Positions 1-64,000 of a DNA stretch of 64,000 nucleotides are shown in pieces. This DNA is from Mycolicibacterium tusciae JS617. Lineage in GTDB: Bacteria > Actinomycetota > Actinomycetes > Mycobacteriales > Mycobacteriaceae. Position 1 is the stretch's first letter, and the number at the start of each line of letters is the position of its first letter. The notes under the pieces are model-generated. The model was not told the DNA's origin. It searched no databases and worked only from the letters and a program-made list of their open reading frames with translations. The stretch spans positions 992,001 to 1,056,000 of the forward strand of contig NZ_KI912270.1 of the NCBI RefSeq assembly GCF_000243415.2, in the 5' to 3' direction. The position numbers were made by a program, and so were the translations under genes.

Positions 1-27
1 CGCAGTACGCGCGGGGGCGGTGGTCAT
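1..27 (-). CDS. 5' end of a downstream gene, truncated by the window edge
   Basis: An ATG at 27-25 overlaps the TGA stop of the GntR regulator (24-26) in the TCATGA arrangement typical of translational coupling. Nine codons remain before the edge, reading MTTAPARTA. This is too little to name a product. The coupling suggests the gene shares an operon with the regulator. Confidence 0.4.
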
Positions 28-782
28 GACGGATCCTTCAGGTCATCGAGGGCGGTCAAGAGCGCTGTGGTTGCGGGCTCGAGAAGGTCATGCGCGGCTT
101 GTCTGGCCCGTTGGGGATCGCCCGCGGTGACCGCATCGGCCAGTTCGCGGTACGCCAGGGGGCGGCCCACCTCGTCGGCCATCACCGCGGCAAGGGCAGG
201 TAGCGCCGGCTCGTAGGTCGCCCGCAACGTGTTGTACATCAGCCGGAACGCAATGGAATCCGCGCCGTCGACAATGTGGTCCCAGAACGTGAGGGCGCTG
301 CGCTGTCGTTCGACGGGATCGTTCTCGCCGGCCAAGGTGCGCACTGCGTCATCGAGGATTCCGGCCAGTTGCGGATCACGACGTTGGGCGGCGAGCTCGG
401 CGACTTTGGGTCCGTTGTGCAGCCGCGTCTCCAGGATGCTGCGGACCACTGACACGTCGAGTTCGCCTGCACGAATGAGCAGGCGGGGGAGTAGATCGAG
501 ACCCGCGTGCCGACGGAAATCACGCACCGTGGTGGCGTCGCCCTGGCGCACGTCGACCAAGCCCGCAGCAGTAAGGCGCTTGAGGGCCTCGCGCACAGCG
601 GGTCGCGATACGCCGAGCACCTCGGCGAGTCTGCGTTCACTGGGCAGCGATTCACCGGGCCGCATCTCGCCACTGAGCACCTCGGCGACAATCTGCTCGA
701 ACACGTCTTCGGGCACCGAACGGCGGTTCACCGGTTTGAGGGCCATGCTGTCCACAGTGCCTGGCGATTGGCCAGAGGTCAA
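24..782 (-). CDS. GntR-family (FadR/FCD subfamily) transcriptional regulator
   Basis: A 252-residue DNA-binding regulator. Residues about 20-85 form the GntR winged helix, with the usual [20 protein letters not shown] recognition core. Residues about 100-235 are a mostly helical FCD ligand-binding domain. Proteins of this family usually repress genes for organic-acid or fatty-acid metabolism and are released by a metabolite. The ATG at 782 sits two bases from a TGGT-N3-ACCA dyad, so the real start may be the in-frame ATG at 746 (MALKPVNRR), which leaves the dyad in a promoter position. The stop overlaps the start of a truncated downstream gene. The ligand cannot be told from sequence. Confidence 0.85.
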
Positions 783-783
783 G

Positions 784-794
784 TGGTAAGACCA
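784..794. promoter_or_regulatory. FadR-type operator TGGT-N3-ACCA
   Basis: The sequence TGGTAAGACCA is a dyad matching the TGGTnnnACCA pattern recognised by many FCD-type GntR regulators. It lies immediately upstream of the GntR gene, so autoregulation is the simplest reading. There is no divergent gene here: the neighbour ends at 800. Confidence 0.55.
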
Positions 795-799
795 GTTGA

Positions 800-1174
800 T
801 TAACCTGCGGCGAGGCGTTCTTTCATCGCTTCGGCCAGCGCAAGCATGGCCTGCATCGGCCGCACCATGACGGTGAACTCCTCGATCGCACCGTCGGAGT
901 CGAAGGAGATGAAGTCGCAGCCCTGGAGCTGTTTGTCGCCCACTCTGGCCTCGAACACCAGCGCATGATCACGAGCGCCGTCAGCGCCGATCTCACGCAC
1001 ATAGCGGAAGTCCTCGAACACGTCCATGACGGCGCCCAGGATCTGCCGAAGTGCCTCGCGCCCCTCGTATGGCGTGAAGACGACAGGGCTGCGAAAGACG
1101 ACGTCTTCTCGAAGGAGGGCGACGGCGGCGTCCAGGTCGCGGGCTTCGATCGCCGTGCGGAAGGGGTGCACCAC
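800..1174 (-). CDS. SnoaL-like / NTF2-fold protein
   Basis: A 124-residue single-domain protein with the SnoaL-like pattern: an N-terminal helix ([20 protein letters not shown]), then [14 protein letters not shown], and strands ending in the EFTVMVRPM segment. Such cone-shaped NTF2 folds bind small hydrophobic ligands and may be enzymes or binding proteins. The gene starts two bases after the stop of the LpqH-like lipoprotein gene, so the two are probably co-transcribed. The catalytic role is unknown. Confidence 0.75.
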
Positions 1175-1176
1175 GG

Positions 1177-1596
1177 TCAGCAGTTGGCTTCGATGTGAAA
1201 CTTCGCCGTCACGGCATTGCTCGGGTTGTCCTTGAACGACCCGTCGGCCGAACCGTCGATCGTGAATTTCCCGCCGCTGCCGGTCACTTCGGCTTCGCCG
1301 ATGCGGCCCTGCCAGAAGGTGCCCGTGAAGCCGCCGATATCGCGGAAATCGACCGACTGAACCGAGACCTCGCCGTCGGTGTTCAGGAACGCCGTCAACG
1401 TCGTCGGCTCACCGGGGGTCTTGATGTTCCACATCCACCCGGTCTGTGAGCACACCACGGGATGCGCATCACCGGTGCTCTTGCCATCGATGGTCACCTT
1501 CGCGGTCGTGCCACCGAGAGCGGCCGGCGGCGTCGAGCAGCCGGCGGCGGCAGCGGCAAGCGTGACTGCGACTGTCGCGACGAGACGATTGTCCAT
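1177..1596 (-). CDS. LpqH (19 kDa antigen)-family lipoprotein
   Basis: A 139-residue exported lipoprotein. The signal peptide ends in a lipobox A-A-G-C with the lipidated cysteine at residue 20. The mature part shows the family pattern: TTAKVTIDGK, a Cys in VVCSQTG, repeated short beta strands and a terminal Cys (HIEANC), so a disulfide between the two later cysteines is likely. Mycobacteria carry several paralogues of this surface lipoprotein family, and the sequence does not show which one this is. It is the first gene of a probable two-gene unit with the SnoaL-like protein. Confidence 0.85.
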   Translation of the reverse strand: MDNRLVATVAVTLAAAAAGCSTPPAALGGTTAKVTIDGKSTGDAHPVVCSQTGWMWNIKTPGEPTTLTAFLNTDGEVSVQSVDFRDIGGFTGTFWQGRIGEAEVTGSGGKFTIDGSADGSFKDNPSNAVTAKFHIEANC

Positions 1597-1638
1597 GTCG
1601 GGTCACTCTATTGCGGTTGACGGCCCACCATGTGCATT

Positions 1639-2415
1639 TCACCGGAGCGCGGCGGCGGTCACCTCGTCGGCGGGCAGAAACGCCTCGATGGACAGTTCGG
1701 CGGCAGTGAGGTCGATCGCTGTGCCGAACGTCGTCACGGTTGACAGGAACGTCAGCAGCTGGCCCTGTGGGGTGTAAAGCTCCAGTGGGACCGCAACGCC
1801 GCCGAGATCGCGGGTCTCGTCGAATCCGCCTGGAAACGACTCGATCTCGGCCAACAACGCTGACAGTTCGTCCGACCCGCTCACCGCGGCTTCTCGGCGC
1901 AGTCTCTCGACGACATGGTGTCGCCACTGCGCGAGGTTGCGAATCCGCGGTGCCAGCCCCTCCGGATGCAACGAGATACGAAGTGCATTTGGCCGCTCGA
2001 GAAGACTCGGCGCGACGCCCTCCAAGAGCACTCCGGCGCCCGCGTTGGCGTGCACGATCTGCCAACCCCGGTCCACCACCACACAGGGAAACGGGTTGTA
2101 TGCACTGAGCACGCGTTCGATACCGTCGCGTACGGCGGCCATCTCCGGATCGTCCAGCGACCGCTCGCTGTACATCGGGGCGAGCCCAGCGGCCATCAAC
2201 AACTGGTTCTGTTCGCGAAGAGGGACATTGAGCACCTCGGCGAGCCGCAACACCATGGCCCGACTCGGACTGGACCGGCCGGTCTCGATGAAGCTCACGT
2301 GGCGGGCCGAGACGTCAGCCTCGATCGCCAGGTCCAATTGGCTCAGCCGACGACGCTGTCGCCAGTCGCGCATCATCGTGCCGAAGGGCGGAGACTGCAC
2401 ATGGGCGGTGGTCAC
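1639..2415 (-). CDS. XRE-family regulator with MmyB-like ligand-binding domain
   Basis: A 258-residue regulator. Residues about 10-75 are a lambda-repressor-type helix-turn-helix (WRQRRRLSQLDLAIEADVSA, then RHVSFIETGRSSPSRAMVLR). Residues about 100-258 match the MmyB-like domain, a PAS-like fold found in actinobacterial XRE regulators that may bind fatty acids. It is divergent from a small membrane protein across a 111-bp spacer with GTAAT/ATTAC half-sites. The likely targets are itself and that neighbour. Confidence 0.85.
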   Translation of the reverse strand: MTTAHVQSPPFGTMMRDWRQRRRLSQLDLAIEADVSARHVSFIETGRSSPSRAMVLRLAEVLNVPLREQNQLLMAAGLAPMYSERSLDDPEMAAVRDGIERVLSAYNPFPCVVVDRGWQIVHANAGAGVLLEGVAPSLLERPNALRISLHPEGLAPRIRNLAQWRHHVVERLRREAAVSGSDELSALLAEIESFPGGFDETRDLGGVAVPLELYTPQGQLLTFLSTVTTFGTAIDLTAAELSIEAFLPADEVTAAALR

Positions 2416-2450
2416 GGGGCCTAGTGTCGCGCAGTTATGCGCTCGCGGCC

Positions 2451-2481
2451 ATTACGCGTCAGGTAATTGCGGCACTTACCT
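2451..2481. promoter_or_regulatory. Inverted GTAA half-sites between divergent genes
   Basis: ATTAC (2451-2455), GTAAT (2463-2467) and TTACCT (2476-2481) are arranged so that AGGTAA-N9-TTACCT forms a perfect 6+6 dyad at 2461-2481, with a second overlapping dyad ATTAC-N7-GTAAT. The position between the XRE gene and the divergent small membrane protein makes it the best operator candidate for that regulator. No binding consensus is known to me. Confidence 0.4.
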
Positions 2482-2526
2482 CGTCGCGGCACGGTGGGTG
2501 GTGACCGTCGAGCAGAGGAGACCACC

Positions 2527-2826
2527 ATGCGGACCACAGCACCCGCCGACCGGCCGATACCGCGCTGGCTGCACTTCGTACTGATCTCCGACCGGGCCGG
2601 TTCGTCGTGGTACATCGGTACCGGATTCTTCTTCGCGCCGCTGCTGGTGCTGCTGTCGCCATGGCCGACCGTCACCGCCGTCGCGTGGGTCGTCATCGGG
2701 CTCGCGGGCCTGTGGCTCGGCGTGCTCGGTATCGCCATGGCGATCGGACTCGCCATAGCCATGCGGTCGAATATCGAGATCGGAGAGGACTACTGGCGCT
2801 CGTTGGTCGACTATCCGGTCAGGTAG
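2527..2826 (+). CDS. Small two-TM membrane protein
   Basis: A 99-residue protein starting at the ATG preceded by GCAGAGGAG. An upstream in-frame ATG at 2467 lacks a comparable ribosome site. The N-terminal third is polar, and residues about 29-45 and 50-78 are hydrophobic and likely span the membrane. The acidic tail contains EIGEDYWRSLVDYP. It resembles conserved mycobacterial hypothetical proteins, and no function is assignable. Its 3' end overlaps the convergent P450 gene by eight bases. It is divergent from the XRE regulator, which may control it. Confidence 0.65.
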   Translation: MRTTAPADRPIPRWLHFVLISDRAGSSWYIGTGFFFAPLLVLLSPWPTVTAVAWVVIGLAGLWLGVLGIAMAIGLAIAMRSNIEIGEDYWRSLVDYPVR

Positions 2827-4063
2827 CGCCTGCGCCGGTGTAGTCGACCTGCCAATGTTTGATGCCGTTGAGCCAGCCCGACCGTAGCCTCTCTGGCTTG
2901 GAAATGGGGGTGAGGTTGGGCATCTCGTCGGCGATCGCGTTGAAGATCAGATCGATCGTCATCCTGGCCAGGTTCGCGCCGATGCAGTAGTGGGCTCCCG
3001 TGCCGCCAAACCCCACGTGCGGGTTGGGATCTCGCAAGATGTTGAAGGTATAGGGGTCGTCGAATACTTCCTCGTCGAAGTTGGCCGAACGGTAGAACAT
3101 CACCACCCGGTCGTCCTTCTTGATCTCGACGCCGCTCAGTTCGGTGTCCTCCAGTGCGGTGCGCTGGAAGGAGGTGACCGGCGTTGCCCAGCGGACGATT
3201 TCGTCCGCGGCAGTCGCGGGCCGTTCCCGCTTGAAAAGTTCCCACTGGTCGGGGAATTCGGTGAACGCCATCATGCCCTGGGTGATCGAGTTGCGGGTGG
3301 TCTCGTTGCCCGCCACCGCCAGCAGGATCACGAAGAAGCCGAATTCGTCGTCGGTGAGCTTGTGGCCCTCGACATCGGCCTGCACCAGCTTGGTGACGAG
3401 GTCGTCGCCGGGGTTCTTGCCGCGCTCGGCGGCCATCTGCATGCCGTACATGATCAGTTCGACCGATGCGGCCGTCGGATCGTTCCTGCCGTACTCAGGG
3501 TCCTGGTCGCCGACCATCTGGTTCGACCACTCGAACAGCTTCATGCGGTCTTCCTGGGGGACACCCATCAGCCCGGCGATCGCCTGCAGCGGAAGCTCAC
3601 AGGACACCTGCTCGACGAAATCACCGGAACCCTCGGCCACGGCCCGCTTGGCGATGTCGCGCGCCCGGAGGCGGAGCTCCTCACGCAGTGACTCGATGGC
3701 CCGCGGAGTGAATGCGCGCGAGATGATCTTGCGCAGGTGGGTGTGATGTGGCGCGTCCTGGTTGAGCAGCACGACCTTGCCCGCCTCCAACGATGCGGGA
3801 TCGGCCTCGTCGCGGTAGCGCGGTAGCGCGGTCTTCTTGTTACTGGAGAACACGTCGCTGCGCCGCGATACCTCCTTGACGTCCTTGTGCTTGGTGACCA
3901 CCCAGTAGCCGGTATCGCCGAACGCGAGGTTGCCCCGCTCCTGTTCCTGCCACCAGATCGGAGCCACCTTCCGCAGATGGGCGAGCTCGTCGATCGGCAG
4001 CCGCTCCGCGTAGATGTCGGGATCGGTGAAGTCGAATCCGGGCGGAAGATTCGGAGTTGGCAT
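2819..4063 (-). CDS. cyp125: Cytochrome P450, CYP125 family (steroid C26/27 monooxygenase-like)
   Basis: A 414-residue P450 very close to M. tuberculosis CYP125 (Rv3545c), which oxidises the terminal carbon of the cholesterol or cholest-4-en-3-one side chain. Visible family features are the N-terminal LPPGFDFTDPDIYAERLP, the I-helix AGNETTRNSITQGMM, and the heme loop FGGTGAHYCIGANLAR with proximal Cys360. The C-terminal segment RLRSGWLNGIKHWQVDYTG is also characteristic. No kstD, hsaC or other cholesterol-ring genes surround it, so it is probably a paralogue outside the main cholesterol locus. A KstR-like box lies about 95 bp upstream. Exact substrate range is inference. Confidence 0.9.
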   Translation of the reverse strand: MPTPNLPPGFDFTDPDIYAERLPIDELAHLRKVAPIWWQEQERGNLAFGDTGYWVVTKHKDVKEVSRRSDVFSSNKKTALPRYRDEADPASLEAGKVVLLNQDAPHHTHLRKIISRAFTPRAIESLREELRLRARDIAKRAVAEGSGDFVEQVSCELPLQAIAGLMGVPQEDRMKLFEWSNQMVGDQDPEYGRNDPTAASVELIMYGMQMAAERGKNPGDDLVTKLVQADVEGHKLTDDEFGFFVILLAVAGNETTRNSITQGMMAFTEFPDQWELFKRERPATAADEIVRWATPVTSFQRTALEDTELSGVEIKKDDRVVMFYRSANFDEEVFDDPYTFNILRDPNPHVGFGGTGAHYCIGANLARMTIDLIFNAIADEMPNLTPISKPERLRSGWLNGIKHWQVDYTGAGAT

Positions 4064-4156
4064 CGATGCACCCCTCGTATGACGTGGCGTAGTGGCGGTA
4101 ATTCATTGCTACACCACAGATGGGGCCCGCTGCGGGCGGTTACAGATACTCCGAAG

Positions 4157-4170
4157 TAGAACGTGTTCCC
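4157..4170. promoter_or_regulatory. KstR-like operator (one mismatch) upstream of the P450
   Basis: TAGAACGTGTTCCC fits the KstR consensus TnnAACnnGTTnnA except for the last base. It contains the perfect palindrome GAACGTGTTC-type core shared with the site at 10839. It lies between the P450 and the divergent proline-rich gene. KstR is the TetR-type repressor of cholesterol catabolism in mycobacteria. The match to a steroid hydroxylase promoter supports the assignment. Confidence 0.55.
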
Positions 4171-4286
4171 GCTCGGGCCGGTTCTTCTACCGGTTGTTCA
4201 CTTGGGAATCAGGTGTAACAATTTTGGCGATCGAACTGAAGCATTCAGTAGACCGGGTTCGGGTCGGCATGCGGAAGGGGGCTCGA

Positions 4287-4847
4287 GTGGTCTTCGACAT
4301 CTTCGACATCGAGGTGAAGGCGGCCACGGTGGCTGCCGCCGGCCTGGGAGCACTCGTCGCGCTCGTTTCGGGGGCGACGATGGCCCATGCTGATCCGGAC
4401 GTTCCCGCTCCGCCCCCGCCACCAGCGCTGGTCGCACCTGCGGTCCCGAATCCCGCACCGGTTGCCGCCGCTCCGGCCGCACCCGGTGAGGCCGTGCCGA
4501 TGGCCGCCGACGCCGCGAGTCCCGCCGACGGCGTCCCGCATCTCGTGAGCCCGGAGAACCTGCCGCCCGGCACGAGCATCACCCCGGTCGGCCCGCAGCA
4601 GAGCAATGGCGGGTCCTATCTGCGTGAACTGTGGCACGCCGTCCAAACGCAAGAGGTCAGCGGTAAGGACGCGCTGCTCCTGCTGACGCAACGGCCACTG
4701 AACGCCAACGCCACACCGCCGCCCGGACTCGCGGCCAATCCGCAGCCGATGCCTGCCGCAGCACCGCCGCCTCCTGGTGATCCGCTACAGCAGGCCGCTG
4801 CGCCGGCGCCTCCCATTGCTGCACCTATACCGCCGCCCGCCGGCTAG
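4287..4847 (+). CDS. Secreted proline/alanine-rich protein
   Basis: About 186 residues. The best start is the GTG at 4287, six bases after GGAAGGGGG. An ATG at 4269 and longer starts have no ribosome site. Residues about 8-35 form an exported signal (hydrophobic AAGLGALVALVSGATMAHA) with an AHA-D cleavage site. The mature chain is rich in Pro and Ala, with a more ordered middle (GGSYLRELWHAVQTQEVSGK). It resembles mycobacterial exported Pro-rich proteins of unknown role. The 3' end overlaps the convergent gene by 23 bases. Confidence 0.7.
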   Translation: MVFDIFDIEVKAATVAAAGLGALVALVSGATMAHADPDVPAPPPPPALVAPAVPNPAPVAAAPAAPGEAVPMAADAASPADGVPHLVSPENLPPGTSITPVGPQQSNGGSYLRELWHAVQTQEVSGKDALLLLTQRPLNANATPPPGLAANPQPMPAAAPPPPGDPLQQAAAPAPPIAAPIPPPAG

Positions 4848-5325
4848 CCATCTCGAGGATCGAGCGCACCGTTCGCACATGCGCGGCCTCGATCGATGAC
4901 CACAGACCGCGAGCGATCGAATTGTCGTAGCGGACAAGCGTGGCGAACAGTAGTCCATTCTCCTGGCGCCGCAGCAGCAGCTCACCCGGCATGCCGATGC
5001 GCGAGTCAGCGCCGAGCAGCACGAAGTCGGCATCCGTCGCGCGGATCTGCCACCCGAGCACCGACCGGTCGGAGCCGGGAAGGCTGACCTTCAGTCCGAT
5101 CGCCGACCACGCGGAGAGCAGGCGCAGCCGGACGCTGGCCGGTGCGTCTTCCAGGATCACCCGCATCCACTGTTCGGCCAGACGACTGCGCGGCGCACCG
5201 ACGTGGACGACGAACGCGTCCCCGTAGTCGATGCGGCCGAGCAGGCTCGACGACATGGTGACAGCGTCCGGCGTGATCTGCCGGACTCGGGCTTGGGCGG
5301 CTTCGGCGGCTTCGGTGTTGGTCAT
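4825..5325 (-). CDS. Conserved hypothetical protein
   Basis: A 166-residue soluble protein without signal or membrane segments. It is a mixed alpha/beta chain (GRIDYGDAFVVHVG, GLKVSLPGSDRSVLGWQI, LLRRQENGLLFATLVRYDN) that reads like a START/SRPBCC-type or DUF2867-like domain. I do not recognise it firmly. It starts two bases after the stop of the DUF2867 gene and shares its promoter, hence probably the TetR control at 5940. Pairing with DUF2867 suggests a joint role in binding or transforming a small ligand. Confidence 0.6.
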   Translation of the reverse strand: MTNTEAAEAAQARVRQITPDAVTMSSSLLGRIDYGDAFVVHVGAPRSRLAEQWMRVILEDAPASVRLRLLSAWSAIGLKVSLPGSDRSVLGWQIRATDADFVLLGADSRIGMPGELLLRRQENGLLFATLVRYDNSIARGLWSSIEAAHVRTVRSILEMASRRAAV

Positions 5326-5327
5326 CG

Positions 5328-5942
5328 CTACCTTCCTTCTGTTTGTGTCGGTGCGTTTAGCTGGTCCCGCCAGGCTCGACCGATGTCGCGCATCATCAGC
5401 GGGTAGACGATCAAGTGGCGAAACGGAGCGATCGCCGCCATATAGGCGACACCGAGTGCGCCGTTGGGTCGGACGAGAACCGCCATCTGTCCACGGAATG
5501 CTCCGGCGCCGTCGGGCACCCAGCCGACATGCAAAACCCCGTGCACCGTCTGATTGGCGATCTCCATCGCGAACTCATCGTCGGTCAGGTACAGCGGGCT
5601 GAATGGAGATCCGTCTCTCGCGAAATCGTTTGGGGTGTGGCGCAAGTCGTCGTCAAGCCGGTCTCGCAACGTCTCGACGCGTACACCCAAACCCGTGTCG
5701 GGTCGGTCGAGACCGAGTGCCCGACCGAGGGTCCACCGAATGGCGAACAGGGCCCGCACGACGGGAGAGGACTGTCCCGGATCGAACGTCGACCATAGGT
5801 CGGCCAGTTGTGCGAAGTCGCCTTCGCCGCCGGGTGTCGGTAATGCCCATACATCGAGGACCCGAAAGTCCTTGGTGAGGTCGTGGATTCGCCACGGCCG
5901 CTTAGTGTGTTCGCTCTTGTCGAGAGGCGCGGAACCAAACAT
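5328..5942 (-). CDS. DUF2867-domain protein
   Basis: A 204-residue protein with the DUF2867 pattern: an N-terminal HTKRPWRIHDL and DVWALPTPGG block, a central GVRVETLRDRL segment, and a C-terminal block around VAYMAAIAPFRHLIVYPLMM. The family is of unknown function and often sits beside TetR regulators. The annotated ATG (5942-5940) lies inside a 16-bp perfect palindrome. The transcript is therefore either leaderless or starts at a later codon, and the divergent TetR protein probably represses directly at this start. It is co-transcribed with the following 166-residue gene. Confidence 0.75.
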   Translation of the reverse strand: MFGSAPLDKSEHTKRPWRIHDLTKDFRVLDVWALPTPGGEGDFAQLADLWSTFDPGQSSPVVRALFAIRWTLGRALGLDRPDTGLGVRVETLRDRLDDDLRHTPNDFARDGSPFSPLYLTDDEFAMEIANQTVHGVLHVGWVPDGAGAFRGQMAVLVRPNGALGVAYMAAIAPFRHLIVYPLMMRDIGRAWRDQLNAPTQTEGR

Positions 5943-5955
5943 ACAGTACTGTATG
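5940..5955. promoter_or_regulatory. 16-bp perfect palindrome, TetR operator candidate
   Basis: CATACAGTACTGTATG is a perfect palindrome between the divergent DUF2867 gene and the TetR gene. It covers the ATG of the former and lies 47 bp before the start of the latter. Its length and symmetry are typical of TetR-family operators, and the local regulator is the obvious ligand-responsive binder. Confidence 0.7.
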
Positions 5956-6001
5956 CTTGGTAGCCTGCGTTCGTCAACCCCGTCGACTCACCTGGAGGAT
6001 C

Positions 6002-6550
6002 ATGGTCGCCCAGACCCGCACGCCACGTGGCACGTGGATCGAGGCCGGCTTGGAAGCCCTTGCGGCGGGTGGACCTGACGCGGTGCGGGTGGACCTTCTA
6101 GCGAAGGCCCTCGACGTCACCCGCGGCGGCTTCTACCACCACTTCGAGAACAGGGGAGTATTTCTCGACGCGCTACTCGAGGAATGGGAGCACCGCAGCA
6201 CCGACGAGGTTCTCGACCGAGTGGAGGCCGAAGGCGGAGACGCCAGGGCGAAGGTGCGCAAGGCGGGCGTGCTCACCTTCTCCAAAGAACTACTGCCCGT
6301 TGACCTCGCGGTGCGCGACTGGGCACGCCGCGACAAGTCGGTCGCCAGACGCCTGCGGCGCGTCGACAACCGGCGAATGGATTACCTGCGCGCCCTGATC
6401 GGCACCTTCAGCGATGACGCCGATGATGTCGAGGCGCGTGCCATGCTCGCCTTTTCACTGGCGATCGCCAACCACTTCATCGCCGCCGACCATGGGGCAA
6501 GCAGTCGGCGCCAGGTGCTTGAACGAGCTACCGGACTCCTGTTGGCCTAG
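6002..6550 (+). CDS. TetR-family transcriptional regulator
   Basis: A 182-residue regulator. The ATG at 6002 is chosen because GGAGG lies four bases upstream. Residues about 10-55 form the TetR helix-turn-helix, ending in the diagnostic GGFYHHFENRGVFLDALL. The remainder is an all-helical ligand-binding and dimerisation domain. It is divergent from the DUF2867 operon, with the palindrome at 5940-5955 between them, so it probably represses that operon and itself. The inducer is unknown. Confidence 0.85.
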   Translation: MVAQTRTPRGTWIEAGLEALAAGGPDAVRVDLLAKALDVTRGGFYHHFENRGVFLDALLEEWEHRSTDEVLDRVEAEGGDARAKVRKAGVLTFSKELLPVDLAVRDWARRDKSVARRLRRVDNRRMDYLRALIGTFSDDADDVEARAMLAFSLAIANHFIAADHGASSRRQVLERATGLLLA

Positions 6551-6561
6551 GGGCCGAGTCG

Positions 6562-6618
6562 CGAAACTGAACTTATGTATGCGATTTCGTCAGATATTCG
6601 AGCACAACTTCAGTTTCG
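6562..6618. terminator. Inverted repeat between convergent genes
   Basis: CGAAACTGAA (6562-6571) and TTCAGTTTCG (6609-6618) form a perfect 10-bp dyad around a 37-base loop, between the TetR stop at 6550 and the oxidoreductase stop at 6629. The position suits a bidirectional terminator, though the loop is long and there is no strong U-tract. Confidence 0.35.
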
Positions 6619-6628
6619 AAGCGCTCGA

Positions 6629-8956
6629 CTAAACGGTGCTGGCCGCTTCGATACGGGCGGGCACATGCTTGTGCCAGGGTGTACCGGCATACGCGTCGCG
6701 CCAGTCGCTGGATGTCAGCGCGTTCGGCGCCACGCCCGGGACATGGTCGTGGCCTTCGCCGTCGGTGAAATCGAGGCCGAAGCCGTTGGGCAGAGACGCG
6801 TGTCCGGGCAGCATCGCCTCACTGATCTCGACGCTCGCCTCCGCACTGCCTGCGGCGGTGGTGATGCGGGCCCGCGCACCGTGGACCAGGCCGAGCGCTT
6901 CGGCGTCCTCGAGGCTGACCCGCAGTGCGCCGTCAGCGTCGCGCTTGCGCCAGCTCGGGTCGCGGAAGATGTCGTTGGCCGTGTAGGCGCGACGTTCACC
7001 CGCGGACAACACAATCGGAAACTCGGGCGTCGTGAATTGCGGGGTGGCGTCGGCCAGTGCGCGAATCTCGTCGAGCATCACGGGCATCTCCAGCGCGATC
7101 TTGTGATCGGCGTGCGTGATCAACGCGAAGTCGTCCTCGTACTCATGGACGGTGAACGTGATACCGGAACGGCTCGACAGGATCGCGTCGAACAACGCAT
7201 TACCGTCGGCGTAACCGGCCCGGCGCACCGCGTCGGGATAGGACATCGCCGCCTTCTGTGCGAGGCCCCACAATGCGGCCGCCCCGGAAAGTCCTTCGGG
7301 CAGAGTGGGTCCCAGCGTTTCGTACAGGACGTAGGGGAGTACCTTGCCGAGCATCGGGCTAGCGCTGACGGCCTGCAGGAACGCCACCGTGAACGCCTCG
7401 CGGCTCTCGCCTGCAGCGCGCCGTAGCGGTTGCAGGTCTGCGTCGTCGACCACGCCAAGTGCCCGCACCAGTCGCGCCCAGATTTCGGGCTCGGGGAGGG
7501 TGCCCTCGAGTGGCTCCATCAATCGGTGTCGCAAATGGAAGGTGTTGTTGGGGAATTCGAGATTGAAAAACGTCGACTCGGTCTTCTCGTACTGCGATGC
7601 GGCGGGCAGGACGTAGTGGGCCAACCGCGCGGTTTCCGTCATCGCGACGTCGATCACCACCATCAGCTCCAGCGAACCGAACGCCTCGCGACACGCGTTG
7701 GAATCCGCCAGCGAATGAGCGGGATTGCTGCTCTCGACAATCATCGCGCGGAACCTGTCCGGGTGATCGCCCAGCATTTCGGAGGGAATGACGTTGCTCG
7801 GGATCAGACCGCCGACGATGGGGGCACCGGTGACCGGTGTCCGGCCCACGTCGCGAGTGTGGCGGAACAGGGGTCCGAACGACGAATGTAGGTGCTGACC
7901 ACCACGTTTCGCGAAGTTCCCGGTCAGGATCCAGAGCAGCTTGTTGAGGTAGGAGCACAGCGTACTGTTGGGAGCCTGCTGGACGCCCAGGTCCTCGAAC
8001 ACGGATACGCTTGCCGCGGAGCCGATGCGCCGCGCCGCTGTCCGGATCAGCTCCTCGTCGAGGCCGCACCGCAGCGCGTAATCGCCGACGTCGACGGTGC
8101 GCAGCACCTCCGCAACGGATTCCACACCCGTGACATGCTCAGCGAGAAATTCGTTGTCGCAGACATCTTCCTGCACCACGACAGCGGCCAGCGCCGCCAG
8201 TGCCCAGGCGTCGGTTCCCGGCCGCACGCGCAGGTGAATGTCGGCCATCTTGGCGGTGTCGGTGATCACCGGATCGATAACGATCATCGCGCGTTGCGGG
8301 TCCTTGGCGATCTCGTTGAGCACCGTTCGTGCCCGCGGGAAACTCTGCGACATCCACGGGTTCTTCCCGATGAATACCGATACCTCGGCATGCTCGAATT
8401 CCCCTCGGGTGTGGCCGCCGTAGAGGTGGGCATCGACCCAGGCTTCACCGGTCTTCTCCTGCGCGAGCGCGTTGGAGCGGTAGTGCGAGCCCAGCGCCTT
8501 GAGGAAGGCGCCGCTGTATGCACCGCCGAGATGGTTGCCCTGTCCGCCGCCACCGTAGTAGAAGATCTTGTCGCCGCCGTGGGTGTCGGCGATGCGTTTG
8601 AAGCCGGTCGCGATCTCGGCAATGGCTGTGTCCCAGTCGATTTCCTCGTAGCTGCCGTCTGGCCGTCGGCGCATCGGCGAGGTCAGCCTGCTGCGGTTGT
8701 TCTGGTAATGGTCTAGACGGAGTGCCTTATTGCACGTGTACCCCTGTGATGCCGGGTGTTCCTTGTCGCCGCGGATCTTGGCCAGCTTGCGGCCGTCTAG
8801 TTGGACGACGATGCCGCAGTTGCATTCGCAGAGAATGCACGCGGTCGACTGCCATTCTTCTGGAGCCGCTACGGCGGCGACGTCCTCTTCTGGAGCCGCT
8901 ACGGCGGCGACGTCCTCTTCTGGAGCCGCTACGGCGGCGACATCCTCTTTAGCCAT
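6629..8956 (-). CDS. Molybdopterin-dependent oxidoreductase (formate dehydrogenase/nitrate reductase superfamily)
   Basis: About 775 residues. The start at 8956 has AGGAAG upstream and overlaps the TetR stop by eight bases. After a low-complexity leader made of three EEDVAAVAAP-type repeats comes the 4Fe-4S motif CILCECNCG with a fourth Cys in the YTCNKA segment. The molybdopterin-binding core follows (YYGGGGQGNHLGG, GKNPWMSQSFPRA, WILTGNFAKRGGQ), then a C-terminal molydopterin dinucleotide domain (RITTAAGSAEASVEISEAMLPGHASLP). There is no Tat signal, so the enzyme is cytoplasmic. No electron-transfer partner subunit is adjacent. The substrate is unknown. Confidence 0.85.
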   Translation of the reverse strand: MAKEDVAAVAAPEEDVAAVAAPEEDVAAVAAPEEWQSTACILCECNCGIVVQLDGRKLAKIRGDKEHPASQGYTCNKALRLDHYQNNRSRLTSPMRRRPDGSYEEIDWDTAIAEIATGFKRIADTHGGDKIFYYGGGGQGNHLGGAYSGAFLKALGSHYRSNALAQEKTGEAWVDAHLYGGHTRGEFEHAEVSVFIGKNPWMSQSFPRARTVLNEIAKDPQRAMIVIDPVITDTAKMADIHLRVRPGTDAWALAALAAVVVQEDVCDNEFLAEHVTGVESVAEVLRTVDVGDYALRCGLDEELIRTAARRIGSAASVSVFEDLGVQQAPNSTLCSYLNKLLWILTGNFAKRGGQHLHSSFGPLFRHTRDVGRTPVTGAPIVGGLIPSNVIPSEMLGDHPDRFRAMIVESSNPAHSLADSNACREAFGSLELMVVIDVAMTETARLAHYVLPAASQYEKTESTFFNLEFPNNTFHLRHRLMEPLEGTLPEPEIWARLVRALGVVDDADLQPLRRAAGESREAFTVAFLQAVSASPMLGKVLPYVLYETLGPTLPEGLSGAAALWGLAQKAAMSYPDAVRRAGYADGNALFDAILSSRSGITFTVHEYEDDFALITHADHKIALEMPVMLDEIRALADATPQFTTPEFPIVLSAGERRAYTANDIFRDPSWRKRDADGALRVSLEDAEALGLVHGARARITTAAGSAEASVEISEAMLPGHASLPNGFGLDFTDGEGHDHVPGVAPNALTSSDWRDAYAGTPWHKHVPARIEAASTV
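8861..8950 (-). repeat. Three tandem 30-bp units in the oxidoreductase leader
   Basis: Units at 8861-8890 and 8891-8920 are identical, and 8921-8950 differs at two bases. On the minus strand they encode three copies of a ten-residue Glu/Asp-Ala-Val-Pro block just after the start codon and before the iron-sulfur motif. The frame is kept for any copy number, so length variation between strains is likely. Confidence 0.9.
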
Positions 8957-9563
8957 CACCGGACTTCCTTTCGGAGGTTTCGGCCAGCACGAGGGCGCGT
9001 AGCTGGTCGTGAACAAGGTCGAGGGCCTTGGTATTTCGAGACGCGCGCGAAATAACGATCGCGCCTTCGAACGACGTGGTCGTGAGCATGGCGAGTTCTG
9101 CGGCCCGCTTTTTGGAGACACCGTCGGAGATCAGCCGGGCAGCGATGAGGTCGGTCCACCTTGAAAAAGCGGCGGCCGCACGCTCGATCACCGGTGTGGC
9201 GGCGTCGGGTTTGTCGGGGTCGCCCGCCTCCACGCTCACCGCGACGACGGGGCACCCAGCGCGGAAGTCGGTTTTCAGCAGCTGCTTTCGATAGTCAGCA
9301 AAGAGTGTGTCCAGGGCGTCCACTCCGGATTCCGCTTTGGCGATCGTGGCCGCAACGTACTCACCGGCGTAGTCGACCGCCTCGCACAGCAGTTGCGTGC
9401 GGCCTCCGGGGAAGTAGTGGTACGCCGACCCTCGGGGCGCTCCGCTGTGTTCGAGCACGTCGGCGATGGCTGTCGGGTGCGCGCCGCGCTCGCGGATGAG
9501 AAGAGCGGCCGAGACGACCATCCGCTCGCGGGGACTTGGCACGTCCGGAACCCTTTCGTCCAA
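8949..9563 (-). CDS. TetR-family regulator (LmrA/YxaF-like)
   Basis: A 204-residue regulator with the HTH SAALLIRERGAHPTAIADVL and the GSAYHYFPGGRTQLLCEAV recognition segment. Its C-terminal domain (GCPVVAVSVEAGDPD) is typical of the LmrA/YxaF group. The gene lies directly upstream of the molybdopterin oxidoreductase and overlaps its start by eight bases, so the pair is one operon and the regulator probably controls it. A TATGTA-N8-TACATA dyad sits six bases before its start codon. Confidence 0.85.
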   Translation of the reverse strand: MDERVPDVPSPRERMVVSAALLIRERGAHPTAIADVLEHSGAPRGSAYHYFPGGRTQLLCEAVDYAGEYVAATIAKAESGVDALDTLFADYRKQLLKTDFRAGCPVVAVSVEAGDPDKPDAATPVIERAAAAFSRWTDLIAARLISDGVSKKRAAELAMLTTTSFEGAIVISRASRNTKALDLVHDQLRALVLAETSERKSGDG

Positions 9564-9568
9564 GCGAC

Positions 9569-9588
9569 TATGTATGACACCTTACATA
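9569..9588. promoter_or_regulatory. TetR operator candidate TATGTA-N8-TACATA
   Basis: A 6+6 perfect dyad (9569-9574 and 9583-9588) lies immediately upstream of the TetR-oxidoreductase operon. The size and position match autoregulated TetR operators. Confidence 0.6.
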
Positions 9589-9607
9589 ATTGCCGGGCGA
9601 AAACAAC

Positions 9608-9670
9608 GCCGAGACCGCGGGGGAGATCGTCAAATCTCGGCGATTGGCGATCTCACCGCAGTCTCGGCGA
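9608..9670 (-). terminator. Long-stem intrinsic terminator of the nitronate monooxygenase gene
   Basis: CGCCGAGACCGCGG...GAGATCG (9608-9630) pairs with CGATCTC..CCGC.GTCTCGGCG (9649-9670) with few mismatches. On the minus strand the stem is followed by GTTGTTTTC. It starts six bases beyond the stop of the nitronate monooxygenase gene. Confidence 0.7.
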
Positions 9671-9675
9671 GCGAA

Positions 9676-10809
9676 TTAGACGGAAGCCGCCTCGTTGATG
9701 TCGTTCAGCGTGCTGGTCGCTTCGAGATACTCCTGCACCCACCGCTCGATCACCGCAGAGGACTTCTCCACCTTGGTGAACTGGCCCACGACCTGGCCGA
9801 TCGGGTTGAACGCGACGTCGACACTCTCGTTCGGGAACTTGTGGGTGGCCGCGACCGCCATGCCGGACACCATGTACTGCAGCGGCATGCCGAGCGGCTG
9901 CGGGTTGTCGGGATTCTCCCAGGCCTCGGTCCAGTCGTTCTTCAACATCCGCGCGGGCTTACCGGTGAAGGACCTACTGCGAACGGTGTCGCGGCTGGAC
10001 GCCTTGACGTAGGCGGCGTGCTGGACCGGGGTGTGCTCGGACTCCTCGACGATCACCCACTGCGAACCGGTCCATGCGCCTTGCGCGCCGAGCGCCAGCG
10101 CGGCCGCGATCTGCTGGCCACTGCCGATCCCGCCGGCGGCGAGCACCGGAACCGGGGCGACCTCCTTGACGACCTGCGGCCACAACACGATCGAGCCGAT
10201 CTCACCGCAGTGCCCACCGGCCTCGCCGCCCTGGGCGATGATGATGTCGACGCCGGCATCGGCGTGCTTGCGCGCCTGCGACGGCGATCCGCAGAGCGCA
10301 GCGACCTTGCGCCCTTCGGTGTGGATGTGCTTGATCATGTCGGCGGGTGGGGTGCCGAGCGCGTTGGCGATGAGCGTGCACTTCGGATGCTGGAGCGCGA
10401 CCTCGACCTGCGGAGTCGCAGTCGCCTCGGTCCATCCGAGCAGCTGGAGTGCATCGTCATCGCTGTGGTCGACCGGCACGCCGTGGTCGGCGAGGATCTT
10501 CTTGGCGAAGTCGATGTGCTCCTGCGGCACCAGGTCGTTGAGCGTCTTTTTGAGCACCTCGGGGTCCAGGTCGCCTGCGTCCATGCCCTCGTATTTATTC
10601 GGGATGACGATGTCCACGCCGTAGGGGTGGTCGCCGATGTTCTCATCGATCCACTTCAACTCGATCTCGAGTTGTTCGGGGGAGAACCCGACCGCGCCGA
10701 GCACACCGAACCCGCCGGCCTTGCTGACGGCAACGACCACGTCGCGGCAGTGGGTGAAGGCGAAGATCGGGAACTCGATGTTGAGTTCGTCGCAGATGGG
10801 GGTGTGCAT
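9676..10809 (-). CDS. Nitronate monooxygenase-like FMN oxidoreductase
   Basis: A 377-residue NPD-family protein, a TIM barrel that binds FMN. It shows the N-terminal FAFTHCRDVVVAVSKAGGFG, the flavin loop and His region IIAQGGEAGGHCGEIGS, and the phosphate loop PVPVLAAGGIGSGQQIAAAL. It belongs to the mycobacterial Rv1533/Rv1894c-type subgroup. As I recall, Rv1894c is a KstR-regulated gene, and a perfect KstR box lies 30 bp upstream here. The true substrate may be an alkyl nitronate or a steroid-derived enone. A strong terminator follows the stop. Confidence 0.85.
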   Translation of the reverse strand: MHTPICDELNIEFPIFAFTHCRDVVVAVSKAGGFGVLGAVGFSPEQLEIELKWIDENIGDHPYGVDIVIPNKYEGMDAGDLDPEVLKKTLNDLVPQEHIDFAKKILADHGVPVDHSDDDALQLLGWTEATATPQVEVALQHPKCTLIANALGTPPADMIKHIHTEGRKVAALCGSPSQARKHADAGVDIIIAQGGEAGGHCGEIGSIVLWPQVVKEVAPVPVLAAGGIGSGQQIAAALALGAQGAWTGSQWVIVEESEHTPVQHAAYVKASSRDTVRSRSFTGKPARMLKNDWTEAWENPDNPQPLGMPLQYMVSGMAVAATHKFPNESVDVAFNPIGQVVGQFTKVEKSSAVIERWVQEYLEATSTLNDINEAASV

Positions 10810-10838
10810 GACTGCTCCTTGGGGCGCCGATCGCGAAT

Positions 10839-10852
10839 TGGAACGTGTTCTA
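10839..10852. promoter_or_regulatory. KstR box, perfect consensus match
   Basis: TGGAACGTGTTCTA fits TnnAACnnGTTnnA at every defined base. It lies 30 bp upstream of the nitronate monooxygenase start, inside AATT...AGTT flanks identical to those of the site at 12876. The likely effect is derepression when cholesterol-derived CoA thioesters bind KstR. Confidence 0.75.
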
Positions 10853-10988
10853 GTTTAGTACGTCGCCGCGCCGTTGTGACCAGTCGGGGGGATCTACGGT
10901 CAGTTTGGAACTATTTCAGAATCATTGGGTCCTCAGGTCCTGCACGAAGGAGACCTCGTTGCCGTCCCGGGCACCGTCTCTGCTCTGA

Positions 10989-11756
10989 TCAGTCGTAGCC
11001 GACGAATCTGCGCAACGACGAGCGCCTGCGCCTGCCCGTGCCGACGACCCGAAGTATCGGCCAGCCGTGCTCGGCGGCCAACGCGGCGAGTTTCGGGCGC
11101 GGATTCACCGGCCGAGGGTTGCCGACCATGACCATCAACGCCGCGTCTTCATCGCCGTCGGCATAGAAGTAACTGCGTTGCAGGTCAACGTTGTTGGCGT
11201 CGCAGAACCGCACCACGGCGCTGGCCTTGTTCCGCCCCCAGACAACAGGTTTCGCGACCCGGCCGGTCAGGCGTCCGACGCCGTCGACCTCGAAGTGGTT
11301 GCACAGCACATGGTCGATGTCGAGGAAGCGGGCCACCGGCTCGGCATGGATGGTCAGTGCTGAGGAACTGAGCACGACGGTGTGACCGCGTTCCTGATGC
11401 GCCGCGACGATTTCGCGCATCGCTGGAAAGACGCGAGAGGACACGGTTTCGACGAATACCCTCATCCCGACATCGTCGAGGTCGGCCAGCAAGTCGCCCT
11501 GCAGATATCCCGCCGCTCTGTTGAGCAGATGCTCGAACCGCATCCGGCGCAGTCGGTAGCGCATCGCCGCCTCGACGACCCCCAGTATCTCGCCGATGCC
11601 CGCTTGCCTGCGCCGGATGCGGTCGCTGGCATGCGCGGCCGCGGTGAATCCGTCCACGACCGTGCCGTCGAGATCAAAGAATGCACCGACCTGGGGCCCC
11701 GGTGCGCTCGCGGCGATCTCCGCGGTTGGGTCCTCTGCCAGGGGCTGCGCGGTCAT
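10989..11756 (-). CDS. HAD-superfamily hydrolase, subfamily IB (PSPase-like)
   Basis: A 255-residue phosphohydrolase. Motif I is FFDLDGT with nucleophile Asp28 and acid/base Asp30. Motif II is VVLSSSALT, motif III the Lys in WGRNKASAV, and motif IV YFYADGDEDAAL. This subgroup resembles SerB and the HAD halves of mycobacterial PlsC-type fusions. The substrate is not defined: phosphoserine, glycerol-phosphate or lysophosphatidate are possible. The gene stands alone, 11 bp downstream of the DapB-like gene on the same strand, so it may be co-transcribed with it. Confidence 0.85.
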   Translation of the reverse strand: MTAQPLAEDPTAEIAASAPGPQVGAFFDLDGTVVDGFTAAAHASDRIRRRQAGIGEILGVVEAAMRYRLRRMRFEHLLNRAAGYLQGDLLADLDDVGMRVFVETVSSRVFPAMREIVAAHQERGHTVVLSSSALTIHAEPVARFLDIDHVLCNHFEVDGVGRLTGRVAKPVVWGRNKASAVVRFCDANNVDLQRSYFYADGDEDAALMVMVGNPRPVNPRPKLAALAAEHGWPILRVVGTGRRRRSSLRRFVGYD

Positions 11757-11767
11757 CGCGGTCCAGC

Positions 11768-12844
11768 CTACGTCGCTGTGTATAGACCCTTCCCGGTCAC
11801 AAGAGGCATGTCGAGGGTGGTGCGGATGCCGTGCTCGGCGGCCACGACGTCGGGGATCGCGTTCACGATCCGGCCCGCAGCCGCAAGGATGGCCGCATAG
11901 GGGGCTCCGCCATTGCGACTCATTGGAACAATGTCGCAGAAATACGACGGCTCACCGGTGATCTCGACTCGGTAGGAGCCGCCGGGATGTGCGGGCTGCG
12001 CCCAATCGGGGCGGAGGTCAGCGCGCAGTCGTGTGACGTGCTCGACGACGATGACCGGCTTGCCGCCGACCATGCCTTCGATCACGAAGCGGACCGCCGC
12101 GACCGTGCCCTTCTTGATGGTGCCGACCGCGACGTTCAGGTCCTCGGGGGCGGGCTCCTGCTCGACGGCGTCGCGGATCTCGTCGACCTCGATGCCGAGC
12201 CCCGCGGCCAGCTGCCGGATCGCGGTGCCCCAGGCGATGGACAGCACGCCTGGTTGATACAGAATCGGCAGGTCGCCGATTGCGTTACCGAAGCCCATCA
12301 CGTCGAACATCACCGTCTCGCCGTCGTAGGTGGCGTAGTCGGCGATCTCCATGGTTCGGATCTGCTCGATGCTCTGGCAGGTCCCGGCCAGCGCGAAGGG
12401 CAGCAGGTCGGTGCAGAAGCCCGGATCGACACCCGTGAAGAAGACCGTCGAATCACCTTCGCGCGCAGCATCTTCGACCTTGCCGATCGCGTTATCAGGA
12501 AGTAGCCCCCACGGGTACTGGAGCGCGCCGACGCTCGAGCCGACGACATTGATGCCTGCGGAAAGCAGCGTGCGCACGTCGGCCAATGCCTCGCGTGGGC
12601 GCGTGTCGCCCATCGCGGTGTAGACGACGCAGTCGGGCTTGGCCGCGATGATCGCTTCGAGGTCGTCGGTCGCGGCGACGCCCGTGGTGACGTCCAGGCC
12701 GGCCAGTTCACCTGCGTCGCGGCCCACCTTGGCCTCCGTCGACACCCACACCCCGGTGAGGTCGAAGCGCGCATCGTCGATCAGTTGTCGCAGCGCCAGG
12801 CTGCCGCAGTTGCCAGTTCCCATGAGCGCGACCCGAATTGCCAT
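11768..12844 (-). CDS. DapB-like NAD(P)-dependent reductase
   Basis: A 358-residue protein with an N-terminal Rossmann fold (MAIRVALMGTGNCGSLALRQL). The rest matches the mycobacterial family annotated as dihydrodipicolinate-reductase N-terminal or 2,4-diaminopentanoate-dehydrogenase-like (FFTGVDPGFCTDLLPFAL, EIADYATYDGE, VRFVIEGMVGG). Lysine biosynthesis DapB is much shorter, so this is not that enzyme. It is divergent from a steroid-dehydrogenase-like SDR with a perfect KstR box between them, which suggests a steroid- or lipid-derived substrate. Confidence 0.75.
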   Translation of the reverse strand: MAIRVALMGTGNCGSLALRQLIDDARFDLTGVWVSTEAKVGRDAGELAGLDVTTGVAATDDLEAIIAAKPDCVVYTAMGDTRPREALADVRTLLSAGINVVGSSVGALQYPWGLLPDNAIGKVEDAAREGDSTVFFTGVDPGFCTDLLPFALAGTCQSIEQIRTMEIADYATYDGETVMFDVMGFGNAIGDLPILYQPGVLSIAWGTAIRQLAAGLGIEVDEIRDAVEQEPAPEDLNVAVGTIKKGTVAAVRFVIEGMVGGKPVIVVEHVTRLRADLRPDWAQPAHPGGSYRVEITGEPSYFCDIVPMSRNGGAPYAAILAAAGRIVNAIPDVVAAEHGIRTTLDMPLVTGKGLYTAT

Positions 12845-12875
12845 GGCCAGCAGTATGCGCGAGGCCCATCCAAAT

Positions 12876-12889
12876 TGGAACAGGTTCTA
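12876..12889. promoter_or_regulatory. KstR box, perfect consensus match, in a divergent promoter
   Basis: TGGAACAGGTTCTA fits TnnAACnnGTTnnA at every defined base. It lies 32 bp from the DapB-like start and 34 bp from the SDR start, so one repressor dimer pair could control both genes. The flanks AATT...AGTT repeat those at 10839. Confidence 0.75.
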
Positions 12890-12922
12890 GTTCGTATCGG
12901 TCGTGCGGTACCCTGACGCCCC

Positions 12923-13672
12923 ATGGGACGCGTGGACGGAAAAGTGGCACTGATCAGTGGCGGAGCTCGTGGAATGGGGGCCGCTCACGCCAGGGCGCTG
13001 GTCGCCGAGGGCGGGAAAGTGGTCATCGGCGACATCCTCGACGAGGAGGGCAAGGCGCTGGCCGATGAGCTCGGGGAATCGGCGCGCTACGTCCACCTCG
13101 ACGTCACCGAAGCCGAGCAATGGGAGGCCGCGGTCAACGTCGCCGTTGAGGCGTTCGGCAAAGTCACTGCGCTCGTCAACAACGCCGCGATCGTCGCGCT
13201 GGGTCAGATCGGTAAGTTCGACATGGCCAAGTGGCAGAAGGTCATCGACGTCAACCTGACCGGCACCTTCCTCGGCATGCAGGCCGTCGTCGAAGAGATG
13301 AAGAAGGCGGGTGAGGGCTCGATCATCAACGTCTCGTCGATCGAGGGGCTGCGTGGCGCGCCGATGGTGCACCCCTACGTCGCGTCGAAGTGGGCGGTGC
13401 GCGGGCTGGCCAAGTCGGCTGCGATAGAACTGGGCCCCAAGAACATCCGGGTCAACTCGATCCACCCGGGCTTCATCCGAACCCCGATGACCAAGCATTT
13501 CCCCGATGACATGGTGACCGCGCCGCTGCGCCGTCCGGGCAAGTCCGAAGAGGTGTCGACGTTCGTGGTGTTCCTGGTCAGCGACGAGTCGTCGTTCGCG
13601 ACAGGTGCCGAATTCGTGATGGACGGCGGGTTGGTGAACGACGTTCCGCACAAGGACCTCGGGCTCGGTTAA
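12923..13672 (+). CDS. SDR oxidoreductase, hydroxysteroid dehydrogenase-like (FabG3/Rv2002 type)
   Basis: A 249-residue classical SDR: cofactor loop GGARGMGAAHARAL, structural NNA, and a catalytic Ser in INVSSIEG with the downstream YVASK Tyr/Lys pair. It aligns through its length with M. tuberculosis Rv2002 (FabG3), a 3-alpha/20-beta-hydroxysteroid dehydrogenase; both share GDILDEEGKA, ARYVHLDVT and the TGAEFV.DGG C-terminus. The KstR box upstream agrees with steroid metabolism. Regiochemistry (3-alpha, 17-beta or 20-beta) is unknown. Confidence 0.85.
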   Translation: MGRVDGKVALISGGARGMGAAHARALVAEGGKVVIGDILDEEGKALADELGESARYVHLDVTEAEQWEAAVNVAVEAFGKVTALVNNAAIVALGQIGKFDMAKWQKVIDVNLTGTFLGMQAVVEEMKKAGEGSIINVSSIEGLRGAPMVHPYVASKWAVRGLAKSAAIELGPKNIRVNSIHPGFIRTPMTKHFPDDMVTAPLRRPGKSEEVSTFVVFLVSDESSFATGAEFVMDGGLVNDVPHKDLGLG

Positions 13673-13711
13673 TCCGACACCACCGGATCGGGCCGGTGCG
13701 AGACTTCAGCC

Positions 13712-15055
13712 ATGCACGAGGTCGACCAGAACACCGAGAACATGCTGCGCAGCGTCCTGGCATACGCCGAGAACCGGTTGCGCATGAATCCGGTGCCCCT
13801 GGACAAGGGCACGCTGGGAGTCGACGAGCTGTATACGCGGCTTGACGGCGTGATCCGCGAGACTCCACGACCGCCGGACGAGGTGCTCGGCGTCTACACG
13901 TCGGTGATCGCCCCGAGCGTCATCTCCGCGGACAGTCCGCGCTTCCTCGGCTTCATTCCGGCAGCCCCGACGAAAGCCAGCCTGGCGTTCGACATGTTGG
14001 TGTCCTGTGCGTCCATCCAGGGCATCTCGTGGCTGGAGGCCTCCGGCGCGATCGCCGCCGAGAACAGCGTGTTGCGGGTGATCGCTCACGAGGCCGGGTT
14101 GCCGACAACCTCCGGCGGTTGCTTCGTGTCCGGCGGTTCCGCGGGCAACCTTTCCGCGCTGGCCGTCGCGCGCGAAACCGCCAAGAAGCGCGGCGCAACC
14201 GGCCGACTGCGCGTGGTCGTCGGTAGTGACGCGCACTCGTCGATCGTCAACACCTTGCGGCTGCTGGAGATGGACGCGCTGGTGGTCGACACACCGGATC
14301 ACCGGCTCACGGCCGACACCGTTCGTGCGGCGGTGCCCGGTGACACCGCGAACGTCGCCGCTGTGGTGTGCACCTCGGGAACCACCAATGCCGGCATCAT
14401 CGACGATCTGGCCGGCGTGGGTGCGCTTGCGCGAGAACGTGACTGGTGGTTCCACGTCGACGGCGCTTACGGAGGATCCGGTATCTTCGCCCGTTCTCTG
14501 CGGCCGAAGTACAACGGCTTGGAACAGGCCGATTCGTTCATCCTGGACCCGCACAAGTGGCTGTTCACACCGTTCGACTGTTGCGCGCTGCTGTACCGCG
14601 ACCCGGAGTTGGCGCGGGCAACCCACACCCAGGACGCGTCGTATCTCGATGTCATTCACACCTCGACCGGCGAGTGGAACCCGTCCGACTACGCCTATCA
14701 CCTCACCCGGCGGGCGCGGGGCCTGCCGCTGTGGTTCTCGCTCGCGGTATACGGGCTCGAGGCGTATCGGCAGGCGATCGAGGTGGCAGCCACACTCGCC
14801 AGGCAGACCGCCGAGCTGATCAAGGCGGCGCCGCAGCTGGAACTGATCCGCGAGCCCGATCTCGGGGTGGTGTTGTTCCGCCGGGTTGGCTGGAAATCCG
14901 AAGACTACGACGCGTGGGCACAACGACTGCACGACGACCAGGTGGCGTTCATCCCGCCGACCAAATGGGAAGGCGAGACGGTCGGACGGTTCGCGTTCCT
15001 TCACCCCGATACGAGTCTGGATCTCGTCAGCGAGGTGCTGGCCCGCACCGAGTAG
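13712..15055 (+). CDS. PLP-dependent group II decarboxylase
   Basis: A 447-residue fold-type I PLP enzyme of the aromatic-amino-acid/glutamate decarboxylase group. Seen are the cofactor segment GGCFVSGGSAGNLSAL, the CTSGTTNAG block, the PLP-phosphate Asp/His region WWFHVDGAYGG and the Schiff-base lysine Lys282 in DPHKWLF. Relatives decarboxylate L-tyrosine, DOPA, tryptophan or similar amino acids, or act as aldehyde synthases; the substrate is not evident. It begins 39 bp after the SDR stop and may be read from the same promoter. Confidence 0.85.
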   Translation: MHEVDQNTENMLRSVLAYAENRLRMNPVPLDKGTLGVDELYTRLDGVIRETPRPPDEVLGVYTSVIAPSVISADSPRFLGFIPAAPTKASLAFDMLVSCASIQGISWLEASGAIAAENSVLRVIAHEAGLPTTSGGCFVSGGSAGNLSALAVARETAKKRGATGRLRVVVGSDAHSSIVNTLRLLEMDALVVDTPDHRLTADTVRAAVPGDTANVAAVVCTSGTTNAGIIDDLAGVGALARERDWWFHVDGAYGGSGIFARSLRPKYNGLEQADSFILDPHKWLFTPFDCCALLYRDPELARATHTQDASYLDVIHTSTGEWNPSDYAYHLTRRARGLPLWFSLAVYGLEAYRQAIEVAATLARQTAELIKAAPQLELIREPDLGVVLFRRVGWKSEDYDAWAQRLHDDQVAFIPPTKWEGETVGRFAFLHPDTSLDLVSEVLARTE

Positions 15056-15063
15056 TAAGACCG

Positions 15064-15462
15064 TCAGTCGACGGCCGCGAAGTTGACCGTCGCCGTCGCA
15101 CCGACCTGGTCGTCGTTGGCCCGATAGATGTCGACCTGGACGACGACGGACCGCTTGCCCGTGCGCAGTATTCGCGCGACCGCGCGCGCCGGGCCGACCT
15201 TGATCGGCCGTAGATAGCGGATGAACAGGTCGGTGGTGGCGATCGCGTGCCCGAACGGGGTGGCGCGGGCCGCCAGCTGACCGGCGGTCACATCCGCCAT
15301 CGTGGCGACCAATCCGCCCTGCAGACCGCCCGCGGTGTTGACGGTCCGTTCGTCGACAGGCATCTCCATGGTCACGGTGTCATCCGTCGAAGGGACTTCG
15401 ACAAGGCCGAGCTGATCGAAGAGTTCACGAAGGGATCTCGGCGCAGTCATGGAGAACGACAT
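15064..15462 (-). CDS. PaaI-type hotdog thioesterase
   Basis: A 132-residue hotdog-fold protein, probably starting at the ATG at 15462 or 15447 ([10 protein letters not shown]). The family core is [21 protein letters not shown] followed by DLFIRYLRP. The usual HGG is replaced by LQGG, with catalytic Asp in MADVT. Such enzymes hydrolyse acyl-CoA thioesters. The gene is divergent from cinA and convergent with the decarboxylase. Confidence 0.8.
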
Positions 15463-15508
15463 TACCGAGCTTCATGGGCCACGTCCGGTGTGCGTAGTGT
15501 CGTACGAC

Positions 15509-16768
15509 GTGAGTGCGCGCGCGGGCATCGTGGTGACCGGAACCGAAGTCCTCACCGGAAGGGTGACCGATCGTAACGGTCCGTGGATCGCCGACCGACT
15601 GCTCGAGCTGGGTGTCGAACTGGCGCACATCACCATCTGCGGAGACCGGCCCGACGACATCGAGGCGCAGCTGCGGTTCCTCGCCGCCGAAGGCGTGGAT
15701 CTCATCGTCACCAGCGGTGGCCTGGGGCCGACCGCGGACGATATGACGGTGGCGACGGTGGCGCGGTTCTGTGACCGAGAGCTGGTGTTGGACAACGAAC
15801 TTGAAGTCAAGATCGCCGACATCGTCCAGCGGCTGATGGCGCGCTATCCCGATGTGGATCTGGAAGCGGTGCGCGCGGCCAACCGCAAGCAGGCACTGAT
15901 TCCGGCCGGCGCCCATGTCATCGATCCGGTCGGTACGGCGCCGGGAGTCGTCGTACCCGGGAAGCCGACGGTGGTCGTACTTCCGGGCCCGCCCCGCGAG
16001 CTGCAGCCGATGTGGCCGTTGGCGCTGCAGACACCCGCGGTGCAGGAGGCGACTGCGGGTCGCACGACGTACCACCAGGAGACGATCCGCATGTTCGGGC
16101 TGCCCGAGTCGGGGCTTGCCGACACGCTGCGCGACGCCGAAGCGAGCGTCGAGGGCTTTGGACGGCTCGAGATCACCACGTGCTTGAGGCGCGGCGAGAT
16201 CGAAATGGTCACTCGCTACGAGCCCGACGCGGCGCCTGTCTACACAGATCTGATGACGCTGCTGCGCGAGCGTCACGGCGGCGAGATCTTCTCCGAAGAC
16301 GGTGCCACCGTCGATGAGCAGATTGCGGCGCTGTTGGCCGGCCGCCAGATCGCCACCGCGGAATCGTGCACCGCGGGCCTGGTGGCCGCCCGGTTGACGG
16401 ACCTGCCCGGGTCGTCGGCGTACGTCGCGGGAGGAGTGGTGTCCTACTCGAATGAAGCCAAGTCCGAGCTTCTCGGTGTCGATCCGGCACTCATCGATGC
16501 GCACGGAGCGGTGTCCGAACCCGTGGCCGAGGCGATGGCCGATGGTGCGTTGCGCCGGTTCTCCGCCGACACCGCCGTGGCGATCACCGGAATCGCCGGA
16601 CCGGGCGGCGGCACTGCCGACAAGCCGGTGGGAACGGTCTGCTTCTGCGTGAAGCTCGGCGACGGTACGACCGACGTCCGCACCATGCGCTTACCGGGAA
16701 ACCGGTCCGACGTCCGCGAGAGGTCGACGACCGTGGCGATGCACCTGCTGCGCCGCGCACTGGGGTGA
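15509..16768 (+). CDS. cinA: CinA-like protein (competence/damage-inducible; NMN amidohydrolase-type)
   Basis: About 419 residues from the GTG at 15509, which matches the Rv1901 N-terminus ([18 protein letters not shown]). Longer starts back to 15449 would collide with the divergent thioesterase. The N-terminal MoCF/molybdopterin-binding-like domain (residues about 1-170, [22 protein letters not shown]) probably hydrolyses ADP-ribose-type pyrophosphates. The C-terminal domain (about 255-415, [24 protein letters not shown]) is the nicotinamide-mononucleotide deamidase family. The role is most likely pyridine nucleotide recycling. Confidence 0.9.
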
Positions 16769-16807
16769 CTCCGATAACGTACGCGGGCGACACAGGAGGA
16801 TTTCCCA

Positions 16808-17032
16808 ATGAGTGCAGCCACCGAGCGAGAGGTGATGTCCGAGCTCGCCGTAGCGGCCGGATGGCACCGTAGGGGCGAAGACCGGGTGGACTACTACTCA
16901 CGCACCCCGGTCCGCATCCACGTGATCTGGCAGGGCAGCGACGCCATCAGCGGCGGGTCGCTGTATCACGACGACAACATGGTTTCCTACACCCGAGACG
17001 TGTCTGTCGTGACGGGCTGGCTGAAGCGCTGA
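16808..17032 (+). CDS. Small conserved hypothetical protein
   Basis: A 74-residue protein with a strong ribosome site (AGGAGG ten bases before the ATG), 39 bp after cinA. It is compact and polar, with DRVDYYSRTPVRIHVIWQG and a final VVTGWLKR. There is no signal or membrane segment. I recognise no named domain. The same strand and short spacing suggest co-transcription with cinA. Confidence 0.65.
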   Translation: MSAATEREVMSELAVAAGWHRRGEDRVDYYSRTPVRIHVIWQGSDAISGGSLYHDDNMVSYTRDVSVVTGWLKR

Positions 17033-17036
17033 CCAG

Positions 17037-17957
17037 CTAGGAGTCGTACTCGTCCCACACCTTGATCATCGTGTGCAGGATCTCCTCGGCCCGACCCAGT
17101 CCGGCGAGGTGGCTTTCACCAGGCATCGGATAGAGCTCGGCATCGGCCAATCGCGACACCACATGCTGCCCGTGGGCATACGGCACGATGTGGTCGGCAT
17201 CGCCGTGCCACCAGCGGACTGGCACCTTGATATCGCTCAGCCGGAAACCCCAGTCCCTGGCGAAGACGACGACGTCGGAAAACGGGGCCGAAAGCTGCTT
17301 GCGGCTGCCGTTGAGCAGGTCGTCCAAGAACATCGCCTTGATCTCCGGGCGGGCCAGCAGCCTGCGGTCGGCTTCCGGCGAGACCCGGCCGTACAGGTCC
17401 GCAGCAGGAGAGGCAACCGGGCGGATCAGCCGGATGACGGCACTGGCGACCAGCCCGATCGGGGTTCCGGCCACCTGCAGCAGCGGCGCCAGGCGGGTCC
17501 CGAGGTTGCCCATCAGACCACCCGTGATCGCGTCGGAACCCATCGTCGGGGCGACGCCGCCGATGACACCGGCGGCCACGACGCGATCCGGCATCGCCGC
17601 CGCACAGCCGAGCGTGTACGGCCCGCCGCCGGACAACCCGACGACGACCATCTTGTCGATGCCCAGCGTGTCGGCGATGGTGCGCAGGTCGTCGGCGAAG
17701 GCGACCACGGTGTCATAGCTGTGTTGCGTGGAGGAGCCGATGCCCGGCCGGTCCACCCCGATCAGCCGGATGTGCTGGTGTTCGGCGTAGACCCGCGCTT
17801 CCATCGGGATCTGGCGCCGGGCTCCCGGCGTCCCGTGCAGCCAGAAGATCGCGCGGCCCTGCGGGGCACCGAACTCGGCGAATCCGATTTGGCGGTCATC
17901 GCCGACAGCGATGTTGCCTTCGAGCTTGGGGCGGGCGATTGCGACAACCATGGCCAA
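17037..17957 (-). CDS. Alpha/beta hydrolase
   Basis: A 306-residue alpha/beta hydrolase, possibly starting at the internal ATG 17951. Visible are the oxyanion HGTPG, the nucleophile elbow GLSGGGP with Ser109, the acid in WWHGDADHIVP and the His in PGESHLAG. Mid-chain insertions about 135-205 form a cap. Relatives are esterases or lipases of unknown substrate. It is convergent with the small protein downstream of cinA and is followed upstream by the double-hotdog gene, both on the minus strand. Confidence 0.85.
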   Translation of the reverse strand: MAMVVAIARPKLEGNIAVGDDRQIGFAEFGAPQGRAIFWLHGTPGARRQIPMEARVYAEHQHIRLIGVDRPGIGSSTQHSYDTVVAFADDLRTIADTLGIDKMVVVGLSGGGPYTLGCAAAMPDRVVAAGVIGGVAPTMGSDAITGGLMGNLGTRLAPLLQVAGTPIGLVASAVIRLIRPVASPAADLYGRVSPEADRRLLARPEIKAMFLDDLLNGSRKQLSAPFSDVVVFARDWGFRLSDIKVPVRWWHGDADHIVPYAHGQHVVSRLADAELYPMPGESHLAGLGRAEEILHTMIKVWDEYDS

Positions 17958-17988
17958 AGTGTCGCATGCCGTCTTTGCCCACTTGGAG

Positions 17989-18870
17989 CTACACCGAGCG
18001 GAATTGATACGACGCCGCTGTGATCAGCCGGTCGTCGTTCCCCTCGTCACGCATGAGCACTCGCACCGCAACGGTGCCGTCGGCGCCGGTCATCGGCTCG
18101 GTCTCGACGCGGAATGGGCCGACCTTGCCGCGCGCGAGGAACATCACGTGCGTCGAGACGCCTTGCACACGGTCGGTGCCGGCAACCGTGGCAGCGGCAT
18201 CCACCGCCGCGGTTTCCAGGATGACGAATTGGGGCCCGATATGTAGCGCCGCATCGGGTGAGGCGACCTCGACCGCGAGTTCGGGCAACCCCCAATTGCC
18301 GTCGGGCCGGCGGTAGCCGCCGAACACCTGCCACAGCGGAGGTAGGTCGGGAGAATCGACGACGTCGAGCGGATTGGCCTCCATCCGTTCGAGTCCTTCC
18401 GGCGGTGTCCCGATGGTCACCCCCTGGCCCTCGATCAGCGCCAGCACCCGGTCGCGCTGGTCCGCGTCGACGATCTTCGCGCGGCTGTAACCCATCTGAC
18501 GGCCGACCTTGAGCTCCTCGGAGATGATCTCGATGCGACGCACGTCGTGACCGGCGTCGACGATCTGGCACGAGTGGATGACCGGGTTCGGCACCGCTTG
18601 CAGATCCGACATGTGGCCGCTTTCCGGTGCCGATATCCCGAACACGGCGAACAACACGCCGCCGGAGGCATTTCGCATGTCGTGGCGCAGCGTGACCGTG
18701 TTGTCCTCGGTGACGACATCCATCACTGCGTAGCTGCGGCCGATGTACCGGTAGCTCAACAGTCCGCCCCAGCGCCTGCGCAGTTCGGCGGCGTACTCCT
18801 CCGGCGAATCGATCAGCTCGCGAATGTCACGCAGCATTGCGCACTCCGTTCGTATGGCGACATCCAACAC
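17989..18870 (-). CDS. Double-hotdog (thioesterase-like) protein
   Basis: A 293-residue soluble protein whose two halves (about 35-145 and 175-293) each read as a hotdog fold: HDMRNASGGVLFAVFG in the first and VQGVSTHVMFLARG in the second, with a final TAASYQFRSV strand. The better start may be the ATG at 18837 (MLRDIREL). It resembles mycobacterial acyl-CoA thioesterase/dehydratase-like proteins, but without confident catalytic residues. Spacing of 31 bp to the hydrolase suggests an operon. Confidence 0.6.
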   Translation of the reverse strand: MLDVAIRTECAMLRDIRELIDSPEEYAAELRRRWGGLLSYRYIGRSYAVMDVVTEDNTVTLRHDMRNASGGVLFAVFGISAPESGHMSDLQAVPNPVIHSCQIVDAGHDVRRIEIISEELKVGRQMGYSRAKIVDADQRDRVLALIEGQGVTIGTPPEGLERMEANPLDVVDSPDLPPLWQVFGGYRRPDGNWGLPELAVEVASPDAALHIGPQFVILETAAVDAAATVAGTDRVQGVSTHVMFLARGKVGPFRVETEPMTGADGTVAVRVLMRDEGNDDRLITAASYQFRSV

Positions 18871-18895
18871 CTGAGGCGCTCGGGCGCCGACATCC

Positions 18896-19261
18896 TTACC
18901 CGACCGCCGTCACGTAGCCGACGCCCCCGAGGAACACCGCGATCGTGCACAACGCAAGCGTGGCAACCGCGAAGGGCCAGCCCCGCTTTCGCCGGATCAG
19001 CGCAACCACGGTCACGACGAGTCCTACGACGCTGATGACTGCGGCGATTCCAAGCCCCGTCATCACCGCCGTGACAGCCCCGTCCACGCTGCAGGTCGCC
19101 GGTGGGCAACTGTCGAGGAACGCGAGGAAGAAGAGCCCGAAAAATGCCGCGACCGCAACGAGAAGCACCGTCAGGATGAGCGCGGTGATCGAGACGGCGA
19201 CATCACCGCCGGACACCGAGGGCTTCGGTGGCGGCATAGCGGGATAGCCGTACTGCGTCAT
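18896..19261 (-). CDS. Small DUF4190-like membrane protein
   Basis: About 121 residues from the ATG at 19261 (MTQYGYPAMPPPK). Longer versions run through the FadD promoter. A Pro-rich cytoplasmic head is followed by three hydrophobic segments (about 20-45, 58-82 and 92-118) with a Cys pair in SCPPATCSV between the first two. This architecture is frequent in actinobacteria, and the function is unknown. Confidence 0.65.
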   Translation of the reverse strand: MTQYGYPAMPPPKPSVSGGDVAVSITALILTVLLVAVAAFFGLFFLAFLDSCPPATCSVDGAVTAVMTGLGIAAVISVVGLVVTVVALIRRKRGWPFAVATLALCTIAVFLGGVGYVTAVG

Positions 19262-19361
19262 GTCGGGTGATGCTATCGGCCACCTTGTGCATTTCCTGCC
19301 GAATAGCAGCAGAGATCGGCGATTATGGACGCCAGCCCACTCATGCATTTCGGGGGTGTCC

Positions 19362-20993
19362 ATGGACAGCACGATGCAAGACTTCCCGCTGACGGTGACG
19401 GGGATCCTGCGGCACGGCACCACCTGGTTCTCCGGCCGCAAGGTGATAACGAAGACGGCTGATGACTATCGCGAGATCTGCTTCGGCGAACTCGGCACGC
19501 ACGTGGCTCAACTCGCACACGGGCTGCGGCAACTCGGCGTCACGAACGGACAGCGCGTCGCCACGTTCTTGACGAACAACCAGGAACACCTGGAGGCCTA
19601 TTTCGCGGCTCCGTGTATGGGCGCGGTGCTGCACACTCTGAACATCCGCCTGGCCGGTGAGCAGATCGCCTTCATTGCGAACCAGGCCGAGGATTCCGTT
19701 GTACTGGTTGATATGTCGGTAGCCCCGGTGTTTGCCGCGGTGTTGCCGCACCTGACGACAGTGCAGACCGTGGTGGCCGTCGGGGATGGTGATCTGGATG
19801 TGCTCACCGCCTCCGGCAAGGACGTTATCCGTTACGACGAGCTGCTCGAGGGCCAGCCGACCGAGTACGACTGGCCCGATCTCGATGAGAAGAGTGCCGC
19901 AGCAATGTGTTACACCAGCGGTACCACAGGCAATCCCAAAGGCGTTGTATACAGCCATCGTTCGAGCTATCTGCATTCGATGAGCGTATGCGCGGCCAAC
20001 TCGATCGGTCTGGTCGACGGCGATCGGGTGCTACCGATCGTGTCGATGTTCCATGCCAATGCGTGGGGTCAGCCTTATGCGGCCGTGATGGCCGGCGCCG
20101 ACCTCGTGCTGCCCGACCGGTATCTGCAAGCCGAGCCGCTCGTCGACATGATCGAGTTGCATCGCCCCACCGTCGCGGCTGCTGTCCCGACGATCTGGAA
20201 CGACGTGCTGCAGTATCTGCATGCCAATCCCGGAAGGGATATCTCCTCTTTGAGGACGGTCTGCTGCGGCGGGTCCGCCGTGCCACTGGCGATGATGAAG
20301 GAGTACCAGGAGCGCTACGGCGTGGTCATTCGTCAGGGCTGGGGTATGACCGAGACGTCGCCGCTGGCCGCGCTGGCGACGCCGCCGCCGGAGGTCACCG
20401 GCGAAGATGCCTGGAGGTTGCGGGCCGCGGCCGGCCGGGTGGCGATCGGAGTCGAGATCCGCATCGTCGACGACGTGGGCGGTGTCCTTCCCAACGACGA
20501 TAAGGCCGTGGGGGAGATAGAGGTTCGCGGCCCCTGGGTCACGGGGTCCTATTACCAGAATGCCGATTCGGAGAAGTTTCACGACGGATGGCTGCGTACC
20601 GGCGACGTCGGTCGCGTCGACCCGCAGGGATTCATCACGCTCACCGACCGGGCCAAGGACGTGATCAAGTCGGGCGGTGAATGGATCTCGTCGGTCGAAT
20701 TGGAACTGTGCATCATGGAACATCCCGCCGTCCTGGAGGCGGCTGTCGTCGCGGTGCCCGACGAGCGCTGGCAGGAGAGGCCCCTTGCCGCCGTCGTGAT
20801 CAAGGCCGGCGCGTCGTCCACCGCACAAGAGTTACGAAATCATCTGTGCGACAAGGTGGCGCGATTCTGGCTTCCGGAGCGGTGGACGTTCATCGACGAG
20901 GTACCGAAGACCAGTGTCGGCAAGTTCGACAAGAAGCACATCCGTTCGCTCTACGCCGAGGGTGTTTACGACGTCGTCGAGTGCCGGGACTGA
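19362..20993 (+). CDS. Fatty-acyl-CoA synthetase/ligase (FadD family)
   Basis: About 543 residues from the ATG at 19362 (an alternative ATG is at 19374). It is an ANL-superfamily adenylating enzyme that activates a fatty or other carboxylic acid with ATP and CoA. Motifs are the P-loop-like YTSGTTGNPKG, the WGMTETSP substrate/AMP motif, the hinge GWLRTGDVG with DRAKDVIKSGGEWIS, and the catalytic lysine in KTSVGKFDKK. The length suits the medium/long-chain FadD group. It is single-gene, divergent from a small membrane protein. Confidence 0.9.
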   Translation: MDSTMQDFPLTVTGILRHGTTWFSGRKVITKTADDYREICFGELGTHVAQLAHGLRQLGVTNGQRVATFLTNNQEHLEAYFAAPCMGAVLHTLNIRLAGEQIAFIANQAEDSVVLVDMSVAPVFAAVLPHLTTVQTVVAVGDGDLDVLTASGKDVIRYDELLEGQPTEYDWPDLDEKSAAAMCYTSGTTGNPKGVVYSHRSSYLHSMSVCAANSIGLVDGDRVLPIVSMFHANAWGQPYAAVMAGADLVLPDRYLQAEPLVDMIELHRPTVAAAVPTIWNDVLQYLHANPGRDISSLRTVCCGGSAVPLAMMKEYQERYGVVIRQGWGMTETSPLAALATPPPEVTGEDAWRLRAAAGRVAIGVEIRIVDDVGGVLPNDDKAVGEIEVRGPWVTGSYYQNADSEKFHDGWLRTGDVGRVDPQGFITLTDRAKDVIKSGGEWISSVELELCIMEHPAVLEAAVVAVPDERWQERPLAAVVIKAGASSTAQELRNHLCDKVARFWLPERWTFIDEVPKTSVGKFDKKHIRSLYAEGVYDVVECRD

Positions 20994-20994
20994 T

Positions 20995-21855
20995 TCAGCG
21001 GGTAGCCGTCAACGCCCACCGGATTCCGCCGACGACGACACGACCCGACGCCCGGATGAGCGTGGCTTCGACCGGCGGAAAGTAAGGCAGCCGCAGCGGC
21101 ATTCGTGCCCATGCGGGCAACATCGCCACCGACGTCGCCGCCAGCAGGCCGTAGGGAGCACGCGCGACGAGAGGCAGTGGGGGAGTCAACAACAGGTATC
21201 GCGCCGCCTCCCTGGCGGACTGCGTGCTCGTCAACTCCGGACGGAAGGCCGCTATCCGCTCGGCCAGTTCCCGCTCGGTCCGAGGCGGATCGACGACGCC
21301 GAGTGCTGCCGCGACCCGGGCGGTGTCGGCCACATATCCGTCACGGCCGATCTGGTCGAGGGGCTGGGCCCCGTAGAGCTGATGAGCGAGCAGGAAGCTG
21401 TCGACCTCCGCGATATGCACCCACTCGAGCAGGTGTGGGTCGCCGGCGGCATAGGGCCTGCCGTCCGGGGCCACACCACTCACACGCCGGTGGATGCCGC
21501 GCACCCGATCCACCGCTCGCTGTGCCTCTGCGGCGGGACCGAAGGTGGTCACGGCCAGGAAGGTGCTGGTGCGCTGTAGCCGGCCCCATGGGTCGCCGCG
21601 GTAGTCGGAGTGCTCGGCAACGCCTGCCATCGCCAGCGGATGCAGGGACTGCAGGAGAAGTGCCCGCAGTCCGCCGACGAACATCGACGCATCGGCGTGC
21701 ACCCGCCGAATGGGGCGATCCTCGGGGAACCAGCGGGGGCCCGGCGTGTCATGGATGCGCGAGCGGTTGGCAGGGCCGTCCGGGCCCGCAACCAAGCCGA
21801 ACAGGCTGCGGCCCAGGTTCTTCCGCACGGCGTCCAGATCCGGCAACACCGTCAT
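20995..21855 (-). CDS. MpaB/DUF2236 oxygenase-family protein
   Basis: A 286-residue protein of the DUF2236 family, which includes latex-clearing protein and MpaB and contains a heme or redox centre. The family pattern is RVHADASMFVGGLRALLLQSLHPLAMAGV with the conserved His, the WGRLQRT block, and LEWVHIAEVDSFLLAHQ. It converges on fadD with one intervening base. The physiological substrate in mycobacteria is not known. Confidence 0.85.
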   Translation of the reverse strand: MTVLPDLDAVRKNLGRSLFGLVAGPDGPANRSRIHDTPGPRWFPEDRPIRRVHADASMFVGGLRALLLQSLHPLAMAGVAEHSDYRGDPWGRLQRTSTFLAVTTFGPAAEAQRAVDRVRGIHRRVSGVAPDGRPYAAGDPHLLEWVHIAEVDSFLLAHQLYGAQPLDQIGRDGYVADTARVAAALGVVDPPRTERELAERIAAFRPELTSTQSAREAARYLLLTPPLPLVARAPYGLLAATSVAMLPAWARMPLRLPYFPPVEATLIRASGRVVVGGIRWALTATR

Positions 21856-21953
21856 GGCTCAACCGTACGGGGATTGCAACCGTGGTGCCCGATCAATCGG
21901 TCGACCCGCTGGAATCGCCCAATGCACTGCTGATCGGTGATTTACTCGAAACT

Positions 21954-22463
21954 ATGCGACAAACGACGCGGATTCTGGCACTGGCGGCGGCGATGGTCTT
22001 GGCCGCGCCCCCAGCAGCGGCGCTCGCCGACGGCGCCGCCGAGCCGGGAGTGGCCAGCGGCGCTGGCGGCACGGTGCTGCCGTTCTCCCAGATTCTGCGC
22101 CGGTGCGATTTCAGCGAAACCAACTACAACGGCCCGTCGGGAATGGGGAGGCCCTTGGGCACCCTGCGATCGGACGGATCCACGCTGACGGCTGATGTGC
22201 AGATCGCCACCGCCAAGCCCAACATGCATTACGACATCAGGATGATTCAGGTACCCCGGTCGTCGGCGGCGCACTGCTGGGGTGCCGATCCCGGTGTCGC
22301 ACAGGGTTCGTTGAACACCGACGGGGGCGGTGCAGCGTCGGTCACCCTTCAGGACTCCATCGAGCCGGGCGCGACGGGCGCATTCGTGTTCATCAGCCGC
22401 CCGGACCAGTTCTCCCAGGTTCCCGCGGAGTTCTACACCACGGATCTGATCGCCCCGATTTAG
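21954..22463 (+). CDS. Secreted hypothetical protein
   Basis: A 169-residue exported protein. The ATG at 21954 opens a classical signal peptide (MRQTTRILALAAAMVLAAPP, cleavage around ALA-D). The mature part has two cysteines (ILRRCDF, AAHCWGAD) probably in a disulfide, and a beta-rich layout ending in TTDLIAPI. It resembles mycobacterial exported proteins without a known role. The gene is single and divergent from the DUF2236 gene, with a hairpin after its stop. Confidence 0.7.
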   Translation: MRQTTRILALAAAMVLAAPPAAALADGAAEPGVASGAGGTVLPFSQILRRCDFSETNYNGPSGMGRPLGTLRSDGSTLTADVQIATAKPNMHYDIRMIQVPRSSAAHCWGADPGVAQGSLNTDGGGAASVTLQDSIEPGATGAFVFISRPDQFSQVPAEFYTTDLIAPI

Positions 22464-22474
22464 CGCAGACATGT

Positions 22475-22496
22475 TGGTGAAGAACGCGTTTCACCA
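22475..22496. terminator. Hairpin between convergent genes
   Basis: TGGTGAA (22475-22481) and TTCACCA (22490-22496) form a 7-bp perfect stem with an 8-base loop, between the stop of the secreted protein and that of yaaA. It could end transcription from both sides; there is no long U-tract. Confidence 0.35.
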
Positions 22497-22500
22497 CGTG

Positions 22501-23247
22501 TCAAGCAGGCACCACCACTGTCAACTGATTGCCGTTGCGTTCCACGCGCATTCCCGCGCGCCGCGCGATGGTGGTGACCGCACCCGCGTCGGCGGGCTCG
22601 GATCGGGTGGAGGCCAGGATGCGGGCCAGCCGCCCTTTGTGAGCCTTGTTGAAGTGACTGACGACCGCGCGTTGGCCGTCTGCGCGTTCGGAGACGACCT
22701 CGACGCGAACGGCGTCGGGCAACCTGCCGAGCGATGCGTAGGAGCCTGACCGAAGGTCGACGACGAGCTCGTCGGCCGCCATCCGGGCCAGCACCGGCTC
22801 CAACAGTGGGCGCCAGCGTGTGGCCAATGCGGGTTGTCCTGGCAGTTTCGACGTCGCGGAGAGACGGTATGCGGGGACGGAATCGTCTGCGTGCAAGAGT
22901 CCGAAGAGCGCCGAGCCGACCGCAAGCCTGGCCCGGGCACGACCTGCGGCGGCACCCGTCAGCGAGGTGACGTCGAGCGCGTCGTACAGCACGCCGGTGT
23001 AGCGGTTGATCGCGGGCATGGTCGGCGCGCTGCGCAGCATCGCGTTGCGCTCGATCTCGGCATGCTGCGACGCAGACAGTCCGAGTGCGCGGCTGCAGGC
23101 CGTTTTGTCGGCAGCCAGTTCGACCAGCTCGTCGACAAGGGCGGCGCGCATTGGCGCAAGCTCGGGATGGCGCAGAGAGTCCAGGCGGATCGGTGGCCCG
23201 TCGCCGCCGGGGTGCTTGGTCTCCGAGGGCGGCAGCAGGACGATCAC
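22501..23247 (-). CDS. yaaA: YaaA (DUF328/UPF0246) peroxide-stress protein
   Basis: A 248-residue protein with the family start MIVLLPPSETKHPGG, the central NRYTGVLYDAL and FGLLHADDSVPAYRLS blocks and the C-terminal FNKAHKGRLARIL. In E. coli YaaA limits free iron and oxidative DNA damage during peroxide stress. The gene stands alone, 28 bp from the next gene on the same strand. Confidence 0.85.
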   Translation of the reverse strand: MIVLLPPSETKHPGGDGPPIRLDSLRHPELAPMRAALVDELVELAADKTACSRALGLSASQHAEIERNAMLRSAPTMPAINRYTGVLYDALDVTSLTGAAAGRARARLAVGSALFGLLHADDSVPAYRLSATSKLPGQPALATRWRPLLEPVLARMAADELVVDLRSGSYASLGRLPDAVRVEVVSERADGQRAVVSHFNKAHKGRLARILASTRSEPADAGAVTTIARRAGMRVERNGNQLTVVVPA

Positions 23248-23274
23248 GCCGCAGACGTTATCGCGCCCCCACGA

Positions 23275-24000
23275 TCAGGCCGGTGGCATCCCTGGCGCGG
23301 GAACCGGTGCCGGCGGCAGTCCAGGAGCTGGGGGCGGCGGAGGCAATGGGGCCCCCGGTGCAGGAGGCGGCGCCACCGGCGGTGGGGGCGGCGGTGGCGG
23401 AGCCAGCATCGGATCAATCGGTGGCGGTGGTCCCATCGGCGGTCCTGGCGGCATGGGGGGTGGCGGCGCCATCGGTGGTCCCGCCGGAATCGGAGCCTGC
23501 TGGCCCATCAATACAACCGGGGCGCCGGGGGGCGGCGGCACCTGGTCGGCAGGCATCGGCAGGAACATGTGGTTGGTGAACTGCGGCTGGTATGCGCCGC
23601 CGCCACCGACCTTGACTCCGCCGCCTTCTCCAGAGGACACCGGAGTGCCATCGGGCAGTGTCGCCGCGGTGTGCCCGCCGTTCCACCCGACTACCAGGGC
23701 GCCGGGTTGTGAGCCGTACTGGAACCCACGTGCCTTCAGCGCACCCTCGATGTTTCCGGTGTGGAAGCGGTCCCCGTAAATCGGCCGTCCGGTCGCCGCA
23801 TTGCTGACCCAGGAGACCAACCCTGAGCAGTCAGTGCCGGCCGGGGAATCACCCCCGGTGACGTATGGCGTGCCCGACACGGAATTCACAAGCGTCAAGA
23901 GCGTTGCAACAGCAAACATGCCGACGGACGTTAACAGGGCATTTTGTAACCAGCCAAAATTTGTGACCACGTTCACCGAAAATGGTGTGATCCCGTTCAC
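23275..24000 (-). CDS. Secreted NlpC/P60-like protein with a proline-rich tail
   Basis: A 241-residue protein whose GTG start at 24000 precedes a hydrophobic segment (about 18-43, LQNALLTSVGMFAVATLLTL) likely to act as signal or anchor. Residues about 44-145 resemble a degenerate NlpC/P60 fold: TDCSGLVSWVSN with Cys58 and NGGHTA with His110. The final 90 residues are almost wholly Pro, Gly, Ala and Met, a disordered wall-spanning type of tail. Peptidoglycan hydrolysis or binding is possible, but the third catalytic residue is not obvious. Confidence 0.6.
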   Translation of the reverse strand: MNGITPFSVNVVTNFGWLQNALLTSVGMFAVATLLTLVNSVSGTPYVTGGDSPAGTDCSGLVSWVSNAATGRPIYGDRFHTGNIEGALKARGFQYGSQPGALVVGWNGGHTAATLPDGTPVSSGEGGGVKVGGGGAYQPQFTNHMFLPMPADQVPPPPGAPVVLMGQQAPIPAGPPMAPPPPMPPGPPMGPPPPIDPMLAPPPPPPPPVAPPPAPGAPLPPPPPAPGLPPAPVPAPGMPPA

Positions 24001-24212
24001 AATGCCGAAAACGTATGGTCTGTTTCACTGAATTTCCATCAGGAAAGGCCATATTCACCAGTTTGTTTGCTGGCTGTGATCGTCGAGATACCCATTTCTG
24101 TTGCTGGAGACCAACTATTCGTCGCACCAACACTCATAGAGTATCGGAATTTATGTGAAACATGTTATCTCACAATGATTTACAGTTCCGCGAAGTGGCA
24201 CGTCTATGTCGT
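24001..24212. other. AT-richer intergenic region upstream of the NlpC/P60-like gene
   Basis: This 212-bp spacer has visibly lower GC than its surroundings and presumably carries the promoter and a long leader of the minus-strand gene. It contains TGTGA-N11-TCACA at 24154-24174. Nothing in it could be matched to a known riboswitch. Confidence 0.4.
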
Positions 24213-25367
24213 TCACCCGTAGGCAAGTAGGAGTGGGACGTTCTGTTCTGCGGTTGTCAGCGATCCATGCTGGCCGATCAACGACGATTCGAGTGGTTCG
24301 GCCGTTCGTCTCAGCAAACCCACCGATGCGCGGGCCGCTGCGACGACATCGCCGATGCGGCGCCGGGTCTCGTCGCTCACACGATCGCCGAACCACCCCG
24401 CGGCGATCGCCTCGTCGCGCGATACCACCCACGCGCGATCTGCCAGCGTCGTCCGCCACGCGGCCAACACGTCGTTCTCCGCGCCGGGGGCTATATATAT
24501 GTGTCGAGCCCGAGCCTCGCCTCCGATATCGGTCACGCCATGGGTGAGCGCGTCGTGACTGTCGATATCGACGGCGTCCTTCGGATTTATAGAGACCATC
24601 CCGTGGTCGGCCACCACCGCGAGCATCCCGCCCGGCGGCAGGTCCTCGATGACCGATTGCACCAGACAGTCGATTTGGCGCAACTGCATCAGCCACGCGG
24701 TCGATCCGGGCCCATACAGGTGCCCCATCATGTCGAGCTCACTGTGGTACGCGTAGCAGAAACCACCGGCGGCGACCGCTTCACGCACCCGCGCCGACAG
24801 ATCTCCCAGTGCATGCACTCCGATGTACCGGCCGCCCCGAAGAACCGCACGCGTCATACCGGATCCGGTGAATTCAGCACCGGAGATGACGCTGACCGCC
24901 GCCCCTGCCGCAGCGGCCCGTTCGAACGTCGTCGGCATCGGCTGCACCTGCTCGGGCGGCGCCGCATCCCGCACGTCGGCGCCCCAGGGATGCATGCGCC
25001 ACCGCAAAGTGTTCACGACGCCGACGTCGGGGAGACGGAAGGAGTAACCGACGAGACCGTGCTCGCCGGAGCGGCACCCGGTACCCAGCGCGGCGAGCCC
25101 GGCGACCGTGGTGGCCGGGAAGCCGACATGCAGCGTGTGGCCGCGTAGACCGGCCATGACGGGTGCCTCGGAGGCATATTCGTCGAGCAACTCGGCGCCC
25201 AGACCATCGATCAACAGCACGCAGGCCCCCACCACGTCGTCACGCAGCGGAATTCGGCTGTCGAAGCCCTCGACACGCATCGCCGCCAAGACCGACGGCA
25301 CCACATCGGCCAGGTGGGGGGTGTCGGGATCCAGGTGTGGCAGGTCCACGGGCCGAGCCTGCCACAT
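24213..25367 (-). CDS. Alkaline-phosphatase-superfamily nucleotide pyrophosphatase/phosphodiesterase
   Basis: A 384-residue type I phosphodiesterase/nucleotide pyrophosphatase-like enzyme. The metal and nucleophile region is VLLIDGLGAELL with VGFPATTVAGLAALGTG, where Thr is the probable nucleophile. Further metal ligands are YHSELDMMGHLYGPGS and VVADHGMV. No signal peptide is seen, so it may be cytoplasmic. The substrate is unknown. It lies 18 bp downstream of the SRPBCC gene on the same strand and may share its transcript. Confidence 0.85.
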   Translation of the reverse strand: MWQARPVDLPHLDPDTPHLADVVPSVLAAMRVEGFDSRIPLRDDVVGACVLLIDGLGAELLDEYASEAPVMAGLRGHTLHVGFPATTVAGLAALGTGCRSGEHGLVGYSFRLPDVGVVNTLRWRMHPWGADVRDAAPPEQVQPMPTTFERAAAAGAAVSVISGAEFTGSGMTRAVLRGGRYIGVHALGDLSARVREAVAAGGFCYAYHSELDMMGHLYGPGSTAWLMQLRQIDCLVQSVIEDLPPGGMLAVVADHGMVSINPKDAVDIDSHDALTHGVTDIGGEARARHIYIAPGAENDVLAAWRTTLADRAWVVSRDEAIAAGWFGDRVSDETRRRIGDVVAAARASVGLLRRTAEPLESSLIGQHGSLTTAEQNVPLLLAYG

Positions 25368-25385
25368 CCGGTGAGAGCGACGGGG

Positions 25386-25778
25386 TCAGCCGGCTTCGAG
25401 TGTCTTCTTGATCGCCGCGATGCCAGCGTCCATCATTCCGCTCACATTCCCCGCGGCGTCGTCGGGCAGCAGGTCGGTGGTCCAGACGAAGCGACTGCCG
25501 TCGGGGTGGTCGAACACCTGCGCGGCGCCGTTGTAGTACTGGAACTGCTGCCCGATGATCGCCCAGACGACGCGTCGAGCGGCGTCGTCGACCGCAACGA
25601 TGTCTTCGCGCACGACCATGTCGTTGGCGAAGGTGACAACGCGTGCATTGCCTTCCATCTTCGTGCCGACGACGAAACCGGCGGCCAGCCGCGTGTGCAG
25701 AGCGCCGACATCGCGCAACGCCTCCCACACGAGATCGGGCGGCGCGAGGATCTCAATTTCCTTCTGAATGGTGGCCAT
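25386..25778 (-). CDS. SRPBCC-family (polyketide cyclase/START-like) protein
   Basis: About 130 residues from the ATG at 25778 (MATIQKEIEI). A longer start at 25859 would overlap the divergent giant gene. The SRPBCC pattern is clear: EIEILAPPDLVWEALRDVG at the start, the central GNARVVTFANDMVVRE strands and the long C-terminal helix DAGIAAIKKTLEAG. Such proteins bind hydrophobic ligands in a deep pocket. It is divergent from the giant regulator, 79 bp apart, and so shares its control region. Confidence 0.8.
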   Translation of the reverse strand: MATIQKEIEILAPPDLVWEALRDVGALHTRLAAGFVVGTKMEGNARVVTFANDMVVREDIVAVDDAARRVVWAIIGQQFQYYNGAAQVFDHPDGSRFVWTTDLLPDDAAGNVSGMMDAGIAAIKKTLEAG

Positions 25779-25857
25779 GGGGCCATCCTGGCGCACGCCA
25801 CCGACATCTTTACCAAACCTTGACCGCGTGCGGAATCGCCCGAATGACGATGGTGTC

Positions 25858-28800
25858 ATGACTACGCTTCAACGGGTGGAGCTGGGGGTTTTGGGACCTC
25901 TTCAGGTCCGGCAGTACGGCCTGCCGGTCTCGATCCCCGGCGCCAAACCCCGCGCAATCCTCACGATGCTCGGCCTCCACGGCGATTCGGTCGTATCGGC
26001 CGACACGCTCGTCGAACTCCTCTGGGGCGATGATCCGCCGCGCACCGTCGCCAAGGCTCTGCAGACCCACATCTCGTCGCTGCGTCGCGTCCTGGGCGAC
26101 GGCTTCGTGTTGACCGCAGGCACGGGGTGGACCCTGAGCACGACCGAGGTTGATGCCACCCGGTACAAGCTGGCCGCCAAGATGGGCCGCGCCGCTGCCG
26201 CCTCTGGCGACATCAGCCAGGCGGTGGTCCATTTCGACGAGGCGCTATCGCTCTGGCGCGGCATTCCGGAACTGCCCGATGGCCCACGCGGCGTACCAGA
26301 GAAGACGCGCTGGGTCGAAGGTCACGCCGCACTGGTGGAAGACCGAGCCGATGCGCTGCTTGCGACGGGTCGCGCTGCAGAGATCATTGGCGAACTGGAG
26401 GCCGCGATCGCCGATGCGCCGCTGCGCGAGAGGCGCTGGGGACAGCTGATGCTCGCCCTTTACCGCGCGGGAAGGCAGGGTGAAGCGCTCGCTGCCTATC
26501 AACGCGCACGGTCGCTGCTCGCCGACGAGTTGGGCGTCGACCCGGGACCGAGCCTACGCCGACTGGAAGCCGCGATCGTCTCCCAGGATGATGCACTCGA
26601 AATACCTGTGTCACAGCATCTTTCGACAGTCACGAAGGCGGTGACCTTCCTGCTCACCGACATCGAGGGGTCAACCGCCGCGTGGGAGGCCCAAGCCAAC
26701 GCCATGGCGGTGGCTCTCGCACGCCACGACGAGATCGTCGAGCAGGTCGTCACGTCCCGGGGAGGGCGGCTCATCAAGACCCGCGGCGAGGGTGATGCGA
26801 CGTTCTCGGTCTTCGACCGACCGTCGGGGGCGGCCGCCGCCGCGATCGAATTGCAGGAAGCGATCCGTCACGAACCGTGGGTGCTGTCGGAGCCGATGCG
26901 CATCCGAGTGGCACTGCACAGCGGCGAGGTTGAGTTGCGCGATGGCGACTACTTCGGCCGGGCGGTGAACCGTGCCGCGCGCCTGCGCTCGTTGGCCGCC
27001 GGCGGGCAGATCCTGTGTTCGGGCGCGACGGCAGAGCTCGTCATCGACACGCTTTCGGACGACGTCCTCCTTATCGATCTGGGATCGCGTCACCTGAAGA
27101 ATCTTGCTCGCCCCGAGCATGTGTTCGAACTGCGACTGGAGACCACCGAATACCCTTCTGCGTCCACCGCCGATGCACCACCGATGGAGCGCCCCGACCT
27201 GCCTGCGGTGCTCGCCGGACCAGGGCCGTTCGTCGGGCGCGTCTCCGAACTCGAACGACTTCTCGCCGGATGGCAACTAACACTCGATGCCGGCACGAGC
27301 GCTGTGCTGATCGCCGGCGAACCCGGCGTGGGCAAGACGCGGTTGGCCGGTGAATGGACACGGCAGGCCTACGAGCAGGGAGCCGTCGTTCTTTACGGCC
27401 GCTGTGACGAGGACCTCGGCGCGCCATACCAGCCATTCGCGGAGGCGTTGCGCTCGCTGGTGCCCTGCGTCGGCGCCAACCGGCTGCGCGGGTTGCGAGG
27501 AGTCGAAGCACTTCTTGCACTGGTTCCCGGATTGACCGAGGTGCTACCAGATCTGACAGCGCCATCCCGCGCCGACGCGGACACCGAGCGCTACGCGCTG
27601 TTCGACGCCGTCGTCGCGCTGCTGGGAATCGCCTCCGCGAGTGCACCTGTCGTGCTGGTTCTCGACGATCTCCACTGGGCGGCCAAGCCGACACTGCTGC
27701 TACTGCGGCATCTTCTGCGGTTCGGAGAGCACGCCCGTGTGCAGATCGTCGGGACGTACCGCAGCACCGACCTCGACCGCTCACACCCCCTGGCGGCGAT
27801 GCTCGCCGACCTGCACCGCAGTGCTGGTTCTGGCTCCGCGAATCGCATTCAGCTCAACGGCCTCGACGAGGACGACGTCACCGCCTATGTTGCCGAAGCC
27901 GGCTACGACGACGAGGAGCTTGCCCGCGCGTTGGCGTCGGTGACGGGCGGCAATCCGTTCTTCCTGATCGAGGCCCTGCGCCACGTGGACGAAAGCGGCG
28001 GCCATTGGGATCCGAGCACCCTGCCACAGGGCGTCCGGGAAGCGGTGAGCCGCAGGCTTTCTCGGCTCCCCGCGGAAACCAACAAGGCTCTTGCGGCGGC
28101 TGCGGTCGTCGGCAGCAGGTTTGCAGTCGACCTGGTCGAGCGTGTGGTCGGCGAAGACCTCGTCGACGCATTCGACCAAGCGTCCAAGGCCGGCATCGTC
28201 ATTGAAGAACCGGGCGGTCGTTACCGGTTCAACCACGCCATCGTCCGGCAGTCGCTGCTGGCCGAGTTGGCATCGGTGCGGCGCATGCGGCTGCATCAAC
28301 GGATCGCCGCGAGCCTCGAGGTGGAGCAGGGCGCGGACGATGAACTGCTCGCCGAATTGGCTTACCACTACTTCGAATGCGCGTGGGCGGGCAACGCGGC
28401 CAAGGCTGTCGACTACTGCCGACGCGCGGCGGATCAGGCGATGGCGCGCCTGGCGTACGAAGGCGCGGCCGACCTCTACGACAAGGCATTGCACGCTCTA
28501 GACGAACTCGACGACGACTTGCCCGACCGTACCGACCTGCAAGCCGAACTCTTGGTCGCTCGTTGTGAGGCGCTGCTGGCCGCAGGTGACGTGGGCTCAG
28601 CAGGAGGCGCGGTCTCGCAGTTACAAAACGCCGCAGCCGATTCCGCGCGACTAGCGGCCTGGGGTACATGCTTCGACGGTCAGCTGTCGATGCTCACCGA
28701 CCCCGAGCGGCTGGACGAAATCGAGACCGCGTTGGGCTCGGCGGCCGAGGAACTCGCCGGCCTTGACGACGCCGCAGGGGAGGCCAAGGCTCACACGGTT

Positions 28801-31800
28801 CGGGCCGGGTGCCTTGCCCGTCTCGGCCGGATCGGCGACTGCGAAACCGCGTTGGATCAAGCGCTTACTGCGGCACGACGTGCTGGCGAGCATCGCCGAG
28901 TGAACGCCGTGCTCGCGGGCGCTCCGCTGGCGGCTCTGTGGGGACCGAACCCGGTTCCGCGCGCGGGCGGGCGTTGTCTTGACGTCGTTCGGCTGCTTCG
29001 CATCACGACGGGATCACCGGTCGTGGAGGCGACGTCGACGCGGTGCCAGGGCGTACTGGATGCATTTCGAGGGCGTGCCGCCGCGGGTCGTCAGCTGATC
29101 GACTCTGCCAGGCGCTCACTGACCGAGCTGGGCATGCGGCACGCGCTACTCGAGGTTGAGCAATTTGCAGGCATCGTCGAAATGGTGGCCGACGATCCCG
29201 CTTCCGCCGAGCCGCATCTGCGGCGGGCCTACAACGGTTTTCGCCGTATGGGCCTGGAGGCGGACACGGCCGAGACCGCTGCGTTATTAGCTCGAGCGTG
29301 TCTCGCCCTCGGCAGAGATGCCGACGCCGACGAACTATGCACGGAGAGTGAGGATCTCTCTGGCCACGCGTTGAAGGCCTCGATCGCGTGGCGGACTGTT
29401 CGGGCGCAACTGCTGGCGCGCGGCGGTGCACATGACGAGGCGCGGCGGGTGGCCGCGGAGGCTGTCACGTGGGCGGAGCGCACCGACCTTTTGGTCGATC
29501 ACGGCGATGCCTGCCTCGCGATGGCGACGGTGTTGGACATCTCTGGCGATGCCGCAGGGGCGCGTGCCGCGGCCGAGAAGGCGGTCGGCCTCTACGAGCT
29601 GAAAGGGGCTGCGGCACTTGCGGAGAAGGCGCGCCGGCTCCTTGACGGCCGCGAAGTTCCGACCGCCGCGGCTCAACCCGACATACCCGTTGTGCAATTC
29701 GACAACGCGTGCGTACGAGCGCTCGCAAGGCTCAATGACGCAGCCGCCCGCGAGGCTTGGGACGAGGCAGAGCAGCTGTTTGCTTCGGACGTCTCGGTCG
29801 AGAGTCATCGGAAGATCGTCGGCTATCCGCGAATGGACCTTCCATCAGGCGAGTACTCGTACCAGATGAGCCACTTCCTGGAAACGGGCATCGTGAAATA
29901 CCAGTTCGTTCCCATCGCGGTGCATGGCGAACGTCTTGCCCTCACACGGCTGACGGTCGGCACTGCCGACCTGAGTTCCGGGGCGCCACAGGACGAAATG
30001 CTCCAGGTAGTCGGTGTCGACGAGCAGGGTCGGATCGCACTGCAGGTCGTGTTCGACATCGAAGACTTTGACGCCGCGATGGCCGAACTCGATGCGCAGC
30101 ACGCGCGGTTGAAAGACGCGCCTGCAGGTGTGACAGAAAACGAGTGTGTGCGTGTGCTTCGTGCGCTCGACGATGCCTACGACCGAGTGGCCTGGGACGA
30201 GGTCGAGCAGCACGTGGCGGCGGTCGTGTCAGTGGAGAGCCGTCGGCGGGTCGTTGGCCAAGTTCCCCACGATCTTCCCTTCAGCGAGTGGGCAGCTGAG
30301 GCAAAGCGATTTCGCGAAATGCTGGGCGCGGTGCGGTACCGCCACGACGTTGTCGCGATTCGAGGCGAGCGTGTGGCCCTCACCTCGCTGAAGGTGGGTC
30401 CCGACGATCAGAGTCCTGGCGCGCCGCGGGACGAGTTGCTTCAGTTATACGGCCTCAACCAGGAGGGCCGGATCGCGCTGCAGATCTGGTTCGACGTCGA
30501 TGACATGGACACCGCGATGGCCGAACTCGACGCCAGGCACGCCCGGCTCGACGGACCAAATTCGCGACCAGCGCTGGACAACTCCGCGAGTCGTGTTGAT
30601 CATCAGGTCAACACGCTCGTCGCCGACAGTCGCTGGGACGACATCGCCGCCCTGTTCATCGATGACATCCGACTAGACGATCGGCGGCGGGGCCTCAGCC
30701 GAGTGGACGCCGGCCGCGGCGAAGCCATTGCAGAGTTGAAGACCATCGCCGACCTCGGGGTGACGAACATCGCCTCGGATGTCATTGCAATCCGTGGAGA
30801 GCGTCTTGTTCTGGGGCGTGTCCGGGGCGAGAGCAGCGGCAGCGAGGCATATTTCGTCGAGCTACTTCGCATCGCTGAGATCGACGCCGACGGAAGAGTT
30901 GTGGGGTACGTGGCATTCGATCTCGACGACATCGACGCTGCAGTCGCAGAACTCGATGTCCGCTACCTCGCTGGCGAGGCCGGCCCTCACTCCCACACGT
31001 GGTCAGTCATGACACATGCCTACGCCGTCCTAAACCGGCGGGGACTGCCGGCAACGACGCCGGACTGGGTGAATGTAGACCATCGCCGGGGAACATCCTT
31101 CGCGCCCGGCGACATGACTGCGTACATCTCCGCCGCGTGGGCCGATCTCGAGCAGGACCTCCGCATCCACATCGAGGCTGTGCATCGGCTCAGCGACCGT
31201 GGAGCGGTCTTGACGCAGGTGCTGAAAGGGACGACGCACGAGCGCTTCGATGCCGAGTGGCGAACGATCAACCTCTATACGGTCGACGGCGCCCTGATCG
31301 ACCGCTGCGAGCTTTTCGAGGAGACAGACCTCGACGCCGCGCTCGCACGGTTCGACGAGCTCAGCCGGCCGGCGCCACAGCTGGAGAATGCTGCAAGCCA
31401 AGTGGACAAGCGCTTTCAGGCGTGCTTCGCCGCCCGCGACTGGGACGCAATGGCCGAGATACTGTCGGACGGCACCTCCATCGAAGATCGGCGCCGAGTC
31501 GTGAACGCGGGAAATCAACATGGTCGAGATGCCGAACTCACGGTGCATGCATACGCCGCTGTCGGATCCGAGAACGTGGCATCGACCGTCGTTGCGGTCC
31601 GTGGGCAGCGCCTCGCCCTAAGCCATTACCGGTTCTCGGGAGCCGACCGACGACCCGACGCATTCCGCATCGAGTTGCTCGCGGTCGCCGAGATCGATGC
31701 CGACGAGCGGATGGCGGCAGTCGTCGTGTTCGACCCCGAAGACATCGACGCCGCCTTCGCCGAGCTCGACGCCCGATACCTTGCCGGCGAAGCCGCCGAC

Positions 31801-34800
31801 TACGCGCGCACGTGGTCGGCCATCACCCAGGGGTATGCCGCAGCCAATCGCGGCGAACTTGCGGCGACGGCGCCGGACGTGGCGAACATCGACCACCGAC
31901 GAGTCGCGATGATCGAATCAGGCGAGTTAGTCCCGTATCTCCGCAATACGTTCGACGAGTTCGCGAACATCAGGACGTACCTGGAGGCTGTACATCGGGT
32001 GACCGACCTCGGCGCGGTCGTGACCCATGTGGGTGCCGGAACCTCCAAGGAGGGCTTCGACGCCGAGTGGCGGATGATCAACGTCATCGTGGTCGACGGC
32101 GACCTGATCAGTCGCAGCGAGACGTTCGAGGAGGGCGATCTCGACGCCGCGCTCGCGAAGTTCGACGAACTCAGCCGTCCGGCGCCACGGCTGGAAAACC
32201 CGGCCAGCCAACTGTGCGAGCGCTTCCTGGCGTCGTTCGGGGACCGCGACTGGGACGTCATAGCGGACCTGTTCGCCGAAGGCTATTGCCTTGAAGATCG
32301 TCGTCGAACTGTGAATTCGGGTGTGCGACGTGGTCGGGATGATGCGATCGAAGACATGCGCGCGGCCGTCGATGTCGGGTTGTGGGCGAATCTGTCGTCG
32401 GCCGTTATTGCGACCCGGGGCGACCGGCTTGCTCTCATGCATCTTCGTGCCTCGGGCCACGACCCGGAAGCGAGCCAACTCGATGTGCTTCAGGTTATCG
32501 AGACTGACGCCGACGAACGGTTCGCAGATGTGGCGGTGCTTGACGTCGAAGACGTCAACGCCGCGATCGCTGAACTCGACGCCCGATACCTCGCCGGCGA
32601 GGCGGCGCCGCACGCTCAAACAATGTCGGTCATCACGGATGTCTACACCGCACTCAACCGGCATGAGCTGTCGCCCACAACGGCGGATTGGGTCAACATC
32701 GATCACCGCCAGGGGGCACCGTTTGCGCCCGGCGACCTCATCGCATACCTCCGTGCGTCTTGGGATCAGGTTCCGGACATGAGCTTTCGCATCGAGGCGG
32801 TACATCGGCTGAGCGAGCTCGGAGCGGTCTTCACGCAGGTGATGAAAGGGACCTCACAGGAGGGCTTCGATGCAGAGTGGCGGTTGGTTGAGATCATGAC
32901 CGTCGAAGGCGACGTGGTAAGCCGCGCCGAGATATTCGACGAGGCCGACCTCGACGCTGCGCTCGCCAAGTTCGACGCACTCAATTGTCCGATGCCGCGA
33001 CTGGAGAATGCGGCGAGCCGAGTGTCCGACCATCTCCGCGCGTCCTTCGCGGCCCGCGACTGGGCCGCGATGGGTGACTTGCTGGCCGACGACTTTCACG
33101 GCGACGACCATCGCCCGCTGGTGAATGTCGATCTGCACGGTCCAGATGCGGTGGTCGAAAGCTTCCGAGCCGGTGCCGAATTGGGCATCCCAGATGCGAC
33201 GTCAATCGTCTATGCGATCCGTGGAGAACGGCTGGTCCTCGCTCGTGTTCGATACTCCGTCAGCGACACGGAGCCCGACGCGTTCAACGTAGATCTTCTA
33301 CAGATAGTCGAGATCGACGGCGACGAGCGGATTGCGGGGATGGTCACGTTCGACATCGACGACATCGACGCCGCCTTTGCCGAGCTCGACGCTCGCTTCG
33401 TCGCTCGCGAGGCGGCCCCGCATGCGCAGACATGGTCGGTCATCGTGGGGAATGTCGCGGCCTTTAACAAGCACGAGCCCCCGGCCTGGACGCCCAACGT
33501 GGTGAACGTCGACCACCGGAGGGTGACAGCCGTCGCGCCAGGTGACAAAGCCGCGTACATCCGGGCGACATGGGACCAAACGCCGGACGTGAGGATTCAC
33601 ATCGAGGCGGCGCATCGATTGAATGACCTCGGCGCAGTCGTCACTTACCACACGAGCGGTACCTCGCTACAGGGCTTCGGGGCCGAGTGGCGTGGGATTG
33701 CCGTCTCGACGATCGACGGCGGTCGGATCAACCGTAGCGAGCTTTTCGACGAGGCAGACCTCGACGCCGCGCTTGCGCGGTTCGACGAACTCAGTCGGCC
33801 GGTGCCACGGCTGGAGAATGCGGCGAGCCAAATGTACGACCGCTTCCTAGCGCACTTCGCGGCCCATGAATGGGACGCTCTGGCAGGGATTCTCGCTGTG
33901 GACATGCTCCATGACGATCGCCGTGGATTGGGCGCCGGAATCCGATACGGCCGAGATGCTGAGATTGAAAATGTCCGGGCGACCGCGGGTCTCGGTTCGA
34001 TCAACGCAATATCGACCGTCATCGCGACCCGAGGGGAGCGCCTAGCCCTCACTCGCAATCGCTTCTCCATCGAAGAGCAAGGGGTCGACGCGTTCCAGTT
34101 GGAGGTGCTCGGCATCGTCGAGATCAACGCAGACAACATGATCGCGACGCGGGTGGGGTTTGACCTCGACGACATCGACGCTGCGTTCGAGGAACTCGAT
34201 TCACGTTATGCCGCAGGCGAAGCCGCGCCCTACGCAAACACCTGGTCGGTCATCATGGGGGCCTATGCCGCCTTCAATCGGCGCGAGCCCTTGCCAACGA
34301 CGCCGGGCTGGGTGAACGTCGACCACCGGCGCGGGACAACTGTCGCTTCCGGCGACTTGAAAGCATTTATCCGCGCCGCCTGGGACGACACGCCTGACGC
34401 ACGAATCTACATCCAGGCCGTACACCGGCTGAGTGAAATCGGTGCGGTCACAACCGGCGCATCGCAAGGGACGTCACGAGAAGGCTTCGACGCGGAGTGG
34501 CGGGAGATCGCTGTTACGACAGTCGACGACAACAAGGTCAGCCGCTCCGAACTCTTCGACGAGGCAGACCTCGATGCCGCGCGTGCCAGGTTCGACGAAC
34601 TCAGCCGGCCGGTGCCGCGGTTGGAAAACACCGCAACCAAGGTGGAAGAACGCTTCCAGGCGTACTTCGCGGCCCGCGACTGGGCTGCAATGGGCCAGGT
34701 GCTGGCCGACGAAATTTTCGCAGACGATCGTCGCCGGGTAGTGAACGCCGGTATTCGACACGGTCGAGACGCCAAAATCGCGGACATGCGGGCGACCGCC

Positions 34801-37800
34801 GACCTCGGGACCAAGAACGGGACATCGACCGTGGTCGCCATCCGCGGCCAACGTCTCGCCCTGGTGCGTATCCGCCTCTCGGGGAGAGACCATCGGCCGG
34901 ATGCTTTCCACACCGAGATGCTCGGCATCGTCGAGATCAGCGCCGATAGCCGGATGGCAATCCGCATACTTTTCGACGTCGACGACATCGATGCCGCCTT
35001 CGCGGAGCTCGATGCCCGCTACCTGGCCGGCGAAGGCGCCCCGCATGCCCGCACGTGGTCGGTAATCGCGGAGGCCTACGCCGCGTTCAACCGGCGCGAG
35101 CTCGCCGCGACGACGCCAGACTGGGTCAACATTGACCACCGTCGTGGAGCAGCATTCGCCCCCGGTGACTTCATCGCGTATATCCGAGCCGCGTGGGACG
35201 ACTCGCCTGACACAAAGAGCCATATCGCAGCGGTGCATCGACTGAGCAAGCTCGGCGCGGTCGTTACCGATGTGACGCAAGGGATCTCACAAGTGGGTTT
35301 CGACGCCGAGTGGCGGGAGATCCACTTGCTGACGGTGGATGGCGAAATGCTCAGCCGCTCCGAGCTGTTCGACGAGGCGGACCTGGACACAGCGCTCGCA
35401 AGATTCGACGAACTCAATCGGCCGATGCCACGGCTGGAGAACGCAGCGAGCCGCCTGGAAGCACGCTGCCAGGCCCTCATCACAGTCGCGGACTGGAACG
35501 CGATGGCTGGCCTGATGTCCGACGACATCTCAATCGATGATCGTCGTCGCGTGGTAAACGCTGGCCTTCGGCACGGTCGAGACGTCGTTATCGAAGATCT
35601 GCGGGTTGGTAAGGAGATCGGTCTTACTCGAGTCACCCCGACCGCGATTGCGACCCGTGGCGAGCTCCTTACGCTGCGCCATATTCACTATGGGGCCGAC
35701 GACCAACGCCCCGAGGGGGCGCAGATTGATCTTGTTCAGATCGTTGAGGTCGGTCTAGACGACCGGATCAGGTCGATCGTCCTGTTCGATATGGATGACA
35801 TCGATGATGCGTTCAAGGAACTCGAGACTCGGTACCTCACCGGGGAAGCGGCAGCTCATGCGCGAACGTGGTCCGTCATCGCGCAGACATTCGCCGCATT
35901 CAACCGACGCGAGCATTTCGCGACCGACTGGGCCTTTTTCGATCACCGACGACACACCCCCTTCGCGCCCAGCGTTCTTGCCGCATCCATGCATGCCGTG
36001 CGGGACCTCACCCCGGACCTAAAAATCTATTTGGACACCGTGCATCGGCTTAGCGATCACGGAGCGGTCGTCGCAAATACGTCGCACGGGACTTCGCCCG
36101 AAGGCTTTGACGCCGAGTGGCAGATGATTCAACTTCTTACTGTCGACGGCGACCAAATCAACCGCTGTGAGCTATTCGATGAGGCAGACCTCGACGCCGC
36201 ACTCGCGAGATTCGATGAACTCAGTTGTCCGACTGGGCGGCTCGAAAACGCGGTGAGCCGAACGTACGAGCGCTTGTTGACACATTTCGCGGCCCGCGAC
36301 TGGGCAGCCATGGCCGAAATACTAGCCCCAGACGTATTCGGCGACGATCGTCGTCGAGTCGTGAATGCTGGCGTCCAGCATGGTCGCGATGCCCTAATCG
36401 CGAGCATGCAGGCGACCGCTGAGGTCGGGGTCGAGAGCATGACGCCAACCGTCATCACGACGCGTGGGGAGCGCCTCGCCCTCACCTGCGTCCGTTCGTC
36501 TGTCCGCCGCGGTGAATTCACCGCCGACGTACTCAGCATCGTCGAGATTGACGCCGACAACCGGATCGCAGCGGGCGTCGTGTTCGACCCCGCTGACCTC
36601 GACTCTGCGTTCGAGGAGCTCGATGCGCGATACCTCGCTGGCGAAGCGGCCGATTATGCGCACACATGGTCGGTAATGGCGCAGGCCTTTGCCGCAACTA
36701 ACAGGCGCGAAATTCCCGAGTTCACACCGGACTTCGTGAGCATCGATCACCGGCGAGCAAGAGCGTTCGCGCCCGGCGACCTGACCGCATACATACGTGC
36801 CACGTGGGACCTCGCGCCGGACGTGATCGCCTACGCCGAGGCTGTGCATCGGCTGAGCAACTTTGGGGCGGTCTTCACTCAGGCGGTCAACGGGACGTCG
36901 CAACACGGGTTCGAGGCCGAATGGCGCGAGATTTGCGTTGCAACTATCGAGGGCGACCGGATCAACCGCATCGAGCTATTCGACGAGACAGACCTCGACG
37001 CCGCGCTCGCGCGCTTCGACGAACTACACGCGCACACACCGCGGTTGGAAAGCGCGGCAAACCAGGTAGTCGAGCGCTTCAACGCGTACTTTGCGAACCG
37101 CAATTGGGACGCCATGGCGGAGTTGCTGGTCGACGACTTCGCGAGCGACGACCGTCGTCGTGTGGTGAACAGCGGTGTCCGAAGAGGGCGAGGCGGCGAG
37201 ATCACAAGCTCTCAGGCGATGGCCGAGCTCGGGGGCGTGAGCATTACGTCGATCCCGATTGCGACACGGGGAAAGCACCTCGTCCTTAGTCATTTCTGTG
37301 CCTCGGCCGACGACCAACTCCAAACCGAGGGCATCGGCGTCATCGAGATCAACACCGACAACGAAATCGTGGCACGCGTCATGTTCGACCCCAATGACCT
37401 CGACGCCGCCTTCGAGGAGCTCGACGCCCGGTACCTCGCGGGTGAAGCAGCGGCGCACTCGCGTACGTGGTCAGCGCTAGCCCGTGGCTACGCTGCGATC
37501 AACCGACAAGAGCTGGCGTCGACTACGTTGAACTGGGTCAGCATCGACCACCGCCGGGGGACAGCGTTCGCGCCGGGCGACCTTGCCGCATACCTTCGTG
37601 CCGGCAGAGACCTCACTGTGCGAGCTGCGATCTACATCGAGGCGGTGCACCGGCTGACCAACCGGGGCGCTGTCGTCAGCCATAGGGTATATGCGACTTC
37701 GTACGGGGGGTTCGACGCCGAATGGCGAGAGATCATCATCGTGATGTTCGAAGGTGACCTCATTAACCGCTGCGAGCTATTCGAGGAGGCAGACCTCGAC

Positions 37801-38655
37801 GTTGCGCTCGCGACGTTCCATGAACTCAGCGCGTCGGCATCGCTGCTGGAGAATGCAGTAACGGCGGTCCTCGCCCGCGTGGTGGACGCTTTCAACCGTC
37901 GCGACATCGACAGCTATCTTTCCCTTTTCGACGACGACGGCCGATACGAGGATCGGCGAAAAGGGCTGCGTGACGTGGGGCCAATCAAGCCGGACTACGC
38001 GCGCGCGATAGTCCTTGAGGCGGGTACGGGTTGGCAGGAAGAAATCGAATGCATCGCCGTCAGGGGAACGCATCTGCTCTTATGCCGCGCGATGTTCCGC
38101 GACCACAGCGAAGTCGACCGTCCGGTTGTTGTAGAGGCTTTGGTTCTCGCTGAAGTCACCGACGGCGGATTGATCTCTGCCTTCGTGATTTTCGATCCCG
38201 ACGACATCAACGGGGCCTTCGCTGAGCTCACCAATCGGTGGATCGCATCGGGAGAGGTCGAGCACCCAGAGGTCATCGAGGCCATGAGCCGGCTTTTCGA
38301 GTGCGCCAACCGCCATGATTGGGACGGGCTCGCCGCAATTGAAGCCGACGCCGCCTACGTGAATCACCGACAGTTGGCGACTGGAGACGAAATTGCCGAC
38401 CACTGGTCGTCACTCCGCATGATGGCCTCGCTGATCCCCGACCTACGCGTGGTGGTCGCCGACGTCCCCGTGTACTCCGCCATTGGCGTCGTGACCAACA
38501 TCGTCGTCAAGGGCTCGACAGTCGAGGGTGCCGAAATCGAGCTACCGGCCGTGATCATCCTCGTCTTCAACGGGTCCCACCTCACGCGCATGGAGGCCTT
38601 CGATCTCGACCAACGCGATCAGGCACTCGCTCGCTTCGACGAGCTCAACGGTTAG
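25858..38655 (+). CDS. Giant SARP-cyclase-STAND ATPase regulator with 22 NTF2-like modules
   Basis: A 4265-residue protein from the ATG at 25858 (MTTLQRVELGVLG). The order is: SARP-type winged helix (about 5-97), BTAD (about 98-245), class III nucleotide cyclase (about 258-425), STAND ATPase (about 460-760), TPR-like helices (about 800-1270), then 22 SnoaL/NTF2-like modules (1283-4265). The cyclase keeps Asp268 (TDIEGST), Lys307, Asp313, Asp364, Asn371 and Arg375, so cAMP synthesis is possible. The ATPase has Walker A GEPGVGKT (487-494) and Walker B VLDDLHW (around 602-606). Related mycobacterial regulators (the Rv0386/Rv1358/Rv2488c group) combine cyclase and ATPase with LuxR domains and have no such tail. 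The module array replaces the usual sensor. Codons late in the array end in A/T more often than in neighbours. The target genes and ligand are unknown. Confidence 0.9.
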   Translation: MTTLQRVELGVLGPLQVRQYGLPVSIPGAKPRAILTMLGLHGDSVVSADTLVELLWGDDPPRTVAKALQTHISSLRRVLGDGFVLTAGTGWTLSTTEVDATRYKLAAKMGRAAAASGDISQAVVHFDEALSLWRGIPELPDGPRGVPEKTRWVEGHAALVEDRADALLATGRAAEIIGELEAAIADAPLRERRWGQLMLALYRAGRQGEALAAYQRARSLLADELGVDPGPSLRRLEAAIVSQDDALEIPVSQHLSTVTKAVTFLLTDIEGSTAAWEAQANAMAVALARHDEIVEQVVTSRGGRLIKTRGEGDATFSVFDRPSGAAAAAIELQEAIRHEPWVLSEPMRIRVALHSGEVELRDGDYFGRAVNRAARLRSLAAGGQILCSGATAELVIDTLSDDVLLIDLGSRHLKNLARPEHVFELRLETTEYPSASTADAPPMERPDLPAVLAGPGPFVGRVSELERLLAGWQLTLDAGTSAVLIAGEPGVGKTRLAGEWTRQAYEQGAVVLYGRCDEDLGAPYQPFAEALRSLVPCVGANRLRGLRGVEALLALVPGLTEVLPDLTAPSRADADTERYALFDAVVALLGIASASAPVVLVLDDLHWAAKPTLLLLRHLLRFGEHARVQIVGTYRSTDLDRSHPLAAMLADLHRSAGSGSANRIQLNGLDEDDVTAYVAEAGYDDEELARALASVTGGNPFFLIEALRHVDESGGHWDPSTLPQGVREAVSRRLSRLPAETNKALAAAAVVGSRFAVDLVERVVGEDLVDAFDQASKAGIVIEEPGGRYRFNHAIVRQSLLAELASVRRMRLHQRIAASLEVEQGADDELLAELAYHYFECAWAGNAAKAVDYCRRAADQAMARLAYEGAADLYDKALHALDELDDDLPDRTDLQAELLVARCEALLAAGDVGSAGGAVSQLQNAAADSARLAAWGTCFDGQLSMLTDPERLDEIETALGSAAEELAGLDDAAGEAKAHTVRAGCLARLGRIGDCETALDQALTAARRAGEHRRVNAVLAGAPLAALWGPNPVPRAGGRCLDVVRLLRITTGSPVVEATSTRCQGVLDAFRGRAAAGRQLIDSARRSLTELGMRHALLEVEQFAGIVEMVADDPASAEPHLRRAYNGFRRMGLEADTAETAALLARACLALGRDADADELCTESEDLSGHALKASIAWRTVRAQLLARGGAHDEARRVAAEAVTWAERTDLLVDHGDACLAMATVLDISGDAAGARAAAEKAVGLYELKGAAALAEKARRLLDGREVPTAAAQPDIPVVQFDNACVRALARLNDAAAREAWDEAEQLFASDVSVESHRKIVGYPRMDLPSGEYSYQMSHFLETGIVKYQFVPIAVHGERLALTRLTVGTADLSSGAPQDEMLQVVGVDEQGRIALQVVFDIEDFDAAMAELDAQHARLKDAPAGVTENECVRVLRALDDAYDRVAWDEVEQHVAAVVSVESRRRVVGQVPHDLPFSEWAAEAKRFREMLGAVRYRHDVVAIRGERVALTSLKVGPDDQSPGAPRDELLQLYGLNQEGRIALQIWFDVDDMDTAMAELDARHARLDGPNSRPALDNSASRVDHQVNTLVADSRWDDIAALFIDDIRLDDRRRGLSRVDAGRGEAIAELKTIADLGVTNIASDVIAIRGERLVLGRVRGESSGSEAYFVELLRIAEIDADGRVVGYVAFDLDDIDAAVAELDVRYLAGEAGPHSHTWSVMTHAYAVLNRRGLPATTPDWVNVDHRRGTSFAPGDMTAYISAAWADLEQDLRIHIEAVHRLSDRGAVLTQVLKGTTHERFDAEWRTINLYTVDGALIDRCELFEETDLDAALARFDELSRPAPQLENAASQVDKRFQACFAARDWDAMAEILSDGTSIEDRRRVVNAGNQHGRDAELTVHAYAAVGSENVASTVVAVRGQRLALSHYRFSGADRRPDAFRIELLAVAEIDADERMAAVVVFDPEDIDAAFAELDARYLAGEAADYARTWSAITQGYAAANRGELAATAPDVANIDHRRVAMIESGELVPYLRNTFDEFANIRTYLEAVHRVTDLGAVVTHVGAGTSKEGFDAEWRMINVIVVDGDLISRSETFEEGDLDAALAKFDELSRPAPRLENPASQLCERFLASFGDRDWDVIADLFAEGYCLEDRRRTVNSGVRRGRDDAIEDMRAAVDVGLWANLSSAVIATRGDRLALMHLRASGHDPEASQLDVLQVIETDADERFADVAVLDVEDVNAAIAELDARYLAGEAAPHAQTMSVITDVYTALNRHELSPTTADWVNIDHRQGAPFAPGDLIAYLRASWDQVPDMSFRIEAVHRLSELGAVFTQVMKGTSQEGFDAEWRLVEIMTVEGDVVSRAEIFDEADLDAALAKFDALNCPMPRLENAASRVSDHLRASFAARDWAAMGDLLADDFHGDDHRPLVNVDLHGPDAVVESFRAGAELGIPDATSIVYAIRGERLVLARVRYSVSDTEPDAFNVDLLQIVEIDGDERIAGMVTFDIDDIDAAFAELDARFVAREAAPHAQTWSVIVGNVAAFNKHEPPAWTPNVVNVDHRRVTAVAPGDKAAYIRATWDQTPDVRIHIEAAHRLNDLGAVVTYHTSGTSLQGFGAEWRGIAVSTIDGGRINRSELFDEADLDAALARFDELSRPVPRLENAASQMYDRFLAHFAAHEWDALAGILAVDMLHDDRRGLGAGIRYGRDAEIENVRATAGLGSINAISTVIATRGERLALTRNRFSIEEQGVDAFQLEVLGIVEINADNMIATRVGFDLDDIDAAFEELDSRYAAGEAAPYANTWSVIMGAYAAFNRREPLPTTPGWVNVDHRRGTTVASGDLKAFIRAAWDDTPDARIYIQAVHRLSEIGAVTTGASQGTSREGFDAEWREIAVTTVDDNKVSRSELFDEADLDAARARFDELSRPVPRLENTATKVEERFQAYFAARDWAAMGQVLADEIFADDRRRVVNAGIRHGRDAKIADMRATADLGTKNGTSTVVAIRGQRLALVRIRLSGRDHRPDAFHTEMLGIVEISADSRMAIRILFDVDDIDAAFAELDARYLAGEGAPHARTWSVIAEAYAAFNRRELAATTPDWVNIDHRRGAAFAPGDFIAYIRAAWDDSPDTKSHIAAVHRLSKLGAVVTDVTQGISQVGFDAEWREIHLLTVDGEMLSRSELFDEADLDTALARFDELNRPMPRLENAASRLEARCQALITVADWNAMAGLMSDDISIDDRRRVVNAGLRHGRDVVIEDLRVGKEIGLTRVTPTAIATRGELLTLRHIHYGADDQRPEGAQIDLVQIVEVGLDDRIRSIVLFDMDDIDDAFKELETRYLTGEAAAHARTWSVIAQTFAAFNRREHFATDWAFFDHRRHTPFAPSVLAASMHAVRDLTPDLKIYLDTVHRLSDHGAVVANTSHGTSPEGFDAEWQMIQLLTVDGDQINRCELFDEADLDAALARFDELSCPTGRLENAVSRTYERLLTHFAARDWAAMAEILAPDVFGDDRRRVVNAGVQHGRDALIASMQATAEVGVESMTPTVITTRGERLALTCVRSSVRRGEFTADVLSIVEIDADNRIAAGVVFDPADLDSAFEELDARYLAGEAADYAHTWSVMAQAFAATNRREIPEFTPDFVSIDHRRARAFAPGDLTAYIRATWDLAPDVIAYAEAVHRLSNFGAVFTQAVNGTSQHGFEAEWREICVATIEGDRINRIELFDETDLDAALARFDELHAHTPRLESAANQVVERFNAYFANRNWDAMAELLVDDFASDDRRRVVNSGVRRGRGGEITSSQAMAELGGVSITSIPIATRGKHLVLSHFCASADDQLQTEGIGVIEINTDNEIVARVMFDPNDLDAAFEELDARYLAGEAAAHSRTWSALARGYAAINRQELASTTLNWVSIDHRRGTAFAPGDLAAYLRAGRDLTVRAAIYIEAVHRLTNRGAVVSHRVYATSYGGFDAEWREIIIVMFEGDLINRCELFEEADLDVALATFHELSASASLLENAVTAVLARVVDAFNRRDIDSYLSLFDDDGRYEDRRKGLRDVGPIKPDYARAIVLEAGTGWQEEIECIAVRGTHLLLCRAMFRDHSEVDRPVVVEALVLAEVTDGGLISAFVIFDPDDINGAFAELTNRWIASGEVEHPEVIEAMSRLFECANRHDWDGLAAIEADAAYVNHRQLATGDEIADHWSSLRMMASLIPDLRVVVADVPVYSAIGVVTNIVVKGSTVEGAEIELPAVIILVFNGSHLTRMEAFDLDQRDQALARFDELNG
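29704..38652 (+). repeat. Tandem NTF2-like module array (2 singles + 10 double units of about 810 bp)
   Basis: Unit boundaries fall at the recurring Leu-Glu-Asn-Ala junction: singles 29704-30138 and 30139-30579; doubles starting at 30580, 31387, 32197, 33007, 33817, 34627, 35440, 36247, 37051 and 37852, each 267-271 codons. A modules (about 130 aa) carry DDRRRVVN, AIRGERLAL and FDDIDAAFAELDARYLAGEA-like motifs. B modules (about 138 aa) carry VNIDHRRGTAFAPGDL, EAVHRLS..GAV, GFDAEWR and ELFDEADLDAALARFDEL. The last unit is the most divergent and lacks the HRR motif. The end-of-unit DNA is strongly conserved between copies. Confidence 0.9.
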
Positions 38656-38694
38656 AGATAGTCATCACCGGTCGTTGCCAACCTCTGCGCGAGA

Positions 38695-39954
38695 TTAGTT
38701 GACGGTCGGTGGTTTTGGTTGGAAGGGGTCGTACCACTTCCACTGGGCGTGTTCGCCGAGGGGTCCGCGGTAGGGGGCCACGTCGGGTGGGGGTCGATTC
38801 GGTGGTCGGGCAAGCGATCCGGCGCTGAGTTCTTGGCCGTCACTGTCGGTGACAGTGAGGTTCTCGGGTGGTCCGGTGATGGTAATGACGCCGCGGTGAT
38901 GCAGCCGGTGATGGTAAGGACAGAGCAGCACCAGGTTGTGCAGTTCGGTGGGCCCGCCGTCTTCCCAATGGTCAATGTGGTGGGCGTGCAAACCGCGGGT
39001 GGCCCCGCAACCGGGCACCGCACACGTGGGGTGGCGAAACTCCAGCGCACGACGCAACCGACGGTTGATCGTGCGGGTGCTGCGCCCGGCGCCGATGGGT
39101 TGCCCGTCGCGGTGAAACCACACCTCGCAGGTGGCGTCACACGTCAGGTATCGGCGCTCAGCGTCGGACAGCAGCGGCCCCAGATGCAACCCTGCGACAC
39201 GGTCTTTGACGTCCAGGTGCACCACCACGGTGGTGCGCTGCCCGTGGGGCCGACGGACCGCGTCAGCGTCCCACCCAGCTTCGACCAGACTCATGAACGC
39301 ATCACCGGTGGTCGGCAACGGCGGCGAGAACTCTGCGCAGTGGTCGCCGTTGTCATGGTCACGTTTCCACTCGGCGATCAACGCATCCAGATGTGACTGC
39401 AAGGCCGCATCGAAGGTGGCCGCGTCCACCGGGCCCAGTTTGATCTTCCAGGTGGTGGACTGCTCGTCGCTGGTCTTGGTGACCGAACGTTCCGGCACCG
39501 GGTCGGCGTAGGGGTCGGGTTCGGGTTCGGGGCGCGGTTCCAGCTTGAGTGCGGTGTTGAGTTGGTTGACGGTGGCGACTTCGGCCAGCGCCACGTAGTG
39601 CTCATCAGATCCGGTGGCGGCTTTCTCGGCGATGATGCCGACCTGATCCAGGGACAGTCGCCCTTCGCGCAGGCCGGCCACGCAGCGCGGAAACTCGGGC
39701 AGCCGGTGGGCGATGGTGGCGATCTTGTGGGCATTTCGCTCCGAGCTTCCGGTCTTCCACGCCACCAGCGCCGCCACTGACCGGGCACCGGTGATCCCGA
39801 CCAGATTGCCGTGATCCATCTCGGCCACGATGTCCACGATGCGCCCATCGATGGCATTGCGCTGACCCATCAACTCACCCAGCTCGCCGAACAACACCTC
39901 CAAACGGTCCTTCGGACGCACCACCGGAGCATCAAGTGAGGCGGTCGAAGACAT
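38695..39954 (-). CDS. DUF222 / HNH endonuclease (13E12 repeat family)
   Basis: About 419 residues from the ATG at 39954 (MSSTASLDAP). Longer starts overlap the divergent ArsR gene. Residues about 15-150 are the DUF222 region. The C-terminal HNH domain reads HPTCAVPGCGATRGLHAHHI, then DHWEDGGPT and the CPYHHRLHH zinc/HNH block. These proteins are multi-copy in mycobacteria (REP13E12) and serve as targets for phiRv1-type integration; their biochemical role is unclear. No terminal repeats or integrase are next to it. It converges on the giant gene, 39 bp apart. Confidence 0.85.
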   Translation of the reverse strand: MSSTASLDAPVVRPKDRLEVLFGELGELMGQRNAIDGRIVDIVAEMDHGNLVGITGARSVAALVAWKTGSSERNAHKIATIAHRLPEFPRCVAGLREGRLSLDQVGIIAEKAATGSDEHYVALAEVATVNQLNTALKLEPRPEPEPDPYADPVPERSVTKTSDEQSTTWKIKLGPVDAATFDAALQSHLDALIAEWKRDHDNGDHCAEFSPPLPTTGDAFMSLVEAGWDADAVRRPHGQRTTVVVHLDVKDRVAGLHLGPLLSDAERRYLTCDATCEVWFHRDGQPIGAGRSTRTINRRLRRALEFRHPTCAVPGCGATRGLHAHHIDHWEDGGPTELHNLVLLCPYHHRLHHRGVITITGPPENLTVTDSDGQELSAGSLARPPNRPPPDVAPYRGPLGEHAQWKWYDPFQPKPPTVN

Positions 39955-40011
39955 AACCCCATCAAAACAGAAGGGTCCGACAGATTTTGGCCTGCGGAAC
40001 GCGCCCGACCA

Positions 40012-40041
40012 TTGACATGCAGCCGCAAGGCTGCCTATGGT
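40012..40041 (+). promoter_or_regulatory. Promoter of the ArsR-DUF899 operon
   Basis: TTGACA (40012-40017) and TATGGT (40036-40041) are separated by 18 bp, giving a good housekeeping-type promoter about 35 bp before the ArsR start. The first ArsR operator copy lies in the spacer. Confidence 0.6.
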
Positions 40042-40066
40042 GGATATGCAGCCAGGCAGCTGCATA
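40017..40066. promoter_or_regulatory. Duplicated ArsR operator ATGCAGC-N6-GCTGC
   Basis: Copy one (40017-40036) is ATGCAGC-N6-GCTGCCT. Copy two (40045-40066) is the perfect dyad TATGCAGC-N6-GCTGCATA. The copies are 29 bp apart, nearly three helical turns, on one face of the DNA. They overlap the promoter and the leader of the ArsR gene, so autorepression is the natural reading. Confidence 0.7.
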
Positions 40067-40074
40067 AATCGGTT

Positions 40075-40860
40075 ATGACAGAGACAAATGAGGTATTCAA
40101 AGCGCTGGCAGACCCCAGTCGGCGCCTGCTGCTCGACAGCCTCAACGCACGCACCGGGCAGACTCTGCGCGATCTTTGCGCGGAGCTTTCGATGGCGCGG
40201 CAGTCGGTCAGCAAGCACCTTGCGGTGCTGGAGGCGGCCAACCTCGTCACGACGGTGTGGCGGGGGAGAGAAAAGCTGCACTACCTCAACGCCGAACCGA
40301 TCAATGCCATCGCCGACCGCTGGATCAATCAATACGACCGCGCGCGAGTACAGACGCTCGCCGACCTCAAAACAGCATTGGAGACCGAACCGATGAGCAA
40401 TAGCGCCGATTTCGTCTACACGACCTACATCCGCACTACACCCGAAAAGCTATGGCAGGCCATCACCGACCCGGCATTCTCAAACCGCTACATGGGCCAC
40501 GCCGTCGTCTCGGACTTCGAGAAGGGGTCGACGTATGTGTGGCAGGACTGCAGCGGCCTCGAGATCGAAAGCTCGGATCAGGTAATCCTCGAGTCGGAGC
40601 CGTATCGCAGGCTCGCGTTCACTTTTCACACCTTCGTGCCCGAACTCAGCTCACTGGGCCTCGATGCGGACGTCATCGCCAAAGCCGCGACCGAACGGCG
40701 ATCCAAGGTGTCCTTCGATATCGAGCCGGTCGACGATGGCCAGGTGAAGCTGACCGTCGTCCATGATGACTTCCCGCCGGAAAGCACTGTGCGCGGACTG
40801 ATCTCCGGTGGTTGGCCGTGGAAGTTGTCGAACCTCAAGACTGCCCTGGAAGAGTCGTGA
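40075..40860 (+). CDS. ArsR-type HTH fused to an SRPBCC (AHSA1-like) domain
   Basis: A 261-residue fusion starting at the ATG at 40075. Residues about 1-95 form an ArsR winged helix (FKALADPSRRLLLDSL, MARQSVSKHLAVLEAANLV) without obvious metal-binding cysteines. Residues about 104-261 are an SRPBCC/AHSA1-like ligand domain (YIRTTPEKLWQAITDPAFS, GGWPWKLSNLKTALEES). The fused pocket probably senses a small organic ligand. The stop overlaps the GTG of the next gene (GTGA), so it heads an operon with two DUF899 genes. Confidence 0.85.
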   Translation: MTETNEVFKALADPSRRLLLDSLNARTGQTLRDLCAELSMARQSVSKHLAVLEAANLVTTVWRGREKLHYLNAEPINAIADRWINQYDRARVQTLADLKTALETEPMSNSADFVYTTYIRTTPEKLWQAITDPAFSNRYMGHAVVSDFEKGSTYVWQDCSGLEIESSDQVILESEPYRRLAFTFHTFVPELSSLGLDADVIAKAATERRSKVSFDIEPVDDGQVKLTVVHDDFPPESTVRGLISGGWPWKLSNLKTALEES

Positions 40861-41582
40861 CGGGGATACCCAAGGTGGTCGACCGGGCGATGTGGCAGGC
40901 AGAGATCGACGCGCTTCGGATCCGCGAGAAAGCGCACACCCGGCACGGCGATGCGGTCGCGGCCGCCCGTCGCCGGCTACCCATGGTTGAGATCGACGGC
41001 ACAACGAGCCTCGTCGGGGCGAACGGGACGGTCACGCTGCTTGACGCGTTCGAGGGGCGCCGCCAACTGATCGCGTACTACTTCATGTGGCACACAGGTC
41101 ATTCCGCGGCCGAACAATGCGAGGGCTGCACATGGTGCACCACGCACGTCGCCGAGCTGTCGTATCTGCATTCGCGCGACATCACCTACGCGGTGTTCTG
41201 CCAGGGCCCGTACGACGAGAGTCGCCGTTACCGCGATTTCATGGGCTGGGAGATGCCGTGGTATTCGGCGCAAGAATCCCTTGACGCCTTGCTCGTCGGA
41301 CGCCAGAAGGGCCTGATGCACCTCGTCTGCTACTTGCGCGACGGTGACCGCGTGTTCGAAACCTACTGGACGAATTACCGCGGCGTGGAGGTGATGGATT
41401 ACAGCCTCGCGCTGATGGATCTCACCGTGTATGGGCGTCAGGAGGAGTGGGAGGACTCGCCGAGTAACTGGCCGATATTCCCGCTCGGCGACGACCGCCA
41501 GCCTATGCGTAAGGACGGACGCCCGATCGCCCAGTGGTCTCGGCTGCAGGCCGGTCGCTCCGATGAGCTGGCAGCGAAATAG
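40857..41582 (+). CDS. DUF899 thioredoxin-like protein (first copy)
   Basis: About 241 residues from a GTG at 40857 that overlaps the ArsR-SRPBCC stop. DUF899 proteins have a thioredoxin-like fold. Here the region after the GRRQLIAYYFMWHTG strand carries a Cys cluster CEGCTWC, and further on come VFCQGPYDESRRYRDFMGW and YGRQEEWEDSP. A thiol-disulfide or peroxide-type role is plausible but unproven. It forms an operon with the regulator and with a second, diverged DUF899 gene. Confidence 0.8.
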   Translation: MTGIPKVVDRAMWQAEIDALRIREKAHTRHGDAVAAARRRLPMVEIDGTTSLVGANGTVTLLDAFEGRRQLIAYYFMWHTGHSAAEQCEGCTWCTTHVAELSYLHSRDITYAVFCQGPYDESRRYRDFMGWEMPWYSAQESLDALLVGRQKGLMHLVCYLRDGDRVFETYWTNYRGVEVMDYSLALMDLTVYGRQEEWEDSPSNWPIFPLGDDRQPMRKDGRPIAQWSRLQAGRSDELAAK

Positions 41583-41597
41583 GAAGGGAGAGAAGCG

Positions 41598-42317
41598 ATG
41601 AAGACACCACCGATCGTGTCGGCGGGGGAGTGGCACGCGGCGCTGAACGACATGCTGACCAAAGAAAAAGAGGTGCAACGCGCTCGCGACGCGCTGGCCG
41701 CCCAACGACGTCGCATGCCATGGACACTCGTCGAAAAGGACTACGTGTTCGACGGACCCGACGGCAAGCTGAGCCTGCTCGACCTCTTCGACGGCCGTCG
41801 TCAGCTCATCATCTATCGCGCCTTCATCGAACCCGGCACCGGCGGCGACGACGTTCCCGGGCACCCAGGCTGGCCCGAACACGGTTGTGTGGGTTGCTCG
41901 TTGATGGCCGATCACGTTCCGAACCTTGCGCACCTCAACGCGCGCGACACCACATTCGTCTACGTGTCCCGCGCCACCCAACCCGATCTGGAGCGGATGA
42001 AGGCGAAGATGGGCTGGCGCCACCCGTGGTTCAGCATCACTGACACCTTCGACAACGACTTCGGCGTCGACCTGTGGCACGGCACCAACGCGTTCATCCG
42101 TGACGAGAACGACCGAATCTTCCGTACCTACATGATCAGTGGACGCGGCGACGAGGTCTTCGTGGGCACCTGGAACCTGCTCGACATGACGGCGCTTGGC
42201 CGACAGGAAGTTTGGGAAGACTCACCCGAGGGTTATCCGCAAAGCCCACCGTATGAGTGGTGGCGCTGGAACGATACCTACGCGGAGCAGGGGCATAGCC
42301 CAGGCAAATGCTGCTGA
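41598..42317 (+). CDS. DUF899 thioredoxin-like protein (second copy)
   Basis: A 239-residue homologue of the preceding gene, 15 bp downstream with GGAAGGGAGAGA before the ATG. It has the matching layout: RRMPWTLVEKDYVFDGPDGK, GRRQLIIYRAF, a Cys pair CVGC in place of the three-Cys cluster, LERMKAKMGWRHPWFS, and the same YGRQ-type ending LGRQEVWEDSPEGYP. Two unlike copies in one operon suggest a heterodimer or two related substrates. Confidence 0.8.
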   Translation: MKTPPIVSAGEWHAALNDMLTKEKEVQRARDALAAQRRRMPWTLVEKDYVFDGPDGKLSLLDLFDGRRQLIIYRAFIEPGTGGDDVPGHPGWPEHGCVGCSLMADHVPNLAHLNARDTTFVYVSRATQPDLERMKAKMGWRHPWFSITDTFDNDFGVDLWHGTNAFIRDENDRIFRTYMISGRGDEVFVGTWNLLDMTALGRQEVWEDSPEGYPQSPPYEWWRWNDTYAEQGHSPGKCC

Positions 42318-42318
42318 C

Positions 42319-42960
42319 CTACGCGTCCACGCTCGCCAGCGCCTGTTCGACGATCTCCGACCACCGTGCAGAGTCGACGGTTTCGACCGGGGTCTGGCCG
42401 GCGAACGCGCTGGAAATCACGATGTCGGGCTCGACGGTACCGAGCAGCTTGATGCTGTCTCGCATAGCAGCCGCATCACCGCGACCCGGCACGACGAACG
42501 TCGACCACGTGCCATCGCCGGCGGGAAAGATGGTGTCGCCGGTGAAGAGGTACCGTTCGGCACCCGTGACCAAATAGCAGGTACTACCCGGCGAATGTCC
42601 AGGCGTGGGAAGCACTTCCACATCGTTGCTATCGACATGCCTGACCGCATCCAGCGGCACGTCGACACGGCCGTGTTCGGCAATTGCCTCCAGTTCGGCT
42701 GCGGGAGCGTGCAGCTGAGAGCCGAAACGCTCGGCGATTCGGGCGAGGTTAGGGCCCGCCTCGTCGAGGTGAGACAGATACTGGGCGCTCACCCCGCCCA
42801 GAGCGTCGATCGCATCGAAGTCAGCCCCACTGGCGGGAGAGTAAAACAACACATTCCCGGTCGGCCGTCGCCACAGGTAGGCGTGTGTGGTCAAGCCCGG
42901 GAACGGTGAGTCCATTCGCGTCTGAAAGAGATCATCACGGATCCTGGTCAAAGTCGTCAT
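42319..42960 (-). CDS. MBL-fold metallo-hydrolase-like protein
   Basis: About 213 residues from the ATG at 42960 (MTTLTRIRDDL). It has the metallo-beta-lactamase layout: a loop at YLSHLDEAG where HxHxDH would be, then TPGHSPGST with the third His and FTGDTIFP with the bridging Asp. The first metal motif is degenerate, so it may bind only one metal or be non-catalytic. It converges on the DUF899 operon with one base between stops. Confidence 0.75.
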   Translation of the reverse strand: MTTLTRIRDDLFQTRMDSPFPGLTTHAYLWRRPTGNVLFYSPASGADFDAIDALGGVSAQYLSHLDEAGPNLARIAERFGSQLHAPAAELEAIAEHGRVDVPLDAVRHVDSNDVEVLPTPGHSPGSTCYLVTGAERYLFTGDTIFPAGDGTWSTFVVPGRGDAAAMRDSIKLLGTVEPDIVISSAFAGQTPVETVDSARWSEIVEQALASVDA

Positions 42961-42993
42961 GACTCCACCCTGCTTCCTCAACCATTGTTGAGG

Positions 42994-43677
42994 TCAAGCG
43001 TTGGATCTCGTTGCCATCGCGGCTATTCGTCCTGCCACGTCGGCGGCGATCGAGAGAGCGGCCGGATCGTGTGCCGCTGAATAGCGGTCTGCGGTCGGGT
43101 CGTATTCTGCGCCGGCGATCGCCGCGTGATCGGTCGGTAGTTCCACCACCTCGACCGGCCACCCGTACCGGCGGAGCGTCGCGGCGAACTCCCCACTGGC
43201 CGCGACCGGGATGACGTCGTCGTCGACACCGTGCAACAGCGTGAACGGCGCCCGCTCGCGGTAGTCGGCCAGATCACGAGGCAACGGGCGGGCCGAGACG
43301 GGCTCGACGACCATGAATGCACCGGCCAGGCACACCGTGTGCGCCACCCGCACGTCTAGTAGCCCGGCGTGAATGTTCACGCCAGCCGCCGCGGCGCCGC
43401 CCAGAGACCAACCGACCAGCACGATGTCGTCGGGACTTGCGCTGGCCTCACGTGCGAAGTGCAGCGAGGCCAGGAGATCGGCACGGCCCCGGTCATCGGC
43501 GTGGGAGTTCCAGTCGGCGACCACGACGCCGACGCCGTAGCCGGCGAGGTGGTCGGCCAGCGGACGCATGCTGCCACGAGCGTCGGCCTGCGCACCGTGC
43601 CACATCAGAACTGTGCGCTGCGCAGGATCGCCGTAGACATCGGCGAAGCGGCCTTGCGCGTATTCGACGGTCTCCAT
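42994..43677 (-). CDS. Alpha/beta hydrolase (dienelactone-hydrolase-like)
   Basis: About 227 residues from the ATG at 43677 (METVEYAQGR). It has an alpha/beta hydrolase core with MWHGAQADARG, the nucleophile GWSLGG at Ser91, acid in LLHGVDDDVIPV and His in LPTDHAAIAG. It is small and without a lid, which suggests an esterase or carboxylesterase on small substrates. It is on the same strand as the MBL gene, 33 bp apart. Confidence 0.8.
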   Translation of the reverse strand: METVEYAQGRFADVYGDPAQRTVLMWHGAQADARGSMRPLADHLAGYGVGVVVADWNSHADDRGRADLLASLHFAREASASPDDIVLVGWSLGGAAAAGVNIHAGLLDVRVAHTVCLAGAFMVVEPVSARPLPRDLADYRERAPFTLLHGVDDDVIPVAASGEFAATLRRYGWPVEVVELPTDHAAIAGAEYDPTADRYSAAHDPAALSIAADVAGRIAAMATRSNA

Positions 43678-43721
43678 GTTGCGAGGGTTCCCGGCCTCGA
43701 TCGAACTTATGCGCGTCCGTT

Positions 43722-44468
43722 TCAAGGTTGACGCGAATACCGTTGGATGAACCGTCGCAGAATCGTGTGCGGATGCCGGACGTTCCATTGCCGCGCTTCG
43801 TTTTTCAATTGCTGCGCTGACTCCGGCGCGAAGTAACCGTGATTCTTGTAGGCGTCGAGGCGGACGTTGATGCCGTCGAGATCCAGTTCAGGATGGAACT
43901 GTGTCGCGTAGACGTTCTCCCTGACCCGGAACGCCTGCACCGGGCATTGCGGCGACGTGGCCAGGCACAACGCATTCGTCGGCAACATCGTTGCCGCCTC
44001 TTTGTGGCCTCCGTACGCATCGAAGACATCGGGCAGCCCGGCGAAAAGTGGGTCGTCGCGACCCGCGTCGGTGACCGTGATCGACATGCCGCCAACCGGT
44101 TCCGGATACGAGCGGTCGATAACTGCCCCGATGACGGTGCCCAACGTACCCACGCCGTAACAGCATCCGAGAAACGGGTGGTCCTCGTGGACGATGCGGC
44201 CGATCAACGCGAGCAACTCGGACTCGACACGTTGTTGCGTTGCCGATTTCGACTCCTGCACGTCACTGACGTTGTAGGGCCCGCCCCCGAGGATGATGCC
44301 TGACCAATCGGCGAGATCAACGGGTCCCAGCGACTCGTGGGTGAGGCGGATGCGGTGCACGCCCGTTGTATCCAGGTCGGCGAAGCGCATGACCGCCCGG
44401 TACTCGTCGTCGGCCGCCTCGTCCTCGCCGCGGATCGACAGGAGCAAGAACGGTGCGGATGTTCTCAT
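43722..44468 (-). CDS. Class I glutamine amidotransferase-like protein
   Basis: A 248-residue GATase1 domain protein with the nucleophile elbow FLGCCYGVG (Cys103), and His and Glu in ATQFHPELD. It resembles the stand-alone GMP-synthase-like amidotransferases of actinobacteria. Glutaminase activity needs a synthetase partner, and none is adjacent. The C-terminal 40 residues (NEARQWNVRHPHTILRRF) are rich in basic residues. Confidence 0.8.
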   Translation of the reverse strand: MRTSAPFLLLSIRGEDEAADDEYRAVMRFADLDTTGVHRIRLTHESLGPVDLADWSGIILGGGPYNVSDVQESKSATQQRVESELLALIGRIVHEDHPFLGCCYGVGTLGTVIGAVIDRSYPEPVGGMSITVTDAGRDDPLFAGLPDVFDAYGGHKEAATMLPTNALCLATSPQCPVQAFRVRENVYATQFHPELDLDGINVRLDAYKNHGYFAPESAQQLKNEARQWNVRHPHTILRRFIQRYSRQP

Positions 44469-44547
44469 GCTGTTCGTCCGCCGAGTGGGAAGTTATTGGC
44501 GTGTATTGCGTCAAAAACGTGCGATAACCGGCCACTCGGCGAAAACA

Positions 44548-44584
44548 CAACACCCCGCGAGCCGTCAGAGCCCGCGGGGTGTTG
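44548..44584 (-). terminator. Intrinsic terminator of furA-katG
   Basis: CAACACCCCGCG (44548-44559) and CGCGGGGTGTTG (44573-44584) form a perfect 12-bp GC-rich stem with a 13-base loop. It is followed on the minus strand by TGTTTTC and lies 18 bp after the katG stop. Confidence 0.85.
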
Positions 44585-44601
44585 CACGTCGTTATTGTCC
44601 G

Positions 44602-46866
<2,265 letters not shown>

Positions 46867-47322
46867 TCACGGTTGTGATCGCGAAACTTGTGATGCGGCG
46901 CAGTCCGGGCACAGGCCCCAATAGATGACCTCGGCCTCGTCGAGGACGAAGCCGTCGAGCGCGCCGCCCGGATCAGACGGCGTCAGGCATGGCGTATCGC
47001 CGACGGCGCAGTCGACGTCGGCGATGACACCGCATGAGCGGCACACGACGTGATGGTGGTTGTCCCCGACACGCGACTCGTAGCGGGACACCGAGCCGGA
47101 CGGTTGGATCCGCCGAATCAGCCTCGCGGCGGTCAGCGCAGCGAGCACGTCGTACACCGTTTGGCGCGACACATCGGGCAGGGCGACACGTACGGCGGAA
47201 AATATCGTCTCGGTGTCGGCGTGCGGGTGCGCGCAGACCGCCTCGAGCACCGAGAGACGGGGACGGGTCACCCGGAGGTCTGCCAGCCGCAGCTGCTCCG
47301 AGAAATCCGATGTCGAATGCAC
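46867..47322 (-). CDS. furA: FurA redox/metal-responsive repressor of katG
   Basis: About 151 residues from the GTG at 47322, which matches the start of M. tuberculosis FurA and lies just after the -10 of a leaderless-type promoter; ATGs at 47334 and 47331 fall inside that -10. HTH: RVTRPRLSVLEAVCAHPHAD and LPDVSRQTVYDVLAAL. Metal/redox sites: DNHHHVVCRSCG and the C-terminal CPDC. FurA represses its own operon and katG and is relieved by oxidative stress. Confidence 0.9.
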   Translation of the reverse strand: MHSTSDFSEQLRLADLRVTRPRLSVLEAVCAHPHADTETIFSAVRVALPDVSRQTVYDVLAALTAARLIRRIQPSGSVSRYESRVGDNHHHVVCRSCGVIADVDCAVGDTPCLTPSDPGGALDGFVLDEAEVIYWGLCPDCAASQVSRSQP

Positions 47323-47330
47323 GTCACCCA

Positions 47331-47359
47331 TCATGCCCCTTTTCTGGAATCAGTCAAGA
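47331..47359 (-). promoter_or_regulatory. furA promoter and FurA box
   Basis: On the minus strand CTTGACTGATTCCAGAAAAG contains a -35 TTGACT (47357-47352) and, 16 bp on, the -10 CATGAT (47336-47331). It matches the actinobacterial FurA-box type (TTGACT..ATTC.AGAA) known upstream of mycobacterial furA. Transcription would begin at or near the GTG at 47322, giving a leaderless mRNA. Confidence 0.75.
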
Positions 47360-47598
47360 CTTGGCCATGGGCGTGTCGGGACGCGCAGCAGTCCTACGCT
47401 CGGGATCCATTTCGCATTCATCCAGAGCGCCTGGTTAGCAACAGTTTTGGTCACCGCACAGCGAATTGACAGCGTGTCAGAGTGTGCTGTCGGGGTCGTC
47501 TCGCTGGTAGCCTGCGGAACTGCCGGAGCGTGGTCGCGGGGAGGCGCACCGCACGGCGGACGATCGAAACTGACCAAGTCCCTCACGAAGAGAGTGTT
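47335..47598. other. Divergent intergenic region furA / acyltransferase
   Basis: This 264-bp region holds the furA promoter at its left end. A TTGACA at 47466-47471 is a possible -35 for the plus-strand acyltransferase, without a clear -10. No gene is supported in it; plus-strand frames through it lack ribosome sites. Confidence 0.4.
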
Positions 47599-48822
47599 GT
47601 GCGCACCGGCGAGATCAAGGCCCTATCCGGACTGCGCATCGTCGCTGCCGTGTGGGTCGTGCTGTTTCACTTTCGGCCGTTGCTCGAGCAAGCGTCCCCG
47701 GGTTTCTCCTCAGCGCTCGCGCCGGTACTCGACTGCGGCGCCCAGGGTGTCGACCTGTTTTTCATCCTCAGCGGGTTCGTGCTGACGTGGAACTATCTCG
47801 ACCGAATGGGGGAGTCCTGGTCGTGGCGGGCCATGCTGCACTTCCTGTGGTTGCGGCTGTCCCGCGTGTGGCCGGTGTATCTGGTGACGATGCATCTGGC
47901 TGCGCTGTGGATCATCTTCACGCTCAACGTCGGTCATGTTCCCTCCGAAGCCGCGCACACGCTGACGGCGACGAACTACGTCCGGCAGTTTCTGCTCGTG
48001 CAGCTGTGGTTCGCGCCGTACTTCGATGACACGAGCTGGGACGGACCCGCATGGTCGATCAGCGCCGAATGGCTGGCCTACATTCTCTTCGGGGCCCTGG
48101 TGCTGGTGATCTTCCGGATCGCCCGTGCGACGAGGGCGCGAGGCTTGATCTACCTGGCCGTCGCCGCGTCGCTTCCGCCAGTGGTCCTGCTGATGGCCAC
48201 CGGAATGTTCTACACACCATGGAGCTGGTTGCCCCGGATCGTCATGCAGTTCACCGCGGGGGCGCTGGTGTGTGCCGCTGTCCGCAAGTTGCATCCGAAC
48301 GACCGGGTCCGCATGGGGGCCGGTGTGGCGTCGCTTCTCATCGCAGCGGCCATCGTCAGCATCCTGTACTGGCTGGACGCCAACCCGATACCGACGATCT
48401 ACGACTCGGCCGGGCTGGTCGACGTGCTGTTCGTGCCCTTGGTACTGACGCTGGCGATGGGCGCAGGCACCTTGCCCGCTCTGCTGTCCCTTCGCCCGAT
48501 CGTCTACCTCGGACACATCTCATTCAGCCTCTACATGGTTCACGAGCTGGTCCACACGACCTGGAATTGGATGGTCATGCAATTCGAGCTTCGGCTCGGG
48601 TCCGACCTTGCGGGCAAGGCGGTGCTCGTTGGGCTGCTCGCGGTCGCGTTCGTGGGAGCGGCGCTGCTGTACCACCTCGTCGAGGAGCCGGCGCGCAAAT
48701 GGATGCGCGGCATGATGAGACCGCCCCGCGACTCGCGCGCGGATACTGTCCACGCGAAGCTGCAGACGATCGACGGTCAGCGCGGGGGACCGACACCCGT
48801 CCTTTCGGCCCGTGCAGGATGA
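47599..48822 (+). CDS. Membrane acyltransferase-3 (OafA/YrhL type)
   Basis: About 407 residues from a GTG at 47599 preceded by GAAGAGAG. It is an integral membrane acyltransferase with about ten hydrophobic spans. The active-site pattern is GLRIVAAVWVVLFHFRP in the first span, with FFILSGFVLTWNY and WSISAEWLAY following. Such proteins carry acyl groups across the membrane onto glycans or glycolipids. It ends about 50 bp before an SGNH hydrolase gene; the pair resembles Rv0517-Rv0518. Confidence 0.85.
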   Translation: MRTGEIKALSGLRIVAAVWVVLFHFRPLLEQASPGFSSALAPVLDCGAQGVDLFFILSGFVLTWNYLDRMGESWSWRAMLHFLWLRLSRVWPVYLVTMHLAALWIIFTLNVGHVPSEAAHTLTATNYVRQFLLVQLWFAPYFDDTSWDGPAWSISAEWLAYILFGALVLVIFRIARATRARGLIYLAVAASLPPVVLLMATGMFYTPWSWLPRIVMQFTAGALVCAAVRKLHPNDRVRMGAGVASLLIAAAIVSILYWLDANPIPTIYDSAGLVDVLFVPLVLTLAMGAGTLPALLSLRPIVYLGHISFSLYMVHELVHTTWNWMVMQFELRLGSDLAGKAVLVGLLAVAFVGAALLYHLVEEPARKWMRGMMRPPRDSRADTVHAKLQTIDGQRGGPTPVLSARAG

Positions 48823-48872
48823 GTTCGCGCGTCGTCACCGCGGTTTGGTCGAATGAGTCCTAGGCTGGTCCG

Positions 48873-49577
48873 GTGAGCCGGTTGATCACGGCCATGGTTG
48901 CGCTCGGGCTCCTGGTCGGCGCGGGTATCAGGATGGACCCGGTACACCCAATGCGGGTGAGCGACAACGAGATTGTGGGGCTGAATACCTCCATGAATCG
49001 CGTGGCGGTGATAGGCGATTCCTATACGACAGGCACCGACATGGGTGGTCTCGGCACGAAGGGATGGACAGCGCGCGCCTGGGGTGATCTGGCAAACCAT
49101 CGCGTATCCATCACTGCGGACGTGGGCGCCGAGGGCGGAGCGGGCTACGGCACACGAGGCAATAGGGGCAGCCTGTTCGAGGATCTGACCGCCCGCACGG
49201 TCAGGCCTGACGACGTGCTTGTGGTGTTCTTCGGCTCGCGCAACGACGAGAACGTCGACCCCGCGCAATTGTCGATTCTGGCCTACGGCACCTTCCAGTT
49301 GGCTCGCCGCATTGCGCCCTCGGCGACATTCTTGGTTATCGGGCCGCCGTGGCCGACCGCCGATCCTCCCGCCGCTATCGTGCGCATTCGCGATGCACTG
49401 CAGTATCAGGCCGGGTTGGCGGGCGCGAAGTTCGTCGACCCCATCGCTGAGCGCTGGTTTGTGAAAAAGCCAGAGTTGATCGGCTCCGACGGTGTGCATC
49501 CGACTGATACCGGGCACCAATACATGGCGAACAAGATCGCGCCGCTCATCGCTGCCCAATTGCCTGTGCGCTTATGA
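48873..49577 (+). CDS. Exported SGNH/GDSL hydrolase
   Basis: A 234-residue protein starting at GTG 48873, with a hydrophobic N-terminal signal (MSRLITAMVALGLLVGAG). SGNH blocks: nucleophile IGDSYTTG (Ser50), Gly in GAGYGTRG, Asn in FFGSRNDEN, and the Asp/His pair DGVHPTDTGH. It probably acts in the envelope with the acyltransferase, as fused AT3-SGNH proteins do, transferring or removing an acyl group on a surface glycan. It resembles Rv0518. Confidence 0.85.
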   Translation: MSRLITAMVALGLLVGAGIRMDPVHPMRVSDNEIVGLNTSMNRVAVIGDSYTTGTDMGGLGTKGWTARAWGDLANHRVSITADVGAEGGAGYGTRGNRGSLFEDLTARTVRPDDVLVVFFGSRNDENVDPAQLSILAYGTFQLARRIAPSATFLVIGPPWPTADPPAAIVRIRDALQYQAGLAGAKFVDPIAERWFVKKPELIGSDGVHPTDTGHQYMANKIAPLIAAQLPVRL

Positions 49578-49638
49578 ACCCGCTCGGCAGTTCAATGTCG
49601 CCGCCGGGGCTGCTCCGTGCTTCTTGCGGTGGCCCCCG

Positions 49639-50994
49639 ATGAGGGAGCTCGGCGAGCGGTTGTACGAACTGCTGGCGCGGGCACTGTCGCTGCGCATCAT
49701 CGTCATCGTCGCCGCCCTCTCCGTCGTCGCGCTGGTGATCACGCTCGGCGCGTGGGTGTGGTTCGGCGTGACAAACGACCAGTACAGCCAGCTGGACCGT
49801 CGACTCGATTCGGTGAGCAGTCTTGGCGACATCAGCACCCTGCTACGCGCCGCGCAACAGACGGGTACCGACCAATCCCAGACGCCCGACGGCAATCTGG
49901 TGCGCACCGCCCGCATCGGCGGCGCCACCGTCTCGATTCCGAGCGAAGTGGTGCTGCCGGAGTTCGACGTCGGCTATGCGAACACCACGATCGACGGTGT
50001 GGAATACCGGGTCCGCACCTTCGCCGCCGGTGAGGCGACGATCGCGGTCGGTGCGCCGTTGGCCGAAACCCAGCGCCGCATCAACGAACTCCACCGACGC
50101 GTGCTGTTGATCTGTGGCGGCGTGATCATCGGTACCGTTCTGGTCGGCTGGGTGATGTGGTCGATCATGATCAATCCTTTCCGGCTGCTCGCGCAGCAGG
50201 CCCGGGCGATCAACGCGCAGTCCAACCCCGACGAGGTGCAGGTGCGGGGCGTGCAGGAAGCCGTGGAGATCGCTGAGGCGGTCGAGGGAATGCTTGCCCG
50301 TATCGGCGACGAACAACAGCGCACCAAGGCGGCGCTCGAGTCGGCCCGTGACTTCGCCGCCGTGGCCTCCCACGAATTGCGCACGCCGTTGACGGCCATG
50401 CGCACCAACCTCGAGGTGCTGTCCACCCTCGAGATGCGTGACGAGCAACGTGAGGAGGTGATCGCCGACGTCATGCGGACGCAGACCCGGATCGAAGCGA
50501 CTCTCACCGCGCTGGAGCGTCTGGCACAAGGCGAACTGACGACCATCGACGACTTTGTCCCTGTCGACATCACCGAGCTGCTGGATCGGGCAGCGCACGA
50601 CGCGGTACGCAATTACCCCGAAGTGCGTGTGTCGCTGGCATCCTCGACGACGGTGTTGATGGTCGGCTTGCCTGCCGGGCTGCGACTGGTCATCGACAAT
50701 GCCATCACCAACGCGGTCAAACACGGCGGCGCGACCGAAATCCAGCTCAGCGCAGACAGTTCCGGCGAAGGGGTGGAGATCATCGTCGACGACAATGGCG
50801 CCGGCGTGCCGGAGGATGAGCGGGCGGCTATCTTCGCGCGGTTCTCCCGTGGGTCGACGGCAGCGCGATCCGGTTCGGGGCTGGGTTTGGCCTTGGTCGC
50901 CCAACAGGCAGACTTGCACGGCGGTACGGCGGCGATGGAGGCTAGCCCTCTGGGCGGTGCACGCCTGGTGCTCCGGCTACCTGCGCCGAGTTAG
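49639..50994 (+). CDS. prrB: PrrB-like sensor histidine kinase (orphan paralogue)
   Basis: A 451-residue kinase from the ATG at 49639. TM1 is about 18-43, an extracytoplasmic loop about 44-152, TM2 about 153-178, then HAMP and the dimerisation helix with His245 in ASHELRTPL. The catalytic domain has the N box (IDNAITNAVKHGG), G1 DDNGAGVPE and G2 GSGLGLALV. It is very similar to M. tuberculosis PrrB (Rv0902c) through the kinase core, including the AQGELTTIDD and VDITELLDRAAHDA stretch. Unlike prrAB there is no response-regulator gene beside it. It probably feeds a distant regulator, possibly PrrA. Confidence 0.85.
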   Translation: MRELGERLYELLARALSLRIIVIVAALSVVALVITLGAWVWFGVTNDQYSQLDRRLDSVSSLGDISTLLRAAQQTGTDQSQTPDGNLVRTARIGGATVSIPSEVVLPEFDVGYANTTIDGVEYRVRTFAAGEATIAVGAPLAETQRRINELHRRVLLICGGVIIGTVLVGWVMWSIMINPFRLLAQQARAINAQSNPDEVQVRGVQEAVEIAEAVEGMLARIGDEQQRTKAALESARDFAAVASHELRTPLTAMRTNLEVLSTLEMRDEQREEVIADVMRTQTRIEATLTALERLAQGELTTIDDFVPVDITELLDRAAHDAVRNYPEVRVSLASSTTVLMVGLPAGLRLVIDNAITNAVKHGGATEIQLSADSSGEGVEIIVDDNGAGVPEDERAAIFARFSRGSTAARSGSGLGLALVAQQADLHGGTAAMEASPLGGARLVLRLPAPS

Positions 50995-51950
50995 CATGTA
51001 GCGCTGACGAATTGGGTGATGACAGCGGCCAGCTCCTCGCCCTTCTGTTCAGCGATGAAATGTCCCGCCCCGGCAATGGTGGTGTGGTCCTGATTCTTGG
51101 CGCCGGGAACATGTTCCTGGAAGACCTTGTCCCAGCCTCGGGTCGGCGGATCGGCGTCGGAGTAAGCGGTGAGGAACGGGCGTTCCCACTGGGCAAGCGC
51201 AGCCATGGTGTCCCGGCCGATCGCCGCGCCCGGGTCGTTGCGTGTGAGTGGGATGAGCGCGGTCATTTGGCGCAGACCGGCCTGGTAGCGGGAATCCGGG
51301 AAGGGTGCGTCATAGGCGGCGAGCACTTCGGGAGCGAGCGGACCGGCCACTGCATCGAGGAACATGCTGGGATTGAGGTCCGGCGCACGTTGATACAGCG
51401 CGACATAGTCGAGCAGGGTCTCCTGCAGCAGCACCCGGTCTTCGTCGATGCCGTGGTGCGCCCACGTGAGTCGGCCCGCCAACGCCGGGTCGCACGTGTG
51501 CAGGATCGTGTTCGTTGCGACGACCCTGGCGAACCGGTCGGGTTCGCGGGCCAACACGCTCAACCCGATCGGGCCACCCCAGTCCTGGACTACCAGCGTC
51601 ACCTCGCGCAGGTCGAGTCCGTTGACCAGACCCTGAACCCAGTCGATGTGCCGGCGAAAGGTGTAGGCCGTCGCGTCGGTGAGCTTGTCTGACCGGCCGT
51701 ATCCGATGTGGTCGGGCGCGATGACCCGCATGCCCGAGTCGGCAAGTACCCGAATGACATTGCGATACATGAAAGACCACGTCGGCTGCCCGTGCAAGAG
51801 GACGACGACGGGGCCGTCGGTGGGACCGGCATCGACGTAGTGCATCCGCACCGGAGGGATCCCGCGGGTTTCCACCTCGACGTAGTTGGGCGGAAACCGG
51901 TAGTCGGGCAGGTTGTCGAATCGTTCGTCAGGTGTACGAAGGACTGCCAT
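50991..51950 (-). CDS. Haloalkane-dehalogenase-like alpha/beta hydrolase
   Basis: A 319-residue protein of the haloalkane dehalogenase group resembling M. tuberculosis Rv2296 (DhmA). It shows LLHGQPTWSFMYR, nucleophile Asp123 in VVQDWGGPIG, the acid region around SDADPPTRG and His in IAGAGHFIAE. The halide-binding Trp next to the nucleophile is present. The 3' end overlaps the PrrB-like gene by four bases. The natural substrate is unknown; an epoxide or ester hydrolase is the alternative. Confidence 0.8.
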   Translation of the reverse strand: MAVLRTPDERFDNLPDYRFPPNYVEVETRGIPPVRMHYVDAGPTDGPVVVLLHGQPTWSFMYRNVIRVLADSGMRVIAPDHIGYGRSDKLTDATAYTFRRHIDWVQGLVNGLDLREVTLVVQDWGGPIGLSVLAREPDRFARVVATNTILHTCDPALAGRLTWAHHGIDEDRVLLQETLLDYVALYQRAPDLNPSMFLDAVAGPLAPEVLAAYDAPFPDSRYQAGLRQMTALIPLTRNDPGAAIGRDTMAALAQWERPFLTAYSDADPPTRGWDKVFQEHVPGAKNQDHTTIAGAGHFIAEQKGEELAAVITQFVSATC

Positions 51951-51964
51951 TCTCGTCGGCCGGG

Positions 51965-54265
51965 TCAGTCCTCCTTGGCGATCAATCGCTTGAGCGCCTC
52001 GTGATCGGGCGCGAGCAGTTCATCGATGCGGGACTGGTTCACGTCGGCGACGATGATCTCGCCGACCTCCTGGTAGACGTTGCTGAAGATGCCGTGGGAC
52101 TTCATCTTCTCGGTCTGATAGATGTTGTCCTCGGTCGGTGTCACGTAGTACACGATCTCCGGCTTGAAGCGATGTATCAGCCACAGGTGGATGACGTCCA
52201 TCAACCGCTTCTTGCGCATCTTCTCGGAGAACGTGTTCTGATCGCGCACGGTCAGGATGTTGCGGCCGTGCCGGTCTTTGATCGGGTCGACGACCACGTT
52301 GGCGACCGGATCGTCGCCGTCGCCGTAGATGCCGAGGTCCAGCACGTCGGACCCGGCGCGCCGAGGCCGCAGCTGCACCCGCAGCGTCTCGCCGATCTGA
52401 TAGTGGTCGCCCCACAGCGACAGCCATTCCTCCAGCAGCTTCTTCGGCACCTCGGTTTGCACGAGATGCTGATGCTGCGTTGAGCCCTCGCCCATGGACT
52501 TCGTGGTGGCCGTCCGACCGGATGACGCAGCCAGCGCGGCGTCGCTGCGTGGTCCACCGACCAGGGTTTGCGGTGTGCGGTAGGGAGATTCGACCAGTCG
52601 CATCTTGCGCTGCAGGCGGGCGAGCGCGAGCATGCCCTCTTGTCGCAGCGATGTGGCGAACTCCTCGCACGCCACACCGTCGACCTGGTGGCCGCCGTAG
52701 GTGATGAAGTTGAAGACGAATCCCATCTTGCCGAGTTCTTCTGGGAACGCACGCATCTCGTCGTCGCTCATGCCCGTGGTGTCCCAGTTGAACGAAGGGG
52801 ACAGGTTGTAGGCCATCATCTTCTCGGGGAACTCGGCGTGGATCGCGTCGGCGAACTGCTTTGCGTCGGCGAGGTCGGCGGTCTTGGTTTCCATCCAGAG
52901 GATGTCGGCGAACGGCGCGGCGGCCAGCGACTTGGCGATCGCATACGGGATGCCGCCGCGGATCTGGTAGTAGCCTTCCGGCGTCTTCGCCCGCTCGCAG
53001 TCCCATGCGACGTCGGCGCCCAACGCCTTGGCCTTCTCGCGCGCGGAGTACAGCGATGCCTTGGCGGCGAATTGGCGCCAGTCCGCGGCGCTCATCTCCG
53101 CCGCCTCGCCCTCCCGCTCGCGGAAGTCGAGCAGATCACCGACGGCCTCGCCATAGGTCTGCAGTCCGGCGTCGACCTGCCAGGCGTCGACGAATTTGGA
53201 CTCGGCCTCATCGAATATCGCGTCGATCGAATCGTCCGCGCCGTCCTGCCAGGCCTTGGCGGCGTCGGCAATCACGCCTGCGATGCCGTGGCGTTGCAGC
53301 CAGGCGTCGGCCGCGGCGTACTCACCGTCGGGGAGCGCGTAGAGCAGATGTCCCTTGAGGTCTGTGACCCCGGCGTCGTAGAACTGGCGCATCATGGCCA
53401 GGAAACAGGACTTGTACGACGGGATCTTGAGGTTGGTGACGCCGAGCAGGAAGGGCTGATCGCGCTCATCGGCGCGGCTGTCCAGCAGGTTGGCGGCTTC
53501 GGCGTCCGTTCGAGCCACGATGATGCCGGGCACCCGCATGATGTCGAGCTGGAAGCGGGCGGTGTTGAGGCGCTTGATCTGTTCGTCGGACGGCACCAGC
53601 ACTTTGCCACCCTGATGGCCACACTTCTTCGTGCCTGGGCGCTGGTCCTCGATGTGGTAGCCGGGCACGCCCGACTCGACAAAGCGGCGAATGAGGTTGC
53701 GCACGTGGGGATCACCGCCATGGCCGGTGTCGGCGTCGGCGATGATGAAGGGCCGGTAGTCGTAGGCCGGGGTCGTCTCGCGCTGTTCGGGGGTCATGCG
53801 CAGCCGCAGGTACTGCTGATTGCGGTCCGCAGTCAGCAGGGCGCGCACCAGCCCGGCGGCCTCGTCGGGTACCTGGCTCAGTGGATAGCTGGCCAGGTCG
53901 GGTCCCGGGTCCTCGCTGATCGAGCCCTTGGCCGAGGTTGCCCAGCCGCCGAGGTAGATCCCCTCGATGCCCATGCGCTTCATGACAACGGCCTGCCCAG
54001 GTGAGTAGGGGCCGAAGGTGGTGATGCTCTTTTTCTGGCTGAACAGCTCCCGCAGCCGCGGATAAAACGCCGTGGCCGCCTCGCGCGCGACGGTGTAGTC
54101 GGTCGGGATCGTCCCGCGCTGCTCGACCACCTGGCGGGCGGAGTACAGACGAATGATCCCGTCGAACCGCGGGCTGTCGAAGTACTGCTGGGTGTCTGCA
54201 ATGTCCTGTTGGAAGGCCCGCTCTACCTCGGTCTGGGGTGCGGCATCCGTTTCGATAATGGCCAT
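51965..54265 (-). CDS. aceA: Isocitrate lyase 2 (long form)
   Basis: A 766-residue ICL2-type isocitrate lyase, which cleaves isocitrate to succinate and glyoxylate (also methylisocitrate) in growth on fatty acids or cholesterol. The catalytic loop KKCGHQGG carries Cys215, the same number as in M. tuberculosis ICL2, with [12 protein letters not shown] and NLSPSFNW nearby. The C-terminal 160 residues (about 600-766) form the extra ICL2 domain associated with acetyl-CoA activation. Unlike H37Rv, where aceA is split, this gene is intact. Confidence 0.95.
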
Positions 54266-54336
54266 GACTTCACCCTACGACCGACGCCTGGTAGGCGATG
54301 GCGTTATCGCGGTACGACCAGGTAGATGTCCCAGCG

Positions 54337-54418
54337 GCGTCCTATGCGCGAGATTGCACTCAGGGCTGTAGGGCCAACAGAATCACGACCCTGAGTGCAA
54401 TCTGGCGCATAGGAACGC
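54337..54418. terminator. 82-bp imperfect palindrome at the end of the catabolic operon
   Basis: The left arm (54337-54365) and right arm (54389-54418) are about 29-30 nt each and pair with only two or three differences, sharing TCCTATGCGC and AGATTGCACTCAGGG. The loop is 23 bases. It lies immediately after the FAH-family gene stop and 71 bp before the aceA start. It could terminate the operon. The arms are far longer than a normal terminator, so it may be a dispersed palindromic element. Confidence 0.6.
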
Positions 54419-55264
54419 CTACGCGACCGGGTTGGTCAGCGACGCGAGCTCGTCTCCCAGCTCACAACGCACCACGTCGCCCGGCTCGATCGCGACCGCG
54501 CCCGGCGTGCCGGTGGACAGGATGTCCCCGGGGTAGAACGGCATCACCTGGCTGTGGAAGCTGAGCAGCTCGGCGGGGGAGAACGTCATACCCGAGACGG
54601 TGTCCTTGCGGTGTACGGCGCCGTTGTGCACGGTCGCGACGCGCAAGTCCGCCAGCGGCGCATGGGCCAGCACCACGTCGAGGGTGATCAGGTCGGGTCC
54701 GAAGGAGAAGAAGGTGGGGTAGTTCTTGACCCGCGTCAGATAGCGCGGGTTCTCCATCAGCACAGCCTCAGCCGTCTGGTCGAGAACCGGTACCACGCCC
54801 GCCACGAAGGACATCGCCTCATCGACGCCGACCTGGTAGCAGGTGCGACCGATCACCAGACCCAACTCGGCCTCGGCGGTCACTTTTCCGATACCGGGCG
54901 GCACGACAATCGGTTCGCCAGGGCCGACGATGGTGTGGTCGCCCTTGATGAACGAGGCGGGTGACGTACGCGGCGCCTGCTCTCCGAGGTCGCCGGCGTG
55001 CGCGCCGTAATTGAGCCCGATGCCCAGGATCTTTCGGGGCCGCGTCCACGGGGCCAGCACGGGCGCATCGGGGTCCACGCAATCGTCATCGTCGACACCG
55101 GTGGCCACCGCAGCGGCGAGCGCGTCCAGCTGCTCAGTCGCCATGAGGGACAACAGATTCCAGGGCCCGCCGGCCAGCACTCGGTCGATCCTGGCGAGGC
55201 GGCCGTCGACCAGCGCGACGCAGGCAGCTTGTTCGTCACCCAACTTGACAGTGCGTACGCGCAT
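54419..55264 (-). CDS. Fumarylacetoacetate hydrolase (FAH)-family protein
   Basis: About 281 residues from the ATG at 55264, whose A is shared with the upstream SDR stop (TGATG). FAH fold: ILGIGLNYGAHAGDLG, FIKGDHTIVGPGEPIVVPPG, metal-binding EAELGLVIG and the final GDILSTGTPGAVAIEPGDVV. Family members hydrolyse C-C bonds in diketo acids, hydrate 2-oxopentenoate or decarboxylate oxaloacetate. It is the last gene of the operon and probably performs a late cleavage or decarboxylation step. Confidence 0.85.
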   Translation of the reverse strand: MRVRTVKLGDEQAACVALVDGRLARIDRVLAGGPWNLLSLMATEQLDALAAAVATGVDDDDCVDPDAPVLAPWTRPRKILGIGLNYGAHAGDLGEQAPRTSPASFIKGDHTIVGPGEPIVVPPGIGKVTAEAELGLVIGRTCYQVGVDEAMSFVAGVVPVLDQTAEAVLMENPRYLTRVKNYPTFFSFGPDLITLDVVLAHAPLADLRVATVHNGAVHRKDTVSGMTFSPAELLSFHSQVMPFYPGDILSTGTPGAVAIEPGDVVRCELGDELASLTNPVA

Positions 55265-56052
55265 CAGGCGATTCCCCTGATCAGGCCGCCGTCCACGCGG
55301 ACCACCGATCCGGTGACGTAGGAGGCCCTTTCGCTGCACAGAAATGCCGCCACGTCGGCGTACTCCTCGGGACGGCCATACCGCCCGAGCGCCATCGTCG
55401 CCGCGCTGTCTCGCATCACCTCGTCGGGTGAACGGCCTTCCCTTTCCGCCCTGCGTTCGTCGAGGAATCGTGTGCGGTCGGTCTCGATGCGCCCCGGCAC
55501 AATCACATTGGACGTCACACCGTCATATCCCACTTCCTCGGCGAGCGTCTTGGACCACGCGTGCAGGCTCGCCCGAAGGGTGTTCGACAGGCCGAGGTTG
55601 GGGATGGGCGCGAGCGCGCCCGACGAGGTCGACGTGAGGATCCGGCCCCACCGCCGCTCGCGCATCCCGGGCAGGACGCGGTCGGTCAGCATGATCACCG
55701 ACAGGATCATCTGGTCGAAACTCGTCCGCCATACGACGGCCTCTTGGCCGGTGACGGTCGTCGGCGGTGGGCCGCCGGTGTTGTTCACCAGGATGTCGAC
55801 GGGCCCGAGCGTCCTTTCGATTTCGGTTACGACGGACTCCATGCGATCCAGATCGCCGAGGTCCCATTCGAGTGGCAATGCCTTGACACCAGCAGCCTCC
55901 ACGCGCGACGCGGTCGCGGCCAGCCCATCGGCCGAGCGGCCCGCCAGCGCGACATTCGCGCCTTCAGCGGCCAGCCGCGACGCGATTGCGCTACCAAGGC
56001 CCCCGCTCGCACCGAGCACGAGGGCCGTGCGTCCTGATATGCCGAGATCCAT
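55264..56052 (-). CDS. SDR-family protein with atypical active site
   Basis: A 262-residue SDR. The cofactor loop GASGGLGSAIASRLAAEG and NNTGG are normal, and Ser is present in TSTSSGA. The position of YxxxK reads SNTLR (in NLGLSNTLRASLHAWSKTL), so both catalytic Tyr and Lys are absent. This divergent subgroup exists elsewhere in actinobacteria and proteobacteria; it may use a different mechanism or be a binding protein. It is coupled to the FAH gene by a one-base overlap. Confidence 0.8.
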   Translation of the reverse strand: MDLGISGRTALVLGASGGLGSAIASRLAAEGANVALAGRSADGLAATASRVEAAGVKALPLEWDLGDLDRMESVVTEIERTLGPVDILVNNTGGPPPTTVTGQEAVVWRTSFDQMILSVIMLTDRVLPGMRERRWGRILTSTSSGALAPIPNLGLSNTLRASLHAWSKTLAEEVGYDGVTSNVIVPGRIETDRTRFLDERRAEREGRSPDEVMRDSAATMALGRYGRPEEYADVAAFLCSERASYVTGSVVRVDGGLIRGIA

Positions 56053-56064
56053 TGTGGCGCTCCT

Positions 56065-56979
56065 TCAGTGGTGTGAGTGGTCAAGCGCGGGCAGAGCGGC
56101 CAGGTGCTGATCCAGCAGCGGCGCCAGCGTCGCGGGCAGCGAGCGCGCGGGTTGTCGCACCTTTCCGGAGGCGATGACACCGCGGCGTCGGAGCACCTCT
56201 TTGCGGATCGCGAGACCCACCCGCACCTGCCCTTCGAAGTTGGCCAGCGGAAGCCACGGCGCCCATACGTCGCGGGCGGCAGCAAAGCCGCCTTCGCGGT
56301 GAGCGGTCAATACGGCGGCCAGCGCCGCGGGATGGCTGAAGCCGGTCATCGCACCCGCCGAACCCGCGGCCAGTTCGTCGAGCAGACCCACACCGCCGAG
56401 TCCGCCGAACACCGGAACGTCGAGCCTGGGCGCCAAGTATGTGATCGCCACGGACGTCGGTGGTGTCTCGGATTTGACGCCGACCACGAAGGGGCACGAC
56501 TCCACGATGTTGCACACCTGCTCATCGCTCACGGTGATCCCCGAGACGACCGGATAATCCTGTAGCAGGATGCCGATGCCCGTCGCGTCATACAGCCCGC
56601 GAAGTGCCGAGACGGCCACCGCGGGATTTGCGTCGGCGATCTGTGCCATCAGCGCCACCGGTGGGCGCGGTAGGGCGCCGGTCAGTCGTCGTGCCTGTGA
56701 AACCGCGGCATCGGGGTCCCGTTCGGATAGTCCGAGTACGTACGGCAGATCGGTTTGGGACGCGACGGTGTGGGCCACTTCGTCGGCCTCGTCGGCGTCA
56801 AGTGCCGCGGCCTCACCGAAGACGCCGAGCGCGACCAACCCGTCGCATCCGTCGGCGGCGAAGGATTCGACCTCGCTGCACAGTGATGCGATATCGACGG
56901 CGAGGCCTTCATCGAACGGCGTGGCGAGCACACCCCAAAGACCTTGAGAAATAACTCTATTCACCCGCACTCCCGACAT
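56065..56979 (-). CDS. DapA-family (N-acetylneuraminate lyase-type) aldolase
   Basis: A 304-residue TIM-barrel class I lyase. The strand WGVLATPFDEGLAVD opens the fold, the catalytic Tyr lies in LLQDYPVVSG and the Schiff-base Lys in VVGVKSETPP. Unlike lysine-pathway DapA it sits in a catabolic operon, so a retro-aldol on a 2-oxo acid (giving pyruvate plus an aldehyde), or a dehydration, is more likely. The start overlaps the lhgO stop by 23 bases; GTG codons at 56970 or 56964 are possible alternatives. Confidence 0.8.
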   Translation of the reverse strand: MSGVRVNRVISQGLWGVLATPFDEGLAVDIASLCSEVESFAADGCDGLVALGVFGEAAALDADEADEVAHTVASQTDLPYVLGLSERDPDAAVSQARRLTGALPRPPVALMAQIADANPAVAVSALRGLYDATGIGILLQDYPVVSGITVSDEQVCNIVESCPFVVGVKSETPPTSVAITYLAPRLDVPVFGGLGGVGLLDELAAGSAGAMTGFSHPAALAAVLTAHREGGFAAARDVWAPWLPLANFEGQVRVGLAIRKEVLRRRGVIASGKVRQPARSLPATLAPLLDQHLAALPALDHSHH

Positions 56980-58177
56980 CTGCGATCATGGACACGACGT
57001 GCTCTGCAATCGCGAGCGCGGACGTCGCGGCCGGCGACGGCGCATTGCGCAGCAGCGCGATGCGGTCGCGGATGCTGATCCGGAAGTCGTCGACCAATGC
57101 GCCGTCGGCCTCGAGGGCCTGTGCGCGGACCCCCGCGGTGCCGGCCACCACGTCGTCGTCGCTCATCTCTGGGACGTAGGCGCGGGCCCCCGCCATGAAC
57201 CTCCGCTTGCTCAGCGAGCCGTACATCTCGCGGATCCCGGTGCGCCAGTGCTGACGGGCGAACCGCCAGAATGCCGGTGTGCGAGCAATTTCGGACAGGT
57301 CACGCGCCGAGAACGTGCGCCAGGTGTAGCCCTCCCGGGCCAGCGCCAGTACCGCGTTGGGGCCGACGAACACCTCGCCGTCGACGCGCGGGGTGATGTG
57401 GACTCCGAGGAACGGGTATCGGGGGTCGGGCACTGGATACACGAGTCCATTGACCAGGCCGCGGCGCTGTGGCTTCAACGCGTAGTACTCGCCGCGGAAC
57501 GGCATGATGACGGGCTCGGGGCCGTCGGCGGCGAGTTCGGCGAGTCGGTCGCTCTGCAATCCGCCGCAGGCGATGATCTGGTCGAAGGCTTCCTGATAGG
57601 TACCGCCTGCCGTGCGTGCGGTGACGACGACCTCGGTGTCAGTAGATCGGAGGCCGATAACTTCTTGTCCGAGCAGAATTTTCGCCCCCGCAGCGACGGC
57701 GTCTGCGGCGAGCGCCTGGGTCACCTCTGCGAAATCGACAATCGACGTCGTGGGTGAATGCAGGGCGGCGACACCGCGCACGTGCGGTTCGAGCTCGCGC
57801 AACTCCTCGGGCCCGATTATGCGGACGCCCGGGACTCCGTTGGCCAGTGCACGTTCTTCGATATTGCCCAGCCGTGCGCGCTCGATGTCGTCCAGCGCCA
57901 CGAGCACCTTGCCGCATTCGATGCGCCGGATGCCGCGCTGCGCACAGAACTCCTCGAGGAGGCCGACGCCGCGACGGCAGAGCAGGGCCTTGTTCGAACC
58001 GGGTTGGTAGTACAGGCCGGCATGGACGACACCGCTGTTGCGTCCCGTTTGGTGCGTGGCGAGACGATCCTCCTTCTCGAACAACGTCACCTGCGAGTCG
58101 GGCCTGCGGGTCAGGATCTCGCGCGCAATGGCGACACCGACGATCCCACCGCCGACGACAGCGACCCGGTCGCTCAT
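56957..58177 (-). CDS. lhgO: L-2-hydroxyglutarate oxidase
   Basis: A 406-residue FAD enzyme with VAVVGGGIVGVAIAREIL, the LATHQTGRNSGVVHAGLYY segment characteristic of LhgO, PFRGEYYALKP and GVHITPRVDGEVFVGPNAV. It oxidises L-2-hydroxyglutarate to 2-oxoglutarate, passing electrons to the membrane quinone pool. Its ATG overlaps the CoA-transferase stop (ATGA). It links the operon to glutarate or hydroxyglutarate metabolism. Confidence 0.9.
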   Translation of the reverse strand: MSDRVAVVGGGIVGVAIAREILTRRPDSQVTLFEKEDRLATHQTGRNSGVVHAGLYYQPGSNKALLCRRGVGLLEEFCAQRGIRRIECGKVLVALDDIERARLGNIEERALANGVPGVRIIGPEELRELEPHVRGVAALHSPTTSIVDFAEVTQALAADAVAAGAKILLGQEVIGLRSTDTEVVVTARTAGGTYQEAFDQIIACGGLQSDRLAELAADGPEPVIMPFRGEYYALKPQRRGLVNGLVYPVPDPRYPFLGVHITPRVDGEVFVGPNAVLALAREGYTWRTFSARDLSEIARTPAFWRFARQHWRTGIREMYGSLSKRRFMAGARAYVPEMSDDDVVAGTAGVRAQALEADGALVDDFRISIRDRIALLRNAPSPAATSALAIAEHVVSMIADVGSAGE

Positions 58178-59340
58178 CGGCAGCCTCCAGCGCGCACATA
58201 GTCGGCGAACACGTCGTCCTGATCGACTCCCAGCGCCGGTGGCGGCTCGCGGCGCGGTTCGGTGTGCTCGGACAGGCGCAGCGGTGAGCCAGGGACGTCG
58301 AGGTCACCCAGTGTGGGATGCGGCAAAGTCAGCACCATCGATTCGCGAACCTGCTCCCAATCGTAGACCTCGGGGATGGTGCGGATCCTGCCTGCGGGAA
58401 CACCGGCGGCGTCCAGCGCATAGAGAACCTCATCGGCCGAGCGATCGGCGAGCAGCGCGTCGATCTCCTTCTGCAGAGCGTCGGCATGTGCCACTCGCGC
58501 CGAGTTGGTGGCGAGGTCGGGCCGGTCGGGGTCCAGTCCCATGATTGACGCGAACTTCCGCCACAGCGAATTCGAGGCGACCGCGATCGCGATGTCGGCG
58601 TCCGCGCAGCCGAACACCCCGTACGGCGCGATTGAAGGATGCCTGTTGCCGGTCAACACCGGCTCGACACCGGCGGCGAGCCAGCCGACGCCATGAAAGA
58701 CATGAACGCCGACAACCGCTGCGAGAAGCGAGGTTTCGACATGCTGACCGCGTCCGGTGCGTTCACGTGCCTGCAGGGCGGTCATCACGCCGAACGCCCC
58801 GAACATGCCCGCAAGAATATCGGCGATGGGAATGCCGACGCGCTGTGGCGAGCCGCCGGGGTGGCCGGTGAGCGTCATCAGTCCGCCTTCGGCCTGCACG
58901 ATCTGATCGAACCCGGGGCGTTTTCCGTCGGGCCCGCCACGGCCGAAGCCGGTGATGGACAAGGTGACCAACCTCGGGTTGGCGGCTCGCAGGTCGTCGA
59001 GTCCGAGGCCGAGGCGTTCGAGTACGCCGGGGCGATAGTTCTCGACGAGCACGTCGGCCTGACTCGCGAGCCATCGCAGGCGGTCAGCGCCGTCCGCGGA
59101 CTTGAGGTCGAGCACGACGGAACGCTTGTTGCGGTTGGCGCTCATGTAGTACGCCGACTCGCGATGGCCGTTGCGGTCGACGTAGGGCAGCCAGCCCCGG
59201 CTGTCGTCACCTGTCGGTGGTTCGACCTTGATCACTTCGGCGCCGGCGTCGGCCATCATCATGGTCGCGTAGGGCCCCGCCAGCGCGCGGCTCAGATCCA
59301 CGACCCGCATGTCGGACAGCGGTCGATGTGCGTTCTTCAT
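58174..59340 (-). CDS. CaiB/BaiF (class III) CoA-transferase
   Basis: About 388 residues from the ATG at 59340, which overlaps the stop of the AbrB-like gene. Family features: MRVVDLSRALAGPYATMMMADAG, KVEPPTGDDSRGW, NRNKRSVVLDLK, and the GFDQIVQAEGGLMTLTG active-site region. It moves CoA between an organic acid and an acyl-CoA donor such as succinyl-CoA. In this operon it probably activates the acid imported by TctABC. Confidence 0.9.
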   Translation of the reverse strand: MKNAHRPLSDMRVVDLSRALAGPYATMMMADAGAEVIKVEPPTGDDSRGWLPYVDRNGHRESAYYMSANRNKRSVVLDLKSADGADRLRWLASQADVLVENYRPGVLERLGLGLDDLRAANPRLVTLSITGFGRGGPDGKRPGFDQIVQAEGGLMTLTGHPGGSPQRVGIPIADILAGMFGAFGVMTALQARERTGRGQHVETSLLAAVVGVHVFHGVGWLAAGVEPVLTGNRHPSIAPYGVFGCADADIAIAVASNSLWRKFASIMGLDPDRPDLATNSARVAHADALQKEIDALLADRSADEVLYALDAAGVPAGRIRTIPEVYDWEQVRESMVLTLPHPTLGDLDVPGSPLRLSEHTEPRREPPPALGVDQDDVFADYVRAGGCR

Positions 59341-59837
59341 GTATGCCCTCCCATCATTCTGAGGCCGACCGTCATCAGCACGATCACCGAGGTGATCCGG
59401 AGGACGTGCACGGTCAGCACGATCGGCACATTGGCACCTGCACCCGCGGACAACGCACCCATCTGGGCGATGCCGCCCGGCGCGGTGGCCAGCAGCGCGG
59501 TCAACGAGTCGAACGAGGTGAACTTCCACAGCAGCCACGCCGCCACCAGTCCGAACACCAGGAATGCCACCACGGTCACGACGATCGGCACGGCCGCGGC
59601 CTTCAGCTGCTTCAGCGTCTCGGTATTCACCCCGACTCCCAGCAGCCAACCGAGGCAGGCGAAGACGATCCACTTACCTGCGGACCCGATCTCAAACGCC
59701 GACGACGTGAAGATGTTCACCAGTGCGACGCCCACCATCGCGCCCAGCAGCGGCGCGGCCGGCAGATGCAACAGTGTTGCGATGGTGGCGCCGATGATCG
59801 CAGCCGCGGCCGTCAGCGCCAGCGAACCGAGGTTCAT
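59337..59837 (-). CDS. AbrB-family (pfam05145-like) membrane protein
   Basis: A 166-residue hydrophobic protein with five or six spans and the AbrB-like motif TAPGGIAQMGAL. It corresponds to one half of the usual duplicated AbrB transmembrane protein. It overlaps by ATGA with both neighbours. Such half-size proteins often accompany TctABC transporters and may assist transport; the role is unproven. Confidence 0.75.
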   Translation of the reverse strand: MNLGSLALTAAAAIIGATIATLLHLPAAPLLGAMVGVALVNIFTSSAFEIGSAGKWIVFACLGWLLGVGVNTETLKQLKAAAVPIVVTVVAFLVFGLVAAWLLWKFTSFDSLTALLATAPGGIAQMGALSAGAGANVPIVLTVHVLRITSVIVLMTVGLRMMGGHT

Positions 59838-61405
59838 GCCGCGTGTTCCGGATCTCGGTCACGGTCATGGTCATGGTCACCGCGCCTGCGCGCCGAAAGT
59901 GACTGCAGGGCACGTGCTGTGGCATGCCGCAAGGGATTCGCGACCAGGGGGATGGTGAGCAGGAACACGATGAACACCAGGATGCCCATGGACGTTCCGC
60001 GTTCGACGAAGACCCCGAGGCTGCCACCGCTGATCACCATTGTTTGTCGTAACGTCTCCTCGGCCATCGGCCCGAGCACCAGGGCGATGACAAGCGCGGC
60101 GGGGGAGAGCCCGTATTGGCGCATGAAGAACCCGAGGACACCGCACACCAGCATGATCTGCACGTCGACGAAGCTCTTGTTGACGGCGAAGGTGCCGAGG
60201 ACGCAGAGCACGATGATGATCGGTCCGAGAACCCTAAACGGCACGCGCGCGATGCTGGCGAAGGCGGGGATGCAGAAGACGTTGACGCCCAACAGCATCA
60301 CGTTGCCAAGGAACATGCTGGCGATCAGACCCCAGGCGAACTCCGGGTTCTGTTCCATCAGCAGCGGCCCTGGCTGCAGACCCCACATCAGGAATCCGCC
60401 GAGCAGCACCGCGGTGGCACCGCCACCGGGGATGCCGAGGGTGAGCAGCGGGATCATCGCGCCCGACGATGCGGCGTTGTTCGCCGCTTCCGGCCCGACC
60501 AGTCCGGGCATCGCGCCCTTACCGAACTTCCATGGCGTGCGGGAGATCGACTTCTCGACGTTGTAGGACATCAGCGAAGCGACCGTCGCACCGGCCCCCG
60601 GTGTCGTCCCGATACCGAAACCGAGAAAGGATCCTCGCAGCGAGGGGCCTACAGATTCGCGGAAGTCGTTGCGGTTGGGCCAGAATCCGCGGCTGCGTGC
60701 CGAGACACCGAAGAACTTCAGCTTCTCCAGATGCCCACCCCGCCACAGCGTGTGCAGCACCTCGCCGATCGCGAACAGGCCGATCGCGACCGGGATGAAG
60801 TCGACGCCGTTGATGAGCTCCACCGTGCCGAATGTGTAGCGCTGCTCACCGCCGCCGATGTCGATACCGACGGTGCCGATGGCGAAGCCGATCAGGGCCG
60901 ATAGCGCGCCGAGCAGCTTGTTCCCGCGCAGAATGACGATGACCGTCAACAGGCCGGCCATGACGACGAGGAAGTACTCCGGCGGCCCGAATGTCTTGGC
61001 GAATGACGCCATCGCCGGGGCGGCGAAGGTCAGCAGGCAGGCCCCGATGATGCCCGCGACGAACGACGCCAATGCGGCCATGACCAGCGCGGGCCCGGCA
61101 CGCCCTTGTTTGGCGAGCGGGTATCCGTCGAACGTGCTTGCCACCGTGGCGGACTCACCCGGTGTGTTGATCAGCACCGACGTGATCGTGCCGCCGTACA
61201 TCGCGCCGTAGTAGACGGCGGCCAGCATCACGATGGCACCCGTCGGGTCGAGTCCGAACGTCACGGGCAGCAGAATCGCCAGGCCGGCCGAGGGGCCGAC
61301 GCCGGGGATGACGCCGACGACCATGCCGATCATCACGCCGAAAACGAGCAGCAGAACGTTTTGCACCGTCAGCAGTGCGACGATACCGGTCATCAATTCA
61401 TGCAT
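59834..61405 (-). CDS. tctA: Tripartite tricarboxylate transporter, large permease TctA
   Basis: A 523-residue membrane protein with about twelve spans. TctA signatures are GVIPGVGPSAGLAILLPVTF near the start, a second LGIPGGGATAVLLGG-type motif around residue 330, and GIGTTPGAGATVASLMSYNVE. It forms the main channel of the secondary transporter, driven by ion gradient and fed by the TctC binding protein. A His/Asp-rich C-terminal tail (RRRGDHDHDRDRD) is unusual and could bind metal. Confidence 0.9.
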   Translation of the reverse strand: MHELMTGIVALLTVQNVLLLVFGVMIGMVVGVIPGVGPSAGLAILLPVTFGLDPTGAIVMLAAVYYGAMYGGTITSVLINTPGESATVASTFDGYPLAKQGRAGPALVMAALASFVAGIIGACLLTFAAPAMASFAKTFGPPEYFLVVMAGLLTVIVILRGNKLLGALSALIGFAIGTVGIDIGGGEQRYTFGTVELINGVDFIPVAIGLFAIGEVLHTLWRGGHLEKLKFFGVSARSRGFWPNRNDFRESVGPSLRGSFLGFGIGTTPGAGATVASLMSYNVEKSISRTPWKFGKGAMPGLVGPEAANNAASSGAMIPLLTLGIPGGGATAVLLGGFLMWGLQPGPLLMEQNPEFAWGLIASMFLGNVMLLGVNVFCIPAFASIARVPFRVLGPIIIVLCVLGTFAVNKSFVDVQIMLVCGVLGFFMRQYGLSPAALVIALVLGPMAEETLRQTMVISGGSLGVFVERGTSMGILVFIVFLLTIPLVANPLRHATARALQSLSARRRGDHDHDRDRDPEHAA

Positions 61406-61415
61406 GTGTCACACC

Positions 61416-61970
61416 TCATCCGAGCGGCAGGATGCCCTGCGGCAGACCAACATTGAGTCCGGTTTGGAATGCCAGGTACAAGAGGACGGGTATAGCGATC
61501 GCGATGATGACGGCGCGAATATGGTGCTCGGGATCGAGGAACCACAGCGTTGCGCCCAGGAAGAGGATGCCCGCGACGACGGCACCCAGGATGCCGAACA
61601 GCGCGACGAACAGCGTGGCCGCGACGATGAAGCCGAGCAACGCGATCGGGTGCCGTCCGAGATCGGGTTCGGCGATCTCGTCGGCCGCCTCGGCCTGGCT
61701 GACGGGCTTTTCGGTGCGCCGCGACACGATCTCACGGACACCCGCGAGCACCGTCACGGCCATCGTGGTGAATCCGAGGATCCGCGGAAAGAACCCCGGA
61801 CCGATCCGGCCCGCCTGGGTGCGCCACTCCATGCCCATCGCCATCTCGGTGTAGACCGCGAAGACGAGTAGCAGCACACCCAGGAAGGCCAGCTTGGGCC
61901 AATCGACGTTCCGGCTCGTCGGCTGCTCTGACACTTTCACGCGGATCGGTTGCGGTGCGGTTGCGGTCAC
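61416..61970 (-). CDS. tctB: Tripartite tricarboxylate transporter, small permease TctB
   Basis: A 184-residue protein with four hydrophobic spans (about 27-45, 58-80, 105-135, 145-175) and the TctB pattern GPGFFPRILG after the first span. It pairs with TctA. Its stop lies 10 bp before the TctA start and its ATG overlaps the TctC stop (ATGA). Confidence 0.85.
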   Translation of the reverse strand: MTATAPQPIRVKVSEQPTSRNVDWPKLAFLGVLLLVFAVYTEMAMGMEWRTQAGRIGPGFFPRILGFTTMAVTVLAGVREIVSRRTEKPVSQAEAADEIAEPDLGRHPIALLGFIVAATLFVALFGILGAVVAGILFLGATLWFLDPEHHIRAVIIAIAIPVLLYLAFQTGLNVGLPQGILPLG

Positions 61971-62947
61971 AGCGCTCCCTGCTCCTTCAAAGTGCTCTCG
62001 AACTCGGCCGTGGTGGTCTCGAGGTACTTGGTGAAATCGTCACCCCACAGCTCGTTCTTGGTCAGGTAGTTCTGGTCCAGGTACTGCGTCCACTGGTCGG
62101 ACTTGACCACTTGCTGCATGGTCTGGATCCACCAGTCGCGGGCGTAGTCCGGCACCTCGGGCGGAAGTATCAGGCCGCGCGGCATCGATGGCAGATCGGT
62201 CATGCCCTTCTCGGCGCCCGTCGGAACCTCGGGAAGTGCCGCGAGGCGCTCCTTGCCGGTGAACAGCAGCGGCGTCATCTCACGTCCTTCAACCTGCCCC
62301 AGGATGGAACCGGGATTGGACACCATCGCGTCGAGCGCGCCACTCAGGAGCGAGGTCTGCACCTGGCCCTCTTCGTTGTAGGGCACGTACTCGATCTCGT
62401 AGCCGGCGTGCTCGGCGATCAGCGATTGAAGAATGAAATCGACGTTCACCGTGCCGATTCCTCCGACGACCACTTTGCCCTTGCCCTTCGCGAAGTTGAC
62501 CCAGTCCTCGAAGGACTTGATGTTGCTCTTGCCGTCGACGAGCAGCAGTGCGTCGTCGGTGGCCATTAGGCCCACATGGGTGAAGTCCTTGTACGTCCAT
62601 CCCGGATCTGCCTGCAGCGGTGTGGTGAGGAACGAGCCAGAGGTGGTCGAAATGTTGTACGGATCACCGGCTTTCGACATCAGGTAGCCCCAGCCGGTTG
62701 CGCCGCTGCCACCCTCACGGTTCTCCACCGCGATGTTGGCGGGATAGAGCTTCTCGTCCTGGATTATTTGGACGAGCTTGCGGGCCATCAGGTCGTTGCC
62801 ACCGCCAGGCCCGAATGCGATGGTCCAGTCGAGATCCTGGGAGGGGTAGTCCTGCGCGGATTCGGAGCTGGTGCTCCCACCGCTACATGCGGAGAGCACA
62901 AGGGCTATCACGGCGAAGATTGTCGTCACTAAGACTTTCAGTCGCAT
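61967..62947 (-). CDS. tctC: Tripartite tricarboxylate transporter substrate-binding lipoprotein TctC
   Basis: A 326-residue exported solute-binding protein (Bug family). The signal ends in lipobox LSAC with Cys21, and a Ser/Gly linker follows. The Bug-type fold shows IAFGPGGGNDLMARKL, VENREGGSGATGWGYL and DAMVSNPGSILGQVEGRE. The usual Asp that grips a carboxylate is in this first loop. It delivers an unidentified di- or tricarboxylate to TctAB. Confidence 0.9.
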   Translation of the reverse strand: MRLKVLVTTIFAVIALVLSACSGGSTSSESAQDYPSQDLDWTIAFGPGGGNDLMARKLVQIIQDEKLYPANIAVENREGGSGATGWGYLMSKAGDPYNISTTSGSFLTTPLQADPGWTYKDFTHVGLMATDDALLLVDGKSNIKSFEDWVNFAKGKGKVVVGGIGTVNVDFILQSLIAEHAGYEIEYVPYNEEGQVQTSLLSGALDAMVSNPGSILGQVEGREMTPLLFTGKERLAALPEVPTGAEKGMTDLPSMPRGLILPPEVPDYARDWWIQTMQQVVKSDQWTQYLDQNYLTKNELWGDDFTKYLETTTAEFESTLKEQGAL

Positions 62948-62980
62948 GGTGTTTCTCCTCGTTGAGTGATGGGTTGGGGT

Positions 62981-63430
62981 CTATTCGGGGGAGTGTCTGA
63001 ACCAGGAACCGGAGGCGACGGCTGCAAGTCGTCCTTGGTCGTCGACCATCCGCGATTCGAGCGCGACGATGCGCCGGCCGGGCTTGAGAATGCGGCCGGT
63101 GCAGACGACGTTGCTCTTGACAGGGCGCAGGAATCGCATCTCCATCTGGATCGTCGACCCGGCCGAAAGGAAGCGCTGACACGCATGGCCCATCGAGATA
63201 TCCAGTGCGGTCGACAGCACACCGCCGTGCATGGCGCCGCCCGCGTTGCATAGATGCAACGCGAAAGGCAGTGTCACCGAGCATGATTGCTCGTCGTCGT
63301 GATAGGCGATCGACAGCCCGAGGAAGTGGATGAGGAAATAGCGTCCGAACTCCGGCACGGCGGTGGCCGCCGCATACTGCGCGGCCTCGACCGGGTCGGG
63401 TATCGAACGCACGGAACCGGTGGTGGTCAT
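62981..63430 (-). CDS. PaaI-family hotdog thioesterase
   Basis: About 149 residues from the ATG at 63430, which overlaps the enoyl-CoA hydratase stop (ATGA). The hotdog motif is HLCNAGGAMHGGVLSTALDISMG with the catalytic HGG and Asp. MEMRFLRPVKSN follows. It probably hydrolyses an acyl-CoA intermediate or frees trapped CoA in the pathway of this operon. Confidence 0.85.
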   Translation of the reverse strand: MTTTGSVRSIPDPVEAAQYAAATAVPEFGRYFLIHFLGLSIAYHDDEQSCSVTLPFALHLCNAGGAMHGGVLSTALDISMGHACQRFLSAGSTIQMEMRFLRPVKSNVVCTGRILKPGRRIVALESRMVDDQGRLAAVASGSWFRHSPE

Positions 63431-64000
63431 GACCAGGTGAACCTCGGCGGCCGCTTTTCGAGGAAGGACCGAACGCCTTCGGCATAGTCCTCGGTGTCGA
63501 AGGACGAATTGCGGATGTCGACGGTGATTTCGTCGTCGGCCGTCTGGCCTCCGATGACCAGATCGACGATCCGCTTGGCCGACCGCACGCTGAACTGGGC
63601 GCGCGTGGTGATCAGTTTGGCGAATTCGTAGGTGTGTTTCTCGAGATCGTCGGCGGGAAGAAGTTCGTCGATCAGACCGAGACGCAACGCATCGTCTGCG
63701 TAGACATGCTGACCGGAGTACAGGATCCATTTGGCGCGCGAGGGCCCGACAACGTCGACGAGACGCTTGGTGGATTCGAGGCTGTAGACCAGTCCGAGCT
63801 TGGCCGGCGTGATGCCGAACCGGGAACGCTCATCGGCGAATCGAATGTCACACGCGAGGGCGACGCCGCAGCCGCCACCGATGCAGTATCCGTGCACCAT
63901 CGCGATGGTCGGCTTGGTGAAACGTTCGATCGCATGCTCGGCGCCGGCGACCTGCTCGTTGTAGGCCTTGGCAGAGTTGCTGTTGCCGCGTACCTCTTCG
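63427..64000 (-). CDS. Enoyl-CoA hydratase/isomerase, truncated at the window edge
   Basis: The frame is open from 63999 to the stop at 63427 and covers about 190 C-terminal residues; the true start lies outside the window. Crotonase motifs: TKPTIAMVHGYCIGGGCGVA forming the oxyanion hole, ACDIRFADERSRFGITPAKLG, and the C-terminal FLEKRPPRFTW. It is the first visible gene of the operon and probably hydrates an enoyl-CoA made after CoA activation. Confidence 0.85.
   Translation of the reverse strand, partial: EEVRGNSNSAKAYNEQVAGAEHAIERFTKPTIAMVHGYCIGGGCGVALACDIRFADERSRFGITPAKLGLVYSLESTKRLVDVVGPSRAKWILYSGQHVYADDALRLGLIDELLPADDLEKHTYEFAKLITTRAQFSVRSAKRIVDLVIGGQTADDEITVDIRNSSFDTEDYAEGVRSFLEKRPPRFTWS

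Follow-up and report, generated by a model that had tools for sequence, protein, structure and literature searches.

What a bacterium might do with twenty-two NTF2-like modules set end to end behind a signalling protein, and how such an array comes to be built, are the questions raised by a 12.8 kb gene of Mycolicibacterium tusciae JS617. The gene runs from 25858 to 38655 on the forward strand of the window, by which is meant the whole stretch of 64,000 nucleotides analysed here, and encodes 4265 residues; an ATG at 25768 offers a possible alternative start, and relatives are mostly homologous from residue 1. A preliminary description, written from the letters alone, had recognised the long frame as a SARP, BTAD, class III cyclase and STAND ATPase protein ending in 22 modules of NTF2-like or SnoaL fold. 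The existence of this long gene and its array is confirmed, and domain matches bear out the list of domains.

Domain organisation of the window protein

The first 240 residues (25858..26577, forward strand) form a SARP-type N-terminus recognised by Pfam-type domain matches, in which an OmpR-like winged helix (Trans_reg_C, 30.5 bits with a cut-off of 26.2) is followed by a BTAD domain (131 bits), and for which these matches predict DNA binding. A class III nucleotide cyclase domain lies at residues ~253-435 (26614..27162, forward strand; Guanylate_cyc, 35.2 bits), its closest solved counterpart by sequence being Ma1120 (E 3.6e-19), from whose alignment the register of the catalytic residues was taken. 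Class III cyclases employ two metal aspartates, a substrate lysine and aspartate, and a transition-state asparagine and arginine. As D268, K307, D364, N371 and R375 are invariant in all 74 aligned N-termini (the window gene and 73 relatives), their conservation argues for a functional cyclase; the second metal aspartate, however, is a glutamate (E311) in every one of the 74, so that the competent cyclase proposed at the outset is best called plausible but unproved.

The STAND-type ATPase that follows (27226..28347, forward strand) contains an AAA_16 domain at residues 457-629 (91.4 bits), with a Walker A motif of GEPGVGKT and a Walker B motif with D603 and D604; the GxxGxGKT consensus and the D603-D604 pair are invariant in 74 of 74 N-termini, and the C-terminal limit of the ATPase probably falls near residue 830. 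Behind it stands a C-terminal repeat of the superstructure-forming kind, a TPR superhelix at residues ~831-1262 (28348..29643, forward strand), supported by a TPR_12 match across residues 831-1281 (4.2e-7), by matches in the PDB and by a structure model of residues 831-1425 (pLDDT 83.5) in which 22 TPR-length helices lead, through a linker of low confidence, into the first NTF2-like module. Foldseek searches with the TPR region returned TPR-type proteins such as LGN, Rap and domain III of MalT. The proposal that NTF2-like modules stand in for the customary STAND repeat is therefore not supported, some 22 TPR-type helices being interposed between ATPase and array; the modules are an extension of a protein that already has its full SARP-cyclase-STAND-TPR complement. 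SARP/AfsR-type regulators have a winged helix, BTAD, STAND ATPase and TPR in that order, which is also the order found here, but the window protein has a class III cyclase between BTAD and ATPase and 22 NTF2-like modules after the TPR. It falls well short of the AfsR equivalog NCBIfam NF053617, scoring 152 bits with a cut-off of 1430. Across 14 pairs of relatives, some with a common member, omega in the N-terminus was 0.07-0.15, and the SARP, cyclase, STAND and TPR regions are conserved and under purifying selection.

The array itself opens with two initial modules, I1 and I2 (29710..30570, forward strand), which have no Pfam match of their own and of which I1 was modelled. Nine A-B pairs, A1B1 to A9B9, occupy 30571..37842, and a divergent terminal pair, A10-B10, with 13-34% identity to the remaining modules, completes the count of 22 at 37843..38652, all on the forward strand. 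A comparison of B10 with PDB sequences gave as its best match a DNA ligase (E 0.00055), taken as chance.

Relatives, array length and distribution

Among 204 related loci were 173 frames with a full N-terminus, 140 of them distinct and 126 complete between stops, the window gene itself standing outside this last set. The complete relatives encode 1485-5484 aa and carry 2-31 modules (median 13), a range whose low end is unsafe because a stop or a frame change has broken some genes into fragments that count as short entries. The pattern I*(AB)n, with a final lone A permitted, holds in 110 of the 126, and the array thus varies in length and mostly keeps strict alternation of A and B. The longest arrays, in L082 (41 modules) and L076 (42), both end at the edge of the available DNA, and the whole proteins would exceed 6797 and 5548 residues respectively. 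Four loci (L077, L079, L090 and L120) have arrays in two overlapping frames, through either sequencing errors in the repeats or real breaks.

In any draft genome there is the possibility that repeats are misassembled, and the preliminary description had itself considered that the long frame might be an artefact joining copies, a suspicion to which relatives read in two frames (L077, L090 and L120) might lend some colour. Yet there are 126 complete relatives, several on single multi-megabase contigs, and misassembly does not make new modules with strongly diverged silent sites; on the strength of these relatives and of the single-module replacements described below, an assembly artefact was rejected, being scarcely credible.

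Estimates of how widely the gene is distributed depend on the sample and on the part of the gene used as query. Of 326 mycobacterial genomes of the genus, 134 (~41%) contain the N-terminal DNA, which another count placed in 22 of 100 relatives. The array was found in 23 of 60 genomes of the genus (weak paralogue matches counted), in 16 of 301 genomes of a family sample at E <= 1e-10, all within one of 31 genera, and in 15 of 394 genomes of a class sample at E <= 1e-4, with one weak match (3.5e-5) outside the genus. A search of contigs with an A-B pair recovered at least 72 loci among its best 80 matches, all with mycobacterial titles apart from three contigs of one MAG labelled only Actinomycetota; no record of the M. 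tuberculosis complex occurred among these 72 named loci, whose titles identify the genus sampled as Mycobacterium in the broad sense. Five plasmid records were matched, none of them covering 80% of the N-terminus at a single site. Six genomes (G007, G036, G291, G1139, G1144 and G1163) each hold two genes of the SARP-cyclase-STAND-NTF2 family, and it is possible that second copies of this kind act as local donors of modules. At L130, two giant genes of the family stand in tandem in one genome (1678-18110).

A sister family of actinobacterial proteins (L055, L056, L057, L152 and L153) likewise joins cyclase, STAND, TPR and NTF2-like modules, but has a zinc ribbon, as read from the sequence, in place of the SARP part. 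L055-L057 are 33-34% identical to the window protein over residues 246-1257 and have 5-10 recognisable NTF2-like modules, which resemble those of the window only distantly (28% in the best segments). The sister-family tail was found in 7 of 396 genomes of the phylum, six of them from the mycobacterial genus; the family occurs in a few mycobacterial genomes and, more distantly, in another family, with L152 lying outside the mycobacteria. Between L055 and L153, N-terminal windows are 73-95% identical and the tail is 49-75% identical with gaps; the tails of this family may turn over too.

Replacement of single modules and their source

The N-termini of relatives are ~78-89% identical to that of the window protein, and most modules lack a near equivalent in other species. 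When modules were compared by best match at any position with an M. tusciae relative (N-termini 89% identical), 5 of the 20 A and B modules had a best match of 76-85% and the other 15 one of 45-65%. Closer pairs reveal how such differences arise. L033 and L108 have N-termini 99.5% identical and 13 modules each, the eighth of which (A7) is only 49% identical against 95-100% for the other 12; nucleotide identity drops from near 100% to 53-68% across A7 and is restored at the end of the module. In a second pair, L038 and L170 (N-termini 96.9% identical), 21 modules align with 21, two at 53 and 55% and the remaining 19 at 74-99%.

The same pattern extends to a survey of 24 non-overlapping pairs with N-termini at least 92% identical and at least nine modules each. 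Their 321 aligned A and B modules comprise 167 that are at least 75% identical, 98 below 60% and 56 between, an intermediate class because of which kept and replaced modules are not cleanly separate; ~182 further modules fell in gaps, some from cut loci. Sixteen single-module replacements flanked by kept modules were found in 12 of the 24 pairs, one of them distinguishing L172 from L182, on contigs of 6.09 and 5.96 Mb. On average, identity shifts within ~15 codons of the module ends in an ungapped comparison. Close relatives thus differ by the substitution of single modules, each exchanged for a remote relative of its own type, and the edges of the exchange lie close to module boundaries.

Replacement could reflect import or fast change in place, and the silent sites bear on the choice. 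The median silent-site difference was 0.58 in modules below 60% identity (107 modules), compared with 0.27 in kept modules (180, initial modules included in both counts) and 0.26 in the N-termini of the 24 pairs. Exchanged modules greatly exceed their surroundings in silent divergence, a sign of import rather than of rapid mutation on the spot. It also disfavours the view that a vertically inherited module was changed quickly by selection on its amino acids; the divergence of the replaced modules long predates that of the strains. A match of at least 70% in a third genome was found for 22 of 32 replaced alleles, the other 10 having none elsewhere in the set.

Two sources within the genome seem poorly suited to supply such modules. 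Firstly, recent tandem duplication should leave close neighbours, and so the rarity of these counts against it: in 98 proteins, with the initial modules and last two left out, adjacent pairs of the same type were at least 75% identical in 1/517 cases for A and 1/510 for B, and within-array pairs in 3/2001 and 1/1969. Growth by recent tandem duplication as the main mode was accordingly rejected. Median identity within arrays was 45.7% for A and 50.4% for B, scarcely different from the 44.4% and 49.6% between arrays (4000 random draws, N-termini below 88% identical). Secondly, in the genome of the window a single array was found, with no other stock of modules, which makes an archive of silent cassettes an unlikely source there. 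The simplest supposition is that modules come from other mycobacteria, whose DNA would recombine through the conserved ends. Best matches lay within the same protein for 15/703 A and 15/702 B modules, a share set aside as proof of exchange, a random draw from a pool giving a similar one; the even lengths of indels were likewise set aside as separate evidence, being largely forced by A/B alternation and A-to-A matching.

One must also consider whether this turnover means anything, for the array may be a flexible spacer or scaffold whose modules are shuffled by neutral recombination between similar repeats. Repeats do recombine readily, and omega in kept modules lies above that of the N-terminus. 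It nevertheless remains at 0.15-0.32 in all but one of 14 pairs (the exception, at 0.48 and with few changes, being the pair with 99.5% identical N-termini), signifying persistent purifying selection, and neutral unequal crossing-over should yield the near-identical neighbours that are so rare here, so that a mere spacer appears distinctly improbable. Nor did whole-module omega in the 14 pairs give any sign of positive selection in kept modules, whose low values mean that no diversifying selection is shown within modules.

A candidate recognition repertoire

The modules have the cone-shaped alpha+beta fold, with a bent sheet under helices, that had been supposed from the start, and their best structural matches are Rv0760c with a steroid ligand, ketosteroid isomerases and the epoxide hydrolases Lsd19 and MonB. 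Ketosteroid isomerase, Rv0760c and Lsd19 are single or double domains without a switch domain; each shares its fold with every module, and the place of isomerase Asp38 is kept in A modules. Columns 10, 14, 83, 85, 87, 98, 103, 116 and 118 of A modules are highly varied (3.2-3.8 bits), mixing hydrophobic, small and polar residues. Because varied and kept columns alternate along strands 4-6 (mean entropy 3.02 vs 1.40, 2.84 vs 1.70 and 3.25 vs 1.62), one face of the sheet varies in A modules; in B modules the alternation is present in strands 5 and 6 (2.28 vs 1.64 and 2.16 vs 0.82), weak in strand 4 and absent in strand 3. The varied face is likely to be a ligand pocket, as judged from the alignments. 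For a comparison with known contacts, Asp38, which we take to be a contact of ketosteroid isomerase, was added to a published list. Entropy at the 12 contact positions that could be mapped averaged 2.56 against 2.0 (P 0.019), although the mapping is weak and unreliable past column 38; one position was unmapped, and the invariant positions 38 and 39 were set aside, so excluding the kept motif. The list itself comprises the 14 contact residues named in the available part of PMC8028329.

Such pockets may be suited to diverse small hydrophobic molecules, for instance sterols, polyketides or lipids of the habitat or of competitors, and the array would then be a wide-ranging chemical sensor adapted to the niche of its host. 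The best structural matches are small-molecule NTF2 folds and the residues of the variable A columns are appropriately mixed, but the catalytic set of ketosteroid isomerase is not kept, the pocket mapping is weak and a shared fold proves no ligand; a sensor of this kind is possible rather than probable. Asp38 is the catalytic base of ketosteroid isomerase, and in A modules an aspartate stands at its place (D37, kept like R39 in 98% of 1095 distinct A modules), as it might if the modules were active enzymes of SnoaL or ketosteroid isomerase type working in series. Of the Tyr14/Asp38/Asp99 set, however, A modules retain only the place of Asp38; those of Tyr14 and Asp99 (columns 13 and 103) are variable, in a register uncertain past column 38, and fusion to a STAND switch speaks for sensing, which leaves enzymes in series highly improbable. 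More than 90% of the modules of each type, A and B, have a D-[RH]-R motif at the Asp38 place though much of the rest varies, the alignment of B modules to ketosteroid isomerase having been made by eye.

The reading preferred here is that the protein is probably a cytoplasmic STAND signalling switch whose tail serves as a modular recognition repertoire. Ligands would differ from module to module and be bound within or close to the pockets; binding would free the STAND ATPase to oligomerise, and oligomerisation might pair cyclase domains to make cAMP and cluster SARP domains on promoters. Ligand, coupling and outputs are suggested by the families to which the domains belong. Replacement modules would arrive from other mycobacterial arrays by homologous recombination through conserved module ends, and each strain would then hold its own sample of a genus-wide pool. 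More tentatively, the whole may amount to a combinatorial intracellular receptor, in which a non-redundant library of NTF2-type domains drawn from that pool is renewed laterally, module by module, and feeds one STAND switch acting on cAMP and promoters, with neither silent cassettes nor a diversity-generating enzyme. The preliminary description is upheld in its list of domains, its count of 22 and its NTF2 fold; the evolution of the modules favours its notion of a repertoire for many ligands, and it is set aside where it had the array substitute for the STAND repeat.

Of patterns already described, the closest is that of fungal NLRs, whose repeat tails vary (PMC4986451). The HNWD family of Podospora anserina likewise couples a STAND switch to a variable repeat tail, with polymorphism in repeat number and exchange of repeats between genes, according to PMC4986451; its repeats are highly alike within a protein through concerted evolution and have positively selected sites, whereas the mycobacterial modules are unlike one another (medians ~46-50%), far from the more than 85% within-protein identity of concerted repeats. 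Here number polymorphism (2-31 modules in the 126 relatives) and exchange (the 16 single replacements) are seen between species or strains rather than in one population, the units replaced are single globular domains of ~133 aa, and the output is a cyclase and a transcription factor.

By analogy, and in keeping with the defence role that the preliminary description thought conceivable, the modules may recognise variable non-self proteins, such as phage proteins or the toxins of rivals, in the manner of NLRs or polyimmunity proteins and with a protective output. A constant switch with a reassorted tail recalls the fungal NLR repeats (PMC4986451), and the accessible text of PMC3482391 records NTF2-fold immunity domains, tandem polyimmunity proteins with up to 10 distinct and varied immunity domains per protein and, together with that of PMC9484751, recombination among tandem immunity paralogues, while mentioning no STAND-cyclase fusion in the polyimmunity proteins. 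The locus itself offers little encouragement. PADLOC returned one 16-bit match (E 0.0014) around the P-loop (residues 479-513), with no single stretch passing, and with an A-B pair gave no match; no known defence family was found among the nine neighbouring proteins scanned, on whose families a defence island was rejected. Seven of these have Pfam matches (YaaA, phosphodiesterase, Polyketide_cyc2, DUF222/HNH, DUF899, beta-lactamase-fold and glutamine amidotransferase) and two have none at 1e-5. The outputs of the protein, moreover, look regulatory rather than lethal, and non-self recognition is a less likely prospect than chemical sensing.

As for the flanks in general, each flanking gene of the window recurs in at most 8 of 99 related loci, many of which have little flank. 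Divergently upstream (24213-25859) lie a type I phosphodiesterase/nucleotide pyrophosphatase, present in 8 of the 99, and a Polyketide_cyc2 (SRPBCC) protein, present in one; directly downstream on the other strand (38695-40332) is a DUF222-HNH endonuclease gene, with a similar gene in four.

As the preliminary description supposed, no characterised protein of SARP-cyclase-STAND-NTF2-array architecture was found in the open-licence literature, as judged by title or the start of the abstract. In the accessible portion of the cyclase survey PMC2447327, nothing was found on BTAD, TPR or repeats; the conflict-system paper PMC7159879 mentions cNMP cyclases and, as a ligand-binding domain, NTF2, in architectures unlike the present one, and neither SnoaL nor SARP is named in its main text. 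STAND receptors with variable tails are already known, and the one described here would add a swappable array of globular domains. Such receptors serve plants, animals and fungi in immunity and in telling self from non-self; in this bacterial family the unit of exchange is a single entire globular domain rather than a short repeat, behind a conserved output half that can be assayed. The family offers a way to test what is recognised by such a tail, and whether bacteria build a recognition repertoire through lateral exchange of modules, and it may add an unrecognised pathway of cAMP and transcription to ~41% of the sampled genomes of the genus (134/326).
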